Shown: one piece after another, positions 1-64,000 of the stretch | Position numbering within the stretch: position 1 is the stretch's first letter | Layout: each line of letters opens with the position of its first letter | NCBI RefSeq assembly: GCF_035989285.1 | Contig: NZ_CP108513.1 | Span: 6,944,001 to 7,008,000, forward strand | Reading direction: 5' to 3' | Source of the DNA: Streptomyces sp. NBC_01235 | GTDB taxonomy: Bacteria > Actinomycetota > Actinomycetes > Streptomycetales > Streptomycetaceae | Length of the DNA stretch: 64,000 nucleotides | Translations under genes and position numbers: made by a program | Notes under the pieces: generated by a model | Databases searched by the model: none | What the model saw: only the letters and a program-made list of their open reading frames with translations | Told to the model about the DNA's origin: nothing

Positions 1-430
1 CCTTCAAAGCGCGGACCCGTCCGTGAAGCCCGCCCTCGACTTCCGCTACTTCACCGACGAGGACGACTACGACGGCCGCACCCTCGTCGACGGCATCAGG
101 ATCGCCCGCGAGATCGCACGGACCGAGCCGCTGGCCGGCTGGCTCAAGCGCGAGGTGGCCCCCGGCCCGCACATCACGGGCGACGCGGAGCTGAGCGAGT
201 ACGCGCGCAAGGTCGCGCACACCGTGTACCACCCGGCGGGCACCTGCCGAATGGGCGCCGCCGACGACGAACACGCCGTCGTGGACCCGCAGTTGAAGGT
301 GCGCGGCCTGGACGGTCTCCGGATCGCCGACGCGTCCGTGTTCCCGACCATGCCCGCCGTCAACCCGATGATCGGGGTGCTGATGGTCGGGGAGAAAGCC
401 GTCGACCTGATCGGAGGCGATGCGCGATGA
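1..430 (+). CDS. GMC-family oxidoreductase (choline dehydrogenase-like), C-terminal part
   Basis: The window opens inside this gene; the reading frame is open from base 2, so the start lies upstream. About 140 residues remain, the C-terminal end of a glucose-methanol-choline flavoprotein. The active-site His motif [11 protein letters not shown] is visible, as is the closing segment [17 protein letters not shown] with its Asn-Pro, the usual His/Asn pair of the family. The stop overlaps the start of the betaine-type ABC ATPase by four bases (ATGA), so the genes are co-transcribed. A choline-to-betaine-aldehyde dehydrogenase (BetA-like) role fits the neighbours, but the substrate is inferred from context because the FAD-binding N-terminus is outside the window. 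Confidence 0.85.
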
Positions 431-1638
431 CCATCACGCCTGCCACCCGCAAGCCGCCCACCACGGACACCGACGCCCCCGTCTTCTCGGTGGACGGCCT
501 CTGGAAGGTCTTCGGCCCGAAGGCCGAGGCGATCCCCACCGACCCCGAACTGGCCTCCCTGGCCCCCGCCGAGCTGCGCTCCCGCACCGGCTGCACGGCC
601 GCCGTCCGGGACGTCTCCTTCGACGTCCGCAAGGGCGAGGTCTTCGTCGTGATGGGCCTGTCCGGCTCCGGCAAGTCCACCCTCGTGCGCTGCCTGACCC
701 GGCTGATCGAGCCGACGGCCGGCACGATCGCCGTCGACGGCGAGGACGTCCGCGCGATGGACCGCACCCGGCTGCGCGAACTGCGCCGACACCGGGCCGC
801 CATGGTCTTCCAGCACTTCGGCCTCCTCCCGCACCGCACGGTCCTCGACAACGTGGCGTACGGCCTGGAGATCCAGGGCATCGGCCGTGCCGAGCGACGG
901 GCGCGGGCGAAGGAGGTCGTCGCGAAGGTCGGCCTGGACGGCATGGAACAGCGCAGGCCCGCCCAGCTCTCCGGCGGCCAGCGGCAACGCGTCGGTCTGG
1001 CACGGGCGTTGGCCGTCGACCCCGAGGTCCTCCTCTTCGACGAGCCCTTCAGCGCGCTCGACCCGCTCATCCGGCGCGACATGCAGGAGGAGGTCGTCCG
1101 GCTGCACCGCGAGGAGGGCCGCACGATGGTCTTCATCACGCACGACCTCAGCGAGGCGCTGAAGCTGGGCGACCACATCGCCCTGATGCGCGACGGGCGC
1201 GTGGTGCAGCTGGGCACCCCCGAGGAGATCGTGGGCTCCCCGGCCGACGACTACGTCCGCGAGTTCGTCCGTGACGTACCGCGCGAGCAGGTACTGACGG
1301 CCCGCACGGCCATGCGGCCGGCCTCCGCGGGCGAGACGGAGACCGGCCCGGCGGTGTCCCCGACCGCGACCGTGTCCCAGGCCATCGAGGCGGTCGCCCG
1401 AGCGGGCACCCCGGCGCGGGTCATGGACGAGGGTCGTTGCGTGGGCATGGTCGACTCGGACGGTCTCCTGGCCGTCGTCGCCGGAACCGCCACCACCGCC
1501 GGCGCGACCGGCGATGCCGCCGCGGCCGCGGCCGCGGGCAGTCGTGCCGGTGGGGCGGCGCCCGTCCCCAAGCAAGCGGCACCCGCCGAGCGCGGGCAAG
1601 CGCCCCACCCCGCGAGCACCGACACGGAGGCCGTCTGA
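427..1638 (+). CDS. Glycine betaine/choline-type ABC transporter ATPase (ProV/OpuAA-like)
   Basis: This 403-residue protein is the nucleotide-binding subunit of an osmoprotectant importer. Walker A (GLSGSGKST, about residues 77-85), the signature LSGGQRQR and Walker [13 protein letters not shown] are intact. The long N-terminal stretch before Walker A ([19 protein letters not shown] and onward) is typical of ProV/OpuAA rather than generic ATPases. The region after about residue 280 resembles a single degenerate CBS-like module followed by an Ala/Pro-rich tail, where ProV usually has two CBS domains that sense ionic strength. Its start overlaps the upstream dehydrogenase stop and its TGA shares one base with the permease ATG, so translation is coupled. 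Confidence in the transporter class is high; betaine versus choline or proline cannot be read here. Confidence 0.92.
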
Positions 1639-3578
1639 TGGCAACGGTCACCGTTCCCAGCCCCCGACTCGCCCTACCGGCCTTCCTCAAACACCAGGCC
1701 ACCCGCAAGCTCCTCCTCCTGGCGCTCGCCGCCGCGATCCTCGTCCCGTCGGCCAACGCCCGTTGGTCCAGCGGAACGTGGCCGCACGCGCTCACCGTCG
1801 ACCTCACCGAACCCCTCACCAGCACCAGCGACTGGATCGTCGACAACCGGGACAGCCACCCCCTGTTCCTCTACTTCTTCGGCTACGTCAGCAACGGTGT
1901 CGTCCTCTCCGTACGCGCCGTCTACCTGCTGCTGCTCGGTGCCGGCTGGGCCGGGGTCACCGCGGCGGGCGCGCTGATCGCCTGGCGGGTGGCCGGGGCG
2001 CGGCTCGCGCTCGGCACGGCGGCGGCGTTCCTGGCCTGCGGCCTGCTCGGCATGTGGGTGCCGACGATGCAGACGCTCGCCCTGATGGTCGTCGCCGTCC
2101 TCACGTCGGTCGTGGTGGGCGCGCTGCTCGGCCTGGCCGGCGGTCTCTCCGAGCGCCTCGACCGCGCCCTGCGCCCGGTCCTGGACACCATGCAGGTGCT
2201 GCCCGCCTTCGCGTACCTCCTCCCGGTGGTGCTCGTCTTCGGCATCGGCGTCCCGGCGGCCGTCCTGGCCACCGTCGTCTACGCCGCCCCGCCCATGGCC
2301 CGGCTCACCGCGCTCGGCCTGCGCGGCGCCGACAAGGAGGTCCTGGAGGCGGTGGAGTCGCTGGGCGCGACCGCACGCCAACGCCTGTTGACCGCCCGGA
2401 TCCCGCTGGCCCGCAAGGAACTCCTCCTCGGCCTCAACCAGACGATCATGATGGCGCTGGGGATGGCGGTCATCGCGTCGGTGATCGGCGCGGGCGGCCT
2501 CGGCGACCGTGTCTACCAGGCGCTGGCCTCGGTGGACGTGGGCGCGGCCCTCGCCGCCGGCATCCCGATCGTGCTGCTCGCGGTCGTCCTGGACCGCGTC
2601 ACGGCCGCCGCCGGACACGAGAGCGACGCACCTGCCCGGTGGACCGCCTGGGCCTACGCCGGTGCCGCCGCCGTGGCCGTGGCCCTCGCCGGACGCCTGG
2701 CCGGCCGGCTCGACTGGCCCGGCGCCTGGACGGTGACCATCGCCGCCCCGGTCAACGAAGCCGTCGGCTGGATGACCGACCACCTCTACTCGGGGGTGCC
2801 CGTCGTCGGCGGCACCGCCGACTGGGCCGGCCACTTCACCACCTGGGTCCTCGACCCCGTCCGGGACGGCCTGCAGGGGCTGCCCTGGTGGGCGGTGCTG
2901 CTGCTGGTCGCCGCGATCGCCTGGCCGATCGGCACCTGGCGCACCGCGCTGACCGCCGTCCTCGCCCTCGCCGCGACCGGCGTGCTCGGCGTGTGGGAGC
3001 CGTCCCTGGACACCCTCTCCCAGGTGCTGGCCGCCGTCGCCGTCACCCTCGTCCTCGGCTTCGCGACCGGCATCGCCGCCGCCCGCAACGACCGCTTCGA
3101 ACGGCTGCTGCGCCCCGTCCTGGACGTGTTCCAGACGCTGCCGCAGTTCGTGTACCTGATCCCGGTCGTCGCCCTGTTCGGCGTCGGCCGCGCCCCCGCC
3201 GTCGCGGCGGCCGTCGTCTACGCGCTGCCCGCCGTCGTCCGGATCACCGCGCAGGGCCTGCGCCAGGTCGACCCCGCGGCGATGGAGTCGGCCCGGTCCC
3301 TCGGCGCGACCGGCACGCAACAGCTGCGCCAGGTCCAACTTCCGCTCGCCCGCCCCGCGTTGCTGCTCGCCGTGAACCAGGGCGTGGTCCTCGTCCTCGC
3401 CGTCGTCATCATCGGCGGTCTGGTCGGCGGCGGCGCGCTCGGCTACGACGCCGTCTTCGGGCTCGCCCAGGGAGACCTGGCGACCGGTCTGGTGGCCGGC
3501 GCCGCGATCGTCTGCCTGGGCCTGATGCTCGACCGGGTGACACAGCCGACGGAACGCCGCGCGAAGAAGGGAGCGTGA
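1638..3578 (+). CDS. Glycine betaine-type ABC permease with two fused permease domains
   Basis: The ATG at 1638 follows the ATPase stop as TGATG and opens [10 protein letters not shown]. The 646-residue product contains two complete copies of the binding-protein-dependent permease domain, one ending near residue 330 and one in the C-terminal half. Each has the EAA-type cytoplasmic loop that contacts the ATPase (ESLGATARQRLLTARIPLA in copy 1, RSLGATGTQQLRQVQLPLA in copy 2), and each ends with a GGLG or GGALG segment. Typical ProW/OpuAB proteins carry one copy and act as homodimers, so here a single polypeptide could form the whole channel. It sits between the ATPase and the lipoprotein in one operon. 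Confidence 0.93.
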   Translation: MATVTVPSPRLALPAFLKHQATRKLLLLALAAAILVPSANARWSSGTWPHALTVDLTEPLTSTSDWIVDNRDSHPLFLYFFGYVSNGVVLSVRAVYLLLLGAGWAGVTAAGALIAWRVAGARLALGTAAAFLACGLLGMWVPTMQTLALMVVAVLTSVVVGALLGLAGGLSERLDRALRPVLDTMQVLPAFAYLLPVVLVFGIGVPAAVLATVVYAAPPMARLTALGLRGADKEVLEAVESLGATARQRLLTARIPLARKELLLGLNQTIMMALGMAVIASVIGAGGLGDRVYQALASVDVGAALAAGIPIVLLAVVLDRVTAAAGHESDAPARWTAWAYAGAAAVAVALAGRLAGRLDWPGAWTVTIAAPVNEAVGWMTDHLYSGVPVVGGTADWAGHFTTWVLDPVRDGLQGLPWWAVLLLVAAIAWPIGTWRTALTAVLALAATGVLGVWEPSLDTLSQVLAAVAVTLVLGFATGIAAARNDRFERLLRPVLDVFQTLPQFVYLIPVVALFGVGRAPAVAAAVVYALPAVVRITAQGLRQVDPAAMESARSLGATGTQQLRQVQLPLARPALLLAVNQGVVLVLAVVIIGGLVGGGALGYDAVFGLAQGDLATGLVAGAAIVCLGLMLDRVTQPTERRAKKGA

Positions 3579-3579
3579 C

Positions 3580-4533
3580 ATGCGCGTTCGTATGACGACG
3601 ACCGCCATGGTGGGCGCACTTGTGCTGCTGACCGGCTGCGGCGCCGCCGACATGACCAAGCAGGCGTCCCCCTTCGCCAACGCCCAGGGTGCGAAGACCC
3701 TGACCCTGTCCGTCCAGTCCTGGGTGGGTGCGCAGGCGAACGTGGCCGTCGCCCAGTACCTCTTGGAGCACAAGCTCGGCTACCGCGTCGACACCGTGCA
3801 GGTCGACGAGATCCCCGCCTGGGACGCGCTCAGCCAGGGCCGGGTCGACGCGATCCTGGAGGACTGGGGCCACCCCGACCAGGAGAAGCGGTACGTCGAC
3901 GACAAGAAGACGATCGCGCGCGGCGGCGACCTCGGCGTCACCGGGCACATCGGCTGGTACGTGCCGACGTACCTCGTCGAACGGCACCCGGACATCACCG
4001 ACTGGAAGAACCTCGACAGGTACGCGTCCCTGTTCCGCACCGCCGAGAGCGGCGGCAAGGGCCAGCTCATGGACGGCTCCCCGTCCTATGTCACCAACGA
4101 CAAGGCCCTGGTGGAGAACCTGAAGCTCGACTACCAGGTCGTGTTCGCCGGTTCCGAGGCCGCGCAGATCACCCAGATCCGCCAGTTCGCCAAGGAGAAG
4201 AAGCCCTTCCTGACGTACTGGTACGCCCCGCAGTGGCTGTTCAAGAAGGTCCCGATGACGGAGGTGAAGCTGCCCGCCTACAAGGAGGGCTGCGACGCCG
4301 ACCCGGCGAAGGTGGCCTGCGGCTACCCGCACACCCCGCTGCAGAAGTACCTCAACGCGGACTTCGCGAAGGACGGCGGCAAGGCGGCCGCGTTCCTGAA
4401 GAAGTTCAGGTGGACGACCGAGGACCAGAACGAGGTCTCCCTGATGATCGCCGACCAGAAGCTCACCCCGGAGCAGGCGGCGAAGAAGTGGGTGGACAGC
4501 CACGCGTCCACCTGGAAGGCGTGGCTGTCCTGA
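3580..4533 (+). CDS. Glycine betaine-type ABC substrate-binding lipoprotein
   Basis: A 317-residue extracytoplasmic solute-binding protein of the OpuAC/ProX class. The N-terminus is a lipoprotein signal peptide with the lipobox LLTGC, so the mature protein is tethered to the outer face of the membrane by Cys20. Downstream, KTLTLSVQSWVGAQANVAVAQYLLE and the aromatic-rich segments (SWVG, HIGWYVPTYL, TYWYAPQWLF) match the Trp/Tyr cage that this family uses to bind quaternary ammonium groups. It starts two bases after the permease stop, with a GAAGGGAG ribosome-binding site inside that gene. It completes a three-gene importer following the GMC dehydrogenase. Choline is an alternative ligand to betaine. 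Confidence 0.93.
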   Translation: MRVRMTTTAMVGALVLLTGCGAADMTKQASPFANAQGAKTLTLSVQSWVGAQANVAVAQYLLEHKLGYRVDTVQVDEIPAWDALSQGRVDAILEDWGHPDQEKRYVDDKKTIARGGDLGVTGHIGWYVPTYLVERHPDITDWKNLDRYASLFRTAESGGKGQLMDGSPSYVTNDKALVENLKLDYQVVFAGSEAAQITQIRQFAKEKKPFLTYWYAPQWLFKKVPMTEVKLPAYKEGCDADPAKVACGYPHTPLQKYLNADFAKDGGKAAAFLKKFRWTTEDQNEVSLMIADQKLTPEQAAKKWVDSHASTWKAWLS

Positions 4534-4572
4534 ACACCTCTGTCCTGAACACCTCTGTCCTGAGCACCTCTA
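4524..4572 (+). repeat. Short tandem repeat across the end of the binding-protein gene
   Basis: A unit reading approximately TGTCCTGAACACCTC occurs about two and a half times in a row, starting inside the last codons of the betaine-binding protein. It creates extra in-phase copies of the CCTGA that ends that gene. The last copy is degenerate (TGAGCACCTC) and runs into the TAG of the convergent gene. It looks like replication slippage at the gene end; no hairpin terminator was seen here. Confidence 0.6.
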
Positions 4573-5292
4573 CACCGGCGCAAGCTCCGTGGCGATCTCC
4601 CGCAGAGCCGCCAGCGCACGCCGCTGGAGGCCCGGCCCGAACGTGACGCGCGTGGCCCCGAGTTCACCGAGTTCGGTGGGCGAGGGGCCCGCGCCGGCCT
4701 GCGCGAACACATTGACCGGCCCCCGGATCCCGGACCGCAGCAACGGCAGGACGTCCGCCGGGGCGCCGATCGGATAGACGCAGTCGGCGCCCGCCGCGAC
4801 GTACGCCGCCGCCCGCCCGATCGCATCGTCGGGGTCGCCGTCGCCGTACGCGAAGGTGTCGACGCGCGCGTTCACGAAGAGCCGGTCGCCCGCCGCCCGC
4901 CGCACCTGCGCGAGCCACTCGGCGTGCTCCCGCGGGTCCTTGAGGACGCCGCCGGCCGAGTCCTCCAGGTTGCAGCCGACGGCGCCCGCCTCCAGCAGCC
5001 GCTCCACCAGCTCCTTCGGTGCCAGCCCGTAGCCGCCCTCGACGTCCGCCGACACCGGCACGTCCACCGCCCGTACGATCCGGGCGACCGCCGCGAACAT
5101 CTCGTCGGCCGGGGTCCGTCCGTCCGCGTACCCGAGCGCGGCGGCGATGCCCGCGCTCGGCGTCGCGAGCGCCGGGTACCCGGCCTCGGCGAACACCCGT
5201 GCGCTGGCCGCGTCCCAGGGGCCGGGCAGCACGAGGGGGTCGCCCGGGAGCCGGCCGTGGTGCAGCCGGCGGAAGACGTCCACCTCGCTCAT
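4570..5292 (-). CDS. Isocitrate lyase/PEP mutase family protein
   Basis: The 240-residue product belongs to the phosphoenolpyruvate mutase/isocitrate lyase superfamily, TIM-barrel enzymes that make or break C-C or C-P bonds next to carboxylates. Visible markers are LVLPGPWDAASARVFAEAGYPALATPSAG at the N-terminus (family LxNxWDxxSARL-type start), the metal-binding VSADVEGGYG (Asp and Glu positions), NLEDSAGG and LFVNARVDTF. It lacks the KKCGH catalytic Cys loop of true isocitrate lyases, so it belongs to the small PEP-mutase-like branch whose actual substrate is usually unknown. Its ATG overlaps the stop of the upstream AhpD-like gene (ATGA), so it is the last gene of a three-gene operon. Confidence 0.85.
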   Translation of the reverse strand: MSEVDVFRRLHHGRLPGDPLVLPGPWDAASARVFAEAGYPALATPSAGIAAALGYADGRTPADEMFAAVARIVRAVDVPVSADVEGGYGLAPKELVERLLEAGAVGCNLEDSAGGVLKDPREHAEWLAQVRRAAGDRLFVNARVDTFAYGDGDPDDAIGRAAAYVAAGADCVYPIGAPADVLPLLRSGIRGPVNVFAQAGAGPSPTELGELGATRVTFGPGLQRRALAALREIATELAPV

Positions 5293-5765
5293 GGCGTGTA
5301 ACCCCCCGGCGGGATGCGGCGGGCGACCATCACCCGGTTCCAGCTGTTGATGGCGGTGATCAGGGCGATGAGGTGGGCCAGGCGCGTGTCGTCGAAGTGC
5401 CTGGCCGCGTCCGCGTACACCCCGTCCGGCACGAAGCCTCCCCCGGAGCCGAGAGCCTGGGAGGTGCCCCCGGTCAGGACGGTCACCGCCTCCGTCAGCG
5501 CGAGCGCGGCCCGCTCCCGCTCGTCGAAGACGTCCCCCGCCTCCTCCCACGCGCTCAGCAGGTCCAGCTGCTTCTCGCTCACGCCGTGCTCGCGGGCGAT
5601 CGTGAGATGCATGTCGAGGCAGAACGCGCAGTGGTTGAGCTGCGAGGCGCGGATCACGACGAGTTCGGCGAGCGCGGGATCGCCGAGCCCCTGCTTGGCG
5701 GCGGCGCTGAGCGTGGACATGGCCCGGCCGACCTCGCGGTCGAGGAGCCGCGTGCGTGCCGTCAC
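5289..5765 (-). CDS. Carboxymuconolactone decarboxylase/AhpD-like protein 1
   Basis: A 158-residue all-helical AhpD-fold protein. The catalytic motif HCAFCLDMH, preceded by VIRASQLN, carries the CxxC pair and following His of AhpD-type disulfide reductases. I start it at the GTG at 5765, which overlaps the stop of the second paralogue (GTGA); a longer upstream frame has no coding character. Compared with its two neighbours it carries an extra peptide of about ten residues (TSQALGSGGG) between EAVTVLTG and FVPDGVYADAA. That insert is encoded by a short palindromic DNA repeat, described separately. It likely acts with the adjacent paralogue in thiol-based detoxification or redox defence; the substrate is unknown. 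Confidence 0.87.
   Translation of the reverse strand: MTARTRLLDREVGRAMSTLSAAAKQGLGDPALAELVVIRASQLNHCAFCLDMHLTIAREHGVSEKQLDLLSAWEEAGDVFDERERAALALTEAVTVLTGGTSQALGSGGGFVPDGVYADAARHFDDTRLAHLIALITAINSWNRVMVARRIPPGGYTP
5436..5471. repeat. Dispersed palindromic repeat inserted in-frame in an AhpD-like gene
   Basis: On the plus strand the block opens GCCTCCCCCGG and closes TGGGAGGTGCCCCC, with a CTCCC...GGGAG inverted arrangement. The same outline, with a different central loop, is found at 52020-52056 in a non-coding region. In the minus-strand gene it codes a Gly/Ser-rich insert missing from both paralogues. I recall similar GGGGGCACCTCCC-type palindromes being common in Streptomyces genomes; this is recollection, not a search. 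Confidence 0.6.
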
Positions 5766-6271
5766 CCGAAGTCCCCCGCCTGGTAGTGCCCGGGCACCGC
5801 GCGGGTGGCCACCCCGAACCGGTTCCACGCGTTGATCACCGTGATCGTCGCGATGAGCTGGGCGAGCTCGGCCTCCTCGAAGTGCTTGGACGCCCGCTCG
5901 TACACGTCGTCCGGTACGAACCCGTCCGTGAGGACCGTGACCGCCTCCGTCAGCTCGATCGCCGCGAGCTCCTTCTCGGTGTAGAAGTGCCGCGACTCCT
6001 CCCACGCGGGGAGCTGCACGATGCGCTGGACTCTCTCGCCGGCCGCGAGGGCGTCCTTGGTGTGCATGTCGAGGCAGAACGCGCAGTGGTTGATCTGGGA
6101 GGCGCGCAGCCGCACCAGCTCCACCAGCTTGGGGTCGAGCCCCTGTTTGGCCGCGGTGTCGAGGCGGACCATCGCCTTGTAGACCTCGGGGGCGTGCTGG
6201 GCCCAGCGCATCCGGGCCGGTTGTCCGGTGGCGTACTCGGTGGTCGTCGTGGTGTCGTCGCTCGTGGTCAT
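5762..6271 (-). CDS. Carboxymuconolactone decarboxylase/AhpD-like protein 2
   Basis: A 169-residue AhpD-like protein starting at MTTSDDTTTTTEYATG. The redox motif NHCAFCLDMHTKDAL is intact, followed by the family helix TEKELAAIELTEAVTVLTDGFVPDDVYERASKHF and the C-terminal INAWNRFGVATR. The ATG at 6271 is preceded seven bases upstream by TAGGGT, a good TAnnnT -10 box, with no ribosome-binding site, so the message is probably leaderless. It is the first gene of the minus-strand operon and is divergent from the MocR regulator, 47 bases away. That arrangement suggests MocR control. Identity as AhpD-fold is firm; actual substrate is unknown. Confidence 0.88.
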   Translation of the reverse strand: MTTSDDTTTTTEYATGQPARMRWAQHAPEVYKAMVRLDTAAKQGLDPKLVELVRLRASQINHCAFCLDMHTKDALAAGERVQRIVQLPAWEESRHFYTEKELAAIELTEAVTVLTDGFVPDDVYERASKHFEEAELAQLIATITVINAWNRFGVATRAVPGHYQAGDFG

Positions 6272-6318
6272 GCCCTCGACCCTAGGAGCGAGGCGGCCCA
6301 GGGGTATGGTCCATTTCC
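6272..6318. promoter_or_regulatory. Divergent promoter region between AhpD-like operon and mocR
   Basis: These 47 bases hold two facing -10 boxes. TATGGT at 6305-6310 lies eight bases before the mocR ATG, and TAGGGT (minus strand, about 6279-6284) lies seven bases before the AhpD-like ATG. Neither start has a Shine-Dalgarno sequence, so both transcripts look leaderless. The sequence ATGGTCCAT around the mocR -10 is a plausible regulator contact, but no repeated operator pair could be confirmed. Confidence 0.5.
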
Positions 6319-7749
6319 ATGCCGAAAGCTTGGGCCACTCTGGGCGTCGACCTTCATCTGGAACCGACCGGACCACACCTGCGCCGAGGTCTGACCGACG
6401 CCCTGCGCGAGGCGGTCCGCACCGGCCGCCTCGCCCCGGGCACCCGGCTGCCCTCCTCCCGCTCCCTCGCCGTCGACCTGGGCGTCGCCCGCAACACGGT
6501 CGCCGACGCCTACGCCGACCTCGTCGCCGAGGGCTGGCTCACCGCCCGCCAGGGCTCGGGGACGCGGGTGGCGGTGGGGAGAGTGGTGGTTGCGCCGACG
6601 GGGTCGGCGCCCCGCCGACCCGAACACCACCGGCCCGCCTACGACCTGCGCCCCGGCACCCCCGACCTCGGCTCCTTCCCGCGCGCCGAGTGGCTCAGGG
6701 CGGCCCGCCGCGCCCTCACCGCCGCCCCCTCCGACGCCCTCGGCTACGGCGATCCCCGTGGCCGCGTCGAACTGCGCACCGCCCTCGCGGGTTACCTCTC
6801 CCGCGCCCGCGGAGTGCGCGCCGACCCCGAACGCATCGTGGTGTGCGCCGGGTTCGCGCACGGCCTGAAACTCCTCACTGCCGTCCTGCGGGCGCGCGGT
6901 GCGCGCACGGTCGCCGTCGAGTCGTACGGCCTGGACGAGCACTGGCGTCTGCTGGCGGCGTCGGGTCTGGCCACGACCCCGCTGCCGTTCGACGAACTGG
7001 GCACGGACACGGGGGAGTTGGCGGGGCGGTCCAGCGCGGTGCTGCTCACCCCGGCCCACCAGTTCCCGATGGGCGTGCCCCTGCACCGCGACCGGCGGGC
7101 GGCCGTCGTGGACTGGGCGCGGCACACCAAAGGCCTGGTCCTGGAGGACGACTACGACGGCGAGTTCCGCTACGACCGCCAGCCCGTCGGCGCCCTCCAG
7201 GGGCTGGACCCCGACCACGTGGTCTACCTGGGTACGGCGAGCAAGTCCCTGGCCCCCGGGCTGCGGCTGGGCTGGATGGTGCTGCCGCAGGGTGTGGTGG
7301 AGGAGGTGGTGGCGGCCAAGGGCGGGGTGGACACCTCCGGGGTCCTGGACCAGCTGACGCTGGCGGAGTTCATCACGTCGGGGGCGTACGACCGCCATGT
7401 CCGGGCGGCCCGCACCCGCTACCGCCGGCGCCGCGACGCGCTGGTGTCCGCCCTGGCCGGCCGCGCACCCGCCATCCGTGTCACCGGCATCGCGGCGGGC
7501 CTGCACGCCGTCCTTCGGCTCCCGGCCGGCACCGAGCCGTCGGTGGTCCGGGCGGCGGCCTACCAGGGCCTGGCGGTCGACGGTCTCACTCCCCGCTACC
7601 GCCACCCCGACGCGGTCACCGACCCGCTCGACGCGCTCGTCGTGGGGTACGGGACCCCGCCGGACCACGCCTGGTCCGGCGCGCTGGACGCGTTGTGCGG
7701 GGCGCTTCCTTTCGGTGAGAACGGCACCGGAATTCCTTTTCCCGGATAG
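6319..7749 (+). CDS. MocR-type regulator (GntR wHTH plus aminotransferase domain)
   Basis: A 476-residue PdxR/MocR-family regulator. Residues about 10-80 form the GntR winged helix, with GTRLPSSRSLAVDLGVARNTVADAYADL as the helix-turn-helix. From about residue 105 it is a fold-type I aminotransferase domain, with the PLP lysine in GTASKSLAPGLRLGWMVLP and the phosphate- and ring-binding segment LVLEDDYDGEFRYDRQP. Such proteins use PLP or an amine-PLP adduct as an effector and rarely catalyse transamination. It is divergent from two AhpD-like genes and followed by a third after 33 bases, the likely targets. The apparent leaderless ATG is at 6319. Confidence 0.92.
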   Translation: MPKAWATLGVDLHLEPTGPHLRRGLTDALREAVRTGRLAPGTRLPSSRSLAVDLGVARNTVADAYADLVAEGWLTARQGSGTRVAVGRVVVAPTGSAPRRPEHHRPAYDLRPGTPDLGSFPRAEWLRAARRALTAAPSDALGYGDPRGRVELRTALAGYLSRARGVRADPERIVVCAGFAHGLKLLTAVLRARGARTVAVESYGLDEHWRLLAASGLATTPLPFDELGTDTGELAGRSSAVLLTPAHQFPMGVPLHRDRRAAVVDWARHTKGLVLEDDYDGEFRYDRQPVGALQGLDPDHVVYLGTASKSLAPGLRLGWMVLPQGVVEEVVAAKGGVDTSGVLDQLTLAEFITSGAYDRHVRAARTRYRRRRDALVSALAGRAPAIRVTGIAAGLHAVLRLPAGTEPSVVRAAAYQGLAVDGLTPRYRHPDAVTDPLDALVVGYGTPPDHAWSGALDALCGALPFGENGTGIPFPG

Positions 7750-7782
7750 AGTTCCCGGAAGTTCCCGGATAGAGTCTCCCCC
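7739..7782 (+). promoter_or_regulatory. Duplicated promoter-like repeat upstream of AhpD-like gene 3
   Basis: The 14-base sequence TTCCCGGATAGAGT occurs at 7739-7752 and again at 7762-7775, with a third TTCCCGGA at 7752. The second copy places the -10 box TAGAGT seven bases before the ATG at 7783, consistent with leaderless transcription. The first copy overlaps the mocR stop region and may be a second promoter or half of an operator. Confidence 0.5.
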
Positions 7783-8268
7783 ATGACGAACAACAATTCC
7801 GTGTCCCGCGTGGCCCTCAAGAAGATAACCCCCGATGTTTCCGCCGCGATGGGGTCCCTGCACGGCGCCGCCGTTTCCGCGGCACAGGAAGCCAAGGTCG
7901 AGCCCGAGCTCCTGGAACTGATCAGGATCCGCGCCTCACAGCTCAACGGCTGCGCGTTCTGCCTCGACATGCACACGAAGGACGCCCGGGCCCAGGACGA
8001 GACCGAGCAGCGCATCTACGCGCTGAACGCCTGGCGGGAGACCCCCTTCTTCACCGAACGGGAGCGCGCCGCACTGGCGTTGACCGAGGCCGTGACCTTC
8101 GTGGCCGACGGTCATGTGCCGGACGACGTCTACGCCGAGGCCGCGGCGGTCTTCGACGAGGCGCAGGTGGCGGCGCTGATCTGGGCGGCCACGGTCATCA
8201 ACGCGTACAACCGGATCGCGATCGCGACGCGTATGGTGCCGGGGGCTTATCAGCCCGCCAAGAAGTAA
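7783..8268 (+). CDS. Carboxymuconolactone decarboxylase/AhpD-like protein 3
   Basis: A 161-residue AhpD-fold protein with the motif NGCAFCLDMHTKDARAQDETEQR and the family pattern RERAALALTEAVTFVADGHVPDDVYAEAA. It differs from its two paralogues in having NGC instead of NHC before the CxxC. There is no ribosome-binding site; a TAGAGT -10 box lies just upstream, so the start looks leaderless. It follows mocR in the same direction, but has its own promoter-like repeats. Together with the two minus-strand copies it makes three AhpD-like genes within 3 kb, all around one MocR gene. The three are too divergent for recent duplication. Physiological reaction is unknown. Confidence 0.88.
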   Translation: MTNNNSVSRVALKKITPDVSAAMGSLHGAAVSAAQEAKVEPELLELIRIRASQLNGCAFCLDMHTKDARAQDETEQRIYALNAWRETPFFTERERAALALTEAVTFVADGHVPDDVYAEAAAVFDEAQVAALIWAATVINAYNRIAIATRMVPGAYQPAKK

Positions 8269-8315
8269 TACCGGACAATGCCGGCCGAGGACTGATGCCG
8301 GCGGAGCGCAGCAGA

Positions 8316-8352
8316 ATGCGGGCATCGGCGAAAGCAGCCGATGCCCGTCGCG
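8316..8352. terminator. Bidirectional hairpin terminator
   Basis: A perfect 10-base stem GGGCATCGGC (8320-8329) pairs with GCCGATGCCC (8337-8346) around a 7-base loop. It lies between the convergent AhpD-like gene and the PabC-like gene and is followed by a short T-containing stretch (CGTTTATC). It can serve both strands. Confidence 0.7.
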
Positions 8353-8384
8353 TTTATCGGTCCTGCGGGCTCTGTAGGAGGGTT

Positions 8385-9188
8385 CTATTTATCCGGCAGC
8401 GACTCCGGCAATCCGTCCAGCCAATTCCGCCATTCCCCCGCCCGGGCCGCGGCGCCGGCTGTCATCGGTTCTCCGATCCAGCCCGTCACCGGCCGGACCC
8501 CGTGCAGCGCGTTCACCAGCCACACCTCACGGCCCTCCAGCTCGGCCACGGTCCGTTCGCGGTGGACGACAGGGATGCCGAGGCGGTAGGCCCGCTCCCG
8601 GATCAGACCCACGGTCACTCCGGGCAGGACGGGGAGCCGGGGCGGCGGCAGGCACAGCGAGTCGTCCTCCCACCACAGCACGCTCGCGGTCGCCGACTCC
8701 AGCACCGCCCCGGACGGACCGACCAGCACCCCTTCCTGGGCCCCTTCCTCGACCGCCCGCCCCCGCACCCGGGCCAGCACGTCCAGGTCCGGGCCCTTGC
8801 GGCGGGGCGCGGTCCGCCGGTCCGGCTGGCCGACGGACCAGAGACGTATCTCCGTGCCGAGCGGCGGGGCGTGCCGCAGCCGCAGCCTCAACTCCAGGGA
8901 GCCGGCGGCGAGTTCAACCCGGGGAAACCACTCGCCGGTGCGCGGCAGCGCGGCGGTCACGTCCTGCCAGAACTCGACGAGCCGGCGCGGTCCCGGCCCG
9001 CCGCACTGCGCGCAGGCCCGCAGAAACCGCTCCCGGTGCCGGCCGTACCCGCGCACCCGGCCCTCGCGCACCAGCCACGAGTCCGCGACCAGCAGCGGCC
9101 CGTCCGCCACGGATTCCGGGGCGACGGTCAGCCCACGACTGGGCGTCCAGGTCGACAGCCCTTCACCGACGGTCAGTTGTGCACCCAC
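8385..9188 (-). CDS. pabC: Aminodeoxychorismate lyase-like class IV aminotransferase
   Basis: A 267-residue fold-type IV PLP protein, the type that releases pyruvate from 4-amino-4-deoxychorismate to give p-aminobenzoate. The probable PLP lysine is in RRKGPDLDVLARVRGRA, followed by LESATASVLWWEDDSLCLP (family E-xx-xSNxxW region) and the NALHGVRPVTGW segment characteristic of the ADC lyase branch. The GTG start at 9188 opens VGAQLTVGEGLSTW. The gene is the last of a six-gene minus-strand run that begins with an ABM-like protein and includes a fused PabAB synthase, which strongly supports ADC lyase over a branched-chain aminotransferase. Ten bases separate it from the flavin monooxygenase. Confidence 0.82.
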   Translation of the reverse strand: MGAQLTVGEGLSTWTPSRGLTVAPESVADGPLLVADSWLVREGRVRGYGRHRERFLRACAQCGGPGPRRLVEFWQDVTAALPRTGEWFPRVELAAGSLELRLRLRHAPPLGTEIRLWSVGQPDRRTAPRRKGPDLDVLARVRGRAVEEGAQEGVLVGPSGAVLESATASVLWWEDDSLCLPPPRLPVLPGVTVGLIRERAYRLGIPVVHRERTVAELEGREVWLVNALHGVRPVTGWIGEPMTAGAAARAGEWRNWLDGLPESLPDK

Positions 9189-9198
9189 TCGGTCCTCC

Positions 9199-10377
9199 TC
9201 AGTACCTTCCGCCCGCCACCGCCGGAGCCCCGCCCCGGGGCCCGTACGGCGCGTGCTCCAGCCAGGAGCCGCACGACGGCACCACGGGCGCGAGGGCGGC
9301 AGCCGCCCGCTGCCGGAGCCGTACGACCCGGCGCCGTGGCCGCAGATGGTCCAGGGCGACCCCGGCGGCCTCGCTGTTGAACAGCCCCGCCGCCCGCCGT
9401 ACGTCCGCGAAGGCGGCCACCGCCTCCGGCGTTCCGGCCGCCACGGCCTCCGCCGCCGCCGCCGCGTCGGCGATCCCGCTGTTCATGCCGCGTGCCCCGA
9501 ACGGCGGGAAGAGATGCGCCGCCTCGCCGACCAGCAGCACCCGCCCGTGCGGATCCGTGAAGGAGGCCGCGACCTTGCGCAGGAAGCGGTACGTCGACAC
9601 CCACAGGATCCGGTCGGCGTACCCGTCGCCCACGACCCCGGGCAGCCACTCCCGTACGGCGTCCTCGGTGCCGTAGGCCTCCTCCGGGTCGTCGTCGCGG
9701 CACTGGAGGTCCACCTGGAAGCCCCCGGTGAACGGCACCCGCATCACACTGCGCCCGCCGACCCCCGGATGCTCGTAGTGGAAGACCCGTTCCAGCGGCT
9801 GTTCGGCGCCCGGGACGTCGGCGACGTCCACGACGACGTGGAAGCCCTCGCCGCGCACACCCTCCATGGCGATGCCCAGCTCGCCCCGGACCGCCGAGCG
9901 GGCGCCGTCGGCGGCGACGACGTACCTGGCGCTCCACTCCCGTCCGTCCTCGCCGGCCAGCGTGACACCCGACTGCGAGGTGTGGACGCCCGTGATCCGC
10001 GCGTCCCAGACGAAGTCCACCCCCGCCCGCTCGCACGCGGCGCGCAGGAAGCGCTCGGTGTCCAGCTGGCGCAGGCTGGTGAAGGGCGGCAGCCCGGACG
10101 GGGGCGGGAAGGTACGGGAGTACACCTCGCGGCCCCGGTAGAGGGTGCGCCGGGTGTGCCAGGTCCGGCCGTACGCCGTGATCTCGGCGGCCAGGCCCGG
10201 GGACATCCCGTCGAGCAGCCGCAGCGTCTCGCGGTGCACGAACAGGGCCCGGCTGCCCGGCCGTTCGCGGTCCTCGGGGTCGGCCTCCAGGAGCACGACC
10301 GGCAGCCCGCGCGAACGCAGGCCCAGCGCGGCCGACAGACCGACCGGGCCGGCGCCCACCACGATCACCGGGTTCAC
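9199..10377 (-). CDS. FAD-dependent aromatic-ring monooxygenase (PHBH/UbiH type)
   Basis: A 392-residue class A flavoprotein monooxygenase. It shows the dinucleotide-binding IVVGAGPVGLSAALGLRSRG at the N-terminus, the DG motif YVVAADGARSAVR, and the third FAD motif VLLVGEAAHLFPPFGARGMNSG. In the third motif the usual GDAAH is GEAAH, so the conserved Asp that contacts the ribityl chain is replaced by Glu. Such enzymes hydroxylate activated aromatic rings, sometimes with loss of a carboxylate, using NAD(P)H and oxygen. The GTG at 10377 overlaps the upstream ligase stop (GTGA). In this operon a p-aminobenzoate-derived ring is the natural candidate substrate, but that is inference. Confidence 0.85.
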   Translation of the reverse strand: MNPVIVVGAGPVGLSAALGLRSRGLPVVLLEADPEDRERPGSRALFVHRETLRLLDGMSPGLAAEITAYGRTWHTRRTLYRGREVYSRTFPPPSGLPPFTSLRQLDTERFLRAACERAGVDFVWDARITGVHTSQSGVTLAGEDGREWSARYVVAADGARSAVRGELGIAMEGVRGEGFHVVVDVADVPGAEQPLERVFHYEHPGVGGRSVMRVPFTGGFQVDLQCRDDDPEEAYGTEDAVREWLPGVVGDGYADRILWVSTYRFLRKVAASFTDPHGRVLLVGEAAHLFPPFGARGMNSGIADAAAAAEAVAAGTPEAVAAFADVRRAAGLFNSEAAGVALDHLRPRRRVVRLRQRAAAALAPVVPSCGSWLEHAPYGPRGGAPAVAGGRY

Positions 10378-11948
10378 GCCCGCACGCTCTCTCGCGTCCC
10401 GGTCAGCATGCGGGTGATCTCCACCCGCTTCACCTTCCAGGTGGCGGTCATCGGCAGCTCCTCGAACCGCCACTGCCGCGGCTCGGCCATCGCGGGCAGA
10501 TCGGCCGTGGCCTCCCGCCAGCGCTCCGGATCCAGCGGCTGTTCGCCCCGGACACACACCACCGGTACCGGCTCGCGGTCCGCGCCCGGCACGATGACGA
10601 CCTCACGCAGTTCCTCCAGCCGGTCCATCAGGGCGTCCTCGACCTCCAGGTTGCTGTGCACGGCGTCGATCTGATCGACCTCACGGTCGATCAGACGCAG
10701 GGCGCCCAGCCGGCTCATGTAGCCCATGTCGCCCATCTGCCACCAGCCGCCGTCGAGCTGGCGCTCGTACTGCGCCCGCGCGCCCAGGTAGGTGAGGATG
10801 CGCCCCCGGGTGCGGGCCTCGATCCGCCCGGGCGTGCCCGGCGCGACCGGACGGCCGTCGGGGTCCGCGATCCGGACCCGGGTGAACCCGGGGATCCCGA
10901 TCCCGACCCGGCGCCCGTCCGCCCGCTCCGCGCTGCGCCGCGTGAACCACTGGAACGCGACGGGCCCCGTCTCGCTCTGCCCGTACAGCTGGATCAGCCA
11001 GGGCGTCCGGCGCTTCGACGCGCCCAACAGCCGCCGAACGGTGCGCGGATGGATCGCGTCGAACGTGGAGCCGTACGACTTCACCCGGGACAGTGGGGCT
11101 CCGGGCGCGTCGGCCAGCTCCTCCCACAGCACGAAGGTGTTGGGATGGGTCTCGACGATGCCGGGCCGGTGGCGGACCAGCAGCGGCCCCACGGCGGCCG
11201 GCTCCGGGTCGGTGATCAGCACGAGCGGGCTGCCGAAGTGCAGCAGGACGCCGAGCAGATGGTAGAAGCGCGAGTGCACGAACGACATGTGCAGCGCCGC
11301 CGTCTCACCGCGGGTGGGCCAGCCCATCGCCTTCTGCGGGACGAGCCGGTTCCACATGGTGTTCGGGCAGTGCACCGCCAGCTTGGGGACGCCGGTGGTG
11401 CCCGAGCTGTGGGTGATCAGGGCGGGTTCGCGCGGGTGCAGCCGCACGGGCGCGGGAGCCTCGGCGCCGGCGTGCCGCGCCAGGGGCTCGGCACCGGGCG
11501 CGTCGTCGACGGAGAGCGTCCGCCGGACGAGCCCGGAGAGGTCGACGCCCTCGAGCGGGCCGTCCAGCTTGGCACGGTCGGTGATCAGCCACGGCTGCCG
11601 GAGCCGTCCGAGAAGCTGTCCGACGACCGGCCCGGCCAGACCGGGGGAGAGGAGCACGGGAACCGCGCCGATACGGGAGACCGCGCAGGTCAGCAGCACG
11701 ATGTCGACGTTGTCCGTCTTGTGGACGACCACCTGCTCCGAGGGCCGCACCCCCGCCGCCCACAGCCGGCCCGACAACTCCTCGACCACGTCGGCCAGGG
11801 CCGAGTAGTCGAGGTCGACGCCGAGGTCGGGGTGGGTGTCCAACGGCCGGTCCAGGGTGACGAAGACGGCTCCGTGGCGGTCGGCCGCCCGCCGGAACAG
11901 CGGGCCCAGGTAGAACCCGCGGTCGGCGAGCAGGGGTTGCTGCGACAT
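10374..11948 (-). CDS. Adenylate-forming acyl-CoA synthetase/ligase (second of two)
   Basis: A 524-residue ANL-superfamily enzyme that activates a carboxylate as an acyl adenylate. Core motifs are present: the P-loop THSSGTTGVPKLA, LYGQSETGPVAF, WQMGDMGYM, the hinge region LIDREVDQID, and the C-terminal catalytic Lys in PMTATWKVKRVE. I use the ATG at 11948 (MSQQPLL) because GAGAGGA lies eight bases ahead; two upstream GTG codons at 11975-11978 overlap the previous stop but have weaker ribosome-binding sites. It sits between another ligase and the flavin monooxygenase. Sequence distance between the two ligases suggests different substrates. Which acid it activates cannot be read from the motifs. 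Confidence 0.85.
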   Translation of the reverse strand: MSQQPLLADRGFYLGPLFRRAADRHGAVFVTLDRPLDTHPDLGVDLDYSALADVVEELSGRLWAAGVRPSEQVVVHKTDNVDIVLLTCAVSRIGAVPVLLSPGLAGPVVGQLLGRLRQPWLITDRAKLDGPLEGVDLSGLVRRTLSVDDAPGAEPLARHAGAEAPAPVRLHPREPALITHSSGTTGVPKLAVHCPNTMWNRLVPQKAMGWPTRGETAALHMSFVHSRFYHLLGVLLHFGSPLVLITDPEPAAVGPLLVRHRPGIVETHPNTFVLWEELADAPGAPLSRVKSYGSTFDAIHPRTVRRLLGASKRRTPWLIQLYGQSETGPVAFQWFTRRSAERADGRRVGIGIPGFTRVRIADPDGRPVAPGTPGRIEARTRGRILTYLGARAQYERQLDGGWWQMGDMGYMSRLGALRLIDREVDQIDAVHSNLEVEDALMDRLEELREVVIVPGADREPVPVVCVRGEQPLDPERWREATADLPAMAEPRQWRFEELPMTATWKVKRVEITRMLTGTRESVRA

Positions 11949-11971
11949 GTGGCTGTTCCTCTCTGACACGG

Positions 11972-13603
11972 TCACCACGCGCCCTGGCGGACGAGATGGC
12001 GGCGGAGCTTTCCGGTGGAGGTGCGGGGCAGTGACGACACGAGGCTGACGCTGCGGGGGACCTTGAAGGCGGCGAGGCGGTCGCGGGCCAGTGCGACGAG
12101 ATCGTCGGCCAGACCGGACGGAGGGGACGCGACGGGTACGACGAAGGCGCGCAGCCGGCTGAAGCCGCGCCCGTCCGTGACGGCCGCGACCGCGACCTCC
12201 CGCACCGCCGGATGGGCGCGCAGCACGGCCTCCACCTCCAGCGGGGAGACGGTGATCCCGCCTACCATCTCCATGTCGTCGGTCCGGCCCAGATGCCGGT
12301 AGGCGCCGTCCGGTTCACGGCGCGCCCGGTCGTGGGTGGCCAGCCAGCCGCCGACGAGGGTGCGTTCCGTCTCCTCGGGCCGGTTCAGATAGCCGGACGT
12401 CACCGTCGGCCCGCGCACCCACAGTTCGCCTTCCGCGCCGTCGGGCACGGGCCGCCCGGCACGGTCGCGCAACTCCACATCGAAGCCCGGTACGGGACGT
12501 CCGACGGTGCCCGGGTGGTTGTGGCCGAGGCTGTTGGCGCAGAAGGCGTGACCGGCCTCGGTGGAGCCGATCTGCTCCAGCACCGGCGCCCCGAGCAACT
12601 CGCCGACCCGCTCGCCGAGTTCGCCCGGCATCCCCTCGCCGGCCGACACCGCGGCGCGCACCGAGGCGAAACAGGCCGCGTGCCCGCTGCCCCGGTCGGC
12701 GACCAGCGCCGCGTACGCAGACGGCACGGAGTAGAGCAGGGTCACCCGGTGCCGCGTGACGAGCTCGTCGACGGCGGCGGGCGTCGGACGCCGGTCCACC
12801 AGCACGGCGGACGAACCGGAGAAGAGGGGGAAGACGAACGCGTTGCCGAACCCGTAGGCGAAGTACAGCTTCGACACGGACAGGGTGACGTCGTCCTCGG
12901 TGATCCCCAGCAGGCGCCTGCCGATGAGGTCGTGGTACTCCTTCGGGTCGCCGTGCGTGTGCACGACCCCCTTCGGCCGACCCGTGGTGCCGGAGGTGTA
13001 CTGCACGTACAGGGGTGTGTGCGCGTCGACCGGGTGGGCGGGGGCCGGCTCGGCGGACGGGGCGAGCGCGAGGAACTGGTCGGCGCCCAGTCGCGCCCGC
13101 CCGTCGAACCGGTCCTCCAGCCCCGGCCCGGTCAGACACAGCACGGCTTCGGTGTCGTCGGCCATGAACGTGTGCTCGGCGGCGGGCAGTTCGGGATTGA
13201 CGAGGACGGCGACACCCCCCAGCCGGGCGACACCGAGGAAGGCCGCCACCCAGGCGATCCCGTCGGGCACGGCCAGCAGCACCCGGTCCCCGGGGCGCAC
13301 CCCGTGCCCGGCGAGCACACCGGCCGCCCGTGCCCCGAGCGCGTGCACCTCGCCGTGGGTCCACCCCTGATGCCCCTGATGAAACGCGACCCGACCGGCC
13401 CACCCGCGCCGCTCGGCGAGATCGTCGAGGTAGGCGGCGAGGTTGCCGGGGGCGCCGGAGTCGGCGGGGTCCGGGGCCGGGACCTCGGCCGTGAGGTGGG
13501 TGCGGGGAGGCGCGTGGTGGTCGGCGCCGGGGCCGCCCTGGGGCGCGGTGGGGTGCGGAGCGGCCGTGGCACGGGGAGCGGTCGTGGGGTGCGGGGTCGT
13601 CAT
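11972..13603 (-). CDS. Benzoate-CoA ligase-like adenylate-forming enzyme
   Basis: A 543-residue ANL enzyme with P-loop QYTSGTTGRPKGVV, IGSTEAGHAF, LGRTDDMEMVGG and the C-terminal Lys motif PRTSTGKLRRH. The segment KLYFAYGFGNAFVFPLFSGSSAVL and the GSTEAGHAF loop closely follow the benzoate/4-hydroxybenzoate-CoA ligase branch, whose binding pockets accept aryl acids. The first about 50 residues are a His/Thr/Pro-rich low-complexity extension. The ATG at 13603 overlaps the PabAB stop (ATGA), coupling the two. With PabAB and PabC in the same operon, activation of p-aminobenzoate or an oxidised derivative is a reasonable hypothesis. Enzyme class is firm, substrate inferred. Confidence 0.85.
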   Translation of the reverse strand: MTTPHPTTAPRATAAPHPTAPQGGPGADHHAPPRTHLTAEVPAPDPADSGAPGNLAAYLDDLAERRGWAGRVAFHQGHQGWTHGEVHALGARAAGVLAGHGVRPGDRVLLAVPDGIAWVAAFLGVARLGGVAVLVNPELPAAEHTFMADDTEAVLCLTGPGLEDRFDGRARLGADQFLALAPSAEPAPAHPVDAHTPLYVQYTSGTTGRPKGVVHTHGDPKEYHDLIGRRLLGITEDDVTLSVSKLYFAYGFGNAFVFPLFSGSSAVLVDRRPTPAAVDELVTRHRVTLLYSVPSAYAALVADRGSGHAACFASVRAAVSAGEGMPGELGERVGELLGAPVLEQIGSTEAGHAFCANSLGHNHPGTVGRPVPGFDVELRDRAGRPVPDGAEGELWVRGPTVTSGYLNRPEETERTLVGGWLATHDRARREPDGAYRHLGRTDDMEMVGGITVSPLEVEAVLRAHPAVREVAVAAVTDGRGFSRLRAFVVPVASPPSGLADDLVALARDRLAAFKVPRSVSLVSSLPRTSTGKLRRHLVRQGAW

Positions 13604-15996
13604 CGGGTGGTCTCCTCTGCGGTGGCCCGGGCGGGGGCGGACCTGCCCGGGGCACCGGTGCGTGCCGGTGTCGCGGCGGGCGAGCGCCGGCCGGCCGGTC
13701 CCGGCTCCGGGGGCTGCCGACGCGTCCCGCGGCCCACGGGCCGCGCCTCGTCACCGAGTTCACCGAGTTCACCGAGATCGGCGGTCGTGCGGCCGGCTCG
13801 CCGCAGCGCGTTCACCTGGGCCTCGGCCGCCTCCGTCGCGCGGGACGGCGCCCGTGTCCTGCCCGCCGTGTGCTCCCGCAGGGCCCGCATCTGGGCGGCC
13901 GTCTTCAGGAGCATCTCGTCGTACTCCGCGACCGGGTCGGAGTCCAGGACGATCGCGCCCCCGGCGCCCAGCTGCATCAGGCCGTCGGCCAGGACGGCGG
14001 TGCGGATGACGATGTTGAGGTCCGCGCCTCCGCTGCACCCCAGGTAGCCGAGGGCCCCCGAGTACACGCCGCGCGCCTCGGTCTCCAGCCCGTCGATGAT
14101 CTCCAGCGTGCGCAGCTTCGGCGCGCCGGTCATCGACCCGCCGGGGAAGCAGGCGCGCACGCAGTCCACCGCGTCCGTGCCCTCGCGCAGCCGCCCCTCG
14201 ACGGTGGACACGAGCTGGTGCACGGTCGCGTACGTCTCCGTGGCCATGAGCCGGGAGACGCGCACGGTCCCGGTCCGGCAGACCCGCCCCAGGTCGTTGC
14301 GGAGCAGGTCGACGATCATCAGGTTCTCGGCGCGGGTCTTGGCGTCCGCCACCAGCGCGTCCCGGAGCTGGGCGTCCTCCTGCGGATCCGCCCCGCGCGG
14401 CGCGGTGCCCTTGATGGGCTTGGCCTCGGCGACGCCGTCCCGGGTGACCCGCAGGAACCGCTCGGGCGAGGAGCCGACCACGTCGAGGTCGCCGAATCTC
14501 AGATAGGAGGCGTACGGGGCCGGGTTGACGCGGCGCAGCACCCGGTAGAACGCGTACGCGTCGTCCGGAGCGGGTAAACGGGCGGCGTCGGTCAGACAGA
14601 TCTCGTAGCTGGTGCCCGCGCGCAACTCCCGTTGGCAGGCCTCGATGTCCGCGAGATAGGTCGCCCGGTCCCGCACCAGCCACGGCTCGACGTCACCGAG
14701 GCCCGGCGCCGCCGCCTCGGCGGGCGCGGGCACCGGCGGCCGGTCGGCTTCCGCGGGCAGCGAGGTGAGCTGGGCCAGGGTGCTCTCCAGCCACTCCGTG
14801 GCCTCCCGGGTGGCCTGGGGGGTGTCCTCCGCGAGGCAGACCGCGTAGGTGAAGCCCTTCTGGTGGTCCACCGCGATCAGCCGGTCGGCGAAGAGCCAGC
14901 AGGCGTCCGGAGTGGCGGAGCGGTGCCGGTTCGGGGAGCCGCAGTCGGCCTTCGTCTCGTAGCCGAAGTAGCCGACGTAGCCGCCGGTGAAGTCGAAGGG
15001 CAGCCCGGTGGCGTCGACCCGGCGGTTCGCCAACTGCCGCTTGAGGTAGTCGAAGACGCTCGCCCGGACCTTGCGCGCCGGCCGCCCGGCCCGCTCGATC
15101 TCGCAGGTCCCGGCCTCGACGTCGTACCGGACGAACTCGGCGAGCGGACCGCTGTCGTCACCGAAGAACGAGAAGCGGGAGAGCCCCTGCTCGACCCGGG
15201 AGCTGTCCAGCCAGAACGCCCGCGGTGAGGCGGCGTACATCCGCGTGAAGGCGGCCTCCGCGTCGATCGCCTCCGCGATGCGGCGGGTGTGCAGCCGGTG
15301 GGCGGGGCCGCCGGCCCGGCGCGGGCGGGGGATGGGAAGGGCCATCGTGGGGCCGCGGCTCGGCATCGCCGCCGCGGCCGGCGTGACCGCGGTGTTCTTC
15401 GTCCGCAGCTTGCGGGCCCGCTCGGCGGTGAGGTTGCGGAAGTTCACCAGCATCCGGTGGCCGTACTCGGTGAGCACCGACTCCGGGTGGAACTGCACGC
15501 CCCACAGGGGCCGTTCGCGGTGGCGCAGCCCCATCAGGACGCCGTCCTGCGCCCAGGCCGTGGCCTGAAGGGAGTCGGGCAGCGGCTCGCGCACGGACAG
15601 CGAGTGGTAGCGGACCGCGGTGAAGTTCTGCGGCAGCCCCTGGAACAGGTCCCGCCCGTCGTGCCGGACGGCCGACAGATACCCGTGCCGGGGCTCCGGG
15701 GCGGGCACCACCCGGGCGCCCTCCCCGTGCGCGATGCCCTGGTGGCCGAGGCAGACGCCGAGCACCGGCACCGTGGACTCGGCGAGCACCCTGGCACTGA
15801 TGCCGAAGTCACGGGCCTTCGCCGGGTGCCCCGGACCCGGTGACACCACCACGTTGTCGAATTCCGCAAGATCGGGAACGGAGTTCGCGGGGGCGTCATT
15901 GAGGATCACCACCGGCTCCTCGCCGTTGACCTCGGCGATCAGCTGGAACAGGTTGTACGTGTACGAGTCGTAATTGTCGATGAGCAGGGTCTTCAC
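13600..15996 (-). CDS. pabAB: Fused aminodeoxychorismate synthase (PabA-PabB)
   Basis: This 798-residue protein makes 4-amino-4-deoxychorismate from chorismate and glutamine. Residues 1-190 are a class I glutamine amidotransferase with VSPGPGHPAKARDFG, the nucleophile Cys82 in LGVCLGHQGIAHG and the His-Glu pair in GVQFHPESV. After a Pro/Arg-rich linker, the rest is a chorismate-binding domain with PFDFTGGYVGYFGYE, EAKPIKGTAPRG (Lys of PabB-type enzymes) and CFPGGSMTGAPK. A low-complexity tail of about 90 residues follows the catalytic domain. Free-standing folate-pathway enzymes in this genus are usually unfused or shorter, whereas fused copies are typical of antibiotic clusters. It is the second gene of the operon and couples to the ligase by ATGA. 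Confidence 0.95.
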   Translation of the reverse strand: MKTLLIDNYDSYTYNLFQLIAEVNGEEPVVILNDAPANSVPDLAEFDNVVVSPGPGHPAKARDFGISARVLAESTVPVLGVCLGHQGIAHGEGARVVPAPEPRHGYLSAVRHDGRDLFQGLPQNFTAVRYHSLSVREPLPDSLQATAWAQDGVLMGLRHRERPLWGVQFHPESVLTEYGHRMLVNFRNLTAERARKLRTKNTAVTPAAAAMPSRGPTMALPIPRPRRAGGPAHRLHTRRIAEAIDAEAAFTRMYAASPRAFWLDSSRVEQGLSRFSFFGDDSGPLAEFVRYDVEAGTCEIERAGRPARKVRASVFDYLKRQLANRRVDATGLPFDFTGGYVGYFGYETKADCGSPNRHRSATPDACWLFADRLIAVDHQKGFTYAVCLAEDTPQATREATEWLESTLAQLTSLPAEADRPPVPAPAEAAAPGLGDVEPWLVRDRATYLADIEACQRELRAGTSYEICLTDAARLPAPDDAYAFYRVLRRVNPAPYASYLRFGDLDVVGSSPERFLRVTRDGVAEAKPIKGTAPRGADPQEDAQLRDALVADAKTRAENLMIVDLLRNDLGRVCRTGTVRVSRLMATETYATVHQLVSTVEGRLREGTDAVDCVRACFPGGSMTGAPKLRTLEIIDGLETEARGVYSGALGYLGCSGGADLNIVIRTAVLADGLMQLGAGGAIVLDSDPVAEYDEMLLKTAAQMRALREHTAGRTRAPSRATEAAEAQVNALRRAGRTTADLGELGELGDEARPVGRGTRRQPPEPGPAGRRSPAATPARTGAPGRSAPARATAEETTR

Positions 15997-16026
15997 CAGC
16001 CCACCTCCCTAGGGTCGTTCTCGGGG

Positions 16027-16638
16027 CTACGCGGTCCGTTTATGCCGTCCGCGGAGCGCCTGGAGCGGTGGATACAGCCATTTCTTGAAGAAACGCTGAA
16101 GGCGGGGCATGAGAATCCACGTGACGAGGGCTGTCACACACAGGCAGAGCAGCAGTGTGCGAATGAACGGATTGAGGCCGCCGAGATAAGGAAGTGCGAT
16201 CACGTTGAAGAGGAGCACCGGCGGGAAAACCGCGCTCATGTTCACGAACCACAACTTCCATTTGGACGGCGGGGCCGGCGCCTTCGGGGTGGCGGTCTGG
16301 GAGTCGAACCACACCTTGGACCCGCGCACGCTCTTGCGGTCCGTCTGCACGGCGATCCCGGCGACCCGGGCGTCCCACTGCATGCGGGCGCTCGAGTCCT
16401 CCCAGGCCCGGGCCGTTCCTTCGCTGGCGAAGCGATAGACGACATGCCACTCCGCCTCTCCGTCGACTAGCACGCCACCCCCGAGGAAGCCGGGCTGCTG
16501 CGCACTCGCGCCCAGCATGGCCCACCCCCAGGAGTGAAAGTCGGCCTCACGGCCCGGCGTCACGCGATAAGCCGAGGTGACGGTGACGGGATTACTGGTC
16601 ACGGTGTCGAGTACGGAGCGGAAGGCCGCAGCGTTCAC
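16027..16638 (-). CDS. ABM-domain protein with C-terminal membrane helices
   Basis: A 203-residue protein in two parts. Residues about 15-105 resemble the antibiotic-biosynthesis monooxygenase ferredoxin-like fold (VTSAYRVTPGREADFHSWGWAMLGASAQQPGFLGGGVL followed by WHVVYRFASEGTARAWEDS). Residues about 125-185 contain two hydrophobic helices (FPPVLLFNVIALPYLGG and TLLLCLCVTALVTWILM) and a basic C-terminus. ABM domains act as cofactor-free mono-oxygenases or dimeric scaffolds. The GTG at 16638 is preceded by GAAGGA, close by. It is the first gene of the minus-strand p-aminobenzoate operon, with 30 bases to PabAB. It may be a membrane-attached partner, but I cannot assign a reaction. Confidence 0.75.
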   Translation of the reverse strand: MNAAAFRSVLDTVTSNPVTVTSAYRVTPGREADFHSWGWAMLGASAQQPGFLGGGVLVDGEAEWHVVYRFASEGTARAWEDSSARMQWDARVAGIAVQTDRKSVRGSKVWFDSQTATPKAPAPPSKWKLWFVNMSAVFPPVLLFNVIALPYLGGLNPFIRTLLLCLCVTALVTWILMPRLQRFFKKWLYPPLQALRGRHKRTA

Positions 16639-16822
16639 ACATCCTTCAAACTTTTACTACCGTCCCCGACTGTCCGAAACGTAACTCTTCATGGGTCTTT
16701 CGGCGAGCTTGCCATCTTCTGTCGAGCGGTACTGCGGGTAACCCTTTTCGGAATTCCCGGAAGCGCTTGCCGGTAAGTCGGGAGAAGTGCACGATCGAGT
16801 TCCCGAACCGAAGGAGATGTCC

Positions 16823-17602
16823 ATGTCCAGGTACGACTGGAATCTGACCCACGAGGGAATTGAACGGGCCCGTTCCGCGATCGAACCCGCTCGGAAAGAG
16901 GTGACCGCCCACCCCATTTACCAGCGGGTGAGCACCCGGGAAAACATGGCGACGTTCATGGCGCACCACGTGTTCGCCGTCTGGGACTTCATGTCCCTGC
17001 TCAAGTCGCTCCAGCGGGACCTCACCTGCGTCGACGTCCCCTGGGTGCCGCGCGGCTCGGAGGTCGGCCGGCGGCTCATCAACGACATCGTCCTCGTCGA
17101 GGAGAGCGACGAGCTGAACGGCGGCTTCACCAGCCACTTCGAGCTGTACCGCGCGGGCATGGACGAGGCGGGCGCCGCCACGGCCCGGATCGACACCTTC
17201 ATCGCGCTGGTCGGCGAGGGCCACGACGTGCCGTCGGCGCTGCGGGTCGCCCAGGTCCCGGCCCCCGCCGCCGAGTTCGTGCGCACGACCTTCGACATCA
17301 TCGCCGACCGGCCCCTGCACTGCCGGGCCGCCGCCTTCGCCTTCTCCCGGGAGGACCTCATCCCGGACATGTTCGACCAGGTGATCAAGAAGGAGGGCAC
17401 CGACCGGTTCCCGCTCTTCTGCGACTACCTCGCCCGCCACATCGAGGTCGACGGCGAGGAGCACACCCCCATGGCCATGCAGATGGTGGCCGACCTGTGC
17501 GGCACCGACGACACCCGCTGGCAGGAGGCCGTCGAGACGGCGACCCTCGCACTGGGGGCACGGTCCCGTCTGTGGGACGGCATCACCGCGGCGCTGGTCT
17601 GA
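16823..17602 (+). CDS. DUF3050 haem-oxygenase-like protein (candidate diiron oxygenase)
   Basis: A 259-residue, helix-rich protein of the DUF3050 family, which falls in the haem-oxygenase-like fold. It has the run [17 protein letters not shown] (His48 and His49) and the acidic/His motif HIEVDGEEH at residues 206-214, resembling metal ligands of haem-oxygenase-like diiron oxygenases. The ATG at 16823 has AAGGAG six bases upstream; the ATG at 16817 abuts that site and is less likely. It is divergent from the p-aminobenzoate operon across a 180-base intergenic region, suggesting shared control. Candidate chemistry includes amine oxidation or oxidative C-C cleavage, as known for other members of the fold. 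Family placement is fairly sure, function inferred. Confidence 0.75.
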
Positions 17603-18512
17603 CCGGTGCCTCCGGTGCCTCCGGTGCCTCCGGTGCCTCCGGTGTCTCCGGGGCCGGCACCGGTTCCGGCGCCTCCCCGAACCGGGCCAGCGCCAACGCC
17701 CCCGCCACGGCGACCGCGAACCCCAGCACGGCCAGCCAGCCGAGCCCCTCCCGGGTACGGTCCCCCAGCCACACCACCCCCACCAGCGCCGGACCGATCG
17801 TCTCTCCGATCACTATCCCGGCCGTGGCCGTCGTCACCGACCCCCGCTGCAACGCCGACGTCAGCAACAGGAACGCGGCCCCACCGCCCAGCAGCAGGGC
17901 GTACGTCGCCGGGTTGGCGAGCAGGTCCCAGGGTGCGAGCGAGTCGATCAGCCGCACCGCCACCTCCACCACCCCGAACCCGCACCCGGCGCCCAGCCCC
18001 AGTACCAGCGCCCGCCCCCGCCCGGTGAGCCGTCCGCCGACCAGGCCCAGCAGCAGCACCCCGCCCGCCGCACCGAGCATCGCCCACGGCAACGCCTCAG
18101 GACCGCTCTCCTGGCCCTCCGTCCCCGAGGCCAGCCCCAGCATCGCCAGCCCCGCGCACACCACCCCCACGGCCAGCCACTCCATCCGGCTCAGCCGCAC
18201 CCGCAGCAGCCGCGCCGCGACCACCGCCGTCACCGCCAGGCTGGACGCGAGGGCCGCACCGACGGCATAGATCGGCACCGACCGCAGCGCGGCGATCTGG
18301 AACAGGAACCCGACCCCGTCCAGCCCCAGCCCCGCCAGATACCGCCACTGCCGCACCGCCCGCAGCAACAGCGCCGCGTCCCCGCCGCCTCCACCACCCC
18401 CGCCCCGTCCGTCGCTGCCGTCGACGGCGGCGCGCGCCGCCATCGCCTGCAACACCGTCGCCGTACCGAAGCAGACCGCCGCGCCGAGGGCGCACACCAT
18501 TCCAAAGAGCAC
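17583..18512 (-). CDS. DMT/EamA-type membrane transporter
   Basis: About 309 residues with nine or ten hydrophobic helices and the internal duplication typical of drug/metabolite transporters (for example [19 protein letters not shown] and [34 protein letters not shown]). A Gly-rich loop [12 protein letters not shown] interrupts the first half. I start at the GTG at 18512; the ATG at 18500 is an alternative. The C-terminus is a Pro-Glu-Ala repeat ([13 protein letters not shown]) encoded by a 9-base tandem repeat, and the gene end overlaps the DUF3050 gene by 20 bases in convergent orientation. It could export the product of the neighbouring cluster, but position is the only support. Confidence 0.72.
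17605..17649. repeat. 9-bp tandem repeat at convergent gene ends
   Basis: GGTGCCTCC is repeated four times exactly and a fifth time with one change (GGTGTCTCC). On the minus strand it codes the Glu-Ala-Pro repeat at the end of the DMT transporter, so copy number can vary without breaking the frame. Confidence 0.85.
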
Positions 18513-18637
18513 GAAAGGACTGTAGGGGAGCGGCCGATGGGCGGGCCGCCCGCGGGCCCCATTCGACCGGTGTCTAGGCTGACGGCCGGAAATCGCCGTG
18601 GGGCGATGCGACAACGGGGACACGGGGAGACGGGAAC

Positions 18638-19027
18638 ATGGCGGACACGCGTCGAAAACTGCGCTCGGGCACGGTCGTACTCGGAGGCATGGGACTGCTC
18701 GCGGCGGCCCTCACCGCCTGCTCCTCCGACCCCGACAAGCGCTGCGTCGACCGCGACAGCTACAACCTCACCAAGGGCTACAAGGTCGTCGCCGACAAGA
18801 ACTGCAAGTCCACCAGTTCCGGCAAGACCACCAAGGTCTCCGCCGACGGCGCCTGGTACTACGGCGGCAAGAAGAAGGGCTCCTGGGTCGACGGCGGCTC
18901 CTTCACCAAGCCGGGCAAGGGGTCGAGCGGCTCGACCAGCAGCAGTGGAGGCAGCAGCGGTGTCAGCCGCGGCGGCTTCGGCAGCGACAGCGACAGCGGC
19001 AGCCACAAGGGCAGCTCCGGCGGCTGA
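18638..19027 (+). CDS. Small Gly/Ser-rich lipoprotein, unknown function
   Basis: A 129-residue exported protein. The N-terminus MADTRRKLRSGTVVLGGMG leads to a hydrophobic core and lipobox LTACSS, predicting lipid anchoring at the Cys. The mature part has a small conserved-looking region with two Cys (RCVDRDSYN... KNCKS) and the pattern DGAWYYGGKKKGSWVDGGSF, then a low-complexity Gly/Ser tail. It is directly upstream of the glutathionylspermidine-synthase-like gene in the same direction (50 bases), an association I recall as common in actinomycetes. I do not recognise a biochemical function; a structural role in the envelope is possible. Confidence 0.8.
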   Translation: MADTRRKLRSGTVVLGGMGLLAAALTACSSDPDKRCVDRDSYNLTKGYKVVADKNCKSTSSGKTTKVSADGAWYYGGKKKGSWVDGGSFTKPGKGSSGSTSSSGGSSGVSRGGFGSDSDSGSHKGSSGG

Positions 19028-19077
19028 GCGGTCGGGCGAACCGAGCGGCCGAACAGGACACGAGGACACCGGCACCC

Positions 19078-20268
19078 ATGCGACGTCACACCATCGAACC
19101 CCGCCCCGACTGGCAGCGGACGGTCGAGGAGCAGGGCCTCGTCTACCCCCTCACCCGCCACCCCGACGGGCGCCTGCGCCCGTACTGGGACGAGAGCGCG
19201 TACTACGAGTTCACCCTCGACGAGGTCGAGGCGCTCGAGGAGACGGTCGAGGAACTCCACGAGATGTGCCTGGCGGCGGCCGCCCACATGGTCGAGTCCG
19301 ACCGCCTCGCCGACCTCGGCATCACCGACCCGCGCGTCGCGGCGGCCGTCACCGAGGCCTGGCACCGGCGCGCCGAACTGCCGTCCGTCTACGGCCGTTT
19401 CGACCTCCGCTACGACGCCACCGGCCCGGCGAAGCTCCTGGAGTACAACGCCGACACCCCCACCTCCCTCGTGGAGGCGGCCTCCCCCCAGTGGTTCTGG
19501 ATGGAGGAGCGCTTCCCCGGCGCCGACCAGTGGAACTCCCTCCACGAACGCCTGGTCGCCGCCTGGAAGAAACAGGCCGCCCTCCTCCCGCCCGGCAGCC
19601 CGCTCCACTTCGCGCACTCCTCGGCCGACGAACTCGGCGAGGACCTCATGACGGTCGCCTACCTCAAGGAGACCGCCGAGCAGGCCGGTCTGGACACCGA
19701 CTGGATCTCCATGGAGGAGATCGGCTGGGACCCCCTGTCCGGCCGTTTCGTCGACCGTCGACTCGGCTTCATCCGCAGTTGCTTCAAGCTCTACCCCTGG
19801 GAGTGGCTGACCACCGACCGCTTCGCCGGGCACGTCCTCGACACCCTCGACAACGGCGGCGGCACCGGCACGACGATGTGGATCGAGCCGGCCTGGAAGA
19901 TGCTGCTCAGCAACAAGGCACTCCTGGCCGTCCTGTGGGAGCTGTACCCCGGCCACCCCAACCTCCTCCCCGCCTACCTCGACGGCCCCCGCGAACTGGC
20001 GGCCACGACCGGCTACGTCGCCAAGCCCCTGCTGGGCCGCGAGGGCGCCGGCGTCACGGTCCACGAAGCGGGCACCGAGCCCGTCGTCCCGCGCACCGAC
20101 GAACCCTGCTGCTACCAGCAGTTGGCGCCCCTGCCCGCCTTCGACGGCAACCATGTCGTCCTCGGCGCCTGGGTGGTGGAGGACGAGTCGGCCGGCCTCG
20201 GCATCCGCGAATCCTCCGGCCTGATCACGGACGAGTACGCCCGCTTCCTGCCCCACGTGATCCTCTAG
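19078..20268 (+). CDS. Glutathionylspermidine synthase-like ATP-grasp protein
   Basis: A 396-residue protein of the glutathionylspermidine synthase (preATP-grasp) family, ATP-dependent amide ligases joining a carboxylate to an amine. Family marks include YDATGPAKLLEYNADTPTSLVEAASPQWFWME near residues 125-155, GTGTTMWIEPAWKMLLSNKALLAVLWELYPGHPNLLPAY and YVAKPLLGREGAGVTVHE (ATP-grasp loop). The organism would not be expected to make glutathione, so the substrates are probably different from the name. The ATG at 19078 opens MRRHTIEPRPDWQ. It follows the small lipoprotein, likely as one transcript. The family assignment is secure and the reaction is unknown. Confidence 0.88.
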   Translation: MRRHTIEPRPDWQRTVEEQGLVYPLTRHPDGRLRPYWDESAYYEFTLDEVEALEETVEELHEMCLAAAAHMVESDRLADLGITDPRVAAAVTEAWHRRAELPSVYGRFDLRYDATGPAKLLEYNADTPTSLVEAASPQWFWMEERFPGADQWNSLHERLVAAWKKQAALLPPGSPLHFAHSSADELGEDLMTVAYLKETAEQAGLDTDWISMEEIGWDPLSGRFVDRRLGFIRSCFKLYPWEWLTTDRFAGHVLDTLDNGGGTGTTMWIEPAWKMLLSNKALLAVLWELYPGHPNLLPAYLDGPRELAATTGYVAKPLLGREGAGVTVHEAGTEPVVPRTDEPCCYQQLAPLPAFDGNHVVLGAWVVEDESAGLGIRESSGLITDEYARFLPHVIL

Positions 20269-20651
20269 AGGACCCGGACGCCCCGAGCCCAGGAGTCCTG
20301 CGGCCCGGGAGTCCGCCGTCGCTCGCATGGTGGACTCGGGGCCCTGCCCCTGTGACGTGCCCGCTAGGGTGGTGAGCAGGCCGTGACTGGCGCGCTGGGC
20401 CCGGTCGTCACATTCCCGTCGTCCGCCCGAAGGGCGGGCTCCGCGGCGTCCGGTGCGTGCGATCGCAAGGCACCGGAGCGCTCTCGTGGCGGAGCCACGT
20501 GGGTGATTGCGGGCGGGAATGTGACGACCGGGCCCGAGGATGGGACGGACCATCGGGGAGCGGCCTGTGAGCAGTACGAGTGCCGTGCGCCTGGGCCGAA
20601 CCGTGACACCGTGACCGCTTTCCAGCACCACGCCACCCGGAGGCCGACGAC
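20269..20651 (+). other. 383-bp intergenic region upstream of glyA
   Basis: No credible gene is present. The middle is filled by the multi-hairpin inverted-repeat element at 20397-20535. The stretch before it is GC-rich without a clear feature, and the 116 bases after it should hold the glyA promoter and leader. I looked for glycine-riboswitch core motifs and did not find them. Confidence 0.6.
20397..20535 (+). repeat. 139-bp inverted-repeat element with three internal hairpins
   Basis: The ends are perfect 22-base inverted repeats, 20397-20418 (begins GGGCCCGGTCGTCACATT) and 20514-20535 (ends GTGACGACCGGGCCC). Between them are three separate hairpins: CCGCCC/GGGCGG with a GAA loop at 20423-20437, CCGGTGC/GCACCGG at 20450-20476 with an inner TGCGATCGCA palindrome, and CGTGGC/GCCACG with a GGA loop at 20485-20499. 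Folded as RNA this gives a closing stem with three arms. No flanking target-site duplication is obvious. It may be a structured leader or small RNA for glyA, or a MITE-like insertion. Confidence 0.75.
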
Positions 20652-22103
20652 ATGTCCGAGCAGCAGCCCCTCTCCACCGAGTCCACGGCCTTCCGCGCCG
20701 CCCTCGACGTGATCCGCGCCGTCGAGCCGCGCGTCGCCGACGCCATCGGCCAGGAGCTCCACGACCAGCGAGAGATGCTCAAGCTGATCGCCTCCGAGAA
20801 CTACGCCTCCCCGGCCACCCTCCTCGCGATGGGCAACTGGTTCAGCGACAAGTACGCCGAGGGCACCGTCGGCCGCCGCTTCTACGCCGGCTGCCGCAAC
20901 GTCGACACCGTCGAGTCCCTCGCCGCCGAGCACGCCCGCGAGCTCTTCGGCGCCCGCCACGCCTACGTCCAGCCGCACTCCGGCATCGACGCCAACCTGG
21001 TCGCCTTCTGGGCCGTCCTCGCCGACCGGGTCGAGGCCCCCTTCCTGGAGAAGACCGGCGCCCGCCAGGTCAACGACCTCTCCGAGGCCGACTGGGCCGA
21101 GCTGCGCCAGGCCTTCGGCAACCAGCGCATGCTCGGCATGTCCCTGGACGCCGGCGGCCACCTCACCCACGGCTTCCGCCCGAACATCTCCGGCAAGATG
21201 TTCGACCAGCGTTCCTACGGCACCGACCCGGCGACCGGCCTGATCGACTACGAGGCCCTGCGCGCCTCGGCCCGCGACTTCAAGCCGCTGATCATCGTCG
21301 CCGGCTACTCGGCGTACCCCCGTCTGGTGAACTTCCGGATCATGCGGGAGATCGCCGACGAGGTCGGCGCGACCCTGATGGTCGACATGGCGCACTTCGC
21401 GGGCCTGGTCGCCGGCAAGGTCCTGACCGGCGACTTCGACCCGGTCCCGCACGCCCAGATCGTGACGACCACCACCCACAAGTCCCTGCGCGGCCCCCGC
21501 GGCGGCATGGTCCTGTGCGACGACTCCCTCAAGGACCAGGTCGACCGCGGCTGCCCGATGGTCCTCGGCGGCCCCCTCCCGCACGTCATGGCCGCCAAGG
21601 CCGTCGCCCTCGCCGAGGCCCGGCAGCCGTCCTTCCAGGACTACGCCCAGCGCATCGTCGACAACTCCCGCGCGCTGGCCGAGGGCCTGATGCGGCGCGG
21701 CGCGACCCTCGTCACCGGCGGCACGGACAACCACCTGAACCTGATCGACGTCGCCTCCTCCTACGGCCTCACCGGCCGCCAGGCCGAGGCCGCCCTGCTC
21801 GACTCGGGCATCGTCACCAACCGCAACGCCATCCCCGCCGACCCGAACGGCGCCTGGTACACCTCCGGCATCCGCATCGGCACCCCCGCCCTGACCACGC
21901 GTGGCCTGGGCACGGCCGAGATGGACGAGGTGGCGGCCCTGATCGACCGGGTCCTCACCAGCACCGAGCCGGGCACGACGAAGTCGGGCGCCCCGTCCAA
22001 GGCCTCCCACGTCCTGGACGAGAAGATCGCCGACGAGATCTCCCGCCGCGCGACGGACCTGGTCGCGGGCTTCCCCCTCTACCCCGAAATCAACCTCGGC
22101 TGA
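20652..22103 (+). CDS. glyA: Serine hydroxymethyltransferase
   Basis: A 483-residue PLP enzyme interconverting serine and glycine with tetrahydrofolate, the main source of one-carbon units. The PLP lysine is Lys277 in [19 protein letters not shown], the family signature. Other marks are [29 protein letters not shown] and [15 protein letters not shown]. It is about 60 residues longer than the E. coli enzyme. The extra length is mostly an insertion around residues 125-185 ([20 protein letters not shown] and nearby), as in other actinobacterial long-form enzymes. A long structured element lies in the upstream region and a double-hairpin terminator follows the stop. Confidence 0.97.
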
Positions 22104-22110
22104 GCCGACC

Positions 22111-22170
22111 CAGGGGCGCGGGGCCGCATCTGTTCGCGGCTCCGCCGCGGGGCACGAGCGGCCCCCACCG
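22111..22170 (+). terminator. Nested hairpin terminator after glyA
   Basis: GGGGCCGC (22120-22127) pairs with GCGGCCCC (22158-22165), enclosing a tight CGCGGC-TCC-GCCGCG hairpin (22135-22149). It lies just after the glyA stop. There is no T-run, as is usual for GC-rich actinomycete terminators. Confidence 0.65.
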
Positions 22171-22224
22171 GCCCGCGGTTCCCCACGACCCGGACCACCC
22201 GAGCTCTCTGAGACAATATTGAGC

Positions 22225-23238
22225 ATGGCCTCTGACCGACCCCGCGTGCTCTCCGGAATCCAGCCCACCGCAGGCTCGTTCCACCTCGGCAACTACCTCG
22301 GCGCCGTCCGCCAGTGGGTGGCCCTGCAGGAGTCCCACGACGCGTTCTACATGGTCGTCGACCTGCACGCGATCACGGTCCCGCAGGATCCGAAGGAGCT
22401 CAGCGCGAACACGCGGCTGGCGGCCGCCCAGCTCCTCGCGGCCGGCCTCGACCCGGACCGCTGCACGCTCTTCGTCCAGAGCCACGTCCCCGAGCACGCG
22501 CAGCTCGCCTGGGTCATGAACTGCCTCACCGGTTTCGGCGAGGCGTCCCGTATGACGCAGTTCAAGGACAAGTCCACCAGGCACGGCGCCGACCGCGCCT
22601 CCGTGGGCCTGTTCACCTACCCGATCCTGCAGGTCGCGGACATCCTGCTGTACCAGGCCGACCAGGTGCCGGTCGGCGAGGACCAGCGCCAGCACGTCGA
22701 GCTCACCCGGGACCTCGCCGAGCGCTTCAACGGCCGCTACGGCGAGACGTTCACGATCCCGAAGCCGTACATCCTGAAGGAGACGGGCAAGATCTACGAC
22801 CTCCAGGACCCGTCGATCAAGATGAGCAAGTCGGCGTCCACGCCGAAGGGCCTCATCAACCTGCTCGACGACCCGAAGGTCACCGCCAAGAAGGTCAGGA
22901 GCGCGGTCACGGACACCGACACGGTGATCCGCTACGACCCCGAGAACAAGCCGGGCGTGAGCAACCTGCTCAACATCTACTCGACGCTCACCGGCACGAG
23001 CGTCCCCGAGCTGGAGCAGAGTTACGAGGGCAAGCTCTACGGCGCGCTCAAGACGGACCTCGCCGAGGTCGTCGTCGAGTTCGTGACGCCGTTCCGGGAC
23101 CGCACGCAGCAGTACCTGGACGACCACGAGACGCTCGACTCGATCCTCGCCAAGGGCGCCGAGAAGGCGCGTGCCGTCGCCGCGGAGACGCTCTCCCAGA
23201 CGTACGAGCGGATCGGCTTCCTGCCCGCGAAGCACTGA
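22225..23238 (+). CDS. trpS: Tryptophanyl-tRNA synthetase
   Basis: A 337-residue class I aminoacyl-tRNA synthetase charging tRNA-Trp. The HIGH-type motif is [14 protein letters not shown] near the N-terminus and KMSKS is exact at residues 199-203. The dimer and Trp-pocket regions ([37 protein letters not shown]) follow the bacterial TrpRS pattern. I start at ATG 22225; the TTG at 22219 is in frame but has no advantage. No Shine-Dalgarno is evident and GACAAT lies seven bases upstream, so translation may be leaderless. Streptomyces can carry two TrpRS types, one linked to indolmycin resistance; which type this is was not resolved here. Confidence 0.96.
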
Positions 23239-23415
23239 GCGGCGCTCGGAAGCATCCGGGGCGCACCGCACACACGTTCCTCTGGGCAGAGCGCTGCACA
23301 TCACTTTCCCTGCGCCTGCCCAGAGCACAGCCGTGGCCGTACAGTCGATAGCCGTACGACTGAGTACCAACCCGGCACCACACCCCGCCATGACGACATG
23401 ACGACAGGAGAAGAC

Positions 23416-23994
23416 GTGGGGACCGTAACGATCGGCGTGTCGATCGCGGTCCCGGAGCCTCACGGCAGCCTGCTCCAGGAGCGGCGCACGGGCTTCGGCG
23501 ACGCCGCGGCTCACGGCATCCCCACCCACATCACGCTGCTGCCGCCGACCGAGGTCGAGGCGGGCGCGCTCGCGGTGGTCGACGCGCACCTCACCGCGGT
23601 CGCCGGGGCCGGCCGTCCCTTCCCGATGCGACTGTCCGGAACGGGCACCTTCCGACCCCTGTCGCCGGTGGTCTACGTGAAGGTCGTCGAGGGCGCCGAG
23701 GTCTGCGCCTGGCTCCAGCAGCGGGTCCGTGACGCCTCGGGGCCGCTCACCCGCGAGCTCCAGTTCCCCTACCACCCGCACGTCACCGTCGCGCACGGCA
23801 TCGACGAGGCGGCGATGGACCGGGCTTTCGAGGAGCTCGCCCACTACGAGGCCGAGTGGTCCTGCACCGGCTTCTCCCTGCACCAGCAGGGCCTCGACGG
23901 CGTCTGGCGCAAACTGCGCGAGTACCCCTTCGGCGGCGCGGTCGTCCCCCCGCAGGCCGCCCACGCCGACCGCAACTCGCTGCCCACGTACTAG
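23416..23994 (+). CDS. 2'-5' RNA ligase/phosphoesterase family protein
   Basis: A 192-residue 2H phosphoesterase. The two catalytic HxTx motifs are present as THITLL near residue 36 and HPHVTVAHG near residue 121, placed on the two lobes typical of the fold. Family members act on 2'-5' or cyclic phosphodiester bonds in RNA or nucleotides. I use the GTG at 23416, which has AGGAG seven bases upstream; the ATG at 23398 lies before that ribosome-binding site. It follows trpS in the same direction after 177 bases. Its RNA or nucleotide target is unknown. Confidence 0.85.
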   Translation: MGTVTIGVSIAVPEPHGSLLQERRTGFGDAAAHGIPTHITLLPPTEVEAGALAVVDAHLTAVAGAGRPFPMRLSGTGTFRPLSPVVYVKVVEGAEVCAWLQQRVRDASGPLTRELQFPYHPHVTVAHGIDEAAMDRAFEELAHYEAEWSCTGFSLHQQGLDGVWRKLREYPFGGAVVPPQAAHADRNSLPTY

Positions 23995-24022
23995 CCGACG
24001 CGCGCGCCGGGCAGAGCCCGGC

Positions 24023-24784
24023 CTAGACCGGCAGCCGCCGGAACAGTGTCCGCGGCGCGTGCCGCAGGGCCGACATCACCAGTCGCAGCACCCCCGGCAC
24101 CCACACCGCCTCCGACCGCCGCCGCAGCCCCAGTTCGACGGCCGTCGCGACCGCCCCCGGGGTGGTCGTCAGAGGCGGCTCCGCCCGCCCGGCGGTCGCC
24201 TTCGTCCGCACGAAACCGGGGCGGACGACCATGACGTGGACGCCCGTGCCGTGCAGCGCGTCGCCCAGCCCCTGGGCGAAGGTGTCGAGGCCCGCCTTGC
24301 TGGAGCCGTAGATGAAGTCCGAGCGGCGGGCCCGCTCGCCGGCGACCGAGGAGAGGACGACCAGGGAGCCGTGTCCCTGGGTCTGCAGGGCCCGTGCGGT
24401 GATCAGCCCCGCCGACACCGCGCCCGTGTAGTTGGTCTGCGCGACGCGCACCGCGGCCACCGGCTCGCGCTCGTCGGTCGCCTGGTCGCCGAGGACGCCG
24501 AAGGCGAGCAGCACCAGGTCGACGTCGCCCTCGGCGAACACCTTGCCGAGGACCGTCTCGTGCGACGCGGGGTCCAGCGCGTCGAAGGGCACGGTGTGGA
24601 CGTCCGCCCCGAGGGTGCGCAGCTCGGCCGCGGCCGACTCCAGAGCGGGTGACGGCCGCCCGGCCAGCCACACCGTGCGGGTGCGGCGGGCGATCAGACG
24701 GCGAGCGGTGGCCAGCGCGATCTCTGACGTACCGCCGAGGACGAGCATGGACTGGGGCAGGCCGGAGGCGTCCTTCATGAGCAT
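24023..24784 (-). CDS. Short-chain dehydrogenase (DprE2-like)
   Basis: A 253-residue SDR with the cofactor loop MLVLGGTSEIALATARRL, the NYTG segment after strand 4 and the catalytic Ser and Tyr-xxx-Lys in VLSSVAGERARRSDFIYGSSKAG. The GGTSEIA cofactor loop and VRPGFVRTKAT match the decaprenylphosphoryl-2-keto-ribose reductase (DprE2) branch, which completes decaprenyl-phospho-arabinose synthesis in mycobacteria. No DprE1 partner gene is near, and arabinogalactan is not expected in Streptomyces, so a related keto-sugar or other ketone may be the substrate. The ATG at 24784 has no ribosome-binding site but a TACGGT box seven bases upstream, suggesting leaderless expression. Confidence 0.82.
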   Translation of the reverse strand: MLMKDASGLPQSMLVLGGTSEIALATARRLIARRTRTVWLAGRPSPALESAAAELRTLGADVHTVPFDALDPASHETVLGKVFAEGDVDLVLLAFGVLGDQATDEREPVAAVRVAQTNYTGAVSAGLITARALQTQGHGSLVVLSSVAGERARRSDFIYGSSKAGLDTFAQGLGDALHGTGVHVMVVRPGFVRTKATAGRAEPPLTTTPGAVATAVELGLRRRSEAVWVPGVLRLVMSALRHAPRTLFRRLPV

Positions 24785-24909
24785 GGAGATGACCGTATCG
24801 CCCCGCTATGTCACGCCGGTCCCTTAACATTCGCCCGCTACCCGAAATGGGTGATCGTCTTTCGGGTACTCGCACATCGGTCGTCGACAACTGGGGCAGA
24901 GTTCCGAGC

Positions 24910-25827
24910 ATGGACTGGCTGAAGAAGCTTCCCGGCATCGGGCCGTGGGTCACGCGCCTCATGGCCACGCACGCGTGGCGGTCGTACGAGCGCCTGGACC
25001 GGGTGAAGTGGACTCGGCTGGCGGCCGCGATGACGTTCGTCAGCTTCGTCGCGCTCTTCCCGCTGCTGACCGTGGCCGCCGCCGTCGCCGCCGCCACCCT
25101 GACCAAGTCCCAGCAGCAGGAACTCCAGGACAAGATCACCGAACAGGTCCCCGGGATATCCGACCAGCTGGACATCAACGGTCTCGTCCAGAACGCGGGC
25201 ACCATCGGCCTCATCGCCGGCGCGGCCCTGTTGTTCACGGGCATCGGCTGGGTCGGTCAGATGCGGGACTGTCTGCGCGCGGTGTGGGAGCGGCCCGACG
25301 GCGACGAGAACCCCGTCCTGCGCAAGGCCAAGGACATGGGCGTCCTCGTCGGCTTCGGCGGCGCCGTGCTGCTCACCATCGCCATCTCCACCGTCGCCTC
25401 GGCGCTGGTCGGCCGGATCACCGATGGCCTCGGCATCGACAAGGAGGGCTGGGGCGGCATCCTGCTGCGCGTCGCCGCCTTCGCCATCGCCGTTCTCGCC
25501 GACTTCCTGCTCCTGCTGTACGTGCTCACCCTGCTGCCGGGCGTCGAACCGACCCGCCGCCGCCTCGTCGTGGCCGCGCTCATCGGCGCCGTCGGCTTCG
25601 AACTGCTGAAGCTGCTGCTGAGCGGCTACATGCAGGGCGTGGCCGCGAAGAGCATGTACGGCGCGTTCGGCGTGCCCATCGCCCTGCTGCTGTGGATCAA
25701 CTTCACCTCGAAACTCGTCCTGTACTGCGCGGCCTGGACGGCGACCGGCACCGCCCCGGACAACCCGCAGGACATCGACGTCAGCGACGACGTCGTACCA
25801 GGTCCGGCAGCGGCCACCGGCGGTTGA
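24910..25827 (+). CDS. YihY/BrkB family membrane protein
   Basis: A 305-residue integral membrane protein of the YihY (formerly ribonuclease BN) family. It has the N-terminal hallmark RLAAAMTFVSFVALFPLLTVAAAVAAATL, then about five more hydrophobic segments (including AGAALLFTGIGWVGQMRDCLRAVW and GVLVGFGGAVLLTIAISTVASALVG). The C-terminal YMQGVAAKSMYGAFGVPIALLLWINFTSKLVLYCAAW is also family-typical. The family has no proven ribonuclease activity and its function is unsettled. The ATG at 24910 opens MDWLKKLPGIGPW. Its 3' end overlaps the convergent D,D-carboxypeptidase gene by 47 bases. Confidence 0.9.
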   Translation: MDWLKKLPGIGPWVTRLMATHAWRSYERLDRVKWTRLAAAMTFVSFVALFPLLTVAAAVAAATLTKSQQQELQDKITEQVPGISDQLDINGLVQNAGTIGLIAGAALLFTGIGWVGQMRDCLRAVWERPDGDENPVLRKAKDMGVLVGFGGAVLLTIAISTVASALVGRITDGLGIDKEGWGGILLRVAAFAIAVLADFLLLLYVLTLLPGVEPTRRRLVVAALIGAVGFELLKLLLSGYMQGVAAKSMYGAFGVPIALLLWINFTSKLVLYCAAWTATGTAPDNPQDIDVSDDVVPGPAAATGG

Positions 25828-27130
25828 CGAGGAACGCGCCGCCCGCGAGCAGCACCAGCAGCCCGCCGGTGATCGCCAGCGCGATCCACATGCCGCCGGA
25901 GCCGTCCTCGGTCACCGCGCCCGCCACCGGCTTCGCCGACACGTTCCCGGCCCCGCCGGCCTGCCCGGAGTCAGGGGAGGAGGACGGGTTCGCGCCGGGC
26001 TGCGCGCTGGCCTGCGCGGCGTCCTTCGGCGCGACCAGCTCACCCACCGGCGTCACCTTGCCGGTCGCCTGGAAGCCCCAGTCGAAGAGCTTGGCGGTCT
26101 CCTTGTAGACCTCGTTGTGGTCGGTCTTCGCCGGGTTCATGACCGTCACCAGCAACACCTTGCCGCCGCGCTCCGCGACGCCGGTGAAGGTGGCGCCCGC
26201 GTTGGTGGTGTTGCCGTTCTTGACGCCCGCGATGCCCGGGTACTGCGAGATGTCGTAGTCGCCGGCGAGCAGCCGGTTGGTGTTCTGGATCTCGAAGGTC
26301 GAGCGGGTCGTCTTGCCCTTCTTCTTCGTCGTCGCGCCCGGGAACTTCGCCGAGACGGTCGAGCAGTACTCCCGGAAGTCCTTCTTCTGCAGACCCGAGC
26401 GGGCGAACAGGGTCAGGTCGTACGCCGAGGAGACCTGGCCGGAGGCGTCGTAGCCGTCGGGGGAGACGACGTGCGTGTCGAGGGCCTGGAGCTCCTCGGC
26501 ATGCTCGTTCATCTCCTTCACCGTGTTGGGAACGCCGCCGTTCATCGCCGACAGCACGTGCACCGCGTCGTTGCCGGAGCGCAGGAAGACGCCGAGCCAC
26601 AGGTCGTGGACCGTATACGTCTCGCCCTCCTTTATGCCGACCAGGCTGGAACCCGACCCCATGCCGGCCAGGTCCTTCGGCTCGACCTTGTGCACGGTGG
26701 TCTTCGGGAACCTCGGCAGCACGGTGTCGGCGAACAGCATCTTCATCGTGCTCGCCGGGGGCAGCCGCCAGTGCGCGTTGTGCGAGGCGAGCACGTCCCC
26801 CGACTCGGCGTCCGCGACGATCCACGACCGGGCGGTGAGGTCCTTGGGCAGCACCGGCGCGCCGCCCGCGATCGCCACCTGCGTCCCGGCCTGCCCGAGC
26901 CGCGTGCCGCCCACCGTCGACATGTTCGCCGGGGGAGTGGCCGACGGGGAGCCACTGGCCGACGGCGCGGGTGACTTGCCGGTCGACGGCGACGGTGTCG
27001 TCGACGGTGACGTACTGGGCGACGGTGTCGGTGAAGGACTCGGAGCCGCCGAAGAGACGGGCGCGGTCAGCGCGAGGGACGCGAGGGTCGCGGAGGTGAC
27101 CAGCAGGGATCGCCTGAAGGTCTGCTTCAT
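25781..27130 (-). CDS. D-alanyl-D-alanine carboxypeptidase (S11 family), membrane-anchored
   Basis: A 449-residue low-molecular-weight penicillin-binding protein that trims D-Ala from peptidoglycan stem peptides outside the cell. MKQTFRRSLLVTSATLASLAL leads to a signal peptide ending SSA, then a Pro/Ser/Thr-rich linker of about 45 residues. The active-site triad is visible as PASTMKML (SxxK), RSGNDA (SxN) and GVKNGNTTNAG, where the usual KTG is KNG. The C-terminus carries an Ala/Pro-rich spacer, a transmembrane helix (MWIALAITGGLLVLLAGGAFLV) and a basic tail. The start at 27130 follows a leader without a clear ribosome-binding site. It is convergent with the YihY gene. Confidence 0.92.
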   Translation of the reverse strand: MKQTFRRSLLVTSATLASLALTAPVSSAAPSPSPTPSPSTSPSTTPSPSTGKSPAPSASGSPSATPPANMSTVGGTRLGQAGTQVAIAGGAPVLPKDLTARSWIVADAESGDVLASHNAHWRLPPASTMKMLFADTVLPRFPKTTVHKVEPKDLAGMGSGSSLVGIKEGETYTVHDLWLGVFLRSGNDAVHVLSAMNGGVPNTVKEMNEHAEELQALDTHVVSPDGYDASGQVSSAYDLTLFARSGLQKKDFREYCSTVSAKFPGATTKKKGKTTRSTFEIQNTNRLLAGDYDISQYPGIAGVKNGNTTNAGATFTGVAERGGKVLLVTVMNPAKTDHNEVYKETAKLFDWGFQATGKVTPVGELVAPKDAAQASAQPGANPSSSPDSGQAGGAGNVSAKPVAGAVTEDGSGGMWIALAITGGLLVLLAGGAFLVNRRWPLPDLVRRRR

Positions 27131-27233
27131 GGGTGCGGGCACGACGGAGAACGTACCCGGCACGCGACGGGAAGTCCCGCCACCCTCCCCACCCCGGTCA
27201 CGGAACCGGACACCGGGCGGCGATACTGAACGC

Positions 27234-27473
27234 ATGAAGCTCAGCCGCCCCGTCTCCTGGTTCCTGCTCGCCTTCGGGGTGTGGAGCTGGGTCATCTGGG
27301 TCACTTTCGTCAAAAACCTGGTCAAGGACAGCAGCGGGCTCGCCTTCGACGACGGCGACCCCACGGCGTACTTCTGGGTGCACCTGACGCTGGCTGTGGT
27401 CTCCTTCGTATTGGGGACGGTCGTCGGGGCCATCGGGTTGCGTGGTCTGCGCGCACTGCGTCGGACGTCATGA
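27234..27473 (+). CDS. Small two-helix membrane protein (SCO-type hypothetical)
   Basis: A 79-residue protein with two hydrophobic segments, PVSWFLLAFGVWSWVIWVTFV and VHLTLAVVSFVLGTVVGAIGLRGL, joined by an acidic loop (LVKDSSGLAFDDGDPTAY). The C-terminus is basic. Its TGA overlaps the ATG of the metallophosphoesterase (ATGA), so both are translated together. This makes a role connected with that membrane enzyme plausible. I do not recognise a named family beyond conserved actinomycete membrane proteins. Confidence 0.8.
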   Translation: MKLSRPVSWFLLAFGVWSWVIWVTFVKNLVKDSSGLAFDDGDPTAYFWVHLTLAVVSFVLGTVVGAIGLRGLRALRRTS

Positions 27474-29176
27474 CGACGCTGATCCTCTTCGCGCTGCTCG
27501 CGCTGACGGTGCTGGTCGCGGCCAACTGGTACCTGTGGCGCCGCCTGTTCCGCGACACGACCCGCGGCTCCGGCTGGGCGCGGCGCGGCGGCGCGGTGCT
27601 GGTCGCGGGCGGCTGGGTGCTGGCGATCGGCGCCCTGGTCGCCGAACGCGCCGGCGCCCCCTTCTGGCTCCAGCGCACCCTGGCATGGCCGGGCTTCCTG
27701 TGGCTGGCGCTGTCGATATACCTGCTGCTGGGGGTGCTCGTCGGCGACGCCGTACGGCCGCTGCTGCGCCGCTTCCTGGAGAAGCGGGCGCGCGCCGGGG
27801 CGCCTGCCGAGACGTCCGTCTCACACCCGCACCCGGAACCGCTCCCGATGGGAGCGCCCGCCCCCGGTCAGCCCGCGCCCGGTCAGCCGACTCTCGGTCA
27901 GCCTGCGGCCGGTCAGCCCGCGGCCGGTCAGCCGACTCCTGGTCAGCCTGCGGCCGGTCAGCCGACTCTCGGTCAGCCTGCGGCCGGTCAGCCGACTCCC
28001 GGTCAGTCCGCGGCCGGTCAGCCTGCGGCCGGTCAGCCGACTCCCGGTCAGTCCGCGGCCGGTCAGCCTGCGGCCGGTCAGCCGACTCCCGGTCAGCCCG
28101 CGCCTGGTCAGCCTGCGGCCGGTCAGCCTGCGGCCGGTCAGCCCGCCCCCGGTCAGCCGGAGTCCGAGCAGTCTGCACCCGGTCAGCCGGAGTCCTGGCA
28201 GTCTGCCCCCGAGCGGCCGGAGCCGGTCCCGGTGGGGGCGCCCGCGCCCGAGCAGCCTGCCGTCGGTCGGTCGACTGCCGGACGGCCCGCGCCCGAGCAG
28301 CCGGCGGGCAGGAAGCTCGGCGCAGGGGAGCCGGTGTCCGAGACTTCGGCACCCTCCCGCCGGCTCTTCGTCTCCCGTGTCCTGGCCGGCGCGGCGGCCG
28401 CGGCCGCCGTCGGGACCGTCGGCTACGGCACGTACGGCGTCCTGCGCGGCCCCCGGGTCAAGCGGGTCACCGTCCCCCTCGCCAAGCTCCCGCGCGCCGC
28501 CCACGGCTACCGGATCGCGGTCGTCAGCGACATCCACCTCGGACCGATCCTCGGCCGGGGCTTCGCGCAGCAGGTCGTCGACACGATCAACGCGACGCAG
28601 CCCGACCTGATCGCCGTCGTCGGCGACCTGGTCGACGGCAGCGTGAAGGACCTGGGCCCGGCCGCCGCCCCGCTCGCGCGGCTGAAGGCCCGTCACGGCA
28701 GCTTCTTCGTCACCGGCAACCACGAGTACTTCTCCGGCGCCGAACAGTGGGTCGAGGAGGTGCGGCGGCTCGGCCTGAACCCCCTGGAGAACGCCCGCAC
28801 CGAACTCCCCTGGTTCGACCTGGCCGGCGTCAACGACATCGCCGGCGAGAGCGAGGGCCAGGGCCCCGACTTCACCCGGGCGCTCGGCGACCGGGACACC
28901 AGGCGTGCGTGCGTGCTCCTCGCCCACCAGCCGGTCCAGATCCACGACGCCGTCGACCACGGCGTCGACCTCCAGCTCTCCGGCCACACCCACGGCGGCC
29001 AGCTGTGGCCCGGCAACTTCATCGCGGCGGCGGCCAATCCGACCGTCGCCGGCCTGGAGCGCTACGGCGACACGCAGCTGTACGTGTCCCGGGGCGCGGG
29101 CGCCTGGGGCCCGCCCACCAGGGTGGGCGCCCCGTCGGACATCACCGTCGTCGAACTGGCCGCGGCACAGGCCTGA
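27470..29176 (+). CDS. Membrane-bound metallophosphoesterase with GQPxx repeats
   Basis: A 568-residue protein. The first about 100 residues hold three hydrophobic helices, then comes a long repeat of the pentapeptide GQPAA/GQPTP (residues about 132-250). After a further hydrophobic segment (VLAGAAAAAAVGTVGYGTYGVL), residues about 330-565 form a calcineurin-like phosphoesterase. Metal ligands are visible in VVSDIHLGP, GDLVDG, GNHEYFSG, LAHQP and LSGHTHGGQLWP, as in the YkuE/YaeI branch. YaeI-type enzymes hydrolyse UDP-diacylglucosamine or related phosphoesters; the substrate here is unknown. The ATG at 27470 overlaps the small membrane protein stop. Confidence 0.88.
   Translation: MTTLILFALLALTVLVAANWYLWRRLFRDTTRGSGWARRGGAVLVAGGWVLAIGALVAERAGAPFWLQRTLAWPGFLWLALSIYLLLGVLVGDAVRPLLRRFLEKRARAGAPAETSVSHPHPEPLPMGAPAPGQPAPGQPTLGQPAAGQPAAGQPTPGQPAAGQPTLGQPAAGQPTPGQSAAGQPAAGQPTPGQSAAGQPAAGQPTPGQPAPGQPAAGQPAAGQPAPGQPESEQSAPGQPESWQSAPERPEPVPVGAPAPEQPAVGRSTAGRPAPEQPAGRKLGAGEPVSETSAPSRRLFVSRVLAGAAAAAAVGTVGYGTYGVLRGPRVKRVTVPLAKLPRAAHGYRIAVVSDIHLGPILGRGFAQQVVDTINATQPDLIAVVGDLVDGSVKDLGPAAAPLARLKARHGSFFVTGNHEYFSGAEQWVEEVRRLGLNPLENARTELPWFDLAGVNDIAGESEGQGPDFTRALGDRDTRRACVLLAHQPVQIHDAVDHGVDLQLSGHTHGGQLWPGNFIAAAANPTVAGLERYGDTQLYVSRGAGAWGPPTRVGAPSDITVVELAAAQA
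27865..28217 (+). repeat. 15-bp tandem repeat encoding GQPxx pentapeptides
   Basis: Units of the type GGTCAGCCNNCGNCC recur head to tail about 20 times, followed by three degenerate copies. The last two positions of the peptide vary among AA, TP, TL, AP and ES. Higher-order pairs (GQPTP-GQSAA-GQPAA) also repeat, which suggests growth by unequal exchange. The frame is preserved throughout. Confidence 0.9.
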
Positions 29177-29303
29177 CGGAAGCCGGGGGGAGAGTCCCGA
29201 GGGGGTGGACGGAGATGAGGGAGAACCTGTGGAGGAGCTGTGAAACCCGGCGGAAACACCGCGTCGGTAAGTTCTTTCTCATCTCGCCAGATTCCTCTTC
29301 CCC

Positions 29304-29318
29304 CACGCGAAACGCGTG
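29304..29318. promoter_or_regulatory. Palindrome upstream of solute-binding protein gene
   Basis: CACGCG-AAA-CGCGTG is a perfect 6-base inverted repeat about 90 bases before the ATG of the family-5 binding protein. It could be an operator. No repeat partner is seen, so this is tentative. Confidence 0.3.
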
Positions 29319-29404
29319 TGATTAGGTGAGCCCGCCGCCAAGGGGAGTGGCACTTTTTTGTGGACTGGGCCCAGCTCGCGGGCCTGGGGAGGCAGGGCAT
29401 CACC

Positions 29405-30958
29405 ATGCGATCGGTTCGCATGCGGATACTCGTGACGCTGCTGGTTCTCGCGGTCGTCGGAGTGGGCGGCTGGCAGCTGCTGCCGTCGCAGGAGAACAAC
29501 GCCGCCACCATCACGGTCGGCACGACGGACACCGTCACCTCGCTGGACCCGGCCGGCGCCTACGACGCCGGCTCCTGGGCACTGTTCAGCAACGTCTTCC
29601 AGTCGCTGCTGACGTACGAGCCGGGCGGCGTCTCGCCCGTGCCGGACGCGGCCAAGAGCTGTTCCTTCGCGAAGGGCAGTCTGGTCACGTACACGTGCGA
29701 GCTGCGCGACGACCTCACCTTCCCCGGCGGTGGCAAGGCGACGGCCGAGGACGTGAAGTTCTCCTTCGACCGGGTCAAGAAGATCAACTCGGATGTGGGT
29801 CCGGCGTCCCTGTTCTCCACCCTGAAATCGGTGGACGCCAAGGGCCTGACCGTGACCTTCCACCTGTCGGCGCCGGACGCCACGTTCCCGTTCAAGGTGG
29901 CCACCGGAGCCGGCTCGATCGTGGACCACACCCGCTACCCGGCGGACGCGCTGCGCACCGGCAACGATGTCGACGGCACCGGCCCGTACGAGCTGACGGG
30001 GTACACGAAGGCCAAGAAGGTCCTGCTGTCGCCCAACTCGCACTACAAGGGCGCGGTCTCCACCGGCTCGCCCGTCGAGCTGCGCTACTACTCCGACCCC
30101 GACGCCCTGGAGAAGGCGTGGAAGGCCAAGGAGGTCGAGGCCGCCACCCGGCAGCTGCCGCCCGCGGTCCTCGCCGCCCTCAACACCAGTGACCCCAACC
30201 AGCGCGTGACCGAGGCGGACAGCTCCGAGACCCGCAACCTGTACTTCGACACCCGCTCCGGCTCGCCGCTGCACGACGCGGACGTCCGCAAGGCGATGGC
30301 CTGGCTGATCGACCGTGAGCAGCTGGCGTCGACCGTGTACGACGGGACCGTCGAGCCGCTGTACTCGCTCGTCCCGACCGGCATCACCGGCCACACCACC
30401 TCCTTCTTCGACGCCTACCCGGACCAGAACTCCGAGAAGGCCCGCAAGCTCCTGGAGAAGGCAGGCGTCAGCATCCCGGTGAGCTTCACCTACGGCTACG
30501 GCCTGGGCAGCGGCGCCGCGGCCGACGAGGCCAAGGAGCTCAAGCGGCAGCTGGAGGCCGGCGGCCTGTTCAAGGTGAACGTCAAGGGTTACGAGTGGAC
30601 CGACTTCCAGAAGCGGTGGGCCACCGGCAAGCTCGACGCGTACGCCGTCGGCTGGGTCGCCGACTACCCCGACCCGGACACCTTCGCGGCCCCGCTCGTC
30701 GGCACCGGCTCCACCATGAACACCGGCTACAGCAGCAAGGCCGTCGACAACTACATCGCCGACAGCCGGCAGTTCGCCGACCGCAGCCGGGGCGCCGACG
30801 ACTTCCGTGACCTCCAGCAGGTCATCGCCGAGGACGTGCCGGTCATTCCGCTGTGGCAGCGCAAGGAGTACGTCGTCACCAGCGCGGACGTCGGCGGCGG
30901 CCAGTACCTGGCGGACGGCAACGGCGTGTTCCGCCTCTGGAAGCTCGACTGGATCTGA
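29405..30958 (+). CDS. ABC transporter substrate-binding protein, family 5
   Basis: A 517-residue extracytoplasmic solute-binding protein of the oligopeptide/nickel class. After an N-terminal hydrophobic segment (MRILVTLLVLAVVGVGGW) without a lipobox Cys, it has the family features TVGTTDTVTSLDPAGAYDAGSW, VTYTCELRDDLTFPGGGKATAEDVKFSFDRV, DGTGPYELTGY and the C-terminal VIAEDVPVIPLWQRKEYVVT. No permease or ATPase genes adjoin it, so it is an orphan receptor that must use a transporter encoded elsewhere or have a sensing role. The ATG at 29405 is chosen over an upstream ATG at 29360 because it begins the signal segment. The downstream two-component genes are convergent. Confidence 0.88.
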   Translation: MRSVRMRILVTLLVLAVVGVGGWQLLPSQENNAATITVGTTDTVTSLDPAGAYDAGSWALFSNVFQSLLTYEPGGVSPVPDAAKSCSFAKGSLVTYTCELRDDLTFPGGGKATAEDVKFSFDRVKKINSDVGPASLFSTLKSVDAKGLTVTFHLSAPDATFPFKVATGAGSIVDHTRYPADALRTGNDVDGTGPYELTGYTKAKKVLLSPNSHYKGAVSTGSPVELRYYSDPDALEKAWKAKEVEAATRQLPPAVLAALNTSDPNQRVTEADSSETRNLYFDTRSGSPLHDADVRKAMAWLIDREQLASTVYDGTVEPLYSLVPTGITGHTTSFFDAYPDQNSEKARKLLEKAGVSIPVSFTYGYGLGSGAAADEAKELKRQLEAGGLFKVNVKGYEWTDFQKRWATGKLDAYAVGWVADYPDPDTFAAPLVGTGSTMNTGYSSKAVDNYIADSRQFADRSRGADDFRDLQQVIAEDVPVIPLWQRKEYVVTSADVGGGQYLADGNGVFRLWKLDWI

Positions 30959-31008
30959 GTCGTCCCCCTCCCGGTGTGCGGGCTCGATCCCGCGCGCCGG
31001 GCATGTGC

Positions 31009-32454
31009 TCAGCCGCAGACCTCCGGTCGAGTCGGGAGTTCCACCGTCACTGCCAGGCCTTCGCCCGGTGCCGTCCGTACGTTCACCTCGCCGCCGTGTG
31101 CCTGGACGACGCCCTGCACGATCGCCAGGCCCAGCCCGCTGCCCGCGCCGCCGCCGGCGCGGAAGAAGCGGTCGAAGACGCGCGCCGCGTCCTCCGCGCC
31201 CAGCCCCGGGCCCTTGTCCTCGACCGACAGCCGCACCACCCCGTCCACGCGCTCCGCCCCCAGCCGCACCGGCACGTCGGCGGGCGTGTGCGTGCGCACG
31301 TTGGCCACGAGGTTGCCCAGCACCTGTCGCAGCCCCGACTCGTCGGCCCGTACCAGCAGCGCCCCGTCGGCCTCGACCGTGACCGGCCGTCCGGGCTGCT
31401 GCGCCCGCAGGTCCTGCGCCGCGTCCCGCACCAGACGGCTCACGTCCACGTTGCGCAGCCGCAGTTCGGGCCGCTGGTCGAGGCGGGCCAGCGTGAGCAG
31501 CTCGTCGACGAGCCGGCCCATGCGGTCCACCTCGCCGTTCATCCGGTCCCAGGCCCGCCGCCGCTCGTCCGGCTCGACCAGCATCCCCTGGTCGTACAGC
31601 TGGAGGTAGCCGCGGATCGCGGAGAGCGGGGTGCGCAGCTCGTGCGAGGCGTCGGCGACGAAGCGGCGCAGCTGGGCCGCGCTGCGCTCGCGCGTGCGGT
31701 ACGCCGTCTCCACCTGATGGAGCATGGAGTTCAGGGCGAGCCGCAGCTGTTCCACCTCCTGGGTGGGGTGGTGGCTGGAGGGCACCCGCCGGGTCAGGTC
31801 CCCCTCGGCTATCGCCGACGACGTCTCCACCATGTCCTCCAGCGGCCGCATCCGCCGTCGCACGCTGAACAGGGTCAGACAGGCGAGCAGGGCCAGCAGC
31901 AGCGTGCCGACGGCGAGATCGAGCTTCAGGGCTTTCGCTATGCCCTTGTGGAGGGCGTCCGTCGAGGTCGCCAGCAGGATGTACGTGCCGTCGGAGAGCC
32001 GGGTGGCCGTCACCCGGTAGGCGGCGTCGTGCACGGTCACGTCGTGCGGGTCGGCGTCCCGCGTGAGCGCGCCCGGGTCGGCCACGGCGTCCGCGAGGCC
32101 GAGCTGGGCCTCGGTCGGCTTGATGCCGAAGAGGGGCAGGGCCTTGCCCTTGCCGTCCACGGCGGTGAAGACGGAGTCCGGCGCGGGCCGGTCGTCCGCG
32201 TAATCGGGCAGCAGCCGGTCGCGGACGAAGCCGAGGACGCTCAGCGAGTCGATCTGCCGCATGGTGAGCTGCGAACTCCCCAGGGACGACCGCGTCTTGG
32301 TCAGTTCGGAGTCGACCTGGTCCAGGAGGTAGTGCCGCATCGCCATGAGGCTGATGGCGGTGGCGGCGACGATGCCGAGCGCGAGCAGCCCCACGTTCGC
32401 CGCCGTCAGCTTGCCCCGCAGGGAGTGGATGCCGTGCCGGTGCACCCGCCTCAT
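31009..32454 (-). CDS. Sensor histidine kinase
   Basis: A 481-residue membrane kinase. It has two transmembrane helices (about residues 17-37 and 175-198) flanking an extracytoplasmic region of about 135 residues, then a HAMP domain (RRMRPLEDMVETSSAIAEGDLTRRV). The H-box VADASHELRTPLSAIRG follows with the phosphorylated His271. The ATPase domain shows the N-box GNLVANVRTHT (family NLLxNAxxHT), VEDKGPGLG and GAGSGLGLAIVQGVVQAHGG. It overlaps the response regulator stop by four bases (ATGA), being the second gene of the pair. The adjacent divergent MMPL transporter is a plausible target. The signal is unknown. Confidence 0.94.
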   Translation of the reverse strand: MRRVHRHGIHSLRGKLTAANVGLLALGIVAATAISLMAMRHYLLDQVDSELTKTRSSLGSSQLTMRQIDSLSVLGFVRDRLLPDYADDRPAPDSVFTAVDGKGKALPLFGIKPTEAQLGLADAVADPGALTRDADPHDVTVHDAAYRVTATRLSDGTYILLATSTDALHKGIAKALKLDLAVGTLLLALLACLTLFSVRRRMRPLEDMVETSSAIAEGDLTRRVPSSHHPTQEVEQLRLALNSMLHQVETAYRTRERSAAQLRRFVADASHELRTPLSAIRGYLQLYDQGMLVEPDERRRAWDRMNGEVDRMGRLVDELLTLARLDQRPELRLRNVDVSRLVRDAAQDLRAQQPGRPVTVEADGALLVRADESGLRQVLGNLVANVRTHTPADVPVRLGAERVDGVVRLSVEDKGPGLGAEDAARVFDRFFRAGGGAGSGLGLAIVQGVVQAHGGEVNVRTAPGEGLAVTVELPTRPEVCG

Positions 32455-33140
32455 GCCAGCCCGTATCCCACGCCCCGCCGGGTGGTGATCACCGGTGGTC
32501 CCAGGCTGTCCAGCTTGCGCCGCAGATAGCTGATGTAGGTCTCGACGACCGTCGACTCCGGCGGGGTGTGCTCGTACTGCCAGACGTGCCGCAGAAGTTG
32601 CTCCTTGGGGACGATCCGGCCGCCGTTGCGGACCAGGAACCGCAGCAGCGCGTACTCGGTGGGGGTGAGCTCGACCGAGCGCCCCGCGCGGTGCACGCTG
32701 TACGTCGTCTCGTCCAGCTCCAGATCGCCGTAGCGCAGCGGCGGCCGCTGCGGCAGGACGTCGGCCGGCCGGGTGCGCCGCAGGACCGCCGTGATGCGGG
32801 CGATCACCACGTCGATGTCGAACGGCTTGGTGATGTAGTCGTCGCCGAAGCCGAGGGCGCCGACGATCTCCGCCGGCGCGTCCCGCGCGGTGAGGAACAC
32901 CAGCGCCAGGTCCGGCCTGCGGGCGCGCAGCTCACGCCCCAGCGCCCGGCCGTCGCCGTCCGGCAGCATCACGTCCAGCAGGGCCACGTCCGGCCGGGTG
33001 CGGTCGGCGAGGGCGAGGGCCTCGCGGACGGTGCCCGCCGTCATGACCTCGAAGCGGTGGTAGCGCAGGGCGATGGCGAGGACGTCCGCGATGCTCGGTT
33101 CGTCCTCCACGACCAGCACGGTGCCGGAAGCCGTCGTCAT
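32451..33140 (-). CDS. OmpR-family response regulator
   Basis: A 229-residue two-component regulator. The receiver domain has the acidic pair VVEDEPS, phosphoacceptor Asp56 in ALLDVMLPDGDG, and the conserved Thr and Lys in FLTARDA and ITKPFD. The C-terminal winged helix is OmpR/PhoB type, ending VVETYISYLRRKLDSLGPPVITTRRGVGYGLA. The ATG at 33140 opens MTTASGTVLVVEDEP. It is divergent from the MMPL transporter with 158 bases between, which suggests control of that exporter. It is co-transcribed with its kinase. Confidence 0.95.
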   Translation of the reverse strand: MTTASGTVLVVEDEPSIADVLAIALRYHRFEVMTAGTVREALALADRTRPDVALLDVMLPDGDGRALGRELRARRPDLALVFLTARDAPAEIVGALGFGDDYITKPFDIDVVIARITAVLRRTRPADVLPQRPPLRYGDLELDETTYSVHRAGRSVELTPTEYALLRFLVRNGGRIVPKEQLLRHVWQYEHTPPESTVVETYISYLRRKLDSLGPPVITTRRGVGYGLA

Positions 33141-33298
33141 GCCCCCAGTATCGACGGGCCCACCGACAATCCGGGCCGGTTCGCGCTTTGGAGTTCCTTG
33201 AGAGTCATGGCCATTGCATGTCCCCCGCGTGCGGCGCCGCCAATCCTGTTGCCCAGGACCTGGGGGGACCAACCGACTCTGAGTGAGGAGCTCGAATC

Positions 33299-35719
33299 GT
33301 GGCGGCATTGGCACGCTGGTGCTACCGGCATCGGCTGGTGGTCCTGTTGCTGTGGGTGGGGGCGCTGTTCGGCCTGGGATTCTCGGCCTCGACGGCGGGC
33401 ACGGACTACGCAAACGTCTTCTCCCTCCCCGACACGGACTCCAAGAAGGCGTACGACCTTATGGAGAAGGCGTTCCCCGCGCGCGCGGGCGACACCGACA
33501 CGGTCGTGTGGAAGGTCGACGACGGCTCGGTACGGGACCAGGACGTACGCTCCCGGATCCAGCCCGCGCTCGACGAGATGGCGAAGATGAAGGGCGTCGG
33601 CGAGGTCACGAGCCCCTACGCGGGCGGGGCGGGCCAGGTCAGCCGCGACGGGCGGATCGCCTACGCCCAGATCACCTTCACCGAGCAGGCGAACGCGGTC
33701 CCCAAGGAACTCGTCCAGGACGTGTCCGACACCGCCCAGGGCGCCGAACAGCGCGGCCTGGAGGTCGAGTTGGGCGGCCAGGCCATCCAGCGGGTGCAGG
33801 AACCGCCCACCGGCCTCGCCGAGATGGTCGGCCTCGCGGCGGCCGCGGTGGTCCTGTTCCTGGCCTTCGGCTCCCTCTTCGCGATGCTGCTGCCGCTCGC
33901 CGTGGCGATCTTCGGCGTCGGCATGGGCCTGTTCTCGACCCAGCTGCTGAGCCATGTCACCGACATCCCGGACCTGGCCCCGCTGCTCTCCTCCCTGATC
34001 GGCCTCGGCGTCGGCATCGACTACGCCCTGTTCATCGTCACCCGGCACCGCAAGGGCGTTCTGCGCGGCATGGACCCGGAGGAGTCGACGGTCACCGCCC
34101 TCAACACCTCCGGCCGGGCCGTGCTGTTCGCGGGCGGCACGGTGTGCATCGCGCTCGCCGGCATGCTGGTGACGAACCTGCGCTTCCTGGACGGCGTCGT
34201 CATCGGCACCTCCGTGACGGTGGTCCTGAGCGTCCTCGCCGCCACGACCCTGCTGCCCGCGCTGCTCGGCTTCCTCGGCGTGCGCGTGCTGAGCCGGCGG
34301 CAGCGCAAGCGGCTGGCCGCGACCGGCCCGGAGCCGGAGAAGGCGAGCGGCCCCGCGGCCCGCTGGTCGGAGAACGTGCAGCGCCGTCCCCGCAGGATCG
34401 CCGCGCTCGCGCTCGTCGTCATGGCCGTCCTCGCCCTCCCCGTGCTGTCGCTGCGCCTCGGCGCCACCGACCAGGGCAACGACGACGCCTCGACGACCAC
34501 CAGGAAGGCCTACGACCTGCTCGCCGAGGGCTTCGGGCCGGGCTTCAACGGCCCCCTCCAGGTGGTCATGGACGGCGGCGACGCCACCGCGCTCGTCAAG
34601 GGCATCGAGGACACCCCCGGCGTCGCCCAGGTGGCCGCGCTGCCGCCCGCGCAGGGCGTCACGGTCATCCAGGTGGTCCCCACGACCTCCCCGCAGTCCG
34701 AGCAGACGGACACGCTGATCGACCGCCTGCGCGACGACGTCGTCCCGCAGGCCGGGGCGAAGGCGCACGTGGGCGGCGTCACGGCCGTCTCCAAGGACTT
34801 CGCCACGGTCACCGGCGACCGCCTGCCCCTGTTCATCGCCACCATCATCGGCCTGGGCTTCCTGCTCCTCATGGTCGCCTTCCGCTCCCTGGTGGTGCCG
34901 CTGACGGCCGGCGTGATGAACCTGATCGCGGCGGCGGCCTCCTTCGGCGTCCTCGTCGCCGTCTTCCAGTGGGGCTGGGGCCTGGAGCTGCTCGGGCTCG
35001 GCAAGGAGGGCCCGATCAACGCCTTCCTGCCGGTCATCATGCTGTCGCTGCTCTTCGGCCTGTCGATGGACTACCAGGTGTTCCTGGTCAGCCGGATGCA
35101 CGAGGAGTGGGTGCACACGAAGGACAACGCGCGCGCCGTGCGCGTCGGCCTCGCGGAGACCAGCCGGGTCATCAACTCCGCGGCCCTGATCATGGTGTGC
35201 GTGTTCCTCGCGTTCGTCCTGAGCGGCGACTCGGGCGCGGCGATGGCGGGCGTCGGCCTCGCGGCGGCGGTCGCGCTGGACGCGTTCATCCTGCGCACGG
35301 CCCTCGTACCGGCCGCGATGCACCTTCTGGGCAACTCCAACTGGTGGCTGCCGGCGGGGCTGGAGAAGCGGCTGCCGCATCTGGCCGTCGAACCGAAGGA
35401 GGACGCACAGGAGATGACCACCGCGAACGGCAACGGTCCCGCCTCGGCCGTCCACGGCTTCGTACGGGACACGGCCGGCGACCCGGTCGAGGACGCCACG
35501 GTGACGCTCCTGACGAAGGGCGGACGCCAACTGGACCGCGTCACCTCCCTCGCCGACGGCTCCTACATCCTCTCGGCCCCGGCCCCGGGAACGTACCTCC
35601 TGGCGACGACGGCACCGTCCTACTCCTCCCGCGCCCGCCAGGTCACGATCGCGACGGACCCGCTGGTGTTCGACGTGGAGATCGCCGAGGGCGAGATGGA
35701 CGTGGACGCGCCCAGGTGA
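33299..35719 (+). CDS. MMPL/RND-family transporter with C-terminal beta-sandwich domain
   Basis: An 806-residue efflux or lipid transporter of the MMPL branch. It has two sets of hydrophobic helices separated by extracytoplasmic loops, with GIDYALFIVTRHR and GLSMDYQVFLVSRMHEE carrying the Asp-Tyr pairs of the proton relay. The GTG at 33299 has GAGGAG eight bases upstream. Unusually, after the last helix (about residue 690) it continues with HGFVRDTAGDPVEDATVTLLTKGGRQLDRVTSLADGSYIL, a carboxypeptidase-regulatory or CNA-B-like beta-sandwich. This extra domain would lie in the cytoplasm if topology is normal. Divergent two-component genes probably regulate it. Confidence 0.9.
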   Translation: MAALARWCYRHRLVVLLLWVGALFGLGFSASTAGTDYANVFSLPDTDSKKAYDLMEKAFPARAGDTDTVVWKVDDGSVRDQDVRSRIQPALDEMAKMKGVGEVTSPYAGGAGQVSRDGRIAYAQITFTEQANAVPKELVQDVSDTAQGAEQRGLEVELGGQAIQRVQEPPTGLAEMVGLAAAAVVLFLAFGSLFAMLLPLAVAIFGVGMGLFSTQLLSHVTDIPDLAPLLSSLIGLGVGIDYALFIVTRHRKGVLRGMDPEESTVTALNTSGRAVLFAGGTVCIALAGMLVTNLRFLDGVVIGTSVTVVLSVLAATTLLPALLGFLGVRVLSRRQRKRLAATGPEPEKASGPAARWSENVQRRPRRIAALALVVMAVLALPVLSLRLGATDQGNDDASTTTRKAYDLLAEGFGPGFNGPLQVVMDGGDATALVKGIEDTPGVAQVAALPPAQGVTVIQVVPTTSPQSEQTDTLIDRLRDDVVPQAGAKAHVGGVTAVSKDFATVTGDRLPLFIATIIGLGFLLLMVAFRSLVVPLTAGVMNLIAAAASFGVLVAVFQWGWGLELLGLGKEGPINAFLPVIMLSLLFGLSMDYQVFLVSRMHEEWVHTKDNARAVRVGLAETSRVINSAALIMVCVFLAFVLSGDSGAAMAGVGLAAAVALDAFILRTALVPAAMHLLGNSNWWLPAGLEKRLPHLAVEPKEDAQEMTTANGNGPASAVHGFVRDTAGDPVEDATVTLLTKGGRQLDRVTSLADGSYILSAPAPGTYLLATTAPSYSSRARQVTIATDPLVFDVEIAEGEMDVDAPR

Positions 35720-35739
35720 TCTGACGACCACCTGACGAC

Positions 35740-36567
35740 CTACTCGGCGCTCTCGTCCTGCGGACCCGGCGAACTCTTCTTCCGGCCCTTCTTCGCCGGG
35801 TCCGGCAGGGCGTTGGTCATGCCGGGCAGGAAGTCCGTGAACAGGTCGTGCACCTCCAGGACGAGCGGCCGCAGCACCCGGAACCGGGCCAGCGCCACAC
35901 CCCGCGCGGTGAGGCGCGCCCCCCGCCCGGCCAGCCGGTAGCTGCGCTCGCGCCCCTCCGTACGGTCGTAGATCCAGTACATGACGAGGCCCATCTGGGA
36001 GAGCCACATCAACTCGGGCAGCACCTCCCGCAGTTCCTCCGGCACCTTCGCCTTCGAGCCCGCGAGCACCTCCTTGTGGACGGCGATGGCCTCCACGCGC
36101 GCGTGCTCCGACTCGGCGGAGAAGGGGCTGAGCGGACTGTCCGGGTCGGCGGCGGTCTTGAAGAACTGCACCGCGAACTCGTGGTACGGCGTGGCGACGT
36201 CCAGCCAGGTCCGCAGCACGCCCGCCAGCCGCGCCTCCAGGCTGGTCTCCCGCGCCAGGATGCCCCGGACCGCCTCCCGGTGCTCGGCCGCGAGCCGGTC
36301 GTAGAAGCCCTGGATCAGGTGCTCCTTGCCCGCGAAGTAGTAGTACGCGTTGCCGACCGAGACCCCGGCCTCCTTGGCGATGGCCCGCATCGTCGTCTTG
36401 TCGTAGCCGCGCTCCTGGAACAGCCGCATCGCCGTCTCCAGGATCAGCGCACGGGTCTGCTCGGACTTGGACGTCGGAGCGGCCTCACGAGACTCGGTCG
36501 CGGGAGCGGCCTCGTGGGGATCGGTCGGGGAAGCGGCCTCGGCGGGACCGTCGTTGTTCGCGGGCAC
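35740..36567 (-). CDS. TetR-family transcriptional regulator
   Basis: A 275-residue TetR repressor. The DNA-binding part is SEQTRALILETAMRLFQERGYDKTTMRAIAKEAGVSVGNAYYYFAGKEHLIQGFY, with the recognition helix in VSVGNAYYYF. An acidic low-complexity stretch of about 40 residues precedes it and a basic tail (KKGRKKSS) ends it. The GTG at 36567 has TAGGCT seven bases upstream and no ribosome-binding site, suggesting a leaderless transcript in addition to read-through from the upstream DCC gene ten bases away. Two perfect palindromes in front of the operon are its likely operators, so it probably represses its own operon. Ligand unknown. Confidence 0.92.
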   Translation of the reverse strand: MPANNDGPAEAASPTDPHEAAPATESREAAPTSKSEQTRALILETAMRLFQERGYDKTTMRAIAKEAGVSVGNAYYYFAGKEHLIQGFYDRLAAEHREAVRGILARETSLEARLAGVLRTWLDVATPYHEFAVQFFKTAADPDSPLSPFSAESEHARVEAIAVHKEVLAGSKAKVPEELREVLPELMWLSQMGLVMYWIYDRTEGRERSYRLAGRGARLTARGVALARFRVLRPLVLEVHDLFTDFLPGMTNALPDPAKKGRKKSSPGPQDESAE

Positions 36568-36577
36568 GGACAGGAGC

Positions 36578-37123
36578 CTAGCCAGTGGAGCAGGCGCCGT
36601 CGGCACAGGTGGGCGGGTTGTAGGCCCAGCCCTGATGCGGGTCGTACGACCATCCGTCGCCACGGCGGTAGACGCCCCCGCCCCAACCCGTGCCCTGCTC
36701 GTGCCCGTGGCGCCACTTGGCGGCGGCGAGCACGGCGGCCCGCGCGAGCTTCGCCCCGGCGGGAGTGCTCAGCCGGTGGGCGAGCGGGCGGTGCTCGCGC
36801 AGCGCCCACAGGGTGACGATCCAGGCGGCGGCGCCCCGGTAGACCTGCCCGGCGTCACCGACGACGGTGATCTCGTCGAGGGTGGCGCGGTGGTCGAGGG
36901 TGGGGAAGCGGGCGGCCGCCTCCGCCGACCCCGCCGGGACGAACTCGAGCGGCACCAGCTGCGTCTGCCCCCGCAGCCAGTCGCGCAGGAAGCCGCACAG
37001 GGAGCACTCGGCGTCGTAAAGGACGGTGAGCCGGCGAACCGGGACGCGCAGCACGTCCCGGCCGACGGCGGCCTGCGTGGCCTGCGTGGCCTGCGTGGCC
37101 TTTTCTGCCCCTTGGCCGGCCAT
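36578..37123 (-). CDS. DCC family (DUF393) thiol-disulfide-like protein
   Basis: A 181-residue protein of the DUF393/DCC family, small thioredoxin-like proteins named after the motif DxxCxxC, seen here as VLYDAECSLCGFLRDWLRG. YRGAAAWIVTLWALREHRPLAH matches the family C-terminal helix. The end is unusual, rich in Gly/Tyr/Trp with GGGVYRRGDGWSYDPHQGWAYNPPTCADGACSTG, giving two more Cys. A short ATQATQATQA repeat near the N-terminus comes from a 9-base tandem repeat. It lies between the membrane protein (five bases upstream) and the TetR gene in one operon. Confidence 0.83.
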   Translation of the reverse strand: MAGQGAEKATQATQATQAAVGRDVLRVPVRRLTVLYDAECSLCGFLRDWLRGQTQLVPLEFVPAGSAEAAARFPTLDHRATLDEITVVGDAGQVYRGAAAWIVTLWALREHRPLAHRLSTPAGAKLARAAVLAAAKWRHGHEQGTGWGGGVYRRGDGWSYDPHQGWAYNPPTCADGACSTG

Positions 37124-37128
37124 GGTGC

Positions 37129-37545
37129 TCAGGCCCCGGCCGAGGGTGCGGCGGGCGCGGCCCAGCCCTGCGGGGCGACCGGCGGGAGCTGCTCCCGCTC
37201 CATGATCCCGCGCCGCCGGATCCGGTTGAGCACGTACACGTTGGCCAGGTGCATCGCGCCGAGCACCAGCAGCACCACGCCCAGCTTGGTCGACAGGGCC
37301 TCGAAGATGCCGCGCGTGTCCTCGATGGTGTCGTCGCCGCTGAGGTAGAGGGCGACGAAGCCGAGGTTGACGAGGTAGAAGCCGACCACCAGAAGGTGGT
37401 TGACGGCGTCGGCGAGCTTCTCGTTCCCCTGGAGCACGTCGGCGAGGAAGACCCGCCCGTTCCGGCTGAGCGTCCTGGCCACCCAGACGGTCAGCCCGAT
37501 GCTGACGACCAGGTAGATGACGTAGGCGATGACCGTACGATCCAT
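37129..37545 (-). CDS. Small membrane protein, TetR-controlled operon
   Basis: A 138-residue protein with three hydrophobic segments: VIAYVIYLVVSIGLTVWVA, HLLVVGFYLVNLGFVALYL and LGVVLLVLGAMHLANVYVL. A Pro/Ala tail ends PSAGA. The ATG at 37545 is used; the GTG at 37554 abuts the AAGG ribosome-binding site. It is the first gene of the operon with the DCC protein and TetR, directly behind twin palindromic operators. I know of no function. The thiol-type DCC neighbour hints at a membrane redox role, but this is speculation. Confidence 0.82.
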   Translation of the reverse strand: MDRTVIAYVIYLVVSIGLTVWVARTLSRNGRVFLADVLQGNEKLADAVNHLLVVGFYLVNLGFVALYLSGDDTIEDTRGIFEALSTKLGVVLLVLGAMHLANVYVLNRIRRRGIMEREQLPPVAPQGWAAPAAPSAGA

Positions 37546-37559
37546 GTTCCCCACCTTTG

Positions 37560-37618
37560 TTGAACGCGTTCAAAACGCTGTCAGGGGTGACTGTAGCCCT
37601 GTTTTTGAACACGTTCAA
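37560..37618. promoter_or_regulatory. Twin TetR operator palindromes
   Basis: TTGAACGCGTTCAA (37560-37573) and TTGAACACGTTCAA (37605-37618) are two copies of the palindrome TTGAAC-n-CGTTCAA, centres 45 bases apart. They lie directly before the operon whose last gene is a TetR regulator. Spacing of about four helical turns would place both dimers on one face. Confidence 0.8.
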
Positions 37619-37744
37619 CCGGGATGGCGGGCGGACGGACGGGAGGGCTCGACCAGGGGGTCACTCGGCCGGAGGAGAGGCCGCGAAGTACGGAAGCTGC
37701 CGGCTCGCAGTCCTCGTCGGCCACCGATGTCTCAGCAACTCTTC

Positions 37745-38007
37745 GCGGACTCGCGAACAATCGACTCAGGGTGAGCGTCTGGGATGCCAACCCGCACATC
37801 CCTCCGCCCTTCGACAAGCGGTCCGCTCCCCTCCTGCCTGCCCCGCCGGAGGCGGACAGCGGGCGCGGGCTGTTCCTCGTCTGCCACTACGCCGAGACGT
37901 GGGGTGGCTATCCGCTCGGCGGCGACCTGTTCGGGCAGGGCGGCAAGCTGCTGTGGTGCGAGGTAGGCCCCTCGGCCAGCACCAGTAGGGTGCGGGTCGC
38001 CGCGTGA
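37745..38007 (+). pseudogene. Remnant of an RsbW/WhiJ-associated ATP-binding protein
   Basis: The frame reads LRGLANNRLRVSVWDANPHIPPPF, then DSGRGLFLVCHYAETWGGYPLGG and GGKLLWCEVG. This matches the C-terminal third (G2-box and final strand) of the anti-sigma-like HATPase proteins abundant in Streptomyces. The N-terminal N-box and G1-box parts are missing; sequence upstream in the same frame (from an ATG at 37624) has no domain character. I treat it as a decayed fragment, not a functional gene. The rest of 37619-38060 holds nothing recognisable. Confidence 0.65.
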
Positions 38008-38060
38008 TCGGATGGGGCTACGAGGGTTGAGCGGGGCGTGGATCTGTGAAGGATGGCCCT

Positions 38061-38501
38061 ATGTGGATCGAGCTGATCTCCTCGCTCTCGGCGGATGTGG
38101 ACCTTGCCACCCCCGGCTGTGAGCAGGAAATGCGGGCGGCTGAAGTCGTGTTGGGGCATCCTCTGCCTGCCGCGCTCAAGGAATTCTGGCGGGTTGTGGA
38201 CGGCGCTCGCGACAAGTACGGGGCCGGCATCGTGGGCTCGGTCGGTGAAGTCGTGGACCGGAACCTCGAGTTCAGGAGCTCGGCCGACTTCCGGGGCCTC
38301 TACATGCCGTTCGATCCGCTGTTGCTGTTCGGGGAGAGCAGTGGCGGTGATCTGTTCGCCTTCGTCGTCAAGCCCGAGCGCCCGGACATCTTCGTCTGGG
38401 ACCACGAGAGCGACAGCCGTCGCTGGGTGGCGAACAGCCTGGAGGACTACCTTCGGCGTCGGCTCGGCAGCGGTGATCCGGAGTGGTACGCCTCGTGGTG
38501 A
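38061..38501 (+). CDS. SMI1/KNR4 family protein
   Basis: A 146-residue SMI1/KNR4 (SUKH-type) protein. Marks are CEQEMRAAEVVLGHPLPAALKEFWRVVDGA near the N-terminus (family pattern ExxlgxxLPxxyxxfl), PFDPLLLFGESSGGDLFAFVV (GDxFaf) and IFVWDHESDSRRWVANSLEDYLRR. In bacteria this superfamily often supplies immunity proteins to polymorphic toxins, but solitary copies like this one are frequent and uncharacterised. The ATG at 38061 is preceded by GAAGGA seven bases upstream; a GTG at 38046 precedes that site. No toxin gene adjoins. Confidence 0.87.
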   Translation: MWIELISSLSADVDLATPGCEQEMRAAEVVLGHPLPAALKEFWRVVDGARDKYGAGIVGSVGEVVDRNLEFRSSADFRGLYMPFDPLLLFGESSGGDLFAFVVKPERPDIFVWDHESDSRRWVANSLEDYLRRRLGSGDPEWYASW

Positions 38502-38508
38502 GCCCGGC

Positions 38509-39120
38509 TCACTCGCTCGCCTTCGACCGGCCGACCGCGAGGATCTCGGCCACATCGAGGGTGACCTTCGCGCCGAGCGAGTCCGGGAGTGTGACCAACT
38601 CGCCGGGTGCGTAGGGACGGTGGTTCTCGTACTTGACCTCGTTGGGGTCGGTGAGCACGTGCAGACGTTGGTGTTTGCGGTCGACGATGACGTAGACCGG
38701 GACCTTGGCCTCGGCGTAGGCGGCGACCTTGGTGCGTAGGTCCGTCCGGTAGTTGCTGGAGGTGACCTCCAGGACGAGACGGAAGCAGATGGGCTCGTAG
38801 GCGTTGTTCTCGACGCAGTGGTCCCTGTAGTCGGCGTCGACCAGGGAGAGATCGGGGATCGCGTAGTCCTCGACGCCGGAGGGCAGCCAGAGACCGATGC
38901 CCTGGATCAGCCTTGATTCCACACCGTGCAGTCCGGCTGCCATGAAGGGTGCCATGAGGTCGGTCAGGACATCGCCGTGCGGGCCGTCCGGGGGCGGGGA
39001 CGCGAGGATCTGGCCTCCGATGATCTCGACGCGGTAGCCCGGGTTGCGCTCCATGAGTCGGATGGCTTCCGAGGTGAGCGGACGATCGCCGTGAGGCCGC
39101 TCGACGGCTGCAGCGGACAT
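38509..39120 (-). CDS. Uma2 family (DUF820) PD-(D/E)xK nuclease-like protein 1
   Basis: A 203-residue Uma2-type protein with the restriction-endonuclease-like core. Candidate catalytic residues are in YAIPDLSLVD and FRLVLEVTSSNYRTDLRTKVAAYAEAKVPVYVIVD, giving the PD...ExT...K pattern. The ATG at 39120 has GGGAGG seven bases upstream. Streptomyces carry many such genes, and no biological role is established. A second, clearly related copy lies at 55226-55807. It is convergent with the SMI1/KNR4 gene (eight bases apart). Confidence 0.9.
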   Translation of the reverse strand: MSAAAVERPHGDRPLTSEAIRLMERNPGYRVEIIGGQILASPPPDGPHGDVLTDLMAPFMAAGLHGVESRLIQGIGLWLPSGVEDYAIPDLSLVDADYRDHCVENNAYEPICFRLVLEVTSSNYRTDLRTKVAAYAEAKVPVYVIVDRKHQRLHVLTDPNEVKYENHRPYAPGELVTLPDSLGAKVTLDVAEILAVGRSKASE

Positions 39121-39225
39121 CAGGTGCCTCCCGTGGGCCGGTGTCGAGACCATCATCGTAGGCACGGCACCACCTCGGTGTCCCTCTTGATCACGTTCAC
39201 CCGATGGTGGCGCCGGAACGCCCGA

Positions 39226-39263
39226 GGGCCCCGCCCCCGGCCACAAGCCGGGAAACGGGGCCC
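39226..39263 (-). terminator. Terminator after the sdh operon
   Basis: GGGCCCCG (39226-39233) pairs with CGGGGCCC (39256-39263), enclosing a second stem CCCGGC/GCCGGG (39236-39252) with a CACAA loop. It lies 30 bases beyond the sdhB stop on the minus strand and should end the sdhCDAB transcript. Confidence 0.75.
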
Positions 39264-39293
39264 ACGAAGACGTACGACGTACCGAAGACCGAG

Positions 39294-40073
39294 TCAGAAG
39301 CGGCGGGTGATCAGGGCCTTCTTGACCTCGGCGATCGCCTTCGTGACCTCGATGCCGCGCGGGCAGGCGTCCGTGCAGTTGAACGTGGTGCGGCAGCGCC
39401 AGACGCCGTCCTTGTCGTTCAGGATCTCCAGGCGCTGCTCGCCCGCCTCGTCACGCGAGTCGAAGATGAAGCGGTGGGCGTTCACGATGGCGGCCGGGCC
39501 GAAGTACTGGCCGTCGTTCCAGAAGACCGGGCACGAGGACGTGCAGGCGGCGCAGAGGATGCACTTCGTGGTGTCGTCGAAGCGCTCGCGGTCCTCCGCC
39601 GTCTGGAGGCGTTCCCGCGTGGGCTCGTTCGTGTCCTTCGTGATGAGGAAGGGCATGACGTCCCGGTACGCCTGGAAGAACGGCTCCATGTCGACGACCA
39701 GGTCCTTCAGGACCGTCAGGCCCTTGATGGGCTCGACCGTGATCGGCTTCGCGGGGTCGAGGTCCTTGATCAGCGTCTTGCACGCGAGGCGGTTCTTGCC
39801 GTTGATCCGCATCGCGTCCGAACCGCAGATGCCGTGGGCGCAGGAGCGGCGGAAGGTCAGGGTGCCGTCCTGGTCCCACTTGATCTTGTGGAGGGCGTCG
39901 AGGACACGCTCCTTCGGGTCGATCTCCAGCTGGAAGTCTTCCCAGACCGCCTCCGCCGAGACCTCGGAGTTGAAGCGGCGGATGCGGAACGTGGCCGTGA
40001 TGTACGGCGAGTCGGCGAAGCCGGGCTCGGGCGTGCCGGCCGCGTCCGCCTTGTCCAGAGTCGGGGTTGCCAT
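39294..40073 (-). CDS. sdhB: Succinate dehydrogenase iron-sulfur subunit
   Basis: A 259-residue electron-transfer subunit linking the flavoprotein to the membrane anchor. Ligands of all three clusters are present: RRSCAHGICGSDAM followed by NRLAC for [2Fe-2S], CILCAACTSSCPVFW, and CRTTFNCTDACPRGIEV for the [4Fe-4S] and [3Fe-4S] clusters. The first cluster motif has the sequence CAHGICG, with the usual family CG replaced at one spot. Its ATG shares one base with the sdhA stop (TGATG). It is the last gene of the sdhCDAB operon and is followed by a strong hairpin. Confidence 0.97.
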   Translation of the reverse strand: MATPTLDKADAAGTPEPGFADSPYITATFRIRRFNSEVSAEAVWEDFQLEIDPKERVLDALHKIKWDQDGTLTFRRSCAHGICGSDAMRINGKNRLACKTLIKDLDPAKPITVEPIKGLTVLKDLVVDMEPFFQAYRDVMPFLITKDTNEPTRERLQTAEDRERFDDTTKCILCAACTSSCPVFWNDGQYFGPAAIVNAHRFIFDSRDEAGEQRLEILNDKDGVWRCRTTFNCTDACPRGIEVTKAIAEVKKALITRRF

Positions 40074-41827
40074 CAGTACTTACGCTCCATCGGCTGGTAG
40101 CGGGTCTGGACGACCGGCTTGTAGTCGAGACGGACGGTCTCGGTGCCGTCGTCGCCCACCTCGCGGTACGCCATGGTGTGGCGCATGAAGTTGACGTCGT
40201 CGCGGTTGGGGTAGTCCTCGCGGTAGTGACCGCCGCGGGACTCCTTGCGGGCGAGGGCGGAGACCGCCATGACCTCGGCCAGGTCGAGCAGGTTGCCCAG
40301 CTCGATGGCCTCCAGCAGGTCGGTGTTGAACCGCTTGCCCTTGTCCTGGATCGAGACGTTGCGGTAGCGCTCGCGGAGTTCCGCGATCTTCTCCACGGCC
40401 GTCTTGATCGTCTGCTCCGTGCGGAACACCATGACGTTCGCGTCCATGGTCTCCTGGAGCTCACGGCGCAGGACCGACACGCGCTCGGTGCCCGTCGACG
40501 CCCGCAGCTGCTCCACCTGGGAGACGACCAGCTCCGCCGGGTTCTCCGGCAGTTCGACGAAGTCCGCCTTCTGGGAGTACTCGGCGGCGGCGATGCCCGC
40601 CCGCTTGCCGAACACGTTGATGTCCAGCAGCGAGTTCGTGCCGAGGCGGTTCGCGCCGTGCACCGAGACGCAGGCGACCTCGCCGGCCGCGTACAGGCCC
40701 GGGACGACCGTGGTGTTGTCCGACAGGACCTCACCCTCGACGTTCGTCGGGATGCCGCCCATGGCGTAGTGCGCGGTGGGCTGGATCGGGATCGGGTCCG
40801 TGTACGGCTCGATGCCCAGGTAGGTGCGCGCGAACTCGGTGATGTCCGGGAGCTTGGCGTCCAGCTGCTCCGGCGGGAGGTGCGTCAGGTCCAGGTAGAC
40901 GTGGTCGCCCTCGGGGCCGCAGCCGCGGCCTTCCCGGATCTCCGTGTAGATGGAGCGGGAGACGACGTCACGCGAGGCGAGGTCCTTCATGACCGGCGCG
41001 TACTTCTCCATGAAGCGCTCGCCGTCCTTGTTGCGGAGGATGCCGCCCTCACCGCGGGCGCCCTCCGTCAGCAGGATGCCCATGCGCCAGATGCCGGTCG
41101 GGTGGAACTGGAAGAACTCCATGTCCTCCAGCGGCAGCCCGCGACGGTAGACGGCGGCCTGGCCGTCACCGGTCAGCGTGTGCGCGTTCGACGTCACCTT
41201 GAAGAACTTGCCGCAGCCGCCGGACGCGTAGATCACGGCCTTCGCCTGGAAGACGTGGATCTCGCCGGTCGCGAGCTCGTACGCCACGACACCGGCCGAC
41301 TTCTTGACGCCGTCGACCTCGGTGATCAGCTGGTCGAGGACGTAGAACTCGTTGAAGAACTCCACGCCCTCCTTCACGCAGTTCTGGTACAGCGTCTGGA
41401 GGATCATGTGGCCCGTGCGGTCCGCCGCGTAGCAGGACCGGCGGACCGGGGCCTCGCCGTGGTTACGGCTGTGACCGCCGAAGCGACGCTGGTCGATCGT
41501 GCCGTTGGGCGTCCGGTTGAACGGCAGGCCCATCTTCTCCAGGTCGAGGACGGAGTCGATGGCCTCCTTCGCCAGGATCTCGGCGGCGTCCTGGTCGACC
41601 AGGTAGTCACCGCCCTTGATCGTGTCGAAGGTGTGCCACTCCCAGTTGTCCTCCTCCACGTTGGCCAGCGCGGCGGCCATGCCGCCCTGCGCGGCGCCCG
41701 TGTGGGAGCGGGTGGGGTAGAGCTTGGTCAGCACGGCGGTGCGGCTGCGCTTCGTCGACTCGATCGCGGCGCGCATACCGGCGCCGCCGGCGCCGACGAT
41801 GACTGTGTCGTACTTGTGGATCTTCAT
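40073..41827 (-). CDS. sdhA: Succinate dehydrogenase flavoprotein subunit
   Basis: A 584-residue FAD-bearing catalytic subunit oxidising succinate to fumarate on the cytoplasmic side. It shows the dinucleotide fold [16 protein letters not shown], the covalent-FAD region [17 protein letters not shown] with its His, the substrate loop [11 protein letters not shown], and [12 protein letters not shown]. The length and the trimmed C-terminus fit the actinobacterial type. Start is the ATG at 41827 ([15 protein letters not shown]). It lies 34 bases after sdhD and overlaps sdhB by one base. This is the TCA-cycle complex II. Confidence 0.98.
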
Positions 41828-41860
41828 GAGTGGTTCTCTCAGTCCCTCGGTCCCGTGCGC

Positions 41861-42343
41861 CTAGCGGATGTTCGGGTCGAAGGTGAAGATCACCAGCGTG
41901 CCCAGCAGGATGGTGAACACCGTGGCGGTGTAGAGCAGGCCCTTCAGCCACAGCCGGGTGTTCGCGCGCTCCGCGTAGTCGTTGATGACCGTACGCAGGC
42001 CGTTGGCCCCGTGCAGCATCGCGAGCCACAGCATCAGCAGGTCCCAGACCTGCCAGAACGGGGAGGCCCAGCGGCCGGCCACGAAGGCGAAGCCGATCTT
42101 CGAGACGCCGCCGTCCAGCACCAGCTGGATCAGCAGGTGGCCCAGGACCAGCACGACCAGCACGACACCCGACAGGCGCATGAACAGCCAGGCGGCCATC
42201 TCGAAGTTGCCCCGGGTGGACTTCGGGGTCTTCTTCGTGCGCTTGCGCGGGGCCTCGATCAGGGGCGCCGGGTTGTCCACGTTGTAGATCGAGCCGCCCT
42301 CTACGGGGCCGATCCCGGCAGCGGTGGTTTCAGTGGTGGCCAT
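41861..42343 (-). CDS. sdhD: Succinate dehydrogenase membrane anchor subunit D
   Basis: A 160-residue hydrophobic subunit with three transmembrane helices: WLFMRLSGVVLVVLVLGHLLIQLVL, FWQVWDLLMLWLAMLHGANGLRTVI and LLYTATVFTILLGTLVIF. The hydrophilic N-terminus of about 45 residues is cytoplasmic. GHLLIQ and LHGANGLRTVINDY provide the candidate haem/quinone His positions. Five bases separate it from sdhC. It anchors SdhAB and forms the quinone site together with SdhC. Confidence 0.93.
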   Translation of the reverse strand: MATTETTAAGIGPVEGGSIYNVDNPAPLIEAPRKRTKKTPKSTRGNFEMAAWLFMRLSGVVLVVLVLGHLLIQLVLDGGVSKIGFAFVAGRWASPFWQVWDLLMLWLAMLHGANGLRTVINDYAERANTRLWLKGLLYTATVFTILLGTLVIFTFDPNIR

Positions 42344-42348
42344 CGGTG

Positions 42349-42729
42349 TCAGCTCCCGAACAGTTCACGAGCGGCGTGCCCGAGGACGGGGTAGATGGCC
42401 CCGAGCATCAGCACGAGCCACAGGCCCACGACGCTCCAGAGCATCTGCTTCTGGTAGCGCGGGCCCTTCGACCAGAAGTCGACGGCGATGACGCGCAGAC
42501 CGTTGAGCGCGTGGAAGAGGATGGCGGCGACGAGGCCGTACTCCAGCAGCGCGACGATCGGGGTCTTGTAGGTGGCTACGACCTTGTCGTAGTCCTCGGG
42601 GGAGACACGCACGAGCGCGGTGTCCAGCACGTGAACGAACAGGAAGAAGAAGATGAGGACGCCGGTGACTCGATGAGCCACCCAGGACCACATTCCTTCC
42701 CGGCCGCGGTACAGCGTTCCAGCCGGCAC
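42349..42729 (-). CDS. sdhC: Succinate dehydrogenase cytochrome b556 subunit
   Basis: A 126-residue subunit with three helices. It begins with VPAGTLYRGREGMWSWVAHRVTGVLIFFFLFVHVLDTALV, where His (AHR and FVHVLD) positions are family-typical haem or quinone contacts. A second helix pair follows (VALLEYGLVAAILFHALNGLRVI and WSVVGLWLVLMLGAIYPVLG). I choose the GTG at 42729 because GGAGGG lies eight bases upstream; a longer frame to 42804 adds only a low-complexity Pro-rich stretch. It is the first gene of sdhCDAB, and a TACGAT -10-like box lies on the minus strand near 42817. It is divergent from nothing; the gene upstream is in the same direction. Confidence 0.93.
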   Translation of the reverse strand: MPAGTLYRGREGMWSWVAHRVTGVLIFFFLFVHVLDTALVRVSPEDYDKVVATYKTPIVALLEYGLVAAILFHALNGLRVIAVDFWSKGPRYQKQMLWSVVGLWLVLMLGAIYPVLGHAARELFGS

Positions 42730-42978
42730 GGAAGAACCCTCCGGGAGCGGGGATTGGGGCCTGCCGGCTTCGGTGTCGGACGGGCCCGGCCGGGTACGGT
42801 CCACCGGCCCCCAGCATCGTAGCCAGCCGCTGGCGCTGGGCTTACAGCGGGCCTACCGCTGTGATCAAACTGGCACGCGTATGGGTGAGCGACGGCGGCA
42901 TCTGGGGTGGGGTGTCCTGTTATCTGCCGGGTGCGACGCCGTTTGGGCTGGTCGCGCCCCACGGCGGAGTCGCAGATG

Positions 42979-43533
42979 TCACAGCCCCGCGTCCCTGAGT
43001 ACGTCAGTCAGCCGCTGCCTTGCCAGTCGTCGCAGTTCCTCTGCCGCTATCACCCGTTCGTCTTCCGGATCGTTTGTCAATCGTGACCGGATGGCTTCCA
43101 GGGCGCGGTCCAGGGACTCGGCCGCGGGGACGGCGTCCAGGCAGATGACGAACACGTGTCCGAATCTTGCCTCGTATGCCGCGTGTGCCGCGCTCAACGC
43201 CATGTGGGCCGCGCCGTACGCGTCCTCCGGGAGGGGCGGGAGGGTCTCACCGGCCAGGGCCTCCGCCAGGTCGCCCGGGGTCAGGTCGTACGCGGCCTCG
43301 TCCGACGCGGCCAGCAGGGCGTCGAGGGTCGGGTAGGGGCGGTGATCGGCGAGGCGGCGGGCCCAGCGGAGGCTGCGCAGGCAGGTGAGGAGGGCGTGGT
43401 GGGCCTCTTCGGCCGGGGCGGTGTTGAAGCCGTCCAGCAGGGGTGCGGGTGAGGTCCGGGTCTGCGCCGGTATGGCGAGGCGGCCGGAGAGGTGGGAAAG
43501 ACGGTGCGCAGGCAGCGTGGATCCTCGCGTCAC
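42979..43533 (-). CDS. OHCU decarboxylase-like (UraD family) protein, degenerate active site
   Basis: A 184-residue protein resembling 2-oxo-4-hydroxy-4-carboxy-5-ureidoimidazoline decarboxylase of uric acid breakdown. The start is PLLDGFNTAPAEEAHHALLTCLRSLRW and the end is EARFGHVFVICLDAVPAAESLDRALEAIRSRLTNDPEDERVIAAEELRRLARQRL, both family-typical. However, the HPxxG segment carrying the catalytic His is absent: the corresponding place reads LAGETLPPLP. No other purine-catabolism gene is nearby. The GTG at 43533 has no clear ribosome-binding site, so the start is uncertain. It may have lost the decarboxylase activity. Confidence 0.78.
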   Translation of the reverse strand: MTRGSTLPAHRLSHLSGRLAIPAQTRTSPAPLLDGFNTAPAEEAHHALLTCLRSLRWARRLADHRPYPTLDALLAASDEAAYDLTPGDLAEALAGETLPPLPEDAYGAAHMALSAAHAAYEARFGHVFVICLDAVPAAESLDRALEAIRSRLTNDPEDERVIAAEELRRLARQRLTDVLRDAGL

Positions 43534-43710
43534 GTGTGGTGTGGCAGGGGATGCAGTGAAGGATGTGTCGTCACGTTATCGAGAGCGGTCAGTACGTGTC
43601 CGACGGATGCCCGAATTTCACTCGAACGAGAGAGTTTCGGAATGTGTCGTAGACACCATCGCGCGGATTTCGGCGCGCCGCGGGCGGGCGAGGGTCGTAC
43701 GGTTGGCGGA

Positions 43711-45417
43711 GTGAGCAGGCACAGTCATCGGCGCCGCGCGCCACGCAGGAAACCGCACCGTACGTCGCAGCGCACCCCGCAGCAGAAGGTGGTGCTGCGG
43801 GCGCTGACGGCGGGCGGGCTGGTCGCCGCGCTCGGTGCCGGACTGGGGCTGTGGGCCTCGTCGGGCGACGGTGCCGGGACGCCCGCCGGGTCGGCCACCT
43901 CCCAGCAGGCCGCCGCCGGGACCTCCTCGGGGACCTCCGCCGGTGACGCCGCCGCCGCACCGGCCGTGAGCCCGAAGCCCAGCCGCTCCTACGCCCTCTC
44001 CACCACCCCCCGCACCATCCCCGCCGTCCGCGCCCACACCGCGGCGCGCGGGCCGGGGTGGCGTCCGGCGGCCGGGCACCGGGTGGTGGTGAGCGACGCC
44101 GACCTCGCCGACGAGGGGCGGCTGGTCGCCGGTGAGCTGGGGCTGACGTACGCCGGGGAGAAGGACGACGTCCGCGCCGGGGACCTGCGGCTGGCGCTGA
44201 ACGACGACGAGGGCGCGAACCCGGAGTCGTACTCCATGACGGTGCGCGGCGGGCGGGTCACCATCAGCGGGCCCTCCGACAGCGGGGTGTTCTACGGCAC
44301 CCGCACCCTCAAGCAGGAGGTGCACGGCGGCGGGACGGCGTCGGAGGGCGTCGTCCGCGACCAGCCGGCCAAGCCACAGCGCGGGTTCACGCTGGACATC
44401 GCGCGCAAGTACTTCAGCCCCGCCTGGATCGAGGACCGGGTGCGTGAGCTCGGCGATCTGAAGTTCAACCAGCTCGGGCTGCACTTCTCCGACGACCAGG
44501 CCTTCCGGATCGAGTCCGACACCCACCCGGAGATCGTCGCCCAGCGGCACCTCACCAAGGCCGAGGTGAAGAAGATCGTCGACCTCGCGGCGAGCCGGCA
44601 CATCACCGTCGTGCCCGAGATCGACTCGCCGGGGCATCTGGGCGCCGTCCTCGCCGCCCACCCCGAGCTGCAGCTGCGCAACGCGAGCGGGGTGGCGACC
44701 CGCGGGGCGATCGACATCTCCAAGGACGACTCCGCGAGCCTCCTCGACGACCTGCTGGACGAGTACGCCGACGTCTTCCCCGGCGGCTACTGGCACCTCG
44801 GCGGCGACGAGTACCAGGCCCTGACGCGTTCGAACCCGGCGGCCTCCTACCCGCAGCTCGCCTCCGCCGCGGCGGCCCGGTACGGCTCCGGCGCGGGCGT
44901 CGCCGACCTCGCCACCGGCTGGCTGAACGACCGCGCCGACACGGTCCGCGCCCACGACCGCACCATGCGGGTGTGGAACGACGGCTTCTTCCGGGGGACG
45001 ACGGTCAAGCCGGCCTCCGACCTCGTGGTCGCGTACTGGACGGGCAAGGAGATCGGGGCACGGAAGCCGGTGGAGTATCTGAGCGCGGGGCGCAAGGTGC
45101 TCAACTACAACGACGAGTACCTGTACTACGTCCTCGGGGAGCCGCAGACCTTCGTCTACCCGACCGGGCAGCGCATCTACGAGCAGTGGACCCCGCGCGT
45201 CCTGCGCGGTAAGACGCCGGTGGCCGCGAAGTACGACGCCCAGATCCTCGGCGGCTCCCTCTCGGTCTGGTGCGACCTCGCCAACTCGCAGACGCAGGCG
45301 CAGGTCGCGGCAGGGATCCGGATGCCGCTGCGGGCGACCTCCCAGAAGCTGTGGGACGCCAGGACGCCGGCGCTGACCTGGACGCAGTTCAGGGCACTTG
45401 CGGACCGGCTGGGCTGA
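43711..45417 (+). CDS. Beta-N-acetylhexosaminidase (GH20), exported
   Basis: A 568-residue secreted or membrane-anchored glycoside hydrolase family 20 enzyme, releasing terminal N-acetylhexosamine. A basic N-terminus (SRHSHRRRAPRRKPHR) leads to one hydrophobic helix (LTAGGLVAALGAGLGLWAS) and an Ala/Ser/Thr linker. The GH20b domain follows and then the TIM barrel, with RGFTLDIARKYFSPAWI, LGLHFSDDQAFRIES, VVPEIDSPGHLGAVL and the catalytic Asp-Glu in YWHLGGDEYQA. The GTG at 43711 has TACGGT seven bases upstream and no ribosome-binding site, so it is likely leaderless. Roles in chitin oligomer use or wall recycling are typical. Confidence 0.92.
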   Translation: MSRHSHRRRAPRRKPHRTSQRTPQQKVVLRALTAGGLVAALGAGLGLWASSGDGAGTPAGSATSQQAAAGTSSGTSAGDAAAAPAVSPKPSRSYALSTTPRTIPAVRAHTAARGPGWRPAAGHRVVVSDADLADEGRLVAGELGLTYAGEKDDVRAGDLRLALNDDEGANPESYSMTVRGGRVTISGPSDSGVFYGTRTLKQEVHGGGTASEGVVRDQPAKPQRGFTLDIARKYFSPAWIEDRVRELGDLKFNQLGLHFSDDQAFRIESDTHPEIVAQRHLTKAEVKKIVDLAASRHITVVPEIDSPGHLGAVLAAHPELQLRNASGVATRGAIDISKDDSASLLDDLLDEYADVFPGGYWHLGGDEYQALTRSNPAASYPQLASAAAARYGSGAGVADLATGWLNDRADTVRAHDRTMRVWNDGFFRGTTVKPASDLVVAYWTGKEIGARKPVEYLSAGRKVLNYNDEYLYYVLGEPQTFVYPTGQRIYEQWTPRVLRGKTPVAAKYDAQILGGSLSVWCDLANSQTQAQVAAGIRMPLRATSQKLWDARTPALTWTQFRALADRLG

Positions 45418-45546
45418 ATCCCGGGCAGTGTGGTGACCGCTCGCCGGGTTGGCTGAAATGCCCTCCTGTGACACTCCTGGCACGTCGCACGCAGTAAGGG
45501 GAAGTGCGGGCTCCGTAAGGTAGGCGCCCTGGCGAGGGAGGCGTGG

Positions 45547-46104
45547 ATGAGCCTGGTGGAACTGATCGCTCAGGCCGACGAACGCGGACTGGCTGCCAGC
45601 GGGTTGGCCTGTTTGGATCGGTGCGTGCCTCTGCTCGGGGGTGACGACGAGATCCTGCGGCCGCTGTGGGGCAACCTCACGGAGGCCTCCGACGCCGCCG
45701 ACTGGGGAGAGCTCCTGGACCAGGCGCGCGGCAAGCTGGAGTCCGGTGACGGGGAGGACGGTGACGAGGCCGTGCTCCTGGTCCGCCGGATGCTGGCCGC
45801 CGCCCCGGCCGACCGTTGCGCCGCCGAGGTGCGGCTCTGGGCCGACGCCTGCTCCGTCGCCTCCCTCCAGATACACCGCCTCCTCGACCCGGCCGAGGAC
45901 GCCTCCCCGGTCGACTCCCGCCGCGAGGGCCGTACGGAGGGCATGTCGCCGCTCGTCGCCGCGGAACTGCGCCGCCAGGTCACTGTCCTGGAAATCCTCG
46001 CCGGCCACGGCGCGGCTGGTTTGCGCCGGGCGCTGGAGGTGTCCACGGAGGGGCGCCGGGTGCTGCGCGCGGTGGTGTCACGGCGGGCCCGTGGACGTAG
46101 GTGA
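45547..46104 (+). CDS. Conserved hypothetical protein, helical
   Basis: A 185-residue acidic protein predicted to be mostly helical and soluble (VELIAQADERGLAASGLACLDRCVPLLGG at the start, then ELLDQARGKLESGDGEDGDEAVLLVRRMLAAAP). It ends with a basic RRARGRR. The ATG at 45547 is preceded by GGGAGG five bases upstream, which supports expression. It has no signal peptide, membrane segment or motif I recognise. It follows the hexosaminidase after 130 bases and is convergent with the DUF1877 gene. I recall similar proteins as conserved in Streptomyces but cannot assign a function. Confidence 0.78.
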   Translation: MSLVELIAQADERGLAASGLACLDRCVPLLGGDDEILRPLWGNLTEASDAADWGELLDQARGKLESGDGEDGDEAVLLVRRMLAAAPADRCAAEVRLWADACSVASLQIHRLLDPAEDASPVDSRREGRTEGMSPLVAAELRRQVTVLEILAGHGAAGLRRALEVSTEGRRVLRAVVSRRARGRR

Positions 46105-46148
46105 GCATCTGACGCGGGTGAGGACCGGACCGCGAGTGAGGGCCCGGC

Positions 46149-46637
46149 TCATGGCACCAGCCATTTGACGACCGCGTCCCGGTGTCGCGCGGTCGCGGTG
46201 TAGAAGGCCGTCAGTTCCCGGTGCGCCGAGGCGAAGGCGGCCCGCGTGCGGGTTTCCTCGGCCGCGCCGCCGTAGCGGGGCAGGAGTTCGGCACGGGCCG
46301 GCCGCCACAGGTCGTCGAAGTCGCTCTCCGTCAGGAACGTGGCGACCCGCGCCGCCTGGGCCACGGTCAGCACCACGAACGGCGGCTCCTTCGAACCGGC
46401 CGGGTACACCCGCTCGCCGCCGAGCACCACATGGGCGTCGGTGTAGAGCAACTGATGGTCGCCGTAGCGGCCGTCCAGGGTCTGCGCGAGGTGCCGGTTC
46501 ATCCGGTTCCGCACGACGTCCTTGTCATCGCCGTCATGGTCGTTGCCATTGTCATCGTCGAACAGCTTCCGCAGCCAGGTCGCGCTGTTGCGCAGTGCCG
46601 AAGGCGGTACGGCGCGGAGCCGGAGGTACGCGCTCAT
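46149..46637 (-). CDS. DUF1877 (YfbM-like) family protein
   Basis: A 162-residue protein of the DUF1877 family, small alpha/beta proteins of unknown role. It begins MSAYLRLRAVPPSALRNSATWLRKLFDD and has the family-like central segment YTDAHVVLGGERVYPAGSKEPPFVVLTVAQAARVATFLTESDFDDL. The C-terminal FASAHRELTAFYTATARHRDAVVKWLV is typical. An acidic loop DDDNGNDHDGDDKD is unusual and is encoded by low-complexity GTCATC-type sequence. ATG 46637 is used; a GTG directly before it is equally possible. It is convergent with the hypothetical gene and divergent from the following paralogue pair. Confidence 0.75.
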   Translation of the reverse strand: MSAYLRLRAVPPSALRNSATWLRKLFDDDNGNDHDGDDKDVVRNRMNRHLAQTLDGRYGDHQLLYTDAHVVLGGERVYPAGSKEPPFVVLTVAQAARVATFLTESDFDDLWRPARAELLPRYGGAAEETRTRAAFASAHRELTAFYTATARHRDAVVKWLVP

Positions 46638-46819
46638 CACTCAAGGAGCGTGCGGGAGCACGGAAGTATCACTTCTGTGCCCGAGGTGCGGCGGAGGCGG
46701 GTCGGTCCTGCGCGGGTCTCGGGGAGGGCCCGGTTCCGAGTGACGGATCATGGCCGGGCGTCGCTCTTCAGTATGTGACGTGGACGACTCGAGCGACTTC
46801 GGAGACCCCGGAGACCCAG

Positions 46820-47218
46820 GTGGCTCAGCAGGCGCGACAGCCGGCAGCCCGACCCTCCGCCGCGGCCAAACCGGTGCGGTGGGCGGCGGAGGCGGTGGCC
46901 GCCGTGCGCGAGGGTGTGCGCCCGCACCTCGACTTCTCCGCGCAGAGCCTGTGGCGTGTCGACCGGCTGATCGAGGAGCTGCGCCGCGAGGACACGCCGC
47001 ACCCGGCCGCGGAGGACACGCTGCGCGGGCTCGGGGCGTACGCCGGTGAGGTGATCGTCCGGCAGGCGGGCGCCGAGTGGTGGACGGCCGGCGGCGACCA
47101 CTGGGTCCGCACCCCCGACGGACGTCTTTGGGAGCCCCTCGACGAGGCCCACCGCTGCTTCGGCGGCCACGGCTCCCTGCGACTGCTGTGCAGGGACGCG
47201 ATGCGGGGGCGGCGGTAG
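46820..47218 (+). CDS. Hypothetical protein, paralogue A
   Basis: About 132 residues. After a short Ala/Arg-rich start it has a helix (VREGVRPHLDFSAQSLWRVDRLIEELRRED) and the motif DTLRGLGAYAGEVIVRQAGAEWW. The C-terminal half has RTPDGRLWEPLDEAHRCFGGHGSLRLLCRDAM. The same pattern, at about 40 percent identity by eye, is in the gene at 47748. The GTG at 46820 has GGAG six bases upstream; a GTG at 46775 is the alternative. I do not recognise the family. The two copies flank decayed WhiJ-type regulatory remnants. Confidence 0.72.
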   Translation: MAQQARQPAARPSAAAKPVRWAAEAVAAVREGVRPHLDFSAQSLWRVDRLIEELRREDTPHPAAEDTLRGLGAYAGEVIVRQAGAEWWTAGGDHWVRTPDGRLWEPLDEAHRCFGGHGSLRLLCRDAMRGRR

Positions 47219-47288
47219 CGGGGAGTGGGAGACTCCGCCCGGCTGCCCAGTCGTCCGGGTTCGAGGTCTGCTTCAGGGCCTCGGGGAA

Positions 47289-47390
47289 GTTCACGCCGAG
47301 CATTGCTGCTGCCTCGCGGGCGCTGAACCCTGCCGTCTCGCGGAGTCTGCGCAGCTCGACCGCAGACGCGGCCTGCGGCCCTGCGGGCAC
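47289..47390 (-). pseudogene. Remnant of an XRE/WhiJ-type helix-turn-helix regulator
   Basis: Reading from a GTG at 47390, the frame gives VPAGPQAASAVELRRLRETA, then GFSAREAAAMLGVN. This is the first half of the helix-turn-helix typical of Streptomyces XRE regulators carrying a DUF5753 domain. After LGVN, homology stops and the frame runs into unrelated sequence. About 34 codons survive, so this is a truncated remnant. It is arranged head-to-head with the ATPase fragment, as intact WhiJ-type clusters often are. Confidence 0.6.
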
Positions 47391-47404
47391 GCCGGGCGGC
47401 GGGG

Positions 47405-47640
47405 GTGTTGCAGATCGGGGCGTGGGACGCGGATCCCGAGCCGCCCGAGCCGCCGGGGAGGTTCGTGGAGTTCGGGGACGCGGAGACGGGGCGGGGGCTT
47501 GCCATCGTGCGGGCCCGCCCGGATCTGTGGCACCGGCAGCCGATGTCCCGGTTCGGCGGCCGGGGCAAGATCGTGTGGTGCGAACTCGCCGCGGCTCAGG
47601 AGCGCGCCCGGACTTCGCCCCCCACCTCAATAGCGCTCGG
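47405..47640 (+). pseudogene. Remnant of an RsbW-like ATP-binding protein
   Basis: The frame reads LQIGAWDADPEPPEPPGRF, then AETGRGLAIVRARPDLWHRQP and GKIVWCELAAA. These correspond to the final third of the anti-sigma-type HATPase proteins, including the GRGLAIV G2-box. The N-terminal two thirds are missing and the upstream sequence is the XRE fragment only 15 bases away, so a deletion joined the two. Similar to the fragment at 37745-38007. Confidence 0.65.
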
Positions 47641-47747
47641 TGTGACGAGTGACACCCCTGTGACCCGTGATGTTCGGGCGCCGGCATCCGCTGGGACAGC
47701 GGAGAGCCAATCCGGTTCTTGTGGAGTGAGTGGAGGGGTGGGGTCCG

Positions 47748-48182
47748 ATGAGCAGCAGGGTGGATGCGTGGACGCCGGACGCGCAGGGGATGCGGGGGTG
47801 TGCCGCGGGGTTCGTCGCGCGGGTCACGGCTCGGCAGCGGCTGCCGCTGGACTACTCCGTCGCCAGTCTGCGGGTCGTCGATTTCCTCGTTGACGGCGTG
47901 CGCAAGGGCGGGGCCGACCGGGAGCGGGTGCACGACACGCTCGTCGGGCTCGGGGCGTATGTCGGTGAGGTGCTGGTGCGGCGGGCCGGCGGGGTGTGGG
48001 TGGATCTCGGCGCCGACCAGCGTGCCTGGTTCGGGCAGTCGGTCGGGGTGCGGATGGCGGACGGCCGGGTCTGGAACCCGCTCGGGAAGGTCGTCAACCG
48101 GTTCGAGACCGGGGGTGCGCAGGAGTCGCTGCGGACCTTCTATCTGACCCTCCACGGGCGCGCCCGGCGGGCGGCGGCCTGA
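47748..48182 (+). CDS. Hypothetical protein, paralogue B
   Basis: A 144-residue soluble protein of the same unknown family as the gene at 46820. Shared features are RLPLDYSVASLRVVDFLVDGVRKGG, the core HDTLVGLGAYVGEVLVRRAGGVW, and VRMADGRVWNPLGKVVNRFETGGAQESLRTFYLTL. The insert between these (VDLGADQRAWFGQSVG) is longer than in paralogue A. The ATG at 47748 follows a GGAGGGGTGGGG-type purine run. No membrane segment or known catalytic motif is visible. The pair may have arisen by duplication before the interposed regulatory genes decayed. Confidence 0.75.
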   Translation: MSSRVDAWTPDAQGMRGCAAGFVARVTARQRLPLDYSVASLRVVDFLVDGVRKGGADRERVHDTLVGLGAYVGEVLVRRAGGVWVDLGADQRAWFGQSVGVRMADGRVWNPLGKVVNRFETGGAQESLRTFYLTLHGRARRAAA

Positions 48183-48340
48183 GCATGGTGGCGCCCGCCG
48201 CATCCGGTGGCATGTCCATGCGCTGTGACACTTCTGTGCGGCCCGGCGCTGATGACCGTGGGGGCGTGGCCGCATCCGGACCGGGTGTCCGGCGGGGGAG
48301 TCGCGCGCCCGCAACGAACTCCGTACGAACGAGGACAGTC

Positions 48341-48985
48341 TTGGGCCAGGGAGGCGAACCCCGGCGCGCGCACGCGTACGACGGGGAACTGGGCGCGGCG
48401 GTTTCACGGGCCCAGGACGGCGACGAGACCGCGTTCGCCGTCGCGTACCGGATCGTGCAGCCCGGACTGCTCGGCTACCTGCGAGGGATAGTCGGCGACG
48501 ACGCCGAGGACGTGGCCTCCGACGCCTGGCTGGAGATCGCCCGGGACCTGGGGAGGTTCCGCGGCGACGGGGCCGGGTTCCGGGGCTGGACCGCGACCAT
48601 CGCCCGGCACCGGGCCCTCGACCACCTGCGTCGGCTGCGGGTCCGGCCACGCTCGGCGGTGCTGGAGCAGGACGCCGTCCTGGACCTGCCCGGACCGCAC
48701 AGCACCCATGACCAGGCGCTGGAGTCCCTCTCCACCGCGCACGCCCTGGAGCTGGTCCGCGGGTTGCCGCAGGACCAGGCGGAGGCCGTGCTGCTGCGGG
48801 TGGTCGTAGGACTGGACGGTCCTGCCGCCGCCCGCGTTCTCGGCAAGCGGCCGGGCGCCGTGCGTACGGCCGCGCATCGGGGGTTGAAGCGGCTGGCCCG
48901 CCAGCTGGGCGTCGCGGACGCGAACGGTGAGACCGGCGAAGGTGTGACGGATGGCCGGCCCCGGACGCTGGGTGAGTCGACGTGA
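48341..48985 (+). CDS. ECF-type RNA polymerase sigma factor 1
   Basis: A 214-residue extracytoplasmic-function sigma factor. Region 2 is ELGAAVSRAQDGDETAFAVAYRIVQPGLLGYLRGIVGDDAEDVASDAWLEIARDLGRFRG and FRGWTATIARHRALDHLRR. Region 4 is LVRGLPQDQAEAVLLRVVVGLDGPAAARVLGKRPGAVRTAAHRGLKRL. I start at TTG 48341, with GAGGA five bases upstream and a start position that matches the second sigma factor at 50166. A longer frame upstream is possible. It is followed by a membrane protein of anti-sigma shape. Target promoters are unknown. Confidence 0.85.
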   Translation: MGQGGEPRRAHAYDGELGAAVSRAQDGDETAFAVAYRIVQPGLLGYLRGIVGDDAEDVASDAWLEIARDLGRFRGDGAGFRGWTATIARHRALDHLRRLRVRPRSAVLEQDAVLDLPGPHSTHDQALESLSTAHALELVRGLPQDQAEAVLLRVVVGLDGPAAARVLGKRPGAVRTAAHRGLKRLARQLGVADANGETGEGVTDGRPRTLGEST

Positions 48986-49090
48986 ACGCCGACGACCGCG
49001 GACCGTATGGATCGGTGAAGGGTCGGTGGCGGACGCGGCTGCCTGGTCGGACGGTCCGATCGGGCGGATGGGACAGAGACGGGAACGGAC

Positions 49091-49873
49091 ATGGGTGAAC
49101 GGCTGAACGACGGCGCGCGCCACGGCCGTCGGCGCGCGCGCCCTGACGACGCCGTCGTCGGCCCGCCGGGGCTGGAGGCGCTGCTCGCCCAGGCCCTGAG
49201 CGAGCCCGGCGACCGTCCCGACGCGGGCAGCGAGGGCGAGCTTCGGGCCATCGCCGCCTTCCGGGACGCCCGGGACGCGGGGGCGCACCAGGCCGTCCGC
49301 ACCCGGCGCCGGGACGACTGGCGGCCCCGGGCCCGCCGGCACACCGCCCGCTCGCTGCGGGTCACGCTCTCCGCGCTGATCGGCGGCCTCGCGCTGGGCG
49401 GGGCCGCGTTCGCCGCGATCGGCTCCGGCGCTGACGGCGGCGACGGCGGTGCGGCGCGTCCGCAGCAGTCGGCCGCCGCGACCGCGGGCCCCTCCGGCGA
49501 GCACTCCGTCACCCCGTCCGCCACGGACGACGCCGATCGGAACCGTCCCGCGAACGCCGAGGACACCGAGGCGCACTGCCGTGCCTACGAGCAGGTCCAT
49601 GGGCGGGGCAAGGCGATGGACGCCACCGCCTGGCAACGGCTCGTCACGGCGGCGGGCGGCGAGGAGAACGTCGCCGCGTACTGCGCGGCATTCGGTCAGA
49701 GCAAGGCGGAGGACGCCGACAGGACTCCGCAGGCGGACAAGAGTCCCAAGGCCGGGAACAGTCCCGATGCCGGGAAGACCGCGACGCCCGGTAACTCCGC
49801 GCAGCCCGAGAAGTCCGCGAAGGCCGAGAACTCGGCGAGGCCTGAGAACACCAGGGCCGCAGACGGCGGGTAA
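49091..49873 (+). CDS. Anti-sigma-like single-pass membrane protein 1
   Basis: A 260-residue protein with a cytoplasmic part of about 90 residues containing GLEALLAQALSEPGDRPDAGSEGELRAIAAFRDARDAGAHQ. One transmembrane helix follows (LRVTLSALIGGLALGGAAFAAIG), and then an extracytoplasmic Ala/Pro/Lys-rich domain with two Cys (EAHCRAYEQVHG, VAAYCAAFGQ). It follows an ECF sigma gene, and the same layout recurs with the second sigma factor downstream, so an anti-sigma role is likely. No zinc HxxxCxxC motif is visible, so the mechanism would not be ZAS-type. A tail of repeated PxKAxN-like units ends it. Confidence 0.75.
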   Translation: MGERLNDGARHGRRRARPDDAVVGPPGLEALLAQALSEPGDRPDAGSEGELRAIAAFRDARDAGAHQAVRTRRRDDWRPRARRHTARSLRVTLSALIGGLALGGAAFAAIGSGADGGDGGAARPQQSAAATAGPSGEHSVTPSATDDADRNRPANAEDTEAHCRAYEQVHGRGKAMDATAWQRLVTAAGGEENVAAYCAAFGQSKAEDADRTPQADKSPKAGNSPDAGKTATPGNSAQPEKSAKAENSARPENTRAADGG

Positions 49874-49891
49874 CTCGTTGCCGCCAAAGCA

Positions 49892-49953
49892 ACGGCCGGG
49901 GCCGCCACCCCCCACAGGAGAGGCCCCGGCCGTCGCGCGGCACGGGCCGCGCG
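49892..49953 (+). terminator. Double-hairpin terminator
   Basis: A perfect 12-base stem ACGGCCGGGGCC (49892-49903) pairs with GGCCCCGGCCGT (49922-49933) around an 18-base loop. It is immediately followed by a second stem CGCGCGGC/GCCGCGCG (49934-49953). It lies 18 bases after the first anti-sigma-like gene and separates the two sigma modules. Confidence 0.8.
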
Positions 49954-50165
49954 GCGGCCCGTACTCCCTACAGCGCCACGAGTGCGTTTTCTGTCACACC
50001 CCGAGCACGCTCGCTCGCGTCACGAGTCAGTTGCATGTTCCACGGACGTGGACGTGCGGCGGTTTCAGGTCGTAACGTGCCTTTCGCGCCGGACGGCGAA
50101 GCGGCAGACCACCGCAACGACCTGCGGTCCACGAACCGCGAACCATCGACCGAGGAAACCACGAC

Positions 50166-50825
50166 GTGGGGGACGACGCGGAGTTGACGGCCGCGGTGCT
50201 CGCGGCACAGAACGGGGACGAGACCGCGTTCCGGACTGTGTACCGCACGGTGCACCCGCGGCTGCTCGGGTACGTGCGCACACTCGTCGGCGACCTCGAC
50301 GCCGAGGACGTCACCTCCGAGTCCTGGCTGCAGATCGCCCGTGACCTGGAGCGGTTCAGCGGGGACGCGGACCGTTTCCGTGGCTGGGCCGCCCGGATCG
50401 CCCGCAACCGCGCCCTGGACCACATACGCATGCGCGGACGGCGCCCCGCGATCGGCGGCGACGAGACCGAGCTGACCGGCCGGCCCGCCGAGTCCGACAC
50501 CGCGGGCGAGGCCATCGAGGCGCTGGCCACCGGCCGCACCCTCGACCTCATCGCCCGGCTGCCGCAGGACCAGGCGGAGGCCGTCGTCCTGCGCGTCGTC
50601 ATGGGCCTGGACGCCAAGACGGCCGCCGAGACGCTCGGCAAGCGGCCCGGCGCCGTACGTACGGCCGCGCACCGCGGCCTGAAGAAGCTCGCCGAACTGC
50701 TCGGCGAGGATCCGGAGAAGGCCGGCGCGCTCGACGCACTGCCGCCGCAGCGAGGCCCGCGCCGACGCGCGGTGACGTCCGCAGGTGTGACGCATGGGCG
50801 CACGCGGACGCAGAAGGACATGTGA
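50166..50825 (+). CDS. ECF-type RNA polymerase sigma factor 2
   Basis: A 219-residue sigma factor, clearly paralogous to the one at 48341. Region 2 is ELTAAVLAAQNGDETAFRTVYRTVHPRLLGYVRTLVGDLDAEDVTSESWLQIARDLERFSGD, and region 4 is LIARLPQDQAEAVVLRVVMGLDAKTAAETLGKRPGAVRTAAHRGLKKL. It has a C-terminal extension of about 40 residues, rich in Pro and Arg. The GTG at 50166 has GAGGAAA upstream. Its stop is coupled to the next gene (TGATG), so it and the anti-sigma-like protein are expressed together. Confidence 0.93.
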   Translation: MGDDAELTAAVLAAQNGDETAFRTVYRTVHPRLLGYVRTLVGDLDAEDVTSESWLQIARDLERFSGDADRFRGWAARIARNRALDHIRMRGRRPAIGGDETELTGRPAESDTAGEAIEALATGRTLDLIARLPQDQAEAVVLRVVMGLDAKTAAETLGKRPGAVRTAAHRGLKKLAELLGEDPEKAGALDALPPQRGPRRRAVTSAGVTHGRTRTQKDM

Positions 50826-51961
50826 TGGCCGACAAGCAGGACAGGTGGCTCGACCGCGAAACGGCGGAGCGTCTGCTGCGCGGTGAGTCACTCGACCACG
50901 CTGTCGACGGCGCGGCCGGCGAACAGGCCGAACGGCTCGCGACGACGCTGGGCGCGCTGTCCGCGCTCGCCGCCGAGCCCCTGCCCGCCGACGAGGAACT
51001 TCCCGGCGAGGCCGCGGCCCTGGCCGCCTTCCGCAAGGCTCACGCGGACCGCACCGACCTCACGGCCCACCGGCCGGATCCCGCGGGCCGAGCCGAGCCC
51101 GCGGGCGGAGCCGAGCCTGCGGGCCGAGCCGACGTCGCAGACGCCGGGCTGGTCCGTATCGGAGACGGCCGGAGCCGGGAGGCGGCGGGGAGGCGTCCCC
51201 GGTGGAGCGGGTGGAGTGGGCCCGTGCGGATGGGGCTGGCCGCCGCGCTGGCCGTCGGGATGGTCGGCGGGGCCGCGGCGGTGACCGGCGTGCTGCCGAC
51301 CCCGTTCGACGACGCGGAACCGGCGCGTCCCGCCGTCTCGGCGCCCGCGCTCCCCGACGGTCCGCTCGTCTCCCCCAAGCCGGACGCCATGGGCGGTGAC
51401 GCGCCCTCGGCGACACCGGACAGCGGTACGGGGGACACCGGCAGCGAGGCCGGCGGGGGAGCCGGGAACGGCGGCGCGGGCGACGACACCACCGCCGCCC
51501 CCGACCTCCGCGGCACCTGGCCGACCGGCGTGACCTCGTCCTGCCGCGACCTGCGCACCGGCAAGATCCTGGACACCGAGCGCCGCCGGACCCTGGAGAA
51601 ACTGGCGGGCGGCTCGAAGCGCGTGCCGAAGTACTGCGCGGGTGTCCTCGACGGCACCGGCAACTCCGGCGGCGACGGCCGCACCGGCACCGGCACCGGC
51701 AGCGGCAGCGGCAGCGGGAAAGGCCAGGGGGACCGCGGGAGTCAGGGCGGGCAGGCCGGACTGAGCGGACAGACCGGACAGGCCGGACCGAGCGGCTCGG
51801 ACGGCACGTCAGACCGGGGCGGTGACACCGACGACGACGGTGACCACGACCGCGGCGGTGACGGCGGCGGCCATCACGGACGCCACGGCAGCACCTCCGG
51901 CGGAAGCGACGCAAGCGGCCGTCACGGCCACCGTCACCACGGCGCCGACGCGCCCTCCTAG
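50825..51961 (+). CDS. Anti-sigma-like single-pass membrane protein 2
   Basis: A 378-residue protein. The N-terminal cytoplasmic half has WLDRETAERLLRGESLDHAVDGAAGEQAERLATTLGALSALA and PLPADEELPGEAAALAAFRKAHADR, resembling the first module. Then come a helix (MGLAAALAVGMVGGAAAVTGVL) and a long extracytoplasmic part with two Cys (TSSCRDLRTGKIL, VPKYCAGVLDG). The last about 110 residues are Gly/Ser/His/Asp-rich. The ATG at 50825 has AAGGA seven bases upstream and shares a base with the sigma stop. An anti-sigma role is inferred from coupling and layout. Confidence 0.8.
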   Translation: MADKQDRWLDRETAERLLRGESLDHAVDGAAGEQAERLATTLGALSALAAEPLPADEELPGEAAALAAFRKAHADRTDLTAHRPDPAGRAEPAGGAEPAGRADVADAGLVRIGDGRSREAAGRRPRWSGWSGPVRMGLAAALAVGMVGGAAAVTGVLPTPFDDAEPARPAVSAPALPDGPLVSPKPDAMGGDAPSATPDSGTGDTGSEAGGGAGNGGAGDDTTAAPDLRGTWPTGVTSSCRDLRTGKILDTERRRTLEKLAGGSKRVPKYCAGVLDGTGNSGGDGRTGTGTGSGSGSGKGQGDRGSQGGQAGLSGQTGQAGPSGSDGTSDRGGDTDDDGDHDRGGDGGGHHGRHGSTSGGSDASGRHGHRHHGADAPS

Positions 51962-52495
51962 CGCCCCGACGGGCGACGTTCGTCCCGTCGCCACGCCCGG
52001 CGCGCACGACGCCCGGCACGCTCCCCCACCGCCCCAAGGGCGTGGGAGGTGCCCCCACTCGCCGCACCGGCCGAAGACCCGGGTGCGTCCGGTACGAGGG
52101 CCTCCGGCCGGCACGCGGGGAGCACGCACCGGACGCGCTCCTCGACGGGCAGACGTTGCCTGCCGGGGCACTGGACGCACCCGGCCCTCGGAACCCGGCT
52201 CCGTTGCACCCCACGGGTACCGCCCCCTCGCACGGCTCGCGCACCTCTCGCGCCTCCCTCGCCTCCGTCTCATCCCTCTGACGGGCGGCAGTCGACCCCG
52301 CTCCGACCTGCGACTTCGTAGATCGCTGAAGTTTTTTCGCGGGGGGTGTGACGTTTTCGGCGGCCGGGGCGCAGTAACAAGTGAGCCGACTGGTCATCGG
52401 CCCTTGCACTGAGCCGGGGTTCCCCCCGTACCTTCGGCTCGTGCGCCTGGCGCGGGCGGGACACGTTCCCCCGGTCCCGCCCGCGCCCTCAGCTC
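51962..52495. other. 534-bp non-coding region between convergent genes
   Basis: No gene with coding character was found. It holds the palindromic dispersed repeat at 52020-52056. A weak hairpin ACTTC/GAAGT (52313-52332) followed by six T residues may end transcription from the sigma operon. The rest is GC-rich without recognised motifs. Confidence 0.55.
52020..52056. repeat. Second copy of the dispersed palindromic repeat
   Basis: The block opens GCTCCCCCACCGCCC and closes GGGCGTGGGAGGTGCCCCC. It has a near-perfect hairpin CTCCC-cc-AC-c-GCCC / GGGCGTGGGAG. It shares the GCTCCCCC and TGGGAGGTGCCCCC ends with the copy inside the AhpD-like gene at 5436-5471. Confidence 0.65.
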
Positions 52496-53368
52496 CTACC
52501 AGGACACGACGACCTTGTCGCCGTTCCTCACCTGCGCGAAGAGATCCGCGATCGCCGCCTCGTCCCGGACGTTGACGCAGCCGTGCGAGGCGCCGGCGTA
52601 ACCGCGGGCCGCGAAGTCGGCCGAGTAGTGCACCGCCTGCCCGCCGCTGAAGAACATCGCGTACGGCATCGGCGAGTGGTAGAGCGTGGACACATGGTTG
52701 CGGGACTTCCAGTAGACGTGGAAGACACCCTCCCGGGTGGGCGTGTACTGCGAGCCGAAGCGGACCGACACCGTCGACTCGGTCCGGCCGTCGATCATCC
52801 AGCGCAGGGTCCGGGTCGTCTTGTCGATGCACAGCACCCGCCCGGTCAGACACCGGGGATCGGGCGCGGCGGCCGGCTGACCGCCCATCAGATACAGGTC
52901 CCACTCGCCCGGTTCGCGCGTCATCCCCAGCAGCCGCTGCCAGGTGACGGTGTCCGTCCTCCCGGTGCTCGGCAGCCCGCGCTTGCCCTGGAAGCCCTTC
53001 ACCGCCTGCTCGGTGCGGTCGTCGTACGTGCCCGTGGGACCGTCGTAGAGCCAGGCGACCTGCCGCAGCCGGGCCTGGAGCTCGCGGACCTCGCGCCCGG
53101 TGTCGCCGCGGGACCACAGGACGGCGGCGGGCGGGGCACTGGTGGCCGGGGCGCCGCTCGGCCTGTCGTCGGTGGTGGTCCTGGTCGGGGCGGACGCCGG
53201 GGCGGACGCCGAGGCCGGGGTGGTGGTCGTCGGGCCGACGTCGGCGGGGGCGGGTGAGCGCACCTTCCCGTCCGCGTCCGTCTCCGGGGTCTGCACGCTA
53301 CAGCCGCCGCACACCGTCACCAGGGCCGCCGCGGCGGCCAGGACGGCGATCGATCTCCGCATCCGCAT
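52496..53368 (-). CDS. L,D-transpeptidase (YkuD) with peptidoglycan-binding domain
   Basis: A 290-residue exported wall enzyme that cross-links or attaches peptides by an L,D bond. The N-terminus MRMRRSIAVLAAAAALVTVCGGCS is a signal with a weak lipobox. A Pro/Ser/Thr linker follows, then a PG_binding_1 helical domain (GREVRELQARLRQVAWLYDGPTGTYDDRTEQAVKGFQGKRGL). Last is the YkuD domain with the catalytic ASHGCVNVRDEAA, whose Cys is the nucleophile. The ATG at 53368 is used; a second ATG lies two codons on. It is divergent from the mutase gene and convergent with the sigma module. Confidence 0.9.
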   Translation of the reverse strand: MRMRRSIAVLAAAAALVTVCGGCSVQTPETDADGKVRSPAPADVGPTTTTPASASAPASAPTRTTTDDRPSGAPATSAPPAAVLWSRGDTGREVRELQARLRQVAWLYDGPTGTYDDRTEQAVKGFQGKRGLPSTGRTDTVTWQRLLGMTREPGEWDLYLMGGQPAAAPDPRCLTGRVLCIDKTTRTLRWMIDGRTESTVSVRFGSQYTPTREGVFHVYWKSRNHVSTLYHSPMPYAMFFSGGQAVHYSADFAARGYAGASHGCVNVRDEAAIADLFAQVRNGDKVVVSW

Positions 53369-53552
53369 GCCTGGATGTTCCCCCCGGATGACGCCCTGCG
53401 AACGGACCGGCATTGTTGTGACCGGGACCGCAATCACTCTGTGAGGAAGCTCCCAGCGCGCTCCCCTCCACCGGGTGCGCGCGCGCCGATACAGTCCGTC
53501 GAAGGGTCGGACTGTACTGACGGGTAATTGCTCAGCGGGAGGCATCACACCA

Positions 53553-55133
<1,581 letters not shown>

Positions 55134-55225
55134 ACCGGCCAATTCCTCCGAATGGGTGATCGAGGGCGGAAGCCACCCGTTCCCGGATACGCTCGTGAAG
55201 TGTGAGCCCTGAAAAGGAGGATGCC

Positions 55226-55807
55226 GTGGCTGTACTGCAACACGAGCTGACGTTGGGCGAAGCCGCCGACCTGCTCTCCCGTGCACTGCCTGGGCACCGC
55301 GTGGAGATTCTCCAGGGGAGGCTCACTGTGACACCGCCGCCGGACGGCTCGCATGCATTGTCGTTGACTTGGCTCGTCGAAGCATTCGGAGGGGCGGGGG
55401 CACGGAAGGCCGGGCTCAGGTACGTCCAAGGCATCGGCCTGTGGCTGCCGACCCTGGCCGACGACTACTCGATCCCCGACTTCTCCGTCGTCGACGAGGA
55501 CTTCCGCGACGCCCTCGTCCAGAAGAACTGCTATGCCCCGAATGTCTTCCGCCTCGTCGTGGAAGTGACGTCCTCGAACTGGTCCGACGACCTCGGCCCC
55601 AAGGTCGAGTCCTACGCCGAGGCCGGAATTCCCGTCTATATCGTGGTCGACCGGAAGCACGACGAAGTGCTGCTCTACCAGAACCCGGTCGACGGAAAGT
55701 ACGACGTGCCGCAGCGCTTCAAGCGTGGTCAGGACGTCCCCGTCCCCGAGTCCGTCGGCGTAACCCTCGACCTCGCCGTGGACACCCTCCTCGACGGTGA
55801 CGACTAG
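55226..55807 (+). CDS. Uma2 family (DUF820) PD-(D/E)xK nuclease-like protein 2
   Basis: A 193-residue protein related to the one at 38509. It has DDYSIPDFSVVDEDFRDALV and FRLVVEVTSSNWSDDLGPKVESYAEAGIPVYIVVDRKHDEVLLY, the PD...ExT...K pattern of the nuclease fold. I use the GTG at 55226, preceded by AAGGAGG five bases upstream; a GTG at 55202 lies before that site. It follows the mutase gene after about 90 bases and its stop overlaps the flavin monooxygenase end by four bases on the opposite strand. Function is unknown. Confidence 0.9.
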   Translation: MAVLQHELTLGEAADLLSRALPGHRVEILQGRLTVTPPPDGSHALSLTWLVEAFGGAGARKAGLRYVQGIGLWLPTLADDYSIPDFSVVDEDFRDALVQKNCYAPNVFRLVVEVTSSNWSDDLGPKVESYAEAGIPVYIVVDRKHDEVLLYQNPVDGKYDVPQRFKRGQDVPVPESVGVTLDLAVDTLLDGDD

Positions 55808-57138
55808 GCACCCACTCGAGCCCTGTACTTCTCCGTGCCCTCCTCCGTCTCGCCCGCCCAGCCCACGTACCCGTCCGGGCGGACCAGGAACACCCCGTCC
55901 TCCAGCCTCAGCAGCGTCCACTCCGGGCCCCTGAGCCGGTCGAAGAGACGGACGCCGTCCACCGTCAGGTCGGGGACGCGGTCGCCGGCGCGCAGGGAAC
56001 CGGGGGCCGGCCTGGTCTCCTCGGTCAGGGACGAGTCGCGGTAGTTCAGGCCCAGTTGGCGGGTCGTCGCGCCGCGCTTCGCCTGCGCGCGGTGGATCGC
56101 CGTCGAGAGGCCGAGGACGTGCGCTGCCACCGGGCGGCGCTCCTCCTCGTAGGTGTCCAGCAGTGTCTCCGGCGCCCGGCCCCCCAGTACCGCGCCCAGC
56201 TTCCAGCCCAGGTTGTAGGCGTCCTGGACGCTGGTGTTCAGGCCCTGGCCGCCGGCGGGGGAGTGGACGTGCGCCGCGTCCCCGGCGAGGAGGATCCGGC
56301 CGTCGCGGAAGCGGTCCGCCAGGGCCGCGCGGGGGCGGAAGTTCGAGGACCAGCGGACCTCGGTGACGTCCTCGGGCGCAAGGTGCGTGCGCTCGGCGAG
56401 CACCTTGCGGATGCCGGCCAGGGAGAGGTCGATGTCCGTGCCCTCCGGGAACTGGGCCACCAGCTGGAAGTCCTCCGTGCCCGCCAGCGGGCAGATCGCC
56501 ACGAAGCCCGCGCCTTCCCCGCTCGGCGGGAAGACGTGCCACCAGTCACGGTCGAGACCCGTGATGCGTACGTCCGCCACCAGGAGCGGGTCCGGGTCGA
56601 CCGTCTCGCCCGTCATGCCGATGCCGAGCGCGCGGCGGATCGCCGAACGGCCGCCGTCCGCGGCGACCGCGTACCGTGCGCGGACCGGCTCGCCGGAGGC
56701 GAAGTGTGCCGTCACGCCGTCCGGGTCCTGCTCGATCCGCACCAGCTCGCGGCCGAAGGCCACCGTCCCGCCCAGTTCCGCCAGACGCGCCCGCAGGATC
56801 TCCTGGTTGCGCCACTGCGGGACCATCCAGGGGGCGGTGAAGCGGGAGCCCTCCTCGCCGTCCTTCGCCGGGTCGAACATCCGGTGCTCGCCGGCCTGCC
56901 TGCCGTCCTGCCAGATCATGCCGACCGGGCTCGGGCCGCCGGCGGCGAGGATCTCGTCGAGGACGCCGAGGTCCTCGTACACCTCCATCGTGCGGGGCTG
57001 GAGGCCCTTGCCGCGTGAGCCGGGGGCGAGGCCCTCGCCCCGTTCCGCCACCAGCGCGTCCACCCCGCGTCGGGCCAGGTCGATGCCGAGGGCGAGGCCG
57101 GTGGGGCCCGCGCCGACGATCAGCACGTCCACGTCCAT
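55804..57138 (-). CDS. FAD-dependent monooxygenase (Rox/PgaE-like)
   Basis: A 444-residue class A flavin monooxygenase close to the rifampicin monooxygenase or aromatic polyketide hydroxylase type. It has DVLIVGAGPTGLALGIDLARRG, the DG motif YAVAADGGRSAIRR, and RILLAGDAAHVHSPAGGQGLNTSVQDAYNLGWKL. The C-terminal thioredoxin-like part is present (LRLEDGVFLVRPDGYVGWAG). The ATG at 57138 opens MDVDVLIVGAG; its AAGGAG ribosome-binding site lies inside an operator palindrome. It is divergent from a TetR gene with paired operators between them. Drug inactivation or a hydroxylation step is plausible; the substrate is unknown. Confidence 0.9.
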   Translation of the reverse strand: MDVDVLIVGAGPTGLALGIDLARRGVDALVAERGEGLAPGSRGKGLQPRTMEVYEDLGVLDEILAAGGPSPVGMIWQDGRQAGEHRMFDPAKDGEEGSRFTAPWMVPQWRNQEILRARLAELGGTVAFGRELVRIEQDPDGVTAHFASGEPVRARYAVAADGGRSAIRRALGIGMTGETVDPDPLLVADVRITGLDRDWWHVFPPSGEGAGFVAICPLAGTEDFQLVAQFPEGTDIDLSLAGIRKVLAERTHLAPEDVTEVRWSSNFRPRAALADRFRDGRILLAGDAAHVHSPAGGQGLNTSVQDAYNLGWKLGAVLGGRAPETLLDTYEEERRPVAAHVLGLSTAIHRAQAKRGATTRQLGLNYRDSSLTEETRPAPGSLRAGDRVPDLTVDGVRLFDRLRGPEWTLLRLEDGVFLVRPDGYVGWAGETEEGTEKYRARVGA

Positions 57139-57153
57139 ATCCGCGCAACTCTC

Positions 57154-57205
57154 CTTAACGCCGTTAAGTGCCGTCTCCCACGAGAGTGGCCTTAACGGCG
57201 TTAAG
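57154..57205. promoter_or_regulatory. Twin TetR operator palindromes in a divergent promoter
   Basis: CTTAACGCCGTTAAG (57154-57168) and CTTAACGGCGTTAAG (57191-57205) are near-identical palindromes 37 bases apart. They lie between the divergent flavin monooxygenase and TetR genes. The first overlaps the monooxygenase ribosome-binding site and the second lies just upstream of the TetR GTG. This is the classic layout of a TetR repressor controlling a resistance gene and itself. Confidence 0.85.
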
Positions 57206-57214
57206 CTGTCAAGT

Positions 57215-57907
57215 GTGAGCACCGAACGACGCGCCCCCCTCGACCGCAAGCGGGTCGCGGACACCGCCCTGAAGCTCCTGAACGAGGTCGGCCTGGAGGG
57301 CCTGACCCTGCGCGCCATCGCCCGTGAGCTGGACGTCAAGGCGCCCGCCCTGTACTGGCACTTCAAGGACAAGCAGGCCCTGCTCGACGAGATGGCGACC
57401 GAGATGTACTGGCGGATGGTCGCCGGGACCGCCCTCGATCCCGGCGACAGCTGGCAGGAGCGGCTGCTGAAGTCCAACCGCGGACTGCGCGCCGCGCTGC
57501 TCGGCTACCGCGACGGCGCCAAGGTGTTCAGCGGCTCACGCTTCACCGGCCTGGTGCACGCCGAGCAGATGGAGGACGACCTGCGCCTGTTCACGGCCGC
57601 CGGCTTCAGCATCGCCCGGGCCGTCCGTGCGACGGGCACGACGTACCTCTACACGCTCGGTTTCGTCACCGAGGAACAGGGCGTCCAGCCCCTGCCCGGC
57701 GAGCGCCGTGAGGGGTACGACGTGGCGGAGCGGGCGCGCCTGATGGCCGACTTCCCGCTGTCGGCCCAGGCGGGCGCGGAGCTCTTCGAGGACTACGACC
57801 GCCACTTCGAGGAGGGCCTGGCGCTGGTGATCGCGGGCATCGAGGCGAGCCACGGAGTCGACGACGCGTCCGGTACGGGGTCCGCGGCGAGCCGGACGTC
57901 CAGGTAG
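57215..57907 (+). CDS. TetR-class transcriptional repressor
   Basis: A 230-residue repressor. The helix-turn-helix is LDRKRVADTALKLLNEVGLEGLTLRAIARELDVKAPALYWHFKDKQALLDEMA. The C-terminal domain (LLKSNRGLRAALLGYRDGAKVFSGSRFTG) resembles the original TetR effector domain. The GTG at 57215 opens VSTERRAPLDRKR. It is divergent from the flavin monooxygenase, with twin palindromic operators between, so a ligand-induced drug-response switch is likely. Its last 115 bases overlap the convergent DUF1906 gene, and the C-terminal residues (SHGVDDASGTGSAASRTSR) look unrelated to the family, possibly a fusion of gene ends. Confidence 0.92.
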   Translation: MSTERRAPLDRKRVADTALKLLNEVGLEGLTLRAIARELDVKAPALYWHFKDKQALLDEMATEMYWRMVAGTALDPGDSWQERLLKSNRGLRAALLGYRDGAKVFSGSRFTGLVHAEQMEDDLRLFTAAGFSIARAVRATGTTYLYTLGFVTEEQGVQPLPGERREGYDVAERARLMADFPLSAQAGAELFEDYDRHFEEGLALVIAGIEASHGVDDASGTGSAASRTSR

Positions 57908-59043
57908 TCCTGGTCGATGTTGATCGTGGTGCCGCCCCAGGTCTCGCGGCGGTTCCCGGAGTACTGGTGGATGCGCTGGTGGTCCGCCCAGAAGGGGCTG
58001 GGCACGCTCGGGTCCAGGGTGTCCGCGAGGCCGTTCCACAGACCGTTGTAGATGACGTCCGGCATGGTGCGCTCGCCGTAGTGGTCGACCAGGTCGCTGA
58101 TGCCCGAACCGCTGCTGCTGTACCACCCGGAGCGGTAGCCCCGGGCGTGGAGCTCCTTCGTCCAGGCCTCCTCGAAGGCCAGCACCTTCGCGGTGTACGA
58201 CGCGGAGTACGCCTCCATGTCGTAGTACAGGATCGCCCCGGGACCGAAGCCCAGCGCGGCGGCGTCGCCCGCCGCGTCCTCGGCCGCACTCGCCCCCTGG
58301 GCCGTGGGCGAGCTGATGCCGGAGGCCTGTGTGCCTACGTAGAGCGGTACGAACCGCCAGCCGTCGTCCGCCTGTTGCCGCACCCAGGAGGCCGTCAGGT
58401 TGGGCTGGCTGCAGGCGCGCTTCGAGCCGCCGATGTAGATGCCGACCGCGCTGTAGGGCGAGCTGTCCTGCCAGGTGCTCATGGCGCGGGAGGAAGGGGC
58501 GGTGCAGGTGTCGAAGCCCTTGCCCGAGTGGTAGGTGGCGCTCGCCGGCAGGGCGGGTGCGGCCTCGGGGGGCGCGGGCGACAACTCCTGGACGCGGGGG
58601 GCCGCCGCCGGGACCTCGGCGCCGGACAGGATGGTGCGGACGAGTTCGGGGTCGGTGTCGTAGGTGGCGGTGACGGTCAGTTTGTCGGCCCGGGCGCGGT
58701 ACTGGCGCTTGGCCGGCTCGGCCACGGTGCCCTGCTCGGCGGCCGTGTTGCCGTCCGGCTCGACGAGCAGCGCCTCGGTACGCCCCACCGCGTGGCTGGG
58801 ACAGTCCTGGTCCGCCCCGGGCCGGCCCAGGTACACCGCGTGTCGGTCGAACCGCACACAGGCGGCCGGGTTCTCGGCGAGGTCCACCACCTGCCAGGAG
58901 CCCGGCACGGTGAACCGGTGTCCGCGGTAGTCGACCTGCCGGGTCGGGGCCGGTGGGTCCGCCTGGGCGGGGGCGCCGGCGAGCGCGGTGAGGCCGAGGA
59001 CCGGCAGCACGGGGACCGCGGCTTTTCTCCAACGTGATCGCAT
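57793..59043 (-). CDS. Secreted DUF1906 (glycoside hydrolase-like) protein
   Basis: A 416-residue secreted protein. MRSRWRKAAVPVLPVLGLTALAGAPAQA is a signal peptide with an AxA cleavage site. The first half carries a beta-rich domain (VDYRGHRFTVPGSWQVVDLAENPAACVRFDRHAVYLG). The C-terminal half is the DUF1906/Rv2525c-like TIM barrel resembling GH25 (KGFDTCTAPSSRAMSTWQ, YIGGSKRACSQPNLT, GAILYYDMEAY). The ATG at 59043 has no ribosome-binding site in the AT-rich leader. Its 3' end overlaps the convergent TetR gene by 115 bases. A role at the cell wall is likely; catalysis is unproven. Confidence 0.85.
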   Translation of the reverse strand: MRSRWRKAAVPVLPVLGLTALAGAPAQADPPAPTRQVDYRGHRFTVPGSWQVVDLAENPAACVRFDRHAVYLGRPGADQDCPSHAVGRTEALLVEPDGNTAAEQGTVAEPAKRQYRARADKLTVTATYDTDPELVRTILSGAEVPAAAPRVQELSPAPPEAAPALPASATYHSGKGFDTCTAPSSRAMSTWQDSSPYSAVGIYIGGSKRACSQPNLTASWVRQQADDGWRFVPLYVGTQASGISSPTAQGASAAEDAAGDAAALGFGPGAILYYDMEAYSASYTAKVLAFEEAWTKELHARGYRSGWYSSSGSGISDLVDHYGERTMPDVIYNGLWNGLADTLDPSVPSPFWADHQRIHQYSGNRRETWGGTTINIDQDYLDVRLAADPVPDASSTPWLASMPAITSARPSSKWRS

Positions 59044-59141
59044 TCATGCATTTTGGTAATAAATCTCACGAATGCCCGGAGGGCGCGCCTGCCCTTCACC
59101 TGTGTGACGCGCCGCGTTCCGGGGGACGGCCGGGCCGCGTC

Positions 59142-60038
59142 CTAGGACGCGGCCCGCAAACGCCGTCGTACGGCTCGGGTGACGATCGGCGGCAGCAGGT
59201 CCGCGGCGAGCCGGCGGGCGCGGGAGGACCGGCGCACGGGTGCCGGGGCGGCAGGGCGCGGCGCGGGCTCCACGTAGTGCCGGGAGCGGGGGAAGGGCGG
59301 CGGCTTCATGCCCTGGGCGCGGGCACGGACCAGGCGGTGCCCGGCGGCCGACTGCACGCTCAGACCGCAGTCCTTGCGCTCCTCGAACAGGGCGATGAGC
59401 TCCTCCTGGAGGGGCTCGGGATCACCCCAGGTGCCGTACAGCTTCTGGGTGCTGAGGCAGACCGGGCGCAGTCCGCCGTTGAGCACCGCTTCCCACACGG
59501 CGACGGAGACGCCCGGCGTGTGCTCGGAGCGGAAGTCGTCGAGGACGACGATGCCGTCGGGCCGCAGGATCTCGCGCGCCGCTGAAATGTCGTCGCGGAC
59601 GTGCTCGTACAGGTGTGAGGCGTCGATGTGGACGAAGCGGCAGGTGCCGGGGTCCACCTCGGTGGAGATGACGGAGCTCGGGGCCTCGATCACCCTCGGC
59701 AGGGTGTCGTGGAAGGAGAGATAGTTCCGCTCGAAGGCCTGCCGGGTCAGGGACGCGTACGACTTCGCCGTCTCGGCCCGGTTGGCCCCGTCCGGGGCCT
59801 CGCTCCCGAACAGGTCGCAGACGGTGAACCGCTCGCCGTCCCCGAGGTGCCGGCCCAGGAGGATCGCGCTCTTGCCCAGGTACGCGCCGAGTTCCAGCAG
59901 GTCGCCGCGTACCCCCTTCGCCTCCTGCCGGTCGAGGAACCAGGTGAACAGGACCTGGTCGAGGGGCGGGAACCAGCCCCGTACGTCCTCGAGCTCACCG
60001 GGGTGTGCGCAGGCCTGCGTCTGCTGTGTGTTCGCCAT
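59142..60038 (-). CDS. Class I SAM-dependent methyltransferase
   Basis: A 298-residue methyltransferase of the Methyltransf_24 type. SAM motif I is LLELGAYLGKSAILLGRHLGDGERFTVCDLFG, followed by CRFVHIDASHLYEHVRDDISAAREILRPDGIVVLDDF. Such proteins often methylate sugars in surface glycans or antibiotics. The C-terminal about 60 residues are basic and Pro/Arg-rich (RRSSRARRLAADLLPPIVTRAVRRRL), suggesting membrane or polyanion contact. The ATG at 60038 opens MANTQQTQACAHPG. It lies downstream of an acyltransferase and a large glycosyltransferase on the same strand, forming a surface-glycan group. Confidence 0.85.
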   Translation of the reverse strand: MANTQQTQACAHPGELEDVRGWFPPLDQVLFTWFLDRQEAKGVRGDLLELGAYLGKSAILLGRHLGDGERFTVCDLFGSEAPDGANRAETAKSYASLTRQAFERNYLSFHDTLPRVIEAPSSVISTEVDPGTCRFVHIDASHLYEHVRDDISAAREILRPDGIVVLDDFRSEHTPGVSVAVWEAVLNGGLRPVCLSTQKLYGTWGDPEPLQEELIALFEERKDCGLSVQSAAGHRLVRARAQGMKPPPFPRSRHYVEPAPRPAAPAPVRRSSRARRLAADLLPPIVTRAVRRRLRAAS

Positions 60039-60103
60039 GAGACATGCTTGCTCGCTGCTCGCGCGGCCAACTTTCCCCGGGCTGAACGTCCGGTGAACAC
60101 CTC

Positions 60104-61231
60104 TCAGCGTGCCTTGGCCAGCGCCGTGCGCAGTCTCGGGGTCAGCGGCTTCTCGACGAACCGGTTCAGCAGCCAGGCCAGTACCAGCATCGAGGCTACG
60201 GTCAGGGCGAAGGTCGCCGCCGACGGCACGTGCAGTCCCCGGTGCAGGAAGCGGATGACCACCCAGCCGAGATGCTCGTGGACCAGGTAGAACGGGTACG
60301 TCAGCGCCCCGGCCACCGTCAGCCAGCGCCAGTTCGCCCAGTGCAGCAGGCCCAGGGCGATCGCCGCGACGGCCACGAAAGCGAAGGCGACCACCAGGAC
60401 GATGCCGACTGTGGTGCGGTGGGCGAAGGCGTTCGGGTCCGAGGCGTTCCACAGGCCGCGCACCGCGTAGTGCTGGCCGATCAGGAAGCTGACGACGACG
60501 ATGCCCCAGGCGTAGGCGTCCCGCCGGTCGCGGTGGACGAGGTGGAGACCGATGCCTCCGATGAAGAACGCCGCGTACTCGGGCATCACCACCAGGTCGA
60601 GCAGCGGCTGGTGCGCCGCCTGCGCGATCGCGGCCGCCGGCGTCCAGCCCGCGCAGAACATGACGACCCGCCGCCGGTTCGCCCCCGGCAGGACGACACA
60701 CACCGCGAACAGCGCGTAGAAGCGGATCTCCACCCACAGCGTCCAGCACACGCCGAGCACCCGGTCGACGCCCAGCGGCTGCTGAAGCAGGGTCAGGTTC
60801 ACCAGCGCGTCGCTCGGCGAGACGGCCTCGTAGACGACCGAGGGCAGGGCGAACACCGCCGTCACGAGCAGGACGGCGACCCAGTAGGCCGGCATCAGCC
60901 GGGACACGCGGGAGGCGACGAACGACTGCAGGGGCCGGCCCCAGCCGCTCATGCAGATCACGAACCCGCTGATCACGAAGAAGACCTGGACACCGAGGCA
61001 GCCGTAGGCGGCGAACTGGTGCAGCGTGGGGAACTGCGCCTTCGGCGAACTCCCCCACGCCCTGGTGACGTCACCGCCGCGCCCCGCGTAGTGGTACACC
61101 GCCACCATCAGCGCGGCGACCAGCCGCAGCCCGTCCAGGGCCCGGAGCCGGCCTTCCCGGCGTCTCGGTGGCGGCGCCACCGAGACGGGTCGTGCCTGTG
61201 CCTTGGACGTGGTCACGACCGTCTCGGTCAT
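60104..61231 (-). CDS. Acyltransferase 3 family membrane protein
   Basis: A 375-residue integral membrane acyltransferase with about ten helices. The hallmark N-terminus RLRALDGLRLVAALMVAVYHYAG has the conserved Arg and His, followed by LGVQVFFVISGFVI and SRLMPAYW. These enzymes O-acylate carbohydrates such as exopolysaccharide, lipid-linked sugars or antibiotics. The ATG at 61231 opens MTETVVTTSKAQ. It lies 42 bases after the glycosyltransferase and 65 bases before the methyltransferase, so the three probably form an operon that builds and modifies a surface glycan. Confidence 0.92.
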   Translation of the reverse strand: MTETVVTTSKAQARPVSVAPPPRRREGRLRALDGLRLVAALMVAVYHYAGRGGDVTRAWGSSPKAQFPTLHQFAAYGCLGVQVFFVISGFVICMSGWGRPLQSFVASRVSRLMPAYWVAVLLVTAVFALPSVVYEAVSPSDALVNLTLLQQPLGVDRVLGVCWTLWVEIRFYALFAVCVVLPGANRRRVVMFCAGWTPAAAIAQAAHQPLLDLVVMPEYAAFFIGGIGLHLVHRDRRDAYAWGIVVVSFLIGQHYAVRGLWNASDPNAFAHRTTVGIVLVVAFAFVAVAAIALGLLHWANWRWLTVAGALTYPFYLVHEHLGWVVIRFLHRGLHVPSAATFALTVASMLVLAWLLNRFVEKPLTPRLRTALAKAR

Positions 61232-61273
61232 GCTGGGTACCCCTCGCAGTGGCCCGTGGGCCTTGGTGTGTGC

Positions 61274-63958
61274 TCAGTCCGACTTCAGGAGCCGGGCCGA
61301 GTGGTTGCCGAGCTGGACGCGGACCGCCTCCTTGCGCGCGAGCTGCCGGATCGACCGGCCGCGCGGGCCGAGCAGGTTCGCGACCCGCGCGACCTCGGTC
61401 CAGACCCGGGCGCGGTCGCCGCCCGCGATCGCCGCCGCGGAGAGCAGCCGGCACGCCTCCTCCGACTCGCCGCGCCGGGCCCGTATCTCCGCCATGCCGA
61501 TGAGGACGTCCACCGGCTGTCTGCGGCGCAGGATCTCGGTGCCCACCCGCAGCGCGTCGTCGTGCCTGCCCGCGTCGAAGTGCCGGGTGAAGTCCTCGGC
61601 GAGGTACTTGCCGTGCCGGGCGAGCACGGCGGAGAACCGGGCGTTCGGCCAACCGTCGACGTCCGGTGACTCTCCGTCGGCCTCCGAACCGTCGTCGGTG
61701 TCCCGGTGCCGCACCGGCTCGCCCGGCCCGGGCAGCCCCAGCGCCGTCGTCATCCGGGCGGAGAAGGCGGGGATGTCGAAGAGCTCCTCGACGTCGCTGT
61801 ACCCGGTCTCCGAGACCTCCTCGTCCAGCACCCGGCGCAGCGCGTCGAGCGCCGCGTCGGGCGTGTACTCGGAGAAGGAGCGGTAGCCGGGGACGCCCTC
61901 CAGCACCTCCCGGGACCCGACCCGGTGGTAGGTGACGGTCCGCAGCCGCTGCTGCACCGCCTCGACCACCGACAGCGGCATCGGGTCGTCGACGCTGGAC
62001 AGGAAGAACACGTCGGAGGCGGCCAGCTCCTCCCGCACGCGGTCGCGGGAGAGCGCTCCCATCCACTCGACGCGGTCCGACAGCAGCGTGGAGGCGCCGA
62101 TGCGCCACGTCTTGTGTCCGATCCACGCGAACCGCCACGGCAGCCCCTGTCCGTAGGCCAGTTCGGCGACCCGGGAGAACAGGTCGAGGCCCTTGCGGTC
62201 CTGCATGGAGCCCACCATCACGATCCGCGGCCGCTCACCGGGTGTGCGTCTCGCCCGCGCACGGTGGGTGTCGCGCGGGACGGTGTTGTAGACCACGACC
62301 GGGTCGCTCACCCCCAGCTGGCGGAACATGTCGGCCTGGGCGGTCGAGACGCACAGCACCTTCAGCCGCGGCATCAGGCTGAGCATCTCCTGGTGGCGCA
62401 GCGTGTGCTGCCCGCCCTCGAAGTTCATGACGTACTCGGTCTCGTGGGCGTACAGCACCACGGACTTCCCCTGGTCCTGCAGTGCCTGCACCAACTCGTT
62501 GGCCAGCGCGGACCGCCAGAACGGGGCGAGGCTGTTGACCAGGACGACCTCGGCGCCCGCCAGGTCCGCCAGGACGTCCTCGGCGCGGCTGTAGGCCCCG
62601 AGGTCGAAGTAGCGGACGTCGACCGGGCTCTGCGCGAGCAGCGCCTGCGTGTAGGTGAGGACGGGGATCGCCACGCCGGTGACGTACGAGAAGCCGAGCC
62701 CCAGCACGGCCAGCGAGCGCGGCCGGTCCATCCGGCCCCGCACGGCGCGCAGCGCCCGCTCGGCCCGGGACAGACCGGCGCGTCCGTCGTCGTCGGGTGA
62801 CGCCCAGCGCGGGGCCGGCGGCTCGGCGGGCACGGAGGCCTGCTCGACGAGGCGCAGGACGCGCTCGGGGACGTCGTCCTGGAAGGCGATGAAGTGCTCG
62901 ACGGGCTCACCGTGCACGTTGGCCGGGAACTTGCCCGAGCGCTGGAGGTCGGCGACCACGTCGACGAGCTCTCCGACGGTGCCCACGTTGCGCAGCAGCG
63001 GGTGGTTGATCGTCGGGAAGACGATGTCGAGCGGGGGCGGGCTGAAAAGGATCAGCGGGGTGCCCGCCCGCAGGGTCTGCAGGTAGGTCGTGGAGAAGAA
63101 GGTGACCGCGAGGTCGTAACCGTCGAGCCGCTCGGCGTCCAGCAGCGCCTTCTCGTCCAGGACCGTCACGTCGGGCAGGGTCCGCAGCCAGGTGAGATGG
63201 CCGTCCAGGGTGGAGGGGTGCGGCTTGATCTCCACCTCGCCGAACCCGGTGAGCGCGGCGCACAGTTCGGTGAGCTGTTCGCGGTGGTCGCCTCGGGAGA
63301 GCTTGTTCTGGTTGCTCAGCGGCTGGTCGAGCACCACGATGCGCAGCGGCTCGCCGGGGTCCTTGGCGTGCCGGTGGGTGGTGGAGCGGGCCGCCCGCAG
63401 CAGGGCCGGGTCGTCGCTGTGCCCGAGGGCGCCGGTGACGTGGACGGGCGGGTCGGCGTCGGCGGAGCGGAACAGCAGGTGGTGCGCGGTTGCCGGGCCC
63501 CAGACGCAGACGGCGGCGGGGGAGGAGGAGCCGTAGTACCAGTTCTGGTCGTGCAGTCCGGCGTCGGTCTTCTTGAAGTGGAAGTCGAGGTGGCCGTCCT
63601 GAACGAGGATCAGCGGCACGGTGCGGCCGAGGGTTCCGGCGACCCGGCGGCCGCGCTGCGACTGGTCGTTGAAGAACACCAGCCGGTCGATGCGCTCTGC
63701 ATCTGCGAACGCGCTTATTCGGTACCCGAGTTCCTCCAGGAACTCCGCGTCGCTGAGCGCCTCGTCCACCGTGAAGAGATTGCGTGCCGCAAGGCCGTCG
63801 AAACGGGCCGTGGCCTCTTCCTCGATCCATGCCGCGACGTTTCCGTCCCGGTCGGCGGTGACCAGCAGGAACGAGTGGGCCTCGGCACCCTGGGCGCGCA
63901 TGATCTCAGCGGCGAGGCCGACGCCGTTTCGGTTCTCGACAAACACAGCGATGCGCAT
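61274..63958 (-). CDS. Two-module glycosyltransferase with C-terminal helical repeats
   Basis: An 894-residue protein in at least two glycosyltransferase-like parts. Residues about 1-370 resemble capsular polysaccharide or CDP-glycerol-type transferases (LILVQDGHLDFHF, KPHPSTLDGHLTWL, LAVTFFSTTYLQTLRAGTPLILFSPP). Residues about 415-740 are a GT-B glycosyltransferase (YFDLGAYSRAEDVL, VVLYAHETEYVMNFEGG, IVMVGSMQDRKGLDLFSRV, FFLSSVDDPMPLSVVEAV with the acidic sugar-nucleotide loop). The last about 120 residues are TPR-like helices. It is cytoplasmic by lack of signal. The ATG at 63958 is 42 bases from the window edge. A wall-glycan or teichoic-acid-type product is plausible. Confidence 0.85.
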   Translation of the reverse strand: MRIAVFVENRNGVGLAAEIMRAQGAEAHSFLLVTADRDGNVAAWIEEEATARFDGLAARNLFTVDEALSDAEFLEELGYRISAFADAERIDRLVFFNDQSQRGRRVAGTLGRTVPLILVQDGHLDFHFKKTDAGLHDQNWYYGSSSPAAVCVWGPATAHHLLFRSADADPPVHVTGALGHSDDPALLRAARSTTHRHAKDPGEPLRIVVLDQPLSNQNKLSRGDHREQLTELCAALTGFGEVEIKPHPSTLDGHLTWLRTLPDVTVLDEKALLDAERLDGYDLAVTFFSTTYLQTLRAGTPLILFSPPPLDIVFPTINHPLLRNVGTVGELVDVVADLQRSGKFPANVHGEPVEHFIAFQDDVPERVLRLVEQASVPAEPPAPRWASPDDDGRAGLSRAERALRAVRGRMDRPRSLAVLGLGFSYVTGVAIPVLTYTQALLAQSPVDVRYFDLGAYSRAEDVLADLAGAEVVLVNSLAPFWRSALANELVQALQDQGKSVVLYAHETEYVMNFEGGQHTLRHQEMLSLMPRLKVLCVSTAQADMFRQLGVSDPVVVYNTVPRDTHRARARRTPGERPRIVMVGSMQDRKGLDLFSRVAELAYGQGLPWRFAWIGHKTWRIGASTLLSDRVEWMGALSRDRVREELAASDVFFLSSVDDPMPLSVVEAVQQRLRTVTYHRVGSREVLEGVPGYRSFSEYTPDAALDALRRVLDEEVSETGYSDVEELFDIPAFSARMTTALGLPGPGEPVRHRDTDDGSEADGESPDVDGWPNARFSAVLARHGKYLAEDFTRHFDAGRHDDALRVGTEILRRRQPVDVLIGMAEIRARRGESEEACRLLSAAAIAGGDRARVWTEVARVANLLGPRGRSIRQLARKEAVRVQLGNHSARLLKSD

Positions 63959-64000
63959 CGATGTACCAGTCCACTCCGGGTACTTGGGGCAGCGGGAAGT

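Follow-up and report, generated by a model that had tools for sequence, protein, structure and literature searches.

CreM, AvaA6, CmaA6, Aha11, and Tri17 are diazotases or N-nitrosylases of the adenylate-forming fold, and a section of PMC13061610 gives 469 predicted diazo clusters, 20 of them linked to products. A ligase of the same fold, LigB, is encoded in Streptomyces sp. NBC_01235 (GCF_035989285.1, NZ_CP108513.1, positions 6,944,001 to 7,008,000 of the forward strand; this 64,000-nt stretch is termed the window), and is about 20–30% identical to solved members of the group and far below the AvaA6 cut-off. In contrast to the known systems, the LigB cassette has no CreE/CreD beside it (0/55 loci within about 10 kb), and its amine would come from p-aminobenzoate, not from 3-amino-4-hydroxybenzoate or a hydrazone. 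The cassette is predicted to make p-aminobenzoate, to whose amine a nitrite-using ligase probably attaches another nitrogen; reactive diazo-type compounds may thus arise from a source that has gone unnoticed. Searches keyed on PKS/NRPS or CreE/CreD would miss it, as it has neither.

Gene content and borders of the cassette

On the minus strand, a PabC-like class IV aminotransferase/aminodeoxychorismate lyase gene (8385–9188; Aminotran_4, 1e-25) lies 10 bases from FMO, encoding a FAD-dependent aromatic monooxygenase (9199–10377; FAD_binding_3, 2.6e-47; the ORF spans 9199–10557, with the better-fitting start at 10377). FMO overlaps by 4 bases with LigB, a predicted diazotase-like adenylate-forming ligase (10374–11978; AMP-binding, 1.2e-35; a later start is possible at 11948), which overlaps by 7 bases with LigA of the benzoate-CoA-ligase family (11972–13603; TIGR02262, 385 vs. 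375.25 bits; PDB 2v7b, 7e-98). A further 4-base overlap joins LigA to PabAB, a fused aminodeoxychorismate synthase (13600–15996; GATase and Chorismate_bind), and 30 bases separate PabAB from the gene of an ABM-domain protein (16027–16638; 23.2 bits vs. a cut-off of 23.1) with a hydrophobic C-terminal half, whose membrane stretches were judged by eye only. These distances, computed with the chosen gene starts, agree with the tightly coupled operon described in the initial annotation. Its statement that PKS and NRPS are lacking also stands, no such domains being found by Pfam among the proteins of the chosen ORFs at 1–36 kb of the window.

The plus strand carries an AhpD-like CMD (CMD2) gene (7783–8268; Pfam CMD, 5e-19; ahpD_dom above cut-off) and a gene for a DUF3050 heme-oxygenase-like protein related to HamA (16787–17602; 317.7 bits, above cut-off; a start at 16817 agrees with homologues). 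A DMT-like gene at 17583–18623 falls under the cut-off in Pfam EamA and NCBIfam DMT. All genes named in the initial annotation are thus present, but the CMD gene was omitted from it and two of its members proved peripheral. Where 10 kb was available on both sides, 54 of 55 loci keep a seven-gene unit composed of the CMD gene and PabC-FMO-LigB-LigA-PabAB-ABM. The CMD gene is part of this conserved unit, occurring in 68/68 loci with a full flank on its side; FMO is likewise present in 68/68 and the PabC-like gene in 67/68, LigA and PabAB each in 62/62, and ABM in 61/62. CMD relatives in noncarriers, matched in about 17 of 19 tested (at most 18/19), reach only 53–59% identity, the best being 59%. 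The DMT gene adjoins 32 of 39 loci at the window-type chromosomal site and 0 of 16 elsewhere, so the transporter noted beside the cluster is a neighbor of one chromosomal site and was rejected as a cluster member.

The flanking genes lie 3.9–5.2 kb apart in 7 of 16 chosen noncarriers vs. 14.1 kb in the window, as expected of an empty site, in line with the earlier view that the cluster interrupts core chromosome; we read the unit as a probably mobile biosynthetic cassette. LigB occurs at ≥63% identity in 19/150 Streptomyces, and a relative was detected at 115 stretches when a collection with one genome per species was searched. The cassette is common in the genus and apparently undescribed; neither a matching cluster nor a p-aminobenzoate diazotase cassette was found in the open-licence literature. 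One locus (G069) that might have represented a minimal PabAB-LigB-PabC set is better read as decay, because the P-loop of its LigB has deteriorated to HGPGAAGIPR and neither LigA nor FMO could be detected there.

The DUF3050 protein does have the heme-oxygenase-like fold initially assigned to it, but it is an optional neighbor and not a core member, lying beside the cassette in 34 of 62 loci. Structurally it comes closest to HamA, a protein of the fragin pathway (37% identity by structure alignment). That it N-oxygenates p-aminobenzoate as the core reaction, with an AurF-like outcome, is quite doubtful: the HamA/HrmI-type fold, the conserved E/H/E/H/D/H residues (an E/H/D metal-ligand pattern), and the presence of the gene in 11/19 carrier genomes vs. 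0/19 chosen noncarriers are in its favor, but the gene is missing from 28/62 loci and 8/19 carrier genomes that retain the seven genes. We also considered DUF3050 as a replacement for a missing ANS nitrite source, which predicts mutual avoidance with nitrosuccinate lyase; this has no support, since the lyase is present in 7 of 11 DUF3050 carriers and in 2 of 8 other carriers (Fisher p 0.17). DUF3050 does not occur in the main text of PMC8154892.

Precursor supply and affiliation of LigB

PabAB scores above the pabB cut-off (TIGR00553, 341.3 vs. 328.4 bits) and bears PIKGT, which we take to be a PabB-type motif, as do 35/35 loci in which our script located the motif. Its partner is called no more than PabC-like, as no aminodeoxychorismate-lyase model passed at cut-off (best 43.1 vs. 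253 bits); what remains of the PabC first proposed is an Aminotran_4 protein at the same place. The genome encodes another PabB-type protein with PIKGT, adjoining an Aminotran_4-like ORF, and by sequence the cassette pair provides another path from chorismate to p-aminobenzoate, separate from folate synthesis and matching the supply that the initial annotation had proposed. It had also named primary folate synthesis as the alternative to be checked. Although both PabAB and PabC-like enzymes are present, it is most improbable that the cassette is the folate pathway's own source of p-aminobenzoate, and we ruled out this role because LigB is confined to 19/150 Streptomyces and a separate pabB lies elsewhere in the genome.

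By sequence, LigB is a member of an adenylate-forming branch whose relatives sit in CreE/CreD clusters. Pfam indicates the AMP-binding (ANL) fold, and the P-loop HSSGTTGVPK is intact in the window. Its nearest solved relative and top PDB match is the N-nitrosylating ligase Tri17 (9bq0/8tf7), at 108 bits vs. 61 for a 4-chlorobenzoate ligase in a non-profile search; with a profile the scores are 119 for Tri17, 108 for 9xb8, 76 for the 4-chlorobenzoate ligase, 72 for FadD5, and 70 for CmaA6. The 9xb8 protein groups with AvaA6-type diazotases (319 bits vs. 85 for the next family), and LigB itself is below the AvaA6 equivalog (NF058622, 67.7 vs. 975 bits). Another ligase of the same genome (L056) reaches 1048.5 bits on NF058622. 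A structure model of LigB was poor (pLDDT 60), with fold ranks tied between FadD5 and CmaA6. In a tree with no CreM sequence and with very long branches for LigA and the AvaA6-type outgroup, the cassette LigB proteins form a clade (100/100) and the ANS-linked relatives another (98/96), while a plasmid LigB adjoins the cassette with weak support (82/59).

Of the LigB relatives at 44–53% identity, 24 of 38 have a nitrosuccinate lyase (above its curated cut-off) no more than 25 kb away, or 21 of 35 without terminal-repeat copies, whereas random placement would give about 0.2 pairings. An AvaA6-type diazotase was not found in six of these lyase-linked loci, counting the plasmid pair L021/L055 as one, the best matches being 23–28% identical. 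In none of 19 genomes does a nitrosuccinate lyase lie within 25 kb of the cassette itself, and in 5 of 19 carriers neither this lyase nor NarG scores above cut-off.

Proposed pathway and rival readings

We regard as moderately probable a pathway, all of its chemistry inferred, in which PabAB and its PabC-like partner would convert chorismate to p-aminobenzoate and LigB would diazotize this product in a nitrite- and ATP-dependent reaction. ATP would activate nitrite, the aryl amine of p-aminobenzoate or a derivative would be nitrosated, and a diazonium/diazo or N-nitroso compound would result. Nitrite would come from outside the cassette, whether by nitrate reduction, from an ANS module at another location, or in some other way. 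LigA and FMO, by homology a benzoate-CoA-type ligase and a class A flavin monooxygenase, have less certain roles: FMO might previously hydroxylate the ring next to the amine, stabilizing the diazo group, and LigA might activate the carboxylate for conjugation. DUF3050, where present, could add an optional N-oxidation. Points against the pathway are the low AvaA6 score, the scores to plain CoA ligases that equal those to CmaA6, the missing nitrite genes, and the failure to recognize any AvaA7-like or product-defining enzyme. Of the activation and amine oxidation initially suggested, the former persists in LigA and the latter in its target, but the likely agent is LigB and the likely outcome an N–N bond, not plain oxidation.

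LigB could instead be an ordinary aryl or acyl ligase, with hydroxylated p-aminobenzoyl-CoA passed to an acceptor and no N–N bond formed. Its ATP-binding motifs are kept, the A10-type C-terminal lysine of acyl-activating ligases is retained, so that acyl activation by LigB stays conceivable, the 4-chlorobenzoate ligase and FadD5 score close to CmaA6, and the cassette has no nitrite genes. We nevertheless find this possible but rather unlikely, as the leading solved matches are Tri17 and 9xb8, the sister clade is linked to nitrosuccinate lyase, the glycine-rich A8 segment of LigA is replaced in LigB, and LigA already provides acyl activation. Diazotization might alternatively serve only to remove the amine, yielding benzoate or 4-hydroxybenzoate for activation by LigA, whose closest relatives are benzoate-CoA ligases; diazotization-dependent deamination has a precedent in the avenalumate and p-coumarate biosynthesis described in part of PMC10777205. 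This is unlikely, since Pfam identified no AvaA7-like NAD(P)-dependent reductase among the cassette proteins.

Within the preferred diazotization pathway, a variant of slight probability holds that strains with DUF3050 would combine HamA-like amine hydroxylation with LigB nitrosation, acting on free, CoA-bound, or hydroxylated p-aminobenzoate, to give an aryl diazeniumdiolate (a cupferron-like metal chelator), and that other strains would stop at the diazonium/diazo stage. If so, far more than a hundred Streptomyces genomes would encode an NRPS-, PKS-, and ANS-free aryl N–N route. Should LigB prove to diazotize p-aminobenzoate, a folate precursor would be tied to nitrite chemistry by an easily tested enzyme with a commodity substrate, raising the question of how nitrite in the cytosol and a reactive aryl diazonium are brought together in cells with no dedicated nitrite source.

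Comparison with related clusters

The plasmid pADI95-16a of Streptomyces sp. ADI95-16 carries PabAB, LigA, LigB, FMO, and PabC in identical order together with a CMD gene, and its LigB has a 99.4% counterpart on plasmids of Mg1 and S. goshikiensis. Beside these genes it has CreE and CreD (798 vs. 650 bits), a BBE-type oxidase, and desaturase/FAAL/ACP genes, and unlike the window it has no DUF3050 or ABM by tblastn. The penzonemycin cluster pzm resembles the cassette by description, combining an acyl-CoA ligase and a CreM homologue with a chorismate-derived aminobenzoate, and an SRPBCC gene adjoins its CreM homologue, as beside the LigB relatives in L038 and L059; it differs in its 3-hydroxyanthranilate core and in having CreD/CreE within the cluster (PMC9323291). 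The ham/pvf/mgo clusters (fragin, valdiazen) share the DUF3050 protein HamA, whose reaction is unsettled in the portions of the literature consulted, with DUF3050-bearing cassettes, but are NRPS-based, act on an amino acid, and have neither PabAB nor LigB.

Organization and chromosomal sites of the cassette

The window derives from a complete Streptomyces chromosome of 11.09 Mb, and the cassette region spans 7.7–17.7 kb of it. An AhpD-like CMD gene (CMD2, 7783–8268, plus strand) precedes six minus-strand genes encoding a PabC-like aminotransferase (8385–9188), a FAD_binding_3 flavin monooxygenase (FMO; ORF 9199–10557, start probably 10377), ligase B (LigB, 10374–11978), ligase A (LigA, 11972–13603), a fused PabAB (13600–15996) and an ABM protein (16027–16638), beyond which lie DUF3050 (16787–17602, plus strand) and a DMT-like gene (17583–18623, minus strand). 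With the chosen starts, neighbors from PabC to PabAB overlap by 4–7 bases or are separated by 10, and ABM lies 30 bases from PabAB. LigA and PabAB score over curated NCBIfam cut-offs, no specific NCBIfam model passed at cut-off for PabC, DMT or LigB, and the Pfam AMP-binding match in LigB covers the N-terminal domain only. The G+C content of CMD, ABM and DUF3050 is 0.667, 0.655 and 0.684, respectively, and that of the five genes in between is higher (0.727–0.758). The window also contains a second CMD paralogue (CMD1, 5762–6376), which is site-bound, the 7783–8268 copy being cassette-bound.

LigB relatives were sought in one-genome-per-species contigs, yielding 115 stretches, of which the best 80 were kept (77 titled Streptomyces), and gene presence was scored by identity thresholds in loci with ~10 kb on the relevant side. 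Among these best 80 of 115, LigA and PabAB were each present in 62/62 loci and ABM in 61/62, FMO and CMD each in 68/68 and PabC in 67/68, with just 34/62 having DUF3050 and 36/62 DMT. The complete seven-gene set occurs in 54 of the 55 loci having both flanks. At least one of the window's own flank genes was found at 39 of these 55 and none at 16; DMT is present in 32/39 of the former versus 0/16 of the latter, and DUF3050 in 20/39 and 9/16. The cassette therefore occupies different sites, and DUF3050, where present, moves along with it while DMT remains with the site. In all 34 DUF3050 loci of the best 80, this gene and ABM lie on opposite strands, 136–319 bases apart. ORF-family clustering reproduced this pattern of association, though its counts were lower since some genes escape the simple caller.

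The initial annotation held that the cluster interrupts core chromosome, and for this site we agree based on the distance between the Opu binding-protein and GSP-synthetase genes in 16 non-carriers hand-chosen from a 150-genome set. This gap is 14.1 kb in the window, 9.8 kb of which is CMD to DUF3050, as opposed to 3.9–5.2 kb in seven of the 16 (G011, G020, G024, G033, G067, G104 and G109). It measures 9.4 and 17.9 kb in two others, the genes are far apart or on separate contigs in four, and a GSP-synthetase match is absent in three.

p-Aminobenzoate supply

The 150 Streptomyces genomes were sampled evenly across the genus, counting NBC_01235 itself; some also occur in the locus set, so the two sets are not independent. 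LigB (≥63% identity) was found in 19/150, including one decayed carrier, G069. The decaying cassette of G069 (L036, G069:C1:862001-882000) has a LigB with a degraded P-loop and still has PabAB and PabC; LigA and FMO were not found at this locus.

PIKGT marks PabB and PIAGT marks TrpE. Cassette PabAB keeps PIKGT in 35/35 loci where the motif was located by script. Besides this protein, the NBC_01235 genome has three chorismate-binding matches, one of them a TrpE over cut-off with PIAGT at the motif. Another of the three is a 354-aa PabB-like protein with PIKGT, below cut-off for the best PabB model (349.5 vs 408.55), whose gene is followed by an ORF judged by sequence to be of Aminotran_4 type. 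Given this separate PabB-like protein and the presence of LigB in only 19/150 genomes, we reject the cassette as the primary folate supply.

Relatives of ligase B

Against solved structures, LigB scored 108 bits with 9bq0/8tf7, 75 with 9xb8, 64 with 8ztz, and then 61 with 4-chlorobenzoate ligase. According to PDB titles and a review, the 9bq0/8tf7 entries are structures of Tri17, and 8ztz/9ijf are those of the diazotase CmaA6; 9xb8 was deposited under the name FadD. The AvaA6-type ligase of NBC_01235 (1048.5 vs cut-off 975) matches CmaA6 at 831 bits, Tri17 at 539 and 9xb8 at 319 versus 85 for the next family, which places 9xb8 in the same group as CmaA6 and Tri17. A profile of LigB orthologues scored Tri17 at 119 bits, 9xb8 at 108, 4-chlorobenzoate ligase at 76, FadD5 at 72 and CmaA6 at 70. 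These search bits are suggestive, not decisive, of kinship between LigB and Tri17/9xb8-type ligases; the AvaA6 model scores LigB far below cut-off (67.7 vs 975). LigB retains the P-loop and C-terminal lysine but departs from LigA in the glycine-rich A8 segment.

Among the matches listed in the 150 genomes were 38 LigB relatives at 44–53% identity, 24 of which lie ≤25 kb from a nitrosuccinate lyase over cut-off (25 admitting two sub-cut-off matches; 21/35 in 17/24 genomes after dropping terminal-repeat copies) and 14 away from any. Random placement would give ~0.2, assuming one lyase per 8.5 Mb. At 37–43% identity, 8/24 relatives are lyase-linked. In the ANS-linked loci compared (L022, L037, L038, L039, L059 and the plasmid pair L021/L055), the sole AvaA6-type diazotase match is LigB or LigA itself (23–28%), and the AvaA6-type loci L056 and L058 have no LigB above 27%. 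Two facing LigB genes ~10–13 kb apart with CreD/CreE in between were observed in L038 (G023) and L039 (G134).

Possible nitrite sources and comparison with known systems

CreE/CreD adjoined the cassette in 0/55 loci (~10 kb; best 80 of 115), and a nitrosuccinate lyase was ≤25 kb from it in 0/19 carrier genomes. Over cut-off, nine carriers have this lyase elsewhere and eight have NarG; 14/19 have one or the other, NBC_01235 both, and 5/19 neither. A cassette lacking adjoining CreE/CreD has precedent, since 72/134 ava-related clusters are without avaE/avaD according to PMC10777205. NBC_01235 also has an ava-type cluster 5.7 Mb from the window (L056, G000:C1:1232001-1252000) with an AvaA6 diazotase and nitrosuccinate lyase, each over cut-off, plus a CreE homologue. 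There is a second CreE homologue (62% identity; L057, G000:C1:3682113-3683945), and a search of the 18 kb surrounding it found no nitrosuccinate lyase.

The comparisons show the cassette to be conserved and mobile; it brings its own supply of p-aminobenzoate, and one of its ligases comes from an N–N-forming neighborhood. We infer that LigB would nitrosate a p-aminobenzoate-derived amine, requiring nitrite and ATP. More speculatively, FMO might hydroxylate the ring, stabilizing the diazo group, LigA might activate the acyl group and DUF3050 might carry out N-oxidation. Neither a product nor a matching cluster was found in open-licence literature.

In Streptomyces sp. ADI95-16, cassette-type genes at 46–62% identity (PabAB, LigA, LigB, FMO and PabC) share a linear plasmid with CreE, CreD (798 vs 650 bits) and a CMD gene, and a LigB 99.4% identical to that of the plasmid occurs in six further plasmid records. 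This cluster (L021/L055, NZ_CP033582.1 190000-239445) combines the p-aminobenzoate cassette with CreE/CreD; FMO is duplicated in it, and it further encodes a BBE-type oxidase together with FAAL/desaturase/ACP genes of polyyne-like appearance. ANS-linked loci other than the plasmid have an aminobenzoate gene of the anthranilate-synthase type, that of L022 being over cut-off with PISGT. In L038 and L059 an SRPBCC gene adjoins LigB, as in the penzonemycin cluster.
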